This document shows positions 1-34,120 of a DNA stretch of 34,120 nucleotides, in pieces; within the stretch, counting starts at the first letter, position 1; the number at the start of each line of letters is the position of its first letter. The notes below the pieces were generated by a model. It did no database searches and was not told the DNA's origin. It saw only the letters and a program-made list of their open reading frames with translations. Origin of the DNA: Bacteroidota bacterium (GTDB taxonomy: Bacteria; Bacteroidota; Bacteroidia; Chitinophagales; Saprospiraceae); NCBI GenBank assembly GCA_024277695.1, contig JAJRUR010000060.1:1-34120 (forward strand). Direction: 5' to 3'. The position numbers and the translations under genes were made by a program.

Positions 1-542
1 CCGATATCTTTTGGACCGAAAGGTATGGGAATATCATGAGTAAACCAAGCGTAGGCTTGAGATGCTGATTTTTTCTTTTCTGATGGTCTGCGTAATATTG
101 CTTTTGTACAGCGAAATCCCCCAATAGATTTAGTTTGGGTGGTAATCTCCCAATCTGAGGTATTGCTTGGTAGTAAGATATTAATCAATTGACCATCTCG
201 GTTTTTTTGTAGTATAGCAGTTTTTTCTATATTGTCGTGATAATAAACTTTGTTTTTTCCAGCGATGATCTGTGCAATACTCGAGTTAGGATTCTCCATA
301 CTTAGTGTATTTTTTGATCGAAAAAGACTCTTGAAGTTGTTGCACAAGAGCTGGTATTCTATTTCTTGAGTTTTTTCTAGGATGGAGGATAGTTGTGGAT
401 TTCTTATTGGCGTACTATTGGCTTGCTGGTTATAGCTTAGTCGGTATATGACTTCTATGGTAGGTTTGTCTATCGGATTCTGCGCTATACCGATGTCCGG
501 AATTATTAGAAAAAGAGCGCAAATAAAAAGAAATTTAGTCAT
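1..542 (-). CDS. GLPGLI family protein, C-terminus truncated by window edge
   Basis: Read by hand on the minus strand (absent from the ORF track because it runs off the window): ATG at 542, signal peptide MTKFLFICALFLIIPDIGIAQ, then ...EVIYRLSYNQQANSTPIRNPQLSS... and ...AYAWFTHDIPIPFGPKDIG, matching the AWFT..IP...GP region that precedes the GLPGLI motif. Confidence 0.85.
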   Translation of the reverse strand, partial: MTKFLFICALFLIIPDIGIAQNPIDKPTIEVIYRLSYNQQANSTPIRNPQLSSILEKTQEIEYQLLCNNFKSLFRSKNTLSMENPNSSIAQIIAGKNKVYYHDNIEKTAILQKNRDGQLINILLPSNTSDWEITTQTKSIGGFRCTKAILRRPSEKKKSASQAYAWFTHDIPIPFGPKDI

Positions 543-575
543 ACTATGTTGGGCTAATAGTTATCAAAATAATAG

Positions 576-611
576 CTCGGGATGTGTGGTACATACAGAA
601 CACATCCCGAG
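576..611. terminator. Perfect 12-bp inverted repeat (ctcgggatgtgt / acacatcccgag), 12-nt loop; possible terminator
   Basis: Arms at 576-587 and 600-611, lying between the lipoprotein gene and the GLPGLI gene, both on the minus strand. No strong U-tract. Confidence 0.5.
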
Positions 612-734
612 TGTGATTCGTTCTATGGTTTTTGATTATCGCAGTCATCTTTTGCTTCGAGATACACATCCCACCATTGCGGAGTCTCGGCTTATCCAAT
701 ATTCCACCATCATCGTTTTTGTTAGCATCGGTTT

Positions 735-1388
735 CTATTCTTTAACAGTTACAGAAAGGATACAGTCATCGCAAGAACATTCCGCTCTGTTGGTATTAAA
801 ATCAAAAATTTCTCTACAACCACAAGACCCACTGCAATCAATCTCATATGTTTTATCGATTATGCCTTTATTCGTGTAAGTATTTGAGTACATTACAGTT
901 TCTACAGTTCCATCTTTCAACTCATAAGTATACATTATGGTGGTTACTTCTGGCTGAAAATTAAAATCAACTCTATTGAAACTTTTAATTCCTATTCCGT
1001 GCTTTCGTCGAGTAAATGCTTCAAAGTCATCAAAATGAAGATTTTCTCTATAAATCTGTTCCCAGACATCAATTTCTGATTTATAAGTATCAAAAGTAAC
1101 TGTCATTTTACAACCTGAACATGTGCATTCAAATCTTCCGTTCAAATCTGTAACAACTTGACAGTGGTCTGTATGTCCGGTATTATTACCATCACAAGCA
1201 TTTGTTGTACAATGAATAGAAATACCACCTTTGATGTATTGAATACCTGCTCTCTCAAACACCTCAGAAGATATTGATCGAAGTTCAATGTCTTCATTAG
1301 AATTGTGTTTTTTAAAGTTAAGATCATTATTTTGCGAACAAGAAATTAAAAAAACAATTGAACCAAAAAAAATAATTACATTTTTCAT
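735..1388 (-). CDS. Cys-rich lipoprotein with two internal Cys motifs
   Basis: Lipobox-like MKNVIIFFGSIVFLISCSQNN; CQVVTDLNGRFECTCSGCKMTVT and CREIFDFNTNRAECSCDDCILSVT are clearly related; AT-rich gene. Confidence 0.75.
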   Translation of the reverse strand: MKNVIIFFGSIVFLISCSQNNDLNFKKHNSNEDIELRSISSEVFERAGIQYIKGGISIHCTTNACDGNNTGHTDHCQVVTDLNGRFECTCSGCKMTVTFDTYKSEIDVWEQIYRENLHFDDFEAFTRRKHGIGIKSFNRVDFNFQPEVTTIMYTYELKDGTVETVMYSNTYTNKGIIDKTYEIDCSGSCGCREIFDFNTNRAECSCDDCILSVTVKE

Positions 1389-1400
1389 TTTAATAAATAT

Positions 1401-1545
1401 TTGATAAGTTATTCCTACTTCTTGATAAGCTAGTTTCGGAGATATAGACTACAGGTGTTGATAGCACGTTTGCCGGTTATTCCTAGTATGTCTGCCTAGC
1501 ATCGACTGCTCCCAAGTCTCCGACGGATCCTTTTCCGAGCCTATT
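1401..1545. other. Intergenic element with nested inverted repeats and short direct repeats
   Basis: tcggaga (1436-1442)/tctccga (1517-1523); gttgatagc (1457-1465)/gcatcgac (1499-1506) with one bulge and a G-T pair; direct repeats ttgataag (1401, 1422) and gttattccta (1408, 1475). Confidence 0.4.
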
Positions 1546-1647
1546 ATAGCAATCTATGGGGCATATATATATGCTAAAATACAAATTTTATAGCGTATTT
1601 TTTTCATTATTTTATAAAATTTAACATTTTCCCCCGTTTATGGGTGT

Positions 1648-1724
1648 GGAGGATAGTTGTGCATTTCTTAGTGGATTACTCCTGGCTTGCCGGACTTAGG
1701 CTTTGTCGGTATATGCCTTCTGGG
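1648..1724 (-). pseudogene. Decayed fragment of a second GLPGLI gene
   Basis: Aligns with 384-460 inside the GLPGLI CDS at roughly 80% identity by eye with two compensating 1-nt indels; the minus-strand frame gives QARSNPLRNAQLSS versus QANSTPIRNPQLSS. Confidence 0.75.
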
Positions 1725-1782
1725 CTAATTGTTCAGCTTCAAAAATCAAAAAATGTATATATTTAGCCCTTCAATTACAGTT

Positions 1783-3120
1783 ATGGGACTATTTGACAGG
1801 CTATTCGGTGTATTGAGTACCAATCAAGATGAACCGAAGATACGCTTTGGACGGTTTACAGATGCGCATAAGTCACAAGAGCAATATGATGATTGGGATG
1901 CCGGAATCAAAGCTTATTCAGACGGTGATTATCTCCGATCTTTTGAAAAGTTGCTCGATTTTTTGGACCAAGATGACCAAGATAATATTGAGCGTGAGCT
2001 TCTCAGTGACCAAATAAAGTTCCATATACATCAAGGGTCAAAGTGTGTACATGGGACTTATGGACCTACGAGTATATATGCCGAATCAAAAATCGTAAAA
2101 ATCAAAGAATATAGCATTGGTTATCTACGAAGGATGGTGGAGCACAACTATAATCTGAATTATGCTCGATATGCCATAGATTCTGACAATAATATTGCGA
2201 TAGTATTTGATGGAGATGTCAGAGATTCGCCTTTAGAAAAGCTCTATTTTGCCTTTAAGGAAATGGCCATTAATGCGGACAAACAAGATGATTTGCTTTT
2301 GGATGAGTTTAAGTCTCTTGAGCCAATCGACGAGTCTATAAAGAAATCACTTTCTGAGGAGATAAAAGACATCAAGTATCAGTTTATTATCGATAAAGCC
2401 AAAGAAACATTTGAGCAAATAGACCAAATTCGTGTCTCTCCTGACAAGCAGCAGGGAGCTATTTCTTATATGCTATTGGCATTGATCTACAAACTTGATT
2501 TTTTGACAGTTCCTGAAGGCAATGCAATGGAAGCCTTCGAAAGGATGCATAGAATCTTCTTTAAAGATACCCAACGGGGTATAGGACAAAAGAATGCGGC
2601 GATTATCAAAGAGCTCCATAAGTTGACGGATCGACCCAAGGAGAGTTTCTTGAGTGAATTTTATGATGTTTGTTCTACATTTGGAATCACATATTCGATA
2701 GAAGGATCAAAGATGGTTGAATTTATCGATCCGGAAATCAAATATATACAGTGGTATATCCAGAACAATCACCCGATAGTAGCTGAGGCTGTGTGCAGCT
2801 ATATTGTGGGTTATCTACTTTTTAACCATACACCACCCAAACCTGCATTCCAATTATTTATACTCTATTATCGGGTGATCGAGGCATCGTATTTTAAAGC
2901 TTTGGGTTTTTCGGAACTGTATATACCGGAATCGGACACTTTTGATCAAGATAAGATCCAGCAAATTGTGAAGGATATCTATAACACCAACAAGGACGAA
3001 TATCCCAAACTCAAGTTGAATGGGACGCTGAGCTATAACACCAAGGTAGAATTTGCCCGATCGTTTATCCTGTTATTGCGCCAAGCGGACTTTAGCAAAA
3101 AACCAAATCGTGATGTCTAA
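1783..3120 (+). CDS. YbjN-like domain-containing protein, conserved hypothetical
   Basis: ORF 1729..3120; start at MGLFDRLFG is more likely. The segment NYARYAIDSDNNIAIVFDGDVRDSPLEKLYFAFKEMAINADKQDDLLLDEF resembles YbjN / type III chaperone-like domains. Confidence 0.6.
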   Translation: MGLFDRLFGVLSTNQDEPKIRFGRFTDAHKSQEQYDDWDAGIKAYSDGDYLRSFEKLLDFLDQDDQDNIERELLSDQIKFHIHQGSKCVHGTYGPTSIYAESKIVKIKEYSIGYLRRMVEHNYNLNYARYAIDSDNNIAIVFDGDVRDSPLEKLYFAFKEMAINADKQDDLLLDEFKSLEPIDESIKKSLSEEIKDIKYQFIIDKAKETFEQIDQIRVSPDKQQGAISYMLLALIYKLDFLTVPEGNAMEAFERMHRIFFKDTQRGIGQKNAAIIKELHKLTDRPKESFLSEFYDVCSTFGITYSIEGSKMVEFIDPEIKYIQWYIQNNHPIVAEAVCSYIVGYLLFNHTPPKPAFQLFILYYRVIEASYFKALGFSELYIPESDTFDQDKIQQIVKDIYNTNKDEYPKLKLNGTLSYNTKVEFARSFILLLRQADFSKKPNRDV

Positions 3121-3150
3121 GATACTTCCTAAATATATCAACTATAGGAT

Positions 3151-4251
3151 ATGATGCGAAAGATTATCGACTTATATAGAAAAGTAGTTATACAGATAGC
3201 TACTCCATACAGTACCGGAACGGGATTTTATCTGGCGGACTATCATTTGATCATCACCAACGAACATGTAGTACGGGGTAACCGTGAGGTAGTGCTCAAG
3301 ATATACGGGCATGAAAAAATGAAAGCACGGGTACTCTACATAGACCCGAAGTACGACTTGGCATTTATAGATATTCCTAAGGGGGTAGAGCTGCCCGCAG
3401 TCAGTATCAATATAGAGCACATCGTCCAGCAAGGCGATCCGGTCATCGCTGTAGGACATCCGTTTGGACTCAAATACACGGCAACTCAGGGTATCGTGTC
3501 CAATACACTCCATCAGCAAGCCGGAATCACTTATATCCAACATGATGCTGCACTAAACCCGGGCAATAGCGGTGGTCCTTTGGTCAATTCTTCTTCAGAA
3601 GTCATCGGGGTCAATACTTTTATCATCCGTGACGGCAATAATATCGGATTTTCTCTTCCGGTCATGTATCTCAAAGAAAGTCTGGATGAGTACAGAGTGT
3701 TTTATGACCAAGCCGGGGCTCGTTGTATTTCATGTTCCAATCTCGTATTGGAAGCAACCGAAGAAGAGGGATATTGTCCTTACTGTGGCTCCAAAATCAC
3801 GCTTCCCTCGGATATAGAACCCTATATGCCTGTAGGAATCGTCAAAACTATCGAGGATGTCTTGGCAGGACAAGGGGTCAATATCGAGCTATCACGGATC
3901 GGACCCAATAACTGGCTGATCGACGAAGGATCCGCCCAAATCAATGTTTCTTATAATCCGAAGTCCGGAATGATTCTGGGAGAGGCAAAGCTATGTTCTC
4001 TACCCAAAGAAGGTATCAAACAACTGTACATATTCCTGTTAAAGGAAAATTATAAACTCAAAAAACTAACTTTGAGCGTCAGGTCAAACAATGTTTTTAT
4101 CTCTTGTGTTAACTTTGACCGATATTTTGACAAAGACATCCTCGATAGAGACTTGGCAGAAGTGATATCCAAGGCGGATGAATATGATGATATACTGATC
4201 GGTCAATTCGGTGCTATACCCCGTAAAAAGGAAGGTGAAGCAGCTATTTAG
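3151..4251 (+). CDS. Trypsin-like serine protease with zinc ribbon and C-terminal YbjN-like domain
   Basis: Catalytic triad motifs ITNEHVV (His), DPKYDLAFIDI (Asp), NPGNSGGPLVN (Ser); CISC...CPYC zinc ribbon; C-terminal ~140 aa YbjN-like; no signal peptide. Confidence 0.85.
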   Translation: MMRKIIDLYRKVVIQIATPYSTGTGFYLADYHLIITNEHVVRGNREVVLKIYGHEKMKARVLYIDPKYDLAFIDIPKGVELPAVSINIEHIVQQGDPVIAVGHPFGLKYTATQGIVSNTLHQQAGITYIQHDAALNPGNSGGPLVNSSSEVIGVNTFIIRDGNNIGFSLPVMYLKESLDEYRVFYDQAGARCISCSNLVLEATEEEGYCPYCGSKITLPSDIEPYMPVGIVKTIEDVLAGQGVNIELSRIGPNNWLIDEGSAQINVSYNPKSGMILGEAKLCSLPKEGIKQLYIFLLKENYKLKKLTLSVRSNNVFISCVNFDRYFDKDILDRDLAEVISKADEYDDILIGQFGAIPRKKEGEAAI

Positions 4252-4558
4252 CCTAGTCAATCGGATGGGTAAAAAACCACAGGATACGTAGCAGAAACCA
4301 AAGAATTATTGCAGATGACTGTCCGATAGAATGAATGAAAAAAGGATAAATCTGTGCTCGTAACAAGATGATTTGCTATGGTTTTTTGTGTTTTGGGCAT
4401 CAAAAAGGAGTAAAATTTTGTCATATAAAGAAAAAAGCTGTAATATAGTGTTTTGAAAGCGGCCAAAGCTCACAGGTGAGCCTGTGTCTGCTGCCATAAA
4501 ATAAGAACAAAAAACATCATTTTTGAAAACAACTTATATAAAATTTAAAATCTTACGA

Positions 4559-5611
4559 ATGAAGATCAGAATAGCACTTTTTAGTTTAATATTGACTGTG
4601 GGGTCTCTAGTTCAAGCTCAAGATATCCACTTTTCGCAGTTTTATATGTCACCCCTGAATCTCAATCCGGCGATGACGGGCATCATGAACTGTAACCAGC
4701 GTCTGGTAGCCAACTTTAGGAACCAATGGGCATCCGTATTGCGGTCAAATGCATATAATACTTTTTCAGCTTCTTATGATCAGAAGATAGAGTTTGCCAG
4801 AAGTGATTATTTTGGTGTCGGAGGTACACTTTGGGGAGATGTAGCCGGTAGTTCTAAGTTTTCTACCTTGGCAGCTACACTGTCCGGTTCTTATAGTAAG
4901 TATCTCGGAGGTGGACGTGATAACTCTAACTATTTGGTATTGGGTGCTCAAGTCGGGATACGACAGCGGAGTATCAAACCCTTGTTTGAATTGTTCTTTG
5001 GGGATCAGTTTGATCCAAGTATAGGTGGTCCATCCGGCACTTCTATAGAAAACAATAATGGGACTTTTGGCAATAATTACTCTTTTATGGATGTCAATGC
5101 AGGTCTGTTATATTTCAGAGTATTTAATGAAACGAATAGCTTATGGATCGGAGGTGCCATCAATCATCTCAACAAACCCAACCAGTCTTTTTATGACGAT
5201 CAGTTCTTTGAGTTAAGTACTAGATATACAGTGCATGGTGGTGCTGAAATCACACTCAATACCCGCTACGATGTACTCCCCGGTTTTGTGGTGCTCTCAC
5301 AAGGCGAAGCCTTTCAAGTCAATTCCGGAGCGAGTGTCCGTATGATACTCAGCAAGTCGCGATGGGACTATCAAGCCGCTCAGATCGGTGTATGGATGCG
5401 TATAGCAAATAGTGTGGATAATTCTTTGCTTTCTGATGCACTGATTATATCGACCAAGTTTGACTATGATCAGTTTGGTATTGGTTTTAGCTATGATGTG
5501 AACTTGAGTTCGCTCCGACCGGCAAGTAATGGAAATGGAGCATTTGAGTTTTCGCTGATATACAATATTTGTCGTCAAGAGCGTAGAAACGTTTATTGTC
5601 CCAAATTCTAA
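4559..5611 (+). CDS. PorP/SprF family type IX secretion system membrane protein
   Basis: QDIHFSQFYMSPLNLNPAMTG signature after a signal peptide; C-terminal FEFSLIYNICRQ. ATG at 4559 (the track starts at TTG 4523). Confidence 0.92.
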   Translation: MKIRIALFSLILTVGSLVQAQDIHFSQFYMSPLNLNPAMTGIMNCNQRLVANFRNQWASVLRSNAYNTFSASYDQKIEFARSDYFGVGGTLWGDVAGSSKFSTLAATLSGSYSKYLGGGRDNSNYLVLGAQVGIRQRSIKPLFELFFGDQFDPSIGGPSGTSIENNNGTFGNNYSFMDVNAGLLYFRVFNETNSLWIGGAINHLNKPNQSFYDDQFFELSTRYTVHGGAEITLNTRYDVLPGFVVLSQGEAFQVNSGASVRMILSKSRWDYQAAQIGVWMRIANSVDNSLLSDALIISTKFDYDQFGIGFSYDVNLSSLRPASNGNGAFEFSLIYNICRQERRNVYCPKF

Positions 5612-5746
5612 ACAAGTTTTTGTAAAAAATTTGTCATATTGACTTCTTTTCTTGTAAGGTCGAACTCATCTGCGTATCTTGTTGGGCGTTGATAGAGATC
5701 TAGGGATAATACGAATGATATATCCATCCAAAAAAAATGAGAAGTT

Positions 5747-6202
5747 ATGTTTAATACAAAAAAATCAAGCAATTCTACCAAAACGCGTACTGTACAAAAT
5801 TCCGGTGCCATCAACAATATTACTCAAGGAACAGCCATTGAGGGAACCGTCCAGTCGGATAGTGATATCAGAATCGATGGCACACTAAAAGGAAACTTAA
5901 ACTGCAGGGGTAAGGTTATCATCGGTGAGCACGGGATGATCAATGGGATTGTTTATTGCGAAAACGCAGTCATAGAAGGTAAGCTCATCGGTGAGCTCCA
6001 CGTCAATGATGCTCTACAGGTTTCGGCTACAGGAGTGGTGGATGGCCAAGTCAATACTGCCCACCTGTCTATCAGTCCCGGAGCCCAGTTTAACGGTACT
6101 TGTCATATGGGCAAGGATCCGGAAGCATTGCAAAGTGGCAAACAAGGGCAAATGGACGAAGAGCTTATCGAAATTGAGCCCATACCGGTTTATAGCTCCT
6201 AA
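5747..6202 (+). CDS. Bactofilin family polymer-forming cytoskeletal protein
   Basis: INNITQGTAIEGTVQSDSDIRIDGTLKGNLNCRGKVIIGEHGMINGIVYCENAVIEGKLIGEL: typical bactofilin beta-helix. Confidence 0.92.
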   Translation: MFNTKKSSNSTKTRTVQNSGAINNITQGTAIEGTVQSDSDIRIDGTLKGNLNCRGKVIIGEHGMINGIVYCENAVIEGKLIGELHVNDALQVSATGVVDGQVNTAHLSISPGAQFNGTCHMGKDPEALQSGKQGQMDEELIEIEPIPVYSS

Positions 6203-6222
6203 TAGACCAATTTCGTCAGTCC

Positions 6223-6420
6223 GTGTCCAAAAAACAATATCTCAAATATACTTCGATAGCTTACGAAATGGCTGCGATACTCCTCGTTGGAGTCTTGGCA
6301 GGCAAATACATCGATCGATGGTTAGATAATGAAAAAAAATGGGTTACCGCGCTCCTGATCATCGCTTTATTGGGAGGCTATTTTTATAAATTGGTGCGGG
6401 ATCTATCAGCTGATAAGTAG
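6223..6420 (+). CDS. AtpZ/AtpI family protein
   Basis: YTSIAYEMAAILLVGVLAGKYIDRWLDNEKKWVTALLIIALLGGYFYKLVRDL, two TM helices; GTG start directly after bactofilin. Confidence 0.85.
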   Translation: MSKKQYLKYTSIAYEMAAILLVGVLAGKYIDRWLDNEKKWVTALLIIALLGGYFYKLVRDLSADK

Positions 6421-6458
6421 AAAAATAACTATATTGTACTATCAAAACTCTTTAGAAA

Positions 6459-6854
6459 ATGCAGCTGAAAAAGTTCATCTTGGGCTTAGGTTTATGTGTC
6501 ATGATCAATCTGGTGGCCTTCGTAATTTATGCCCAATTTGTCCGATATGATGGAATGGTCTATTTTGAGTTCTATGTCTTAAGTTTTTTTGTTCTTGTTT
6601 CGATTTTATTTTATGGACTGGGTAAGCATACTAGTCAGTCCTCCGACTTATACCGGTTTAACCGGTTGATTGTTTTCAGTACAGCATTTAAGCTCATAGC
6701 TTCTATCTTGCTCATACTCAGTCTTAAATATCACTTAGCACTAGATAGACCGGTACAGATTATACCTTTTTTGATCAGCTATCTGGTTTTTACCTCCTAT
6801 GAGGTTTACTATCTATCTACTTTAGGACAAAAATCATTTAAGAAGACTAAATGA
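6459..6854 (+). CDS. Small membrane protein (131 aa) of the AtpZ gene neighbourhood
   Basis: Four predicted hydrophobic helices; same strand directly after AtpZ. Confidence 0.6.
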   Translation: MQLKKFILGLGLCVMINLVAFVIYAQFVRYDGMVYFEFYVLSFFVLVSILFYGLGKHTSQSSDLYRFNRLIVFSTAFKLIASILLILSLKYHLALDRPVQIIPFLISYLVFTSYEVYYLSTLGQKSFKKTK

Positions 6855-7022
6855 ATTATAGTTTGGGACTCTAGGCTGCTCTCTCTATCCCTTAGTTATT
6901 TTGGGATTAATTTGTGTCCTTATTGGCTTGAAGCCTGAGTATAGATTAATAGAAAATGTTATCTTTGAGCACTCAACAAAATTATTGTACTAACTGTGTA
7001 TAGAGCTGTTATAGATCAAGTA

Positions 7023-7478
7023 ATGACCAAAATTTCGGCTGAGATGCTTGAGGAGTTGGACATCATCAAGCTGAGTGATGGTGTTTTTCATGTATTGTAT
7101 GCTCATCAGAGCTATCAGGTAGAGCTACTCAACTATGATCTGGGCAAGCGGACTATAGAGATATTGGTCAATGGTCATTTCAGTAAGGTGCATATCAAGA
7201 ATGAAACCGATTTGGTTATTGAGCAGTTGGGCTTGGACCAATATACTACCCGGAAGGACACGGCGCTTAAATCACCGATGCCAGGAAAAGTACTTAAAAT
7301 TATGGTACGTCCGGGAGATCTTGTTAGAGAAGGGGATCCCTTACTAGTACTAGAGGCGATGAAGATGGAGAATGTACTCAAGGCGAGTTCGGAGCAGCAG
7401 ATTGAAAAGGTACCGGTCAAAGTAGCTGAGCCGGTGGACAAAGGCCAAATCCTGATCCGGTATGTACAGGATAAATGA
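7023..7478 (+). CDS. Biotin/lipoyl-containing carrier protein (BCCP-like)
   Basis: C-terminal MPGKVLKIMVRPGDLVREGDPLLVLEAMKMENVLKA with the AMKM biotinylation motif; alternative GTG start at 6996. Confidence 0.9.
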   Translation: MTKISAEMLEELDIIKLSDGVFHVLYAHQSYQVELLNYDLGKRTIEILVNGHFSKVHIKNETDLVIEQLGLDQYTTRKDTALKSPMPGKVLKIMVRPGDLVREGDPLLVLEAMKMENVLKASSEQQIEKVPVKVAEPVDKGQILIRYVQDK

Positions 7479-7575
7479 GTTGATACTTTGCATAATTCGA
7501 AGTCACGATGAAAAAATTAGCTGTTTTGCGATGATCAAACAGGGTGCATTGGCTTTCAAGTGAGTTTGTTTTTGA

Positions 7576-8811
7576 CTATATCAGGTCCCTTAAAATTATA
7601 TATTTCTTGAGTTTCTTGCCATTGCGAAGTATTGTGATTTTTACTTTTTTGCCCGAATGCCCTTTGAGTCTTTTCTGAATACCATCGAGAGACAACATCC
7701 ATCCCGGTAACCAAGAGAGTTTTTTGATCACATCACCTTGTTGGATTCCGGCTTCATCAGCGGGACTGTTAGGTATGACATCCTGTACGAGGTATTTGGA
7801 TAGATTTTTACCAAACACGATGATGCTCAATCCACTGCGATCCAGATCAAATGATCTATCCCAAGACTTATGCGCTAGTAGCGAGAGCGTACCGTGGACA
7901 TAATTTATTTGGACGGTAAACCGGTCCCAAATCATATTACCGATCAGACCATCACGAAAAGGGCGAACAAATAGACTGTCTGTCTCAGGGAGTTTTTGAA
8001 AGTTGGTCACGAGGTGATCAAATGTATACTTATCTAAGGCGAGTTGTTTCGTTCTTCCTAGAAATCCATACACATTACCTCCAAGTCCTACTCCTAAATG
8101 TCCGGGTATCGTCTCTTCAGGTAGAGAAACTCCGGTTTTTGTGCCAGTATAGAGCAGTAGAGATAAGGCTGCACCGGTATCCATCAATAGGTTGAGTTGA
8201 TTTGTTCTGTTCGGAGCAGTCATTACATTGATTTTGAGATAAGGTCTGTTTTTAAAGATATTGATCGGAAAACTCGTGTAGTTATCCATCGGATCAAAAA
8301 ATTTGTTGGGATTGAATATTTTTAGGAACTGTTTTTCATAATTTATTCTCAATATGGTGTTTTTAAAAAATGCTCCGCCCAGTATGCCGTCTATGCGTTG
8401 GCCGATGAGTAGCGATAGATAAGTGAAGTCATTTTGAAGCACAATGATGTCCTCTTGGCGAACAGGAGTGTCTCCCAGTTTGATTTTTACTTTACGCGCT
8501 ACATAGGCTAGTACTTCTTGTGTATAGTCAGAGCCTTTTATATGCAGTGGTTTTTGTTCTACTTGGATACCTAAAATATCAGCTATGATACGATCAAATA
8601 ATAATGTATGTTCTGAGCCGGTATCTAGGATAAACTTGAGTGGGAGGATACCTCCGAAGAGTACATCTACGATAATAAAATTTTGTTTGTATTGAAAATC
8701 AACCAAGTGGTATTCTCTTCCACCAAAATACGACTCCAGAATCTGCTGAGCTTGGAGGGGTATGCATGTAAGCAAGGTGATCCATAGCGTCATTTGCAAG
8801 TTTTTCCACAT
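7576..8811 (-). CDS. Retropepsin-like aspartyl protease with C-terminal PDZ domain
   Basis: FILDTGSEHTLL and LLMDTGAALSLLL; PDZ-like YLVQDVIPNSPADEAGIQQGDVIKKL; signal peptide ending LQAQ. Confidence 0.88.
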   Translation of the reverse strand: MWKNLQMTLWITLLTCIPLQAQQILESYFGGREYHLVDFQYKQNFIIVDVLFGGILPLKFILDTGSEHTLLFDRIIADILGIQVEQKPLHIKGSDYTQEVLAYVARKVKIKLGDTPVRQEDIIVLQNDFTYLSLLIGQRIDGILGGAFFKNTILRINYEKQFLKIFNPNKFFDPMDNYTSFPINIFKNRPYLKINVMTAPNRTNQLNLLMDTGAALSLLLYTGTKTGVSLPEETIPGHLGVGLGGNVYGFLGRTKQLALDKYTFDHLVTNFQKLPETDSLFVRPFRDGLIGNMIWDRFTVQINYVHGTLSLLAHKSWDRSFDLDRSGLSIIVFGKNLSKYLVQDVIPNSPADEAGIQQGDVIKKLSWLPGWMLSLDGIQKRLKGHSGKKVKITILRNGKKLKKYIILRDLI

Positions 8812-8920
8812 GACATAAATATAAGAAATTCACTCTTTCTAAGTTAGTAAGCCAGCAAAAAATGGATTTGATTGCTTAGTTAATATTTTATGTATCGCAT
8901 TAAATCCCCAAACGGATATC

Positions 8921-8957
8921 AAAGAAAAAAGAGCATACATCGTACAATGTATGCTCT
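8921..8957 (-). terminator. Rho-independent terminator of the OmpA-family gene
   Basis: 11-bp perfect stem agagcatacat (8930-8940)/atgtatgctct (8947-8957), 6-nt loop; minus-strand T tract (CTTTTTTCTTT). Confidence 0.85.
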
Positions 8958-8990
8958 TGTGAAAAAGCTAGTTACTAGATGGAGTAAAGA

Positions 8991-10322
8991 TTAGTACTTG
9001 GTGACTCTAACATCTACTCTACGATTTTCTTGACGTCCTTGGTCTGTTCCATTATCAGCTATTGGTTTTGTCTGCCCATAGCCCTTTGAAGATAAGCGAT
9101 TAGCCGCTACGCCTAAAGCCTGTAATTTTTGTCGTACAGCGAGTGCACGTTGTGTTGAGAGCATTAGATTCTTATTGGCATCACCGGTATTATCCGTATG
9201 ACCGGATATCTCGATATGTACACCGGGATAGGCTTTGAGTACAGCCGCCAGATTTTCTAGTTGTGCGTTGGATTCTGCTGTCAAATTGGCACTGCCGGTA
9301 GCAAAGTGCACTCCATCAAATGCTACTGCATCCTTTCCTTTTTTGCCGAGCATTTTGACAAATTTATCGGTAAAAGAACCTGCTGCAGTTTTGATTTCAG
9401 CACCTCCCGGGAGTTTGACGGACATGATAGCTCCTTTGACTGCGTCAGCAGCATCGGCCATCGCGTCACCTGCATCTTTGGCCATATTGCCTACCGTATT
9501 TCCGGCATCTTTGGCCGCATCTCCCACAACTTTACCTGCGTCTTTGGCTGCATCACCGACAGCCTTGCCTGCATCTTCGATTTTGTCTTTGACAGACCCG
9601 AGGTCTGCTTGCTTACAAGTAGGCCCCTTCCACATCCACAGTGCTGCCAAAAGTCCAAGACCGATCAGCCATGGCCAAAAGTTAAATCCTTTTGATCCTG
9701 CAGCTTCTTCTACAGTTTCTCGTGCTGAAGAAGCAGCTGCTGAAGCAGCTTTTTCCGCCCCTTGGGCTGCATCTGATCCCCAATCTGCAAATCCCAGAAT
9801 ATCACCCAATCCGGCTGGAGCAGATTTTCGGACATAATCCCGCTGTCCTAGCAATAATTTCATAAGACCACCTGCATTGAGACCGTTTTTGCTCACTTGT
9901 TTGCCGATCAGTCCCAGTAGCATGGGGGCAGCCATTTTTAGTAGAGAAGAAGCTACGCCTGACTTGATACCTACTGATCTAGTGATGAGATCAACAATGG
10001 CACCCGTTTTATCTCCCATAAGAAATTTTAACACCATAGATCCCGTCGATGCCAACGAATCCGTTTGCGAACCTCCACCAAACAGTCCTCCGAGATTGTC
10101 CAAAAGACCCCCTCCGATTTTGTTTTGATTCATAAAGTCTAGAATACCGGCAGCACCAGATTCTGTAGAACCTTTATTGATGAGGCCTCCCATCAAGGCA
10201 GGTAGGATACCACCCATAGCGTCTTGGACGTTGTTTTCGGATACACCGAGGTATTTGCTCGCCTGAGATGCCATAGCGTTGCCGATTTGATCTTTGAAAA
10301 GATCCATTAAATTTAAAGCCAT
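8991..10322 (-). CDS. DUF937 domain / LEA-like 11-mer repeat / OmpA C-terminal domain protein
   Basis: N-terminal DUF937-like MDLFKDQIGNAMASQASKYLGVSENNVQDAMGGILPALMGGL; TM WPWLIGLGLLAALWMW; DAGKxVGDAAK repeats; OmpA motif VHIEISGHTDNTGDANKNLMLSTQRALAV. Confidence 0.9.
   Translation of the reverse strand: MALNLMDLFKDQIGNAMASQASKYLGVSENNVQDAMGGILPALMGGLINKGSTESGAAGILDFMNQNKIGGGLLDNLGGLFGGGSQTDSLASTGSMVLKFLMGDKTGAIVDLITRSVGIKSGVASSLLKMAAPMLLGLIGKQVSKNGLNAGGLMKLLLGQRDYVRKSAPAGLGDILGFADWGSDAAQGAEKAASAAASSARETVEEAAGSKGFNFWPWLIGLGLLAALWMWKGPTCKQADLGSVKDKIEDAGKAVGDAAKDAGKVVGDAAKDAGNTVGNMAKDAGDAMADAADAVKGAIMSVKLPGGAEIKTAAGSFTDKFVKMLGKKGKDAVAFDGVHFATGSANLTAESNAQLENLAAVLKAYPGVHIEISGHTDNTGDANKNLMLSTQRALAVRQKLQALGVAANRLSSKGYGQTKPIADNGTDQGRQENRRVDVRVTKY
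9444..9575 (-). repeat. Four 33-bp units encoding 11-mers (DAGKAVGDAAK/DAGKVVGDAAK/DAGNTVGNMAK/DAGDAMADAAD)
   Basis: Read directly from the translation and nucleotide sequence. Confidence 0.85.
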
Positions 10323-10570
10323 AAGATTTCGTTTTTGATTTGAAGAAATTAATTTGATAAGTAGAAACTGCTCAAAAAATAGTCAGATTTGAATAATGTG
10401 ATTGATTAAAATATCCATTGTTCAACCCTGCATTATAGTATTGCATGATCTAATTTTGCAGCAAGTTCATCATTGATAAAGAAGTCTGGATGTAAAGTTA
10501 TATAAATTAGATCTGAAATGCAACAATATTAAATATATATTATTAAAATATATATGTAATATACTGGTTA

Positions 10571-11488
10571 TTAAGTTAATTGAACGCTAGTGCGAGGAGA
10601 TTTATATTTCCACCAAAGACCTAGAAAAAGTGCTGAGATCATATCCCATATTCCCCACCAAGCAGCTACAAGCATCATGCCCCCTAGTTGGGTGAAGAAA
10701 TTGAAGATAATTACTAGTCCGAGGCCTGAGTTTTGAATACCTGTTTCGATGGTGATGGATTTGCGGTCTTCCGGATGGAGTCCAAAAATACCGGAATAAA
10801 GATAACCGATCATCATGGCACCTATATTGTGTAGGACTACGATGGAGAGTACATGGTGGAGTTGGTGTTTGATGACATCAATATTGGAAAAGATTGCGGC
10901 GGCTATGAAGGATACAAATACCAATAGAGCAGCTTTGCTTATATAACTACGCACATGCTTTATATAGGATGGTAGGTAGTGGTTGAGCAGCATGCCTAGG
11001 CTGAGTGGTATGATCATAAGTAGTAAGATAGTCTTACCCAGATCAAAATAACTCAAGCTGATCGATGACATCAAGGCGTTTGCTTCCGGACTAAGTTTTA
11101 TGATGATGGCAAAGATCATCGGAGTAGTCACTACGGCAGATAAAGTGACGATGGTAGTCAGGCAGACGGACAGAGCAGTATTGCCCTTGGCCAGATGTAC
11201 GGTATAGTTGGATATGTTGCCCCCCGGACAAGCGGCTATTAAGCCCAGTCCCAAGGCAACACTAGCCGGAGGATTCCATAGTTTTATCAGTAATATAGTG
11301 AAGATGGGAAGTAAGAGGAGCTGAGCACTCAATCCGACAAGCATCGTTTTAGGCTGTTGAAAAACTCTACGAAAATCTTTAATGCTCAGATCTAAAGCTA
11401 CGCTAAACATCAAAAAACCGAGACAAATATTGATCAGTAACAGTTGGTTAGGGTCAAAGTTGATTCGTATCTGATCGATGGAGTTCAT
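10571..11488 (-). CDS. Bile acid:sodium symporter (BASS) family protein
   Basis: LGFLMFSVALDLSIKDFRRVFQQPK and GLGLIAACPGGNISNYTVHLAKGNTALSV typical of BASS; ~9 TM helices; ATG at 11488 preferred. Confidence 0.9.
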   Translation of the reverse strand: MNSIDQIRINFDPNQLLLINICLGFLMFSVALDLSIKDFRRVFQQPKTMLVGLSAQLLLLPIFTILLIKLWNPPASVALGLGLIAACPGGNISNYTVHLAKGNTALSVCLTTIVTLSAVVTTPMIFAIIIKLSPEANALMSSISLSYFDLGKTILLLMIIPLSLGMLLNHYLPSYIKHVRSYISKAALLVFVSFIAAAIFSNIDVIKHQLHHVLSIVVLHNIGAMMIGYLYSGIFGLHPEDRKSITIETGIQNSGLGLVIIFNFFTQLGGMMLVAAWWGIWDMISALFLGLWWKYKSPRTSVQLT

Positions 11489-11860
11489 AGCGACGACCAA
11501 AGTAAGTGTTTTTGCTCAAACTGTGTAATATCAAAGCAGGGTATAGCAAAATTTAGTAATATACTATCTGATAAGAATGTTATGCACATCAGACGAAGAT
11601 ACGATTTCGGCGTTATTTTACTATTTGTTGCCTGAATTGTGCATCCTTATGAAAATGCATAATTTTTAACACATATCATATATAGCAGAACTTTTTTAGC
11701 TGTAATCAATAAAACCTTACTATCTTGCGTAAGTTTGTCTTTCTGAACAAGTGACAAGGTGGGCATGATATACTGAACAAAAGTGTGTTTATGCTCTGAC
11801 TCCCTTTGTAGAGCCATTTAAGAGAAACGATTTCTATGTAAGAAATGGAGATATAAACAT

Positions 11861-11868
11861 TATCTTTG
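11861..11868 (+). promoter_or_regulatory. Putative -7 element (TATCTTTG) for the R-M operon
   Basis: Matches the Bacteroidota TAnnTTTG motif, 25 nt before the ATG at 11894. Confidence 0.5.
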
Positions 11869-11893
11869 TGTATTAGATTAAAGGTACAAAACT

Positions 11894-12748
11894 ATGAATT
11901 TTTGGAGCATTGAGGTAGAAAAGAAATTTTTTACAGCAGCGTTAAAAAACTTTGCTTCTCCGGAGAAATTATTTTACAAATTAACGGATGGGTACTTTGC
12001 ATATGTTCCAAAAGGAAAAGATACAGAAGGGCAAGCTTTACAAAGTAGAAATTCTCTAATCGGGCAATATACCGAAAAATGGTGTAAAGACTTTTTTCAA
12101 CCTATTGCAAATAAATTAGGGTTATTTGCGGTAAATAGTGTTGTTTGTCCCGAACTTGGATTATCCATTCAGAGTGATGCTGATTTAGCTTTCTGCACAT
12201 CTGACGAAAGCGTGCAAAAGGCAGAAAACATCAAGCTACTTTTTGAAATTAAAATGAGCATTGTAAATAACTATACTTTGGAGAATGATCAAGTACATTT
12301 TGTAGGAGACTACAAAACACATAAAGGAAATCCTTCAATTCTTCGTTCTGATTCGATGCTTAAGGCTATAGGGAAATCTATTAATATTAGAGTTTCCGGA
12401 ACGGAATCAACAAAAATTCCAATAATCATTCTTGCAAATAGTCCTATTACAAATAACTACTCAAAAAAAGTAGACTTTTTGAAGAAGTCGGGAATTATTC
12501 AAAGGTTCATTTCTTTATATCCAAATCCGACAATTGATTGTATTGAAAATACGGTTGGCAAGGGTTTTCAAACATTTAACAATTATCAAGAAATAAATAA
12601 TTACATTACAGATGTTGTTCATTCTGATATGAATTTCTTTTCTTCAATGATATCAAAAAGAAAATTAGGTCAATTGATAACAATATCTTCAAAGGAAAAA
12701 AGTAATATTTTAAGAGCAGAAAAATTTTTAAGTCTAATACATAATTAG
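11894..12748 (+). CDS. Putative type II restriction endonuclease (PD-(D/E)xK-like)
   Basis: 1 nt upstream of a DNA methyltransferase; SDADLAFCTSDESVQKAENIKLLFEIKMS fits D...ExK; AT-rich. Confidence 0.7.
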   Translation: MNFWSIEVEKKFFTAALKNFASPEKLFYKLTDGYFAYVPKGKDTEGQALQSRNSLIGQYTEKWCKDFFQPIANKLGLFAVNSVVCPELGLSIQSDADLAFCTSDESVQKAENIKLLFEIKMSIVNNYTLENDQVHFVGDYKTHKGNPSILRSDSMLKAIGKSINIRVSGTESTKIPIIILANSPITNNYSKKVDFLKKSGIIQRFISLYPNPTIDCIENTVGKGFQTFNNYQEINNYITDVVHSDMNFFSSMISKRKLGQLITISSKEKSNILRAEKFLSLIHN

Positions 12749-12749
12749 T

Positions 12750-13679
12750 ATGAAAGAGATTAAGACATCAGAAAAAAGAAAAAAAGGGACTCAGTCAAGT
12801 TCATTTGGAACAAATGGCAGAATAAATCATGATGCATCCATGTTTTATAATTCAAAGTTGTACAGTGAATTGTCAAAAACTAAGCAAGTAAGTAAAGATA
12901 CAAATGTATTTCCGGAAGAATTATTAAATACAACTATACTTGGTTCAGCGGAAACGATGTCAATGATTCCTGACAGTTCATTGCATTTAATGATTACATC
13001 CCCACCATATAATGTTTCTAAGGAATATGATAAAGATCTGTCCTTGTCAGAATATTTAGAAATGTTAGAAGCCGTTTTTAAAGAAACATATCGTGTTTTA
13101 GTTAATGGTGGGCGAGCATGTATTAATGTAGCAAATCTTGGCAGAAAACCCTACATTCCACTTTCGGACTACATTTCAAAAATGATGATTGAAATTGGTT
13201 TTAATATGCGTGGAGAAATAATTTGGAACAAAGCAGCTAGCGCTAGTCCGTCAACTGCTTGGGGTAGTTGGATGTCTGCTTCTAATCCAATTTTAAGAGA
13301 TATACACGAATATATTTTAGTATTCTCAAAAGGGGACTATAAAAGAGATCGCACTAAAGCTGAGAAAGAAACAAAGCAAAATTCAATTTCTAGAGAGGAG
13401 TTTATGGAATGGACGAAGTCTATTTGGACATTCAATGCTGAGTCTGCTAAGAGAATTGGACATCCAGCGCCTTTTCCTATTGACTTGCCTTACAGATTAA
13501 TTCAATTGTATTCGTTCAAAACCGACATAATCTTAGACCCATTTATGGGTAGTGGTACGACTGCTATTGCTGCATTAAAATCTTACAGAAAATATATAGG
13601 TTTTGAAATAAATCAACAATATGTTGACTTAACTAAAAAGAGAACTGCACCATTTCAAAATATATTAGAACTAGATTAG
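12750..13679 (+). CDS. Beta-class DNA (N4-cytosine or N6-adenine) methyltransferase
   Basis: Motif IV ITSPPYN precedes motif I DPFMGSGTTAIAAL; N-terminal RINHDASMFYNSKLY. Confidence 0.92.
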   Translation: MKEIKTSEKRKKGTQSSSFGTNGRINHDASMFYNSKLYSELSKTKQVSKDTNVFPEELLNTTILGSAETMSMIPDSSLHLMITSPPYNVSKEYDKDLSLSEYLEMLEAVFKETYRVLVNGGRACINVANLGRKPYIPLSDYISKMMIEIGFNMRGEIIWNKAASASPSTAWGSWMSASNPILRDIHEYILVFSKGDYKRDRTKAEKETKQNSISREEFMEWTKSIWTFNAESAKRIGHPAPFPIDLPYRLIQLYSFKTDIILDPFMGSGTTAIAALKSYRKYIGFEINQQYVDLTKKRTAPFQNILELD

Positions 13680-13802
13680 GAAGTGAAGCTACACAGTAAG
13701 TACATCTCCAAATATTGAAAATAATTTAGATAAATACAACAGAACATTCAGTGCTACTGCCTGAGAAGACAAACTGATTTTGCAAAAGACTATGAAGTGG
13801 TT

Positions 13803-14594
13803 TTATTTTCTATTGCCTAAATGCAGCGAGATATAGAAGTTGAGTGCATAGGGTTGGTTTTGGTCTATGGCGATCAAGGGGATTTCGGATAGATACATAT
13901 CCAGACTGATGCCCAGTTCCAGTGCGAAGACTTTTTTGTCGTAGGCTCCCCAAGCGAAAAGTGCTGCCAATTTTGCAGACAGACCGGGTATGATCGAAAA
14001 CTGATCAAAACCTTTAAAAATTCCTGCGTTACCGGCTATTCTTAAGGGGTCGAGGAACAGCTCGGCATTTTCTTCAGAATATTCTTCTATAGATATGTAA
14101 GCTTCTTCGGTTCCGGGATTGATCCTGATGAGCTTGAGCATATAGGGTTTGATGATACCGATATTGACTCCGCCCTCATATAAGTAGCCGATGGCCACTC
14201 CCTTGCGTTTTGATTTTTCGGACAGATAGTGTTTGGTTCCTATCATAGCCCTTATGGGAAAAAAATAATTTATTTTGCCAAAGGTATAGCTCTTCAGCCC
14301 ACCGCTTAATTGTGTGGGGATGGTGGATTGGGAGTGTTCTCGGGGATGTCGGAGGTATCCGAGTTCTATTTTTTTGTAATGGGTTAGATTGTATTTCTCG
14401 AGTCTGCCAAAAGCATATGCTATGGAGTAACCATTGGTCCAAATAGCTGGTTGAATGCTCCATTCTGTATTGTAGATGATGCCTTTTTGTTGAAAATCAA
14501 ATCCTTTGGGTTCGATGGTGCGCTGGGCGATGAGTCCGAAGCTGATGCTGCAGAAACTGACTAGAAGATAAAATAATCTAGAGCGGGCGTGCAT
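13803..14594 (-). CDS. Secreted/outer-membrane conserved hypothetical protein
   Basis: Signal peptide ending LIAQ; alternating beta-strand pattern to the C-terminus (NFYISLHLGNRK). Confidence 0.65.
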   Translation of the reverse strand: MHARSRLFYLLVSFCSISFGLIAQRTIEPKGFDFQQKGIIYNTEWSIQPAIWTNGYSIAYAFGRLEKYNLTHYKKIELGYLRHPREHSQSTIPTQLSGGLKSYTFGKINYFFPIRAMIGTKHYLSEKSKRKGVAIGYLYEGGVNIGIIKPYMLKLIRINPGTEEAYISIEEYSEENAELFLDPLRIAGNAGIFKGFDQFSIIPGLSAKLAALFAWGAYDKKVFALELGISLDMYLSEIPLIAIDQNQPYALNFYISLHLGNRK

Positions 14595-14684
14595 GATTAA
14601 TAGATTAAACTTTAAATTTAGCTTTTTTATATTTAAATCAGGCTATTTGTAGTAGATTATTTAAGAATAGATCAATAATTGTCC

Positions 14685-15962
14685 ATGGTACTTATATACA
14701 GTGTTGTTGATCATCCTCGACTGAGATATACTTTGGATTTGGTATTTGGTCAGATCTTGGATGTTGGATATGGTCTGACGCGCGACCCACAGGAATTTGG
14801 GCGATTTGAAGGATTAAAGCTGTGGTATGGTGCAGGTGGGCCTCCGGATGTTGTATCGGTAATACCTTCCGGGCTTTTAGGGGCATCGGGTATGGAGAAG
14901 GTGCGTGTGCATATTTCCCGTAAGGGGGAGATACCGGTTTTGTTATTTGGGGGAGTTGAGGAGTTTGACTTATTGAGTGCTATTTTTTATATGGTGACGC
15001 GTTATGAGGAATATTTGGTAAAGGAGCGGGATGAGCATGATCGCTTTAGGCTTCGAGATTCGGTGGTATATACGGACAAGGTATATCGGTTGCCCTTAGT
15101 ACATTTGTGGGTAGATGCACTCAGAAAGCGTTGGGGAGAAACAGCGCCAAAGCCTCTGTATAGTGCGTTGCGTATCGAGCCGAGTTATGATTTGGATTTT
15201 CCTTGGAAGTACAAGTATTATGGAAAGTGGAAGCATATTAAGGGGAGTGTTCGGGATATATTGCGTGCAAAACCGCAGTTGCTAAGTAAACGGAGGGCAG
15301 TCTTGAGATCGGAGTGTCCTGATCCTTTTGAGCGTATGGACTATATGCTTGGTCAGAGTGAGGGGGCGGTAGGTCGTCCTTTGATCTTTGTGCCTGTGGG
15401 TAGTTCTCCATCTTATTATGATCGCAATCGTACTTTGGAGCTTGAAGTCTATCGCGAGCTCGTATTGAGCTTGTCTGAGCGGGCTGAGTTGGGTCTGCAC
15501 CCGACCTATGGGAGTTATCGTCGTGCTGATGTGATAGGGCAGGAGCGGCATGCACTTTCGGAGTTGGTTGGTGAGGTACATCGTTCTCGATTTCATTATT
15601 TGAGATGTCGTCTTCCGGAGAGTTATCGCGCATTGATTGCTGCCGGTATTCGACATGATTATTCTATGGGATATGCTGAGGATATTGGATTTAGGGCAGG
15701 TATCAGTACGCCTTATTATTGGTATGATTTGGAGCGAGAGCAAAAGACGGATTTGATGGTGCATCCGTTTTGTGTGATGGATCAGAGTTTAAAACATTAT
15801 CAAAAGATGGATCCGGATACCGCTGTATCTGCGGTACGTCGAATAAAATCAAATATTGGAGACCTAGGGGGGATACTGTCTTTTGTTTGGCACAATAGTT
15901 CATTTGATGCAGACGAAGGTTGGGGTGGATGGGATCGTGTCTATGAAGAATTGCTGGCTTAA
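14685..15962 (+). CDS. Polysaccharide deacetylase family protein
   Basis: DYSMGYAEDIGFRAGISTPYYWYDLEREQKTDLMVHPFCVMD; long N-terminal region typical of Bacteroidota members. Confidence 0.75.
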   Translation: MVLIYSVVDHPRLRYTLDLVFGQILDVGYGLTRDPQEFGRFEGLKLWYGAGGPPDVVSVIPSGLLGASGMEKVRVHISRKGEIPVLLFGGVEEFDLLSAIFYMVTRYEEYLVKERDEHDRFRLRDSVVYTDKVYRLPLVHLWVDALRKRWGETAPKPLYSALRIEPSYDLDFPWKYKYYGKWKHIKGSVRDILRAKPQLLSKRRAVLRSECPDPFERMDYMLGQSEGAVGRPLIFVPVGSSPSYYDRNRTLELEVYRELVLSLSERAELGLHPTYGSYRRADVIGQERHALSELVGEVHRSRFHYLRCRLPESYRALIAAGIRHDYSMGYAEDIGFRAGISTPYYWYDLEREQKTDLMVHPFCVMDQSLKHYQKMDPDTAVSAVRRIKSNIGDLGGILSFVWHNSSFDADEGWGGWDRVYEELLA

Positions 15963-16025
15963 GTCTATTCGGAATGCGGAATATTTGTACTTTTATAGCC
16001 GACTAGTAGAAAAACTTAGCAAACT

Positions 16026-16676
16026 ATGGTACACAATCTTTCGGAGCAGCAGTCTATAGTTAATCATTTTATGGCACAGTTGCGCGATGCAGAATATCAG
16101 AAGAGTCGCAATTTATTTCGGAATAATCTGCGACGATTGGGTCAGATATTTGCATATGAGATCGGTAAGAGAGTGGACTATGCAGCTCAGTCGATTCAAT
16201 CACCTTTGGGGTCGCTGGACGTTCCTGTGATCAGCGATCGGATAGTACTAGCGACGGTATTGAGAGCGGGGCTTCCGATGTATGAGGGATTGTTGAGTTT
16301 TTTTGATGATGCGGATAGTGCGTTTATAGCATCATACCGCAAGCATCACGGTGATGGTAGCTTGGAGATCAACATGGAGTACATGACTTGTCCTGCGATG
16401 GGTGGCACGGTATTGATTTTGGCAGATCCGATGATAGCAACAGGTAAGTCCATCAGTAGTGCGCTGGATGCTGTCATAAGATTGGGTGTACCGAAGAAAA
16501 TACATATAGTCTGTGCTGTAGCTTCTAAAGCAGGTATTGATCATATTAGTCGATTGTATCCGGAAGCGGATATATGGGCAGCGGCTATAGATGAGGAACT
16601 TACTGCCAAGGCGTATATCGTACCGGGTTTGGGCGATGCCGGCGATTTGGCGTTTGGATCTAAATCTCAATCATAG
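16026..16676 (+). CDS. upp: Uracil phosphoribosyltransferase
   Basis: ATVLRAGLPMYEGLL, LADPMIATGKSISSALDAV, YIVPGLGDAGDLAFG. Confidence 0.95.
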   Translation: MVHNLSEQQSIVNHFMAQLRDAEYQKSRNLFRNNLRRLGQIFAYEIGKRVDYAAQSIQSPLGSLDVPVISDRIVLATVLRAGLPMYEGLLSFFDDADSAFIASYRKHHGDGSLEINMEYMTCPAMGGTVLILADPMIATGKSISSALDAVIRLGVPKKIHIVCAVASKAGIDHISRLYPEADIWAAAIDEELTAKAYIVPGLGDAGDLAFGSKSQS

Positions 16677-16687
16677 ATATCTGGAAG

Positions 16688-18184
16688 ATGGAGCATATAT
16701 TGAGTCCAACTTGGATATTGGTTGTCGTCCTGAGTTATTTTGTTTTATTGTTCGTGATATCGGAGATTACGGGACGTAAGTCAGGAAATGAGGATTTTTA
16801 TTTGGCTGGTCGTAAGTCTCCCTGGTATGTTGTTGCTTTTGGGATGATCGGAGCAAGTTTGTCGGGAGTTACTTTTATATCTGTACCCGGCTGGGTGGAG
16901 TCTCAGCAGTTTGGTTATATGCAGATGGTTCTGGGATATTTGCTTGGTTATTTTTTGATAGCTACGGTGTTGCTTCCTTTGTATTATCGATTGCAGTTGA
17001 CATCGATATATAGTTATTTACATCAACGTATAGGTATAGCGTCGTACAAGACAGGGGCATCTTATTTTTTGCTTTCACGTGTGGTAGGTGCAGCATTTAG
17101 ACTTTATTTGGTGGCGATAGTTCTACAACAATTTGTGACAGATCACTACGGTATTCCATTTTGGGCTACGGTGCTGATTACTATTGTATTGATTTGGGTA
17201 TATACTTTCCGAGGGGGGATCAAAACCATCATTTGGACAGATACACTGCAGACTGCGTCGATGCTTTTGGCTTTGGGGCTAAGTATATGGATGATCGGAC
17301 AGGCGATGGATCTCAGTCCCTCAGCTTATTGGGATCGAGTGATGGGTAGTGATTATAGCAGGATGTTTTTTTTTGATGGTGGTTGGACAAGTGACAAGAA
17401 TTTTATCAAGCGGTTTTTGGCAGGAGCATCGATTGCAATAGTGATGACAGGATTGGATCAGGATATGATGCAAAAGAATCTCAGTATGCGTACGCTCAAG
17501 GATGCTCAAAAGAACATGTTTTGGTTTAGTATCGTCTTGGTGTTCGTTAATTTTTTCTTTTTGTTTTTGGGTGCATCGCTTTATCTTTTTGCTGCGGATA
17601 AGGGGATCTCTATACCAACAGATGTAGTACAAGGCAAAGAAGTATTGCGGACAGATTTGCTCTATCCTACGATTGCGATCAAGCATTTGTCTCCCGTTGT
17701 GGGTTTGACATTTGTGATTGGACTTATAGCAGCAGCTTATTCGAGTGCGGACTCGGCGCTGACTTCACTTACGACTTCATTTTGTGTGGATATACTGGGT
17801 ATAGAGCGCAAAGGCTGGTCAGAAGACCACAAGAAGAAGACACGCTGGATCGTGCATTTTTTGATTTCGTTGCTTCTTTTTGCAGTGATCTTGGTATTTA
17901 GGGCCATCAATGATGGGGCAGTTATAGCCAAAATATTTCAGATTGCCGGATATACTTATGGCCCGATATTAGGCTTATATCTATTTGGTATGTTTACGAG
18001 CAGGACTATTCGTGATCAACTGGTGCCCTTGATCTGCTTGATGGCACCGATAGTGACCTATTTGATCAATGTGTATTCTGAAGATTGGTTATTTGGTTAT
18101 AAATTTGGATTTGAGTTATTACTGCTCAATGGTTTTTTGACCTGGTCAGGCTTGATGATTTTTTCTAAGAAGGCTCAAAACTGA
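16688..18184 (+). CDS. Sodium:solute symporter family protein
   Basis: NEDFYLAGRKSPWYVVAFGMIGASLSGVTFISVPG; ~13 TM helices. Confidence 0.92.
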   Translation: MEHILSPTWILVVVLSYFVLLFVISEITGRKSGNEDFYLAGRKSPWYVVAFGMIGASLSGVTFISVPGWVESQQFGYMQMVLGYLLGYFLIATVLLPLYYRLQLTSIYSYLHQRIGIASYKTGASYFLLSRVVGAAFRLYLVAIVLQQFVTDHYGIPFWATVLITIVLIWVYTFRGGIKTIIWTDTLQTASMLLALGLSIWMIGQAMDLSPSAYWDRVMGSDYSRMFFFDGGWTSDKNFIKRFLAGASIAIVMTGLDQDMMQKNLSMRTLKDAQKNMFWFSIVLVFVNFFFLFLGASLYLFAADKGISIPTDVVQGKEVLRTDLLYPTIAIKHLSPVVGLTFVIGLIAAAYSSADSALTSLTTSFCVDILGIERKGWSEDHKKKTRWIVHFLISLLLFAVILVFRAINDGAVIAKIFQIAGYTYGPILGLYLFGMFTSRTIRDQLVPLICLMAPIVTYLINVYSEDWLFGYKFGFELLLLNGFLTWSGLMIFSKKAQN

Positions 18185-18442
18185 CTAGTTTTCTATTAGA
18201 CAAATACTCGTTTTGTCACTTAAGATTTTCTTATAATTTTTTAAAAATACTGATAATGAGTTATATATAAATAACTAAAATATCTAATAGGTCTAATTTC
18301 GTCGAAATTATATTTTATAACATCGAGCCCCTTTTATCCCAGAAGGCTCTATAAAATTATGCAGCTAAAGAATCCGTCCAAGCAGTCATTGCAGACCAAT
18401 CTCAACTAAAAATTTTTTATTATGAAAAGAGGGGGGGATTTC

Positions 18443-19597
18443 TTAGAGTTTTAGCCACATCTCGGGGTTGAGTTTTTGTTGATTTTTCCAGAGTTCGAAG
18501 TGCAAAACATTTTCGTCAGATTTAGGTAGTTGGCCTATGACTTGGGTAGTGAGTACTTGGTCACCGAGATGGACACTTACGGAGGAGAGTTTGCTATAGA
18601 CACTATAATAGTATCCGTGTTGGATGATGACGGCTATTCCGGCAGCCGGTATTTGTTGGATACTGAGTACTGTTCCGTCGAAGATAGCTTTGACCTGAGT
18701 ATCTGCTTCTGAAGCGAGATCAACGCCGTTATTAAATATTTTTATGCCGGGCAGTAGAGGGTGGGACTGTTCACCGAATGGAGATACGATAACGGATGCA
18801 TCTAGGGGTGGTCTGAAAAGGCCTTGGTTTTCTTCAAAATTGTCGGATAATTTGATATCTATTTTTTTGTCTGAATTATTTTTTATAGCCTCGATGATTT
18901 TATGTTGCAGGAGGGCTCTAGCTTTTTTTTGACTTGTGATTTGTTTAGATATTTTCTTTTTATTTTTCTGTGCTTTTTTTAATTGTGTATTGAATTCTTT
19001 TTTTTGTTCAGTGAGTTTCTTTTTTTGTTTTTTTAAGGTTTGGAGTTCGGATTGATTTGTAAGTAGTAAGCTATTATGATGGTTTTGGAGGCTGTCTAAT
19101 TGATTGGACAATTCTTTGAGTTGTTCTAACATATTTTTTGTGCGTGTGTGGTATTGGTTGACATAGAGGTTTTGTAAGATTTTGGAGTTTGGGTTGATTA
19201 GAGTTGTATTGATTTTATTTTTGTTTTTGAGCCGATGCATATAAAGGCTATTGATGCGTTGGTCAAAGTTTTGGCGGATGTCTGTGGATTTTTTTTGCGT
19301 GTATTGTAGTTCGCTGATATATTGTCGGAGGAGTTCTTTGTTGATTTTTATTTTATCTTGTCTGAGTTGGAGGAGATGTTCTTGGGTTTTTAGTTTTTGT
19401 TGGATATTGAGCAGTTTGCCGGATGTTTTTTTGATAATTTTTGTGTATTTTTTGATTTTATTTTGGGACTGACGGATTTGTTGGTCGAGTTGATTTTGTT
19501 GGGCTTTTAGTTTGTCGATTTGGGACTGTGCGTTTCCGGAGAAGTGGAGGAAGAGCAAGAAGAGTACTATCCAATAAGAAGAGTTATATCTTTTCAT
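18443..19597 (-). CDS. EnvC-like murein hydrolase activator (coiled coil plus degenerate M23/LytM domain)
   Basis: Signal peptide, long coiled coil, C-terminal LytM-like GVDLASEADTQVKAIFDGTVLSI...VIGQLPKSDENVLHFELW. Confidence 0.85.
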   Translation of the reverse strand: MKRYNSSYWIVLFLLFLHFSGNAQSQIDKLKAQQNQLDQQIRQSQNKIKKYTKIIKKTSGKLLNIQQKLKTQEHLLQLRQDKIKINKELLRQYISELQYTQKKSTDIRQNFDQRINSLYMHRLKNKNKINTTLINPNSKILQNLYVNQYHTRTKNMLEQLKELSNQLDSLQNHHNSLLLTNQSELQTLKKQKKKLTEQKKEFNTQLKKAQKNKKKISKQITSQKKARALLQHKIIEAIKNNSDKKIDIKLSDNFEENQGLFRPPLDASVIVSPFGEQSHPLLPGIKIFNNGVDLASEADTQVKAIFDGTVLSIQQIPAAGIAVIIQHGYYYSVYSKLSSVSVHLGDQVLTTQVIGQLPKSDENVLHFELWKNQQKLNPEMWLKL

Positions 19598-20381
19598 AGT
19601 GATCGGGGATGCTAAAAGGAGTATTGGCAGGTTGATTGATCTTAGATTGAACGATTTTAAGTTCTAGGGTAGTCTGTGCTCCATTTTCTTCTATTGTTTG
19701 ATAGATTCTTTCGGTGGGGTAATAGAATGCATCGGACAGGAGCATATACTCTTTTTGACTTACTTGGAGTTGTCCTTTTTTAGGGTGTTTGAGTGTAAGT
19801 CGATCGATCAAATAATCTAGAGCTCTGAGGTGATGGTTGAGATGGATATTATCATGCGTGGTAGATAAATCGTATCCGGTGCTATCCATGCGGCTTTCAA
19901 ACTTGTGATCGGCGAATATAATCGGGTTGCCGATAAGTAGATTTTGTAATATTTTGAAGTCGAGGCGAATGCCATATTTGGTATAGAGTGATTTGAAGTG
20001 TTCTAGTTGGTAGGTTTTGTCGATGCGGTTGAGTACTTCGATGGACTCCGGGGTGATACGTGCTCTAAGGGCTTCGATGCCCAATTTTGTGACATTAAGC
20101 CATATGATGCTGTCTTTTTTTGAGCGGATACGAGCGGTTCCTCTGAGCGTTTGATAAGGGTCATCGTAGTGCAGTCGGACTTTCATACTGATCCAGTCAA
20201 AATCTTTGACTTGTTTCAAGAGTTGTTTGCTGAGAAACTCGGTAGATTGATCAGTGGGAGCGTGTGTTGCAGTCCATCTTTTGCTCGTCCTGCATTGGGT
20301 GAGTAGTATCAATATACTGAACAATAAACCGGTTCTGAACAATGCGTTCATTATTTTATTAATTTGATTATTTTTTTTCAA
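19584..20381 (-). CDS. DUF4292 domain-containing lipoprotein
   Basis: Lipobox LTQC; RARITPESIEVLNRIDKTYQLEHFKSLYTKYGIRLDFKILQNLLIGNPI. Confidence 0.85.
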   Translation of the reverse strand: MKKNNQINKIMNALFRTGLLFSILILLTQCRTSKRWTATHAPTDQSTEFLSKQLLKQVKDFDWISMKVRLHYDDPYQTLRGTARIRSKKDSIIWLNVTKLGIEALRARITPESIEVLNRIDKTYQLEHFKSLYTKYGIRLDFKILQNLLIGNPIIFADHKFESRMDSTGYDLSTTHDNIHLNHHLRALDYLIDRLTLKHPKKGQLQVSQKEYMLLSDAFYYPTERIYQTIEENGAQTTLELKIVQSKINQPANTPFSIPDHYEKI

Positions 20382-22044
20382 AAATCGATTGATATTTCAT
20401 TTGCTTGAGCTGAGTACTAAAATCGGCTACTACATTTTGAAATGCGCTGGGGTGTTGCTTGTTGATGGCTATGGCGAGATCCATAAATTGAGGTTCTATG
20501 AAGGATATTTTATTAAAGTAGGCGTTAAGAAAATCAGCTGCATCTTGGTAAGCATTCTTGCTATAGGCGAGTAGCGCTCGGGAATATTCATTGAGTTTTG
20601 GTATTGAGATAGCCGTCATGTTTTTTGGATTCGTCGATCGATAAATAAATCGGACTAATAAATTGGTCTGGTACTTGTCCAATTTGCTAACAATTTTATC
20701 CATTTCCTCATCATAAGATGTGTTGAGCCGCTTGGCTACTTGGAGTACCTCGATGTCTCGGAGCAGCTGCCGGTTTTTTCTGCCTATGATTCGAGCTTGT
20801 TGGAGAGCGGGATCTACCTGAGCATTTTGTTGGAGTTTATAAGCGCTTAGTGCTTCGAAGTAGTATAGTCTGGCTTTATTGGGGAAGTAATCCAGAGCGT
20901 TTTGGACTTGATTTTGTAGGGTATTCCAGTGATGGAGTTTGGCTAGAGTGTATAGATATTGTTCCCAGACGGTATAGACTTGTTTATTGAGCTCCAGAGT
21001 TTTTTTGTATGCTTCGAGTGCTCGACCGTATTGTCCGCTATAATAGTACACATCAGCAGCGATGGCATGGGCTTTGGCAGATTGGGGATGTGATTTTATG
21101 AGCAGTGTACTCAGTTGTGTCAGTTCTTTGCTGAGTTGTTCATCATAATGCTCGAGGAGACTTTGTAGTGGAGGTATCAGCGCTTTTACTTTGGTATCGA
21201 TATCTCCATTTGGGTCTAAGATGAGTGCTTTGAGTTTTTGGATTTTGGTAGAGTTATTTTGTTTGGGATTTTTTGTTTGGATATGCGCAAGATTTGCTCG
21301 AGCATCGTGTGGATCGAGAGAAAGGATTTTGTCGATTATTTTATTGTGTTTTGCTGTTTTGCCTATTTTTTGATAATTTGCTGCGAGCAGGTGTAGGATT
21401 TCTATATCTTTGGGGTAAACTTCAAGATATTTTTCCAGCTCGTTTATGGCATTTGTATGATCATCCGAACGGGTGTACAGATTGTATTTTTTTTGTGTGG
21501 TTTTTTTTTGTACTCCTGAAATGTTTTCGATTTGGTTATAGATATCAATAGCTTTTTGGTGTTGATGACCTTCGACGTATAGATAGGCGAGTCGCCACAT
21601 GAGTTCATGGGCGCCTTGGTACTTACGGAGATAATTTTGTAGACTGGCAGCGGCATCCAAGAAGTTGTTTTGGCGCTCAAAGAGGTCTATTTTGAACAGG
21701 TGGTACCATTCGTTATTGGGGTCTATACTGATGGCTTTATCGATGGCATCAAGGGCGTCTTGGTCCTGTTGTTTGGCGTGTAGGAGTCGGGCTATTTCGT
21801 ACCAAACATTGGGCAGGTTTCGTTTTTTGTCTACGAGCGATTGATATAGTTGGAGAGATTTGTCCACATTGCCAATAAGTTTTTCGCGACTGGCCTCGAT
21901 CATAGTATATTGGATGCTGAGTTCTTCTTCTGTGCGATAATGCTCTTGTGCGGCAGAAGTAATAGCTTGTGCATAGCCTCCGATCACTGCACCGAAGATA
22001 CAGAGCAAAGAGCAGAAAGATCTGGCGATTGTGTACATAGTCAA
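20368..22044 (-). CDS. Tetratricopeptide repeat protein
   Basis: Multiple TPR motifs (AIDKAISIDPNNEWYHLFKIDLFERQ; ALEAYKKTLELNKQVY); signal peptide. Confidence 0.9.
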   Translation of the reverse strand: MTMYTIARSFCSLLCIFGAVIGGYAQAITSAAQEHYRTEEELSIQYTMIEASREKLIGNVDKSLQLYQSLVDKKRNLPNVWYEIARLLHAKQQDQDALDAIDKAISIDPNNEWYHLFKIDLFERQNNFLDAAASLQNYLRKYQGAHELMWRLAYLYVEGHQHQKAIDIYNQIENISGVQKKTTQKKYNLYTRSDDHTNAINELEKYLEVYPKDIEILHLLAANYQKIGKTAKHNKIIDKILSLDPHDARANLAHIQTKNPKQNNSTKIQKLKALILDPNGDIDTKVKALIPPLQSLLEHYDEQLSKELTQLSTLLIKSHPQSAKAHAIAADVYYYSGQYGRALEAYKKTLELNKQVYTVWEQYLYTLAKLHHWNTLQNQVQNALDYFPNKARLYYFEALSAYKLQQNAQVDPALQQARIIGRKNRQLLRDIEVLQVAKRLNTSYDEEMDKIVSKLDKYQTNLLVRFIYRSTNPKNMTAISIPKLNEYSRALLAYSKNAYQDAADFLNAYFNKISFIEPQFMDLAIAINKQHPSAFQNVVADFSTQLKQMKYQSIFEKK

Positions 22045-22181
22045 ATAGATTGATATAATTAATTACATAACTTGATTAGCCTTGCTTTAGTTTTTTGAGG
22101 AGGACAATTATTTTTGGTAGGCTTGCCGATATGCATGCTATGCTTGTGATATTAAAACGAAAATAGACACAATTGTTTTTA

Positions 22182-23615
22182 TTATTCGACGACGGTAATT
22201 TTCATCATATTGGCACGATATCTCTTGTAGAGGGGCATACTTCCGATATTGACAGCCAAATCCCCCGGCTTGAGTATTTGTTTTTGTTTGAGGATTCTGA
22301 CCACATCTTCGATAGTTTCGTCCGTACTGACAAATTTGTCGTAATAGTGGCATCGTACGCCCCAGACGATACTCAGCATGGAGAGTGTATCGGTCAGATC
22401 CGAAAAAATATGAATAGGTGTTTTGAATCGAAAACTAGATACTTTGAATGCTGTATATCCGGAGCTGGTCATACCGATGATGGCTTTGCACTTGAGTTCT
22501 GAGGCTGTTTTGGCAGTATTGAGGCAAAGGACATCAGACAAGAAGGTTTTGGAATTTGGCTCCGGGACAGCTCTAGTAGGACTGAGGTCAAAGACCAATT
22601 CTGCTTCATCTATGATGCTGGTCATGGCTTGTACTACTTTTGCAGGGTGTTTTCCGACGGATGTTTCTGCACTGAGCATCAGGCAGTCTGTGCCATCCAG
22701 CACGGCATTGGCCACGTCGGTGATTTCGGCACGGGTGGGGCTGGGGTTATCTATCATACTTTCCATCATTTGTGTTGCGACCACTACCGGTTTAGAGGCT
22801 TGTAGGCATCTTCTAATAATATCTTTTTGGATGATAGGCAGGCGCTCCATCGGGACTTCGACGGCGAGATCTCCTCGTGCGATCATGATAGCATCAGCTA
22901 AGTGGATGATTTGGTCGATATGCGCCAGGGCTTCGGGTTTTTCGATTTTTGCCATAACACGAGCCGGATGTCCGTTTTGTCGTAAAATCTTTATAAGATC
23001 AGCAACATCATCGGGTGATCGGACAAAAGAAAGAGCAATCCACTGTATGGGCTGTTGGAATAAAAATTCCAAGTCCTTCAGGTCTTTATCCGTCAGAGAA
23101 GGAAGAGAAATATTGGTATCCGGGAGATTTACACCTTTATTGGAGCTCAAGATACCTCCATAGATAGTCTTGAGCTTGACGGTATCGATTTTGTTAGTTT
23201 CTACGACTTCGAAGATGAGTTTGCCGTCATCGATCAATATACGGTCTCCTGTTTGTACATCTTGGGCAAATTGTGCATAATTCATATAAATCTGCTTAAT
23301 CGTCCCTATGCACTCTTTATTGACAAAAGTCAGAACATCGCCGGGGTTGAGCTCCAATTTATTATTTTTTATCGATCCGATACGGAGCTTGGGTCCTTGC
23401 AGGTCAGCGATGATGCCTATATGTAGATTTTGTTCTGAGTTGATCTGTCGTATACTTTCTATAACTTGCTGATGATCAGCATGGTTTCCGTGCGAAAAAT
23501 TGAGTCGAAAGGCATCTACTCCGGCTCGGACTAGCTCCTCGAGTTTTTCTTTTTTACTACAAGCAGGTCCTACAGTAGCAATGATTTTAGAACGTTGGTG
23601 CGATAATATTTCCAT
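22182..23615 (-). CDS. pyk: Pyruvate kinase
   Basis: RSKIIATVGPACSKKEKLEELVRAGVDAFRLNFSHG; MIARGDLAVEVPMERLP; QMMESMIDNPSPTRAEITDVANAVLDGTDCLMLSAETSVGKHP. Confidence 0.98.
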   Translation of the reverse strand: MEILSHQRSKIIATVGPACSKKEKLEELVRAGVDAFRLNFSHGNHADHQQVIESIRQINSEQNLHIGIIADLQGPKLRIGSIKNNKLELNPGDVLTFVNKECIGTIKQIYMNYAQFAQDVQTGDRILIDDGKLIFEVVETNKIDTVKLKTIYGGILSSNKGVNLPDTNISLPSLTDKDLKDLEFLFQQPIQWIALSFVRSPDDVADLIKILRQNGHPARVMAKIEKPEALAHIDQIIHLADAIMIARGDLAVEVPMERLPIIQKDIIRRCLQASKPVVVATQMMESMIDNPSPTRAEITDVANAVLDGTDCLMLSAETSVGKHPAKVVQAMTSIIDEAELVFDLSPTRAVPEPNSKTFLSDVLCLNTAKTASELKCKAIIGMTSSGYTAFKVSSFRFKTPIHIFSDLTDTLSMLSIVWGVRCHYYDKFVSTDETIEDVVRILKQKQILKPGDLAVNIGSMPLYKRYRANMMKITVVE

Positions 23616-23761
23616 GGGATTGGAACTTTTTAATGAGTGCTAAGATTGTACTAGCTGTTATGTGATATGCAGCTCGGAGGCAAAGATACTATTTCTGCAT
23701 TTGAACTTTATGCAGAATAAGAATTTATGCCACTAAAGGGCACGAATATCGGATAACGGGT

Positions 23762-23769
23762 TATATTTG
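23762..23769 (+). promoter_or_regulatory. Putative -7 element (TATATTTG) for acpP
   Basis: Bacteroidota TAnnTTTG motif 31 nt upstream of the acpP ATG. Confidence 0.55.
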
Positions 23770-23800
23770 CATTTTTAAAAACAAAAAAATTTATTTGACT

Positions 23801-24037
23801 ATGTCTGACATTACAGAAAAAGTTACCGCCATTATTGTGGACAAATTAGGAGTAGAAGAAGCAGAAGTTAAAGCGGAAGCGAGCTTTACGAACGATTTAG
23901 GAGCGGATTCGCTCGATACCGTAGAGCTCATCATGGAATTTGAAAAAGAATTCGATATCTCAATTCCCGACGAAAAAGCAGAGCAGATCCAAACTGTTGG
24001 AGATGCTATTCGATTTTTAGAAGAGGCTTTGGGTTAG
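23801..24037 (+). CDS. acpP: Acyl carrier protein
   Basis: [38 protein letters not shown]. Confidence 0.98.
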
Positions 24038-24059
24038 AAAAGAACTTGATTTTTCTGAG

Positions 24060-24091
24060 AGCCACATATCATTTGATGTGTGGCTTTTTTT
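24060..24091 (+). terminator. Rho-independent terminator after acpP
   Basis: agccacatatca-tt-tgatgtgtggct followed by a T tract; one G-U pair. Confidence 0.85.
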
Positions 24092-24234
24092 ATAAGAGAC
24101 ATCCCCCGATTAGGGCTTTAAGGATAGATTGAAGGAACTGAGCAATGAGACAAAAAACAATAAATCACACGAAATAGGGCTCAACATAAGCCGAAAATTA
24201 TATAAATTGCGGACATAAATCTTGAAAAACATAT

Positions 24235-25479
24235 ATGAATAGAGTAGCAATAACCGGATTGGGGGCACTAACACCCCTAGGAAATACATTAGAGACTTAT
24301 GCTGAGGGCTTACGCCAAGGTGTCAGCGGAGCAGTACCTATCACACATTTTGATGCATCGAAGTTCAAAACACGATTTGCTTGTGAGCTAAAAGACTTCA
24401 ACCTGAGTGATCATGTCGATCGTAAAGCGGCGCGTAGGGTAGACTTGTATTGTCACTATGCACTGATCAGTGTCCGTGAAGCATTGGAGGATAGTGGTCT
24501 GGACTTGGACAAGGTGGATAAGTCACGTGTAGGGGTCATCTACGGCTCCGGAATTGGTGGATTAGGCTCTATGGAGAAACAGATTGAGGAGTATCTGGAA
24601 GGGGGGAAAGTGCCGCGCCACAGTCCGTTTTTGATTACGCGTATGATTACTGATATGGCAGCGGGAATGATTTCGATAGAGTTTGGTTTTACAGGCATCA
24701 ACTATGCCGTAGTATCGGCTTGTGCTACCTCTAATCATGCCCTAATCAATGCTGCTGACTACATACGTATGGGTAAGGCGGATGTAATTGTGAGCGGTGG
24801 AGCCGAAGCAGCTATCAACGAAACAGGTATCGGTGGATTCAATGCACTCAAAGCACTCTCGACGAGTAATGAGGCTTACGAGACCGCATCGCGCCCTTTT
24901 GACAAAGACAGAAATGGATTCGTACTCGGTGAAGGTGCAGGAGCAATCATTTTGGAAAATTATGCTTATGCCAAAGCACGCGGTGCAAAGATATACGGTG
25001 AAGTGTTGGGCAGTGGTATGACAGCAGATGCATATCACATTACAGCCCCACACCCTGAGGGCGTAGGAGCCAGTGCTGCTATGCGTCTAGCACTCCAAGA
25101 GGCCGGATTGGCTCCCAAGGATATAGATTATATCAATGTACATGGTACCTCCACCCCTTTGGGTGATATAGCAGAAATCAAAGCCATCCAAAATGTTTTT
25201 GGTGAGGCAGTATATGATATCAACATCAGTTCTACCAAATCCATGACAGGGCACTTGCTCGGAGCAGCAGGAGCCATTGAAACCATTGCAGGTTTGATCG
25301 CCATACGAGACGGATTTCTACCACCTACTATCAATCACTTTACTCCAGACCCGGCCATAGACCCCAAACTCAACCTTACACTCAATACTGCCCAGGAGCG
25401 TGATGTCAAGATATTTTTGAGTAATACTTTTGGTTTTGGTGGGCACAATACATCTATTGTTATCGGTAAAGTTTCATAA
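24235..25479 (+). CDS. fabF: Beta-ketoacyl-ACP synthase II
   Basis: RVAITGLGALTPLGN; VSACATSNHALINA; INVHGTSTPLGD; STKSMTGHLLGAAGAIE. Confidence 0.98.
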   Translation: MNRVAITGLGALTPLGNTLETYAEGLRQGVSGAVPITHFDASKFKTRFACELKDFNLSDHVDRKAARRVDLYCHYALISVREALEDSGLDLDKVDKSRVGVIYGSGIGGLGSMEKQIEEYLEGGKVPRHSPFLITRMITDMAAGMISIEFGFTGINYAVVSACATSNHALINAADYIRMGKADVIVSGGAEAAINETGIGGFNALKALSTSNEAYETASRPFDKDRNGFVLGEGAGAIILENYAYAKARGAKIYGEVLGSGMTADAYHITAPHPEGVGASAAMRLALQEAGLAPKDIDYINVHGTSTPLGDIAEIKAIQNVFGEAVYDINISSTKSMTGHLLGAAGAIETIAGLIAIRDGFLPPTINHFTPDPAIDPKLNLTLNTAQERDVKIFLSNTFGFGGHNTSIVIGKVS

Positions 25480-25484
25480 TAATT

Positions 25485-26222
25485 TTGGGTACTTTTAGGA
25501 GTATATATAATCTGTACTTTTCAAACAATAAGGCTCTGGCCAAAGAGTTGTATGGATTACTTGGTTTTGTCCCGAACAAAATGTCCATATACAAAATCGC
25601 TTTTCAACACAAGTCTAGCAATGGTCAGCAAAATGGATCTCGTATTATCAATAACGAAAGACTAGAATATTTGGGTGATGCCATCCTCTCCACCGTAGTG
25701 GCAGACTATCTCTACCAAAAATATCCCAAGGGCAATGAAGGTTTCCTAACCAAAATGCGCTCCAAAATCGTCAAGCGAAAAACCCTCAACGAAGTCGGAG
25801 AACTTATGGGACTCGATATGCTGATGAAACAATTTAATCACACCAAACTCAGCGGCTCGATGCTCGGAAATGCCCTGGAAGCTCTCATCGGAGCAGTGTA
25901 TCTAGATCAGGGTTTTGACCATGCACATCGTTTTATCACAGGCCAGATACTGCGCAAGTATCTAGATATAAACCAAATCGAGCATACAGATGATAACTTC
26001 AAGAGTATGCTGCTCGAGTGGGGACAAAAAAATGATCACAGTATCGAGTACCAATTGATCGAAAAATACAAATTTCAAAAAAGGGATCGTTATAAAATGG
26101 CGGTATTGGTAGATGGCCGGCGACGCGGAGTCGCTGATAATTATAACAAAAAAAGTGCAGAACAACAAGCTTCTAAAAAAGCCTGTAAGACCTTGGGTCT
26201 CATTGAGTCATCAAGTACATAA
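25485..26222 (+). CDS. rnc: Ribonuclease III
   Basis: NNERLEYLGDAILSTVVADYLY and dsRBD ending KKSAEQQASKKACKTLG; TTG start. Confidence 0.95.
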   Translation: MGTFRSIYNLYFSNNKALAKELYGLLGFVPNKMSIYKIAFQHKSSNGQQNGSRIINNERLEYLGDAILSTVVADYLYQKYPKGNEGFLTKMRSKIVKRKTLNEVGELMGLDMLMKQFNHTKLSGSMLGNALEALIGAVYLDQGFDHAHRFITGQILRKYLDINQIEHTDDNFKSMLLEWGQKNDHSIEYQLIEKYKFQKRDRYKMAVLVDGRRRGVADNYNKKSAEQQASKKACKTLGLIESSST

Positions 26223-26335
26223 TGGAGCTCTGAGATTGATCTGCACCGTATAAGAATATTTAGTTTCAAAGCATTTTCAGGAGCTTGGTCAGATATCCAA
26301 TAACAATAAATTACTAGCTAAGGTCATATATTTTA

Positions 26336-26343
26336 TATATTTG
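26336..26343 (+). promoter_or_regulatory. Putative -7 element (TATATTTG) for the ArsR-Moco cluster
   Basis: Motif ends only 4 nt before the ATG at 26348. Confidence 0.5.
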
Positions 26344-26347
26344 TCCT

Positions 26348-26659
26348 ATGACGAACATTACAATTAGCAAAGATGAGGTAGAAAAATTGGTACGGATAGC
26401 ATATATCCTCAAAACGGTAGCTCACCCGATCCGACTGGGTATCGTGCATCTGCTGGAGCAGCATTTGAGACTTTCGGTATCAGAGATATGCGAAAAATTG
26501 GACACAGAACAGTCGCTCACTTCGCATCACCTACAGACTATGCGTCTGAAGGGATTACTTAGCGTCAAACGCGATGGACGCCGCATGCTCTATTCGCTCA
26601 AAGAGCGAGAGATCTCTCTCATCATAGAGTGTTTGGAAAATTGTAAGTGCAACATGTAA
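26348..26659 (+). CDS. ArsR-family winged-helix transcriptional regulator
   Basis: LKTVAHPIRLGIVHLLEQHLRLSVSEICEKLDTEQSLTSHHLQTMRLKGLLSVKRDGRRMLYSLK. Confidence 0.92.
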   Translation: MTNITISKDEVEKLVRIAYILKTVAHPIRLGIVHLLEQHLRLSVSEICEKLDTEQSLTSHHLQTMRLKGLLSVKRDGRRMLYSLKEREISLIIECLENCKCNM

Positions 26660-26681
26660 TCGGATAAAAATTTCATAACGC

Positions 26682-27056
26682 ATGAAAATCAGATTACTCA
26701 ACCAATCGATTCGGCTAAGAATATCAAAAAAAGATTTAGCAGAACTGGATAAAAACGGCAAACTAAGCTCTTTTACGGAGTTCGGGGGAAATAAACTATA
26801 CTACACATTGCATAGTGGGGAAGTACCACAGCCTCAAGCATCCTTTGCGCACAATACCATACGTGTAGACGTACCAAGGAGTGCTGTGGAGAACTTAGTC
26901 CGCAGTAATTTGGTCGGTATTTTCCATAAACAAGTACTCAAGAGTGGAGCGATCATATCTATTAAGTTAGAAAAAGACTATAAATGCTTGACCATGCGCA
27001 ACGAAGACGAATCTGATTTGTTTATAAATCCAAATGAAGGAAAAATCACTTGCTGA
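26682..27056 (+). CDS. DUF7009-like small protein associated with Moco genes
   Basis: MKIRLLNQSIRLRISKKDLAELDKNGKL...; overlaps moaA by 23 bp. Family assignment from memory. Confidence 0.65.
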   Translation: MKIRLLNQSIRLRISKKDLAELDKNGKLSSFTEFGGNKLYYTLHSGEVPQPQASFAHNTIRVDVPRSAVENLVRSNLVGIFHKQVLKSGAIISIKLEKDYKCLTMRNEDESDLFINPNEGKITC

Positions 27057-28041
27057 GCCTAAGCTCATAGACCAGCACGGCAGACAGATGAACTATCTGA
27101 GGATAGCCGTTACAGATCGGTGCAATCTGCGCTGTCAGTATTGTATGCCGAGTGAAGGAATCGATTTTCTCCAACGAAAAGATTTGCTCAGTTACGAAGA
27201 GATCATACGCTTGAGTCGCATTTTTGCACAGCTCGGAGTCAATAAAATTCGCTTGACGGGCGGAGAGCCTTTTGTACGTAAAGATATTATGTCCCTCATC
27301 CTTCAGCTCAATAAAATTTTCAAATCTATCCATATTACCACCAACGCCACACTGATTCATACATACTTTGATGCCTTGAAGTCCGTCGGGAGGCAACGCC
27401 TCAATATCAGTATCGATTCGTTGGACCCGGTACGCTTTGCCATGATGACCCGACGCAATGATTTTGAGAGGGTTTGGTCCAATATTATACAAGCTATCGA
27501 CCTGGGATTTGCAGTAAAACTCAATATCGTCGTGATGAAGGGTGTTAATGATAGCGAGATTCTTGATTTTGTGGACTTAATCTTCAGATATCCCATTTCC
27601 GTACGATTCATAGAATCTATGCCATTTAATGCGCATAGCTCTACCGAAAAATATTTTATGTCAGCAGATGAGATACACCGCAAAATCAAGCTAAAGTATC
27701 CTGAGTTGAAGCACTTTGTTTCTGATAAAAATTCGGCCTCCTTACATTATGATCTGCCGGGTGCTCAAGGCAATATTGGGATCATTCCGGCATATAGCAG
27801 ATCACTTTGTGCTCAGTGTAATCGGATACGGCTTACGCCAAAGGGGGAGTTGCTTACATGTCTATATGCAGAGCGTGGAGTTGATCTCAAAGAAAAAATG
27901 CGCAAGGGATATCAGGATGAAGAACTAAAACATCTCATCATAGATGCTGTCTCAAAAAAGAAAAAAAATGGATTTGAAGAAGAAAAGATGCGAAAAGACA
28001 ATAAAGGATATTTTCAGAGTATGACCAGTATTGGAGGATGA
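27034..28041 (+). CDS. moaA: GTP 3',8-cyclase MoaA
   Basis: YLRIAVTDRCNLRCQYCMPSEG radical SAM motif, RLTGGEPFVR, C-terminal CAQCNRIRLTPKGELLTC cluster motif and terminal SIGG. Confidence 0.97.
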   Translation: MKEKSLAEPKLIDQHGRQMNYLRIAVTDRCNLRCQYCMPSEGIDFLQRKDLLSYEEIIRLSRIFAQLGVNKIRLTGGEPFVRKDIMSLILQLNKIFKSIHITTNATLIHTYFDALKSVGRQRLNISIDSLDPVRFAMMTRRNDFERVWSNIIQAIDLGFAVKLNIVVMKGVNDSEILDFVDLIFRYPISVRFIESMPFNAHSSTEKYFMSADEIHRKIKLKYPELKHFVSDKNSASLHYDLPGAQGNIGIIPAYSRSLCAQCNRIRLTPKGELLTCLYAERGVDLKEKMRKGYQDEELKHLIIDAVSKKKKNGFEEEKMRKDNKGYFQSMTSIGG

Positions 28042-28082
28042 GATCTCATGTATTTTATAATAAAAAATATTAATATTTGATA

Positions 28083-29270
28083 ATGATTAGTAGCGCAGAG
28101 GCATTTAAGGTCGTAATGGATAGTACTGAAAACTTTGGTACGGAAAATGTATTCCTGGAGGATGCCGTCGGGCGTGTATTGAAGGAGGACATCCTTGCAG
28201 ATCGTGATTTTCCACCATTTGATCGGATATGTATGGATGGGATAGCGATCAACTCGGTCTCTTATGAAAAAGGACAGAGGATATATCCGATTCAGGGTAT
28301 GCAAGCAGCAGGAGCAAAGCAGATAGAGTTAGCATCTACCGAAGGATGTGTAGAAGTAGCCACAGGAGGGATCTTGCCCAAGGGTGCAGATAGTATTATA
28401 CGATTTGAAGATCTGGATATAAAAAACAATCAGGCAAAAATAACCAACGAAATAAAGCTCAGGGCAAATATTCATTATAGAGGGAGTGATCAAAAAAAAG
28501 GAGAAATCATTATAAAACGAAATAAAAAAATTTCTGTAGCAGAGATCGGAGTATTGGCAACCGTAGGACAATCCATGATCCAAGTCAGCAAGCTCCCAAA
28601 AATAGCGATCATCACCACAGGCAATGAATTGGTGGACATCGATAAGAGACCGGAGGCACACCAGATCAGAAAGTCCAATGTACATGTATTGTCTGCACTG
28701 CTAAAACAAGATCAGGTGGTTCCGTCCATATTTCATATTCGGGATGACCAAGCCAATATGCATGAGCAGTTAAGCGATATATTAGCAACACATGATGTGT
28801 TGATACTGAGTGGTGCAGTATCCAAAGGGCGTTATGATTTTTTGACCAAAGTTCTAGAGGATTTAAAAGTAAAAAAACTACTGCACTTTGTCGCTCAACG
28901 TCCCGGCAAACCCTTTTGGTTTGGAAAACAAGAGCGTAAGACGATTTTTGCTTTTCCCGGCAATCCTGTTTCAACTACAGTATGCTTTTTGAAGTATTGT
29001 CGTCCTTGGATAGACAAAACTGTAGGACTAAAAAGAGAAAAACCCATGGTGGTATTGGGCAATAAAGTAACTTTTAAACCGGATTTGACCTATTTTGCGC
29101 AAGCTAGTACGCATTTAGATGCACAAGGAAGAATGATCGCCACGGTAAATCATGGCAACGGTTCAGGAGATCTGGCACACTTGACACAAGTCGATGGTTT
29201 TGTAGAATTGACCAAGGGGCCCGACGAATACCATCCGGGTGAGATGTATCCCTTTATAAAGATGCGCTAA
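28083..29270 (+). CDS. moeA: Molybdopterin molybdotransferase MoeA
   Basis: VFLEDAVGRVLKEDILADRDFPPFDRICMDGIAI; TTGNELV; AQRPGKPFWFG...AFPGNPVSTTVCF. Confidence 0.96.
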   Translation: MISSAEAFKVVMDSTENFGTENVFLEDAVGRVLKEDILADRDFPPFDRICMDGIAINSVSYEKGQRIYPIQGMQAAGAKQIELASTEGCVEVATGGILPKGADSIIRFEDLDIKNNQAKITNEIKLRANIHYRGSDQKKGEIIIKRNKKISVAEIGVLATVGQSMIQVSKLPKIAIITTGNELVDIDKRPEAHQIRKSNVHVLSALLKQDQVVPSIFHIRDDQANMHEQLSDILATHDVLILSGAVSKGRYDFLTKVLEDLKVKKLLHFVAQRPGKPFWFGKQERKTIFAFPGNPVSTTVCFLKYCRPWIDKTVGLKREKPMVVLGNKVTFKPDLTYFAQASTHLDAQGRMIATVNHGNGSGDLAHLTQVDGFVELTKGPDEYHPGEMYPFIKMR

Positions 29271-29309
29271 ATTTGCTACTATAATTCGATGACATTTTTA
29301 AAATAAGTT

Positions 29310-29951
29310 ATGGCAAAAAGATTGGTAAAAATAGCTACCGAATTTAATATAGCTACCGCAACAATAGTTGAGTTCTTTCGAGATCGGGGATTCTCTATCG
29401 AAGACAAGCCTACTTCAAAAGTATCCGATCAGATGTACATTCTTCTCAAAGAAAAGCTCGGACAAGATAAATCAACTTCCAAAAAACTGACACATGTCAC
29501 CGAAAAAGGAGTAGCTCGTATGGTAGATATCACCCAAAAAAAAATCACCAAGCGCGTGGCAGAAGCTCAAGCAATCGTAACATTAGGTGATAAGATATTG
29601 CACACATTAGAAGCCGGAGATTTTGCTACTGCAAAAGGCTCCGTTTTTGATACGGCGCGTTTGGCAGGAATTATGGCAGTCAAGAAGACTGCAGAGCTCA
29701 TACCACTCTGTCACCTTCTGCCTATTACTTCTTGTGATGTGGATATCCAAAAAAAGGATGCCGAATCGCTCATAATTCGTTGTAAGGTAAAAACAACGTC
29801 CAATACCGGAGTAGAAATGGAAGCTCTACACGGGGCCACCGTGGCAGCACTCACTATTTATGACATGTGCAAAGCAATGTCACACGATATCGAAATTACA
29901 GATATTTATTTGTTAAACAAAACCGGAGGTAAAAGCGATTATGTCCGTTAA
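29310..29951 (+). CDS. moaC: MoaC (cyclic pyranopterin monophosphate synthase) with N-terminal IF-2-N-like domain
   Basis: Residues ~1-50 MAKRLVKIATEFNIATATIVEFFRDRGFSIEDKPTSKVSDQMYILLKEKL (IF2-N-like); residues ~59-213 LTHVTEKGVARMVDIT...KGSVFDTARLAGIMAVKKTAELIPLCH...TGVEMEALHGATVAALTIYDMCKA...KTGGKS (MoaC). Confidence 0.93.
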   Translation: MAKRLVKIATEFNIATATIVEFFRDRGFSIEDKPTSKVSDQMYILLKEKLGQDKSTSKKLTHVTEKGVARMVDITQKKITKRVAEAQAIVTLGDKILHTLEAGDFATAKGSVFDTARLAGIMAVKKTAELIPLCHLLPITSCDVDIQKKDAESLIIRCKVKTTSNTGVEMEALHGATVAALTIYDMCKAMSHDIEITDIYLLNKTGGKSDYVR

Positions 29952-31053
29952 AAAACATCAAAAACATACCAAACTCGTAAGGAGAAAATCAAGCGAATTT
30001 GGCCGCTTGGCTTGGTCTTTTATGGGTGCGAGTTGTACACACATCCAGCAAATGTTTGATCAAATCCGCCATCGCTTACCACATCTCCATCTAGCTTTTG
30101 TAGATGCTGATCATCAGCTGAGTATCGATTTTGGACGTGTAGAAAGTCAAGAAAAAAGAATCCGAACAGAACATTTTTACTGGAACCAATACGACAGCCA
30201 ATTCTTTTTTGATCGAGTAGATGCCACCTTAGTCAATGGAAATCACTATCCCGCAGAACGACAAATCGTCTTTATCCATCCGGAAAAAGAAGCATCACTC
30301 CAAAGACGGATACCGCAATTAACCCATGTAGATGCAGTGGTCAGCAAAAGCCCTCAAGATATCTATCCCTGGCTGATGGATATACTCCAACAGCAAGAGC
30401 AGGATGTGGCGATCTTGTCACCGGAGGATGATAAGGCATTATTGGGTTTTATCGAACATCAGATTTGTGTACATCGGGCACCCCTCAAAGCGCTGGTGCT
30501 GGCAGGGGGTAAAAGTACGAGGATGGGTACAGACAAAAGTCAATTGCACATCCACGGCCAAACTCAAGAAAACTATTTGGCAGATCTTTGTGTCGGTCTC
30601 GGCTTGGAGGTATATATCTCAAAGCGCCAAAGTACTGCATCGAGCTATCCGGTTATTGAAGATCGTTTTGATGATTTAGGTCCTTTTGGTGCGATATGTT
30701 CGGCATTTAGATATGACCCTAATACAGCTTGGCTGGTTATAGCCTGTGATTTGCCCAACTTGTCCGCCAAGCTTATCGGTGAGCTCATCCATCAACGCAA
30801 CCCCTCTAAATATGCAACGGCTTTCAGACTCCAATCAAAACCCTTCCCCGAACCATTGATCACTATCTATGAACCGAGAGCATATAGTAGATTATTGCAT
30901 TTTCTTTCTATTGGGCATTCTTGCCCCCGCAAAGTACTGATAAATTCGGATGTAGAGATTTTGATATCCCATGATGATTCTGCTTTTATCAATCTCAATA
31001 CACCTCAGGATTTAGCAGCTTATAAAAAAGCTAATTTTCCAACGGATGCGTAA
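29941..31053 (+). CDS. mobA: Molybdenum cofactor guanylyltransferase-like protein (MobA) with N-terminal MobB-like domain
   Basis: LKALVLAGGKSTRMGTDKSQLHIHG, LGPFGAICSAF, WLVIACDLPNLS; N-terminal ~170 aa including MGASCTHIQQMFDQIRHRLPHLHLAFVDADHQ; overlaps moaC by 11 nt. Confidence 0.88.
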   Translation: MSVKKHQKHTKLVRRKSSEFGRLAWSFMGASCTHIQQMFDQIRHRLPHLHLAFVDADHQLSIDFGRVESQEKRIRTEHFYWNQYDSQFFFDRVDATLVNGNHYPAERQIVFIHPEKEASLQRRIPQLTHVDAVVSKSPQDIYPWLMDILQQQEQDVAILSPEDDKALLGFIEHQICVHRAPLKALVLAGGKSTRMGTDKSQLHIHGQTQENYLADLCVGLGLEVYISKRQSTASSYPVIEDRFDDLGPFGAICSAFRYDPNTAWLVIACDLPNLSAKLIGELIHQRNPSKYATAFRLQSKPFPEPLITIYEPRAYSRLLHFLSIGHSCPRKVLINSDVEILISHDDSAFINLNTPQDLAAYKKANFPTDA

Positions 31054-31270
31054 TGAGAATCTAGATTCAAGTCACAAATCCGGTTTTTGTAAGAAAAAAC
31101 ATCAGACGCAAATAAAATATATCTTCCAAAAGCAGTACGAGTAAAAGGTAAAATCGGCTAATTCTCCTATTTAATTTATAGATGATAATTTATCTATCGA
31201 CAAACATAACTGTTTAAGTCGAAAGCAAATGGGACAAAACACATAAAAGCGTCTCTATAAAAAAGCAACG

Positions 31271-31693
31271 CTAAGGTGTAGAATTGATCCAATAATGCCC
31301 ATCTTGGTAAAACTCTTTTTTCCAGATAGGTACGCGTTTTTTTAATGCATCGATCGCAGTTCTGCATGCTGCAAAAGCTGCATCTCGGTGTATGGCCGAG
31401 ACGGCTATGATGACTGCTATGTCTTTAATTTTGACGAGTCCTTTTCTATGATGCATCAAGATACGGGTGATCTCATAAGCACTAAATAGCTCATCAGCTA
31501 TTTTATGCATTTCTTTTAACGCCATCGCATCATAACAATCAAAATCAATCGATCGAACCGTTTTTTTCATATTAAGATCGCGAATACTACCGACAAAAAT
31601 ACAGTTGCCTCCTGAACGCTCATCTAATATGTACTGATATGCAGCATCCACTGAAAGCGATTCGTTTTTAATGTATATAGACTTATTGGTCAT
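31271..31693 (-). CDS. moaE: Molybdopterin synthase catalytic subunit MoaE
   Basis: GGNCIFVGSIRDLN, MHHRKGLVKIKDIAVIIAVSAIHRDAAFAACRTAIDALKKRVPIWKKEFY. Confidence 0.95.
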   Translation of the reverse strand: MTNKSIYIKNESLSVDAAYQYILDERSGGNCIFVGSIRDLNMKKTVRSIDFDCYDAMALKEMHKIADELFSAYEITRILMHHRKGLVKIKDIAVIIAVSAIHRDAAFAACRTAIDALKKRVPIWKKEFYQDGHYWINSTP

Positions 31694-31760
31694 ATTCTCT
31701 TTTTGTTCGATGCTTTAAATTATCGCAAGTTGCGTTTTAGAACTTCTGTATTCATTATTA

Positions 31761-32003
31761 TTATCCCCCGCTCACAGGTGGGATGATCGCAATCTCATCT
31801 CCTGCAGATAAGATAGTCTGATCGTCAGCTATGTTTTGATTTACTGCGATGCGATAGGTTTTTAACTGCCCAAATCCCTCATACATCCTATTGATCTTCT
31901 CCTTGAGATCTGCTACGCTTGATGATGTGTCGAGTTGGATCAGAAGACGAGGGGCACCGACGATATCACGAGCTATTCCAAAACACCATATTGAATATTC
32001 CAT
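31761..32003 (-). CDS. moaD: MoaD/ThiS family sulfur carrier protein
   Basis: 80 aa ending NQNIADDQTILSAGDEIAIIPPVSGG (C-terminal GG). Confidence 0.93.
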   Translation of the reverse strand: MEYSIWCFGIARDIVGAPRLLIQLDTSSSVADLKEKINRMYEGFGQLKTYRIAVNQNIADDQTILSAGDEIAIIPPVSGG

Positions 32004-32007
32004 AATT

Positions 32008-32760
32008 TTATAGTATTAATATCAACCATTCGTATATTATTTTTAAACCGACGGATGCTATCAGAGCAGCAGCCATCAGACGGACTTGCCTAGCCGACCA
32101 TTTTTTGATAGACATCCTGCTTCCGATTTGCCCACCTATTAGCACGGCTACACCTAATATCAACAAAAGACGGTAGTCGAGGTTTAGATTTCTGCTGAGC
32201 AAACCCAAAAAACCTGCGATCGAATTGGCCAAAATAAAAAAACTTGTGGTTGCTGCTATTTTTTTTGCATCAGCCCAATGACTTAAATACAAAAAAGGAG
32301 ATAAGAACACCCCACCACCCAAGCCCATTAAGCCCGATACGAATCCTATAACACCTCCGATGGATAAAGAGTATAAAGTTCCTGATGTAGGCCGCCCTTG
32401 TTTATCCTCATATCTTTTGACGGTTACCATGCCTACGGAAGCCATGATGAGTAAAATGGCAAGTAGTATCATATAACTCTCTCTGTCCAGAGATATTCTA
32501 CCACCAAAAAAAGAAAGCGGAATACTCAAGATGACAAAGGGCCATATACGGGACCAATCAAAAAGATTATTTTTTATATAATTTATAGTGGAGCCGGATA
32601 CTACGATGATATTGCATAATAATGCGATCGCCCGCATAGAATTTGTGGGTAGATGGAGCAGTGCCAATATCGCCAAATAGCTCGATCCACCTCCAAATCC
32701 TGCACTGGAGTAGATTAAGGAGACGAGTCCAAACAGTAGTATTAGCCAGTAAATCTCCAT
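32008..32760 (-). CDS. TSUP (TauE/SafE) family transporter
   Basis: GFGGGSSYLAILALLHLP, GFVSGLMGLGGGVFLSPFLYLSHWADAKKIAATTSFFILANSIAG. Confidence 0.92.
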   Translation of the reverse strand: MEIYWLILLFGLVSLIYSSAGFGGGSSYLAILALLHLPTNSMRAIALLCNIIVVSGSTINYIKNNLFDWSRIWPFVILSIPLSFFGGRISLDRESYMILLAILLIMASVGMVTVKRYEDKQGRPTSGTLYSLSIGGVIGFVSGLMGLGGGVFLSPFLYLSHWADAKKIAATTSFFILANSIAGFLGLLSRNLNLDYRLLLILGVAVLIGGQIGSRMSIKKWSARQVRLMAAALIASVGLKIIYEWLILIL

Positions 32761-32862
32761 ACATTGATATCAACTACAAATATATCAAAAGCTTGTAGAG
32801 TTCTTTGGATTGTACCATGGTTTGGTCTATAGCCCTTATCTTCGTCAACTAAAAACTTATTC

Positions 32863-34104
32863 ATGTCAGCAAATTCTATAGTACTCACCCACATCGATAA
32901 GCTGTATGGAGTGGAGTTGGAAAATAGTCAGATCAGAAAGGGATCTGCTATGAGCGAAATGAATGTAATCGACGATGCTTGGTTGTATATCCAATCCGGC
33001 AAAATACATAGTTGGGGCTCGATGAGTGAACTGCCTGAGCGATCTTGTACGCACTATGATGTCAAAGGAGGATCCGTTTTGCCTGCTTGGTGTGACTCGC
33101 ATACGCACATAGTTTATCACCAAAGCCGGGAGGCGGAGTTTGTTATGCGGGTCAAGGGTATCAGCTATGAAGAAATAGCTAGGAACGGCGGAGGTATACT
33201 CAACTCGGCACTCAAGTTGCGCGAGGCAGACTATGAAGAATTGTTTGATCAAGCGCACAATCGACTCCAAGAGGTCATCGGATATGGTACCGGTGCCATA
33301 GAGATCAAGAGCGGTTATGGTCTTAGCTATGAGAGTGAGCTCAAAATGTTACGTGTGATACAAGGTCTGAAATTAGTCTCTCCAATACCGATCAAAGCGA
33401 GCTTTTTGGGAGCCCATGCAGTACCAACGGAGTATAAGCAACATCGAGACGACTATATCAAATTGATTACGGATCGTATGCTTCCGCAAATAGCTGACGA
33501 AGGCCTGGCAGATTATATGGATGTGTTTTGCGATGAAGGATTTTTTACGCCTGACGAAACTTCTGTATTATTAGAGGCCGGAGCACGCTTTGGCTTAAAG
33601 CCAAAAATACATGCCAATGAACTAGCTATAAGCGGCGGAGTCCAAATAGGGGTACGTCATCAAGCTCTCTCGGTGGATCATTTGGAGCGTATCGGTGATG
33701 AAGAGATCAGCGTGTTACAGAACTCTACTACTATGCCAACACTCTTGCCGGGGACGGCGTTTTTTCTAAATATACCGTATGCACCGGCACGAAAGATGAT
33801 CGACTCAGGTCTGCCCGTAGCGCTAGCTACGGACTACAATCCCGGTTCCACACCTTCAGGCCGTATGCCGTTGATCCTGAGTCTGGCTTGTCTCAAAATG
33901 AAGATGCTCCCCGAAGAGGCTGTCCATGCCGCTACCATCAATGGCGCATATGCCATGGAGCTAGAGGATACATTAGGCTCTATCTGTCCGGGCAAACTTG
34001 CCCAGCTCATCATCACCAAACCTATGCCATCCTTAGCATTTCTCCCGTATGCTTATGGTAGTGACTTGATAGATCGGGTTTTGCTCCAAGGCAAATTCTT
34101 TTAA
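32863..34104 (+). CDS. hutI: Imidazolonepropionase
   Basis: VLPAWCDSHTHIVYHQSREAEFVMRVKGISYEEIARNGGGI; IKSGYGLSYESELKML; ATDYNPGSTPSG. Confidence 0.97.
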   Translation: MSANSIVLTHIDKLYGVELENSQIRKGSAMSEMNVIDDAWLYIQSGKIHSWGSMSELPERSCTHYDVKGGSVLPAWCDSHTHIVYHQSREAEFVMRVKGISYEEIARNGGGILNSALKLREADYEELFDQAHNRLQEVIGYGTGAIEIKSGYGLSYESELKMLRVIQGLKLVSPIPIKASFLGAHAVPTEYKQHRDDYIKLITDRMLPQIADEGLADYMDVFCDEGFFTPDETSVLLEAGARFGLKPKIHANELAISGGVQIGVRHQALSVDHLERIGDEEISVLQNSTTMPTLLPGTAFFLNIPYAPARKMIDSGLPVALATDYNPGSTPSGRMPLILSLACLKMKMLPEEAVHAATINGAYAMELEDTLGSICPGKLAQLIITKPMPSLAFLPYAYGSDLIDRVLLQGKFF

Positions 34105-34120
34105 TAATTTGGTCTTAGTA

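Follow-up and report, generated by a model that had tools for sequence, protein, structure and literature searches.

Fusions of MoaC to a second domain are already represented among protein families. MoaC/MobA (PRK14500), MoaC/MoaB (PRK03604) and MoaC/MOSC (PRK14499) each join the enzyme to a partner from a cofactor-related family, which comes after MoaC in the profile. The N-terminal region of translation initiation factor IF2 has been described separately: it anchors IF2 to the 30S subunit, and within it the first 50 residues make up an independent, compact subdomain (PMC4611024). In E. coli, pull-down and photocrosslinking have established a direct interaction of IF2 Domain I with the C-terminal portion of NusA. 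On IF2, the contact has been mapped by crosslinks and modelling to N1 (residues 1-50) and the strands after it; on NusA, modelling puts it at KH2-AR1 (PMC12297416). The same authors point out that conservation is lacking both at the N-terminus of IF2 and at the C-terminus of NusA (PMC12297416), so that the E. coli contact may fail in Bacteroidota.

Here we describe a gene of an uncultured Saprospiraceae bacterium in which an IF2-N1-like domain and a short linker precede MoaC. It lies in a window of 34,120 nt, by which we mean the whole stretch of DNA analyzed. As in the known families, MoaC is joined to a second domain, whereas the partner is here an N-terminal, non-enzymatic IF2 domain. The PRK14500, PRK03604 and PRK14499 profiles cover the MoaC part of the fusion alone, far below their cut-offs, and no second enzymatic or MOSC domain was found with them. 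In the open-access literature, we found neither an IF2-N fusion to MoaC nor any account of N1 in TIR-type proteins.

Anatomy of the chimera and its operon

Alignment and structural modelling together show the predicted product to consist of an IF2-N1 domain, a flexible linker and an intact MoaC (Table 1). The first-pass annotation had recognized both ends of this arrangement, an IF-2-like domain at the start of the ORF and a full MoaC after the linker, and both identifications held.

Table 1. Features of the fusion gene and its neighbours (window coordinates)
Feature	Position	Strand	Evidence
moaA	27034..28041	+	Pfam Radical_SAM, Mob_synth_C
moeA, ends 39 nt 5' of fusion gene	28077..29270	+	Pfam MoeA_N, MoCF_biosynth, MoeA_C
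Fusion ORF, 213 aa, ATG to TAA, zero internal stops	29310..29951	+	window sequence, ORF list
IF2-N1-like domain, residues 1-50 (MAKRLVKIATEFNIATATIVEFFRDRGFSIEDKPTSKVSDQMYILLKEKL)	29310..29459	+	tblastn/blastn to own infB; AF2; purifying selection
Alternative in-frame ATG (M42)	29433..29435	+	sequence; disfavoured by residues 1-41 conservation
Flexible linker, residues 51-57 (GQDKSTS)	29460..29480	+	residues 53-58 pLDDT <50
MoaC core (cyclic pyranopterin monophosphate synthase), residues 58-213	29481..29948	+	NCBIfam and Pfam; invariant columns; Foldseek
mobA-like nucleotidyltransferase	29941..31053	+	Pfam NTP_transf_3
moaE	31271..31693	-	Pfam MoaE
moaD (ThiS family)	31761..32003	-	Pfam ThiS

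Residues 57/60-210 match MoaC in NCBIfam (PRK09364, E 1.7e-58; TIGR00581, E 6.7e-52) and in Pfam (E 7.6e-50). Scores are well above the curated cut-off for TIGR00581 (175.2 against 141.5 bits) and the cut-off for PF01967 (168.9 against 27), the latter profile being covered from 1 to 136 out of 136. All 36 columns that are invariant in a 32-sequence MoaC alignment, window copy included, are present in the fusion. A Foldseek search with the AF2 model retrieved the MoaC structures 2eey, 4pyd and 1ekr; significant matches of the whole model were MoaC structures only, which leaves the fold of the N-domain outside this test. The fusion thus shares with the MoaC family (TIGR00581, PF01967) a full catalytic core, the same fold and a standard operon, and differs from its MoaC relatives by about 57 extra N-terminal residues that form a separate domain and linker. 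Both cPMP synthase function and hexameric assembly are predicted for the MoaC part. MoaC relatives begin 1-5 aa ahead of the core, often with MSK, MAKKLSH or LTH, and the fusion junction reads KSTSKKLTHV, from which we infer that the ancestral moaC start codon was probably at T56 (29475-29477).

Within the same genome, residues 1-63 align with the start of an 886-aa IF-2 frame (tblastn, 49% identity, E 8e-13). This frame, on contig C138, is infB: it lies directly 3' of nusA and reads as full-length IF-2. Matches to these residues were likewise obtained at the start of infB-sized frames from nearly all relatives. The IF2_N family match that had been expected for residues 1-58 did not materialize, as profile searches with fusion residues 1-55/58 themselves gave none in Pfam or NCBIfam. 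Homology therefore rests on close relatives: 37 of the 44 members of the domain's alignment match PF04760 (IF2_N) at E≤0.05, weakly (best 6.5e-5), and these members are 44-56% identical to the fusion copy. On these comparisons, assignment of the domain to IF2-N1 of Bacteroidota is firm, while its membership of the wider family PF04760 is indirect. The genome's own infB carries two IF2_N stretches, and a profile comparison of the domain with the second was not significant (probability 1%).

Relative to infB N1 of Bacteroidota (residues 1-50; PF04760), the fusion domain starts at the same codon and is 62% identical to the closest infB N-termini and 53% to its own. It differs in having I, A, F and L in place of the conserved V14, G15, L23 and F50, and in sitting on a cofactor enzyme instead of a translation GTPase. 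In the alignment-based AF2 model, the N-domain is well folded (pLDDT about 85-93) and the MoaC core confident, with residues 53-58 disordered; single-sequence AF2 of the isolated domain gave low confidence and another helix layout. An assembly join or frameshift is unlikely, because the ORF runs continuously and in frame without junction defect, the domain shares just 53 to 62% of its residues with the infB copies compared and is distinct from all infB sequences sampled, and purifying selection is also seen on it.

The surroundings are conventional. The order moeA-moaC-mobA occurs in 33 of 80 named MoaC loci, and the entire moaA-moeA-moaC-mobA order with divergent moaE-moaD recurs in a relative (locus L078); the domain was therefore added to an otherwise ordinary moaC. 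The mobA-like gene begins (ATG at 29941) before the fusion gene has ended, which probably couples their translation. The MobA-like protein itself has about 180 residues ahead of its nucleotidyltransferase domain that are without Pfam match. No riboswitch was matched in the window with Rfam.

Origin of the N-terminal domain and distribution of the fusion

At the DNA level, the fusion and its own infB are 79.4% identical over the first 68 nt (blastn, E 5e-12). Both genes are matched from their ATG onwards, with no infB similarity upstream of it, and the likeness is much greater than chance would give. The IATE motif at positions 8-11 is found only in own infB and the fusion among 75 domain copies compared, and T10, D32 and K47 are states common to these two and rare in other infB genes. 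In a 50-column tree, the fusion domain groups with own infB, with support of 88/79 that is not decisive, and not with copies from immune proteins. The ATG-to-ATG similarity, the tree grouping and the common rare residues strongly suggest that the source was the infB of the same genome or of a close relative. Capture of an infB 5' end, as proposed in the first-pass annotation, is thus well supported. A horizontal source among the sampled infB genes is not favoured by the tree, whose 50 columns limit resolution.

The copy is old, as judged from synonymous sites, which are saturated relative to own infB: 8 of 11 fourfold sites differ, dS is about 5 by maximum likelihood and undefined by NG86, and dN is 0.28-0.30.

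No other IF2-N1/MoaC fusion was found in 60 relatives, in 80 named MoaC loci or in 36 MoaC matches from 396 genomes across the phylum. Nor did the family-level search reveal a second case among the matches listed, which covered 258 MoaC-bearing genomes of 395 at the Saprospiraceae level, a family assignment deduced from the named relatives, and among which a fusion would be expected as one of the best-scoring entries. On these searches, a fusion conserved across the family is rejected and, being absent from every other MoaC protein sampled, the architecture is read as a derived state. It is known from one genome assembly and could be a short-lived oddity. As for mobile carriers of the IF2-N1-like domain, none was found on plasmids, and a phage carrier was rejected, the sole phage-collection match (MT835665) being a bacterial nusA-infB fragment. 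That entry (MT835665.1, 17465-17644; L185) is filed as bacteriophage (UNVERIFIED), carries bacterial nusA and infB, and is probably a mislabelled bacterial contig.

Translation, selection and possible roles of the added domain

Despite the saturated synonymous sites, the domain keeps 15 of the 19 positions that are strongly conserved, including 13 of the 16 that fall in residues 1-41. In neutral simulations, retention of at least 15/19 has a P of at most 0.0016, a value to be read as approximate since the simulation begins at the own infB sequence and uses a simple substitution model. This result is significant whether 30% or 50% of the divergence is assigned to the fusion branch; a codon-position binomial test gives P 0.52 at 30% and 0.006 at 50%. 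The chance of a stop-free domain under neutrality is 0.16-0.25. Retention of conserved residues on this scale shows, within the reach of comparative data, that the N-domain has been translated and under purifying selection since capture.

The first-pass annotation had seen no start codon near the MoaC boundary and regarded the fusion as the real product. The former statement needs correction, as M42 (29433) lies in frame 5' of the core, and a protein initiated there would comprise a complete MoaC behind a leader of 16-17 aa; the latter stands. Production of plain MoaC from this ATG, with the upstream part an untranslated infB relic, is highly improbable, because the conservation pattern across residues 1-41 and an ORF open from 29310 argue that 29310 is the start in use.

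We propose that about 150-165 nt of an infB 5' end, encoding the compact IF2-N1, were copied from the same genome or a close relative and joined in frame to the 5' end of a moaC gene that lay in a conventional moaA-moeA-moaC-mobA operon. The N1 domain would then act as a flexibly linked docking module for a partner that IF2-N1 normally binds, be it NusA through its C-terminal part (hence RNA polymerase) or the 30S subunit. The first-pass annotation had likewise suggested a tether to ribosomes or another partner, but did not name NusA, for which binding of this IF2 domain is best documented in E. coli. The MoaC hexamer would show six N1 copies, and MoaC chemistry would be expected to be unchanged. 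We favour this reading because the captured piece corresponds to the compact IF2 subdomain, which contacts NusA in E. coli and belongs to the N-terminal region that anchors IF2 to 30S; by this analogy, we give recruitment of MoaC to NusA/RNA polymerase or 30S about an even chance, and we infer binding, partner and benefit of N1 on MoaC.

The main rival, somewhat unlikely in our estimate, is that the infB 5' end was kept because it gives translation an efficient, A-rich start or gives MoaC a soluble N-terminal tag, with no partner involved. Homology that begins precisely at the ATG, the A-rich first codons of the fusion and the loss of MoaC's own start codon, which would have called for a replacement, all speak for it. 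A dozen codons would have been enough for that purpose, yet conserved residues are kept across a 50-aa domain at saturated synonymous divergence, and the blastn match shows no infB similarity 5' of the ATG. Selection on the N-domain could nonetheless be for folding or solubility alone. We regard as improbable a neutral chimera, tolerated without benefit by a MoaC N-terminus that accepts additions: it would agree with a fusion restricted to a single genome among those sampled and with similar captures on other genes in the order, but the simulated retention of conserved positions and, with them, the modest chance of a stop-free domain tell against it. Finally, N1 might be an adaptor of the conflict-system type, mediating homotypic binding between domain-bearing proteins and recruited to MoaC for regulation, since relatives pair the domain family with TIR/SEFIR, LRR-Roc and helicase modules. 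We give this very little weight: a tblastn search of the own genome at E≤10 finds the domain in IF-2 and MoaC alone, and the MoaC copy groups with own infB, apart from immune copies.

Recurrent capture of infB 5' ends

A search for the domain in 398 order-level genomes returned mostly infB-sized frames among the matches listed, together with several other architectures. In a TIR (ThsB-like) protein of about 658 aa, two IF2-N1 domains stand ahead of an FGE-sulfatase domain (L154/L162, G241:C192:2465-3088); the two copies are 86% and 94% identical in DNA to that genome's own infB, so the captures are recent. An LRR-Roc GTPase has an infB 5' end at its N-terminus, with 79% DNA identity to host infB over 396 nt (L155, G224:C23:20624). 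IF2-N1-like domains are also found in a bSEFIR-type defence protein (PADLOC bSEFIR, E 5e-72; L157, G171:C17:166), at the N-terminus of a UvrD/AAA-like helicase in a 1048-aa frame (L156, G265:C11:46519) and in a phospholipase D-like MIT_C protein (E 5e-25; L153, G207:C244:6351). Two relatives have a small ORF between nusA and infB in which an IF2-N1-like domain is linked to a segment resembling the NusA C-terminus (L158/L159; G175:C6:41378, G155:C3:178782), an arrangement that fits the IF2-N1/NusA relation.

On these comparisons, several genes within the same order, coding for TIR, SEFIR, LRR-Roc and helicase proteins, have acquired the infB 5' end independently of one another. The MoaC fusion shares with the TIR-N1-N1-FGE, N1-SEFIR, N1-LRR-Roc and N1-helicase proteins the same domain and, in part, a local origin in the infB of the respective host. 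Their partners are signalling or defence-like, whereas here the partner is a biosynthetic enzyme. Whether repeated copying of infB 5' ends in Saprospiraceae and nearby families makes IF2-N1 a portable address tag to NusA/RNA polymerase or the ribosome is a speculation that we hold to be rather doubtful.

The fusion is a clean natural chimera that unites a core translation factor with an enzyme of cofactor synthesis, and its parent gene can be identified in the same genome. Should its N1 bind NusA or the ribosome, the fusion would offer an independent natural test of IF2-N1 binding in Bacteroidota, the NusA contact being known from E. coli only. Recurrent capture by defence-like proteins would, in turn, point to a general address-tag function.
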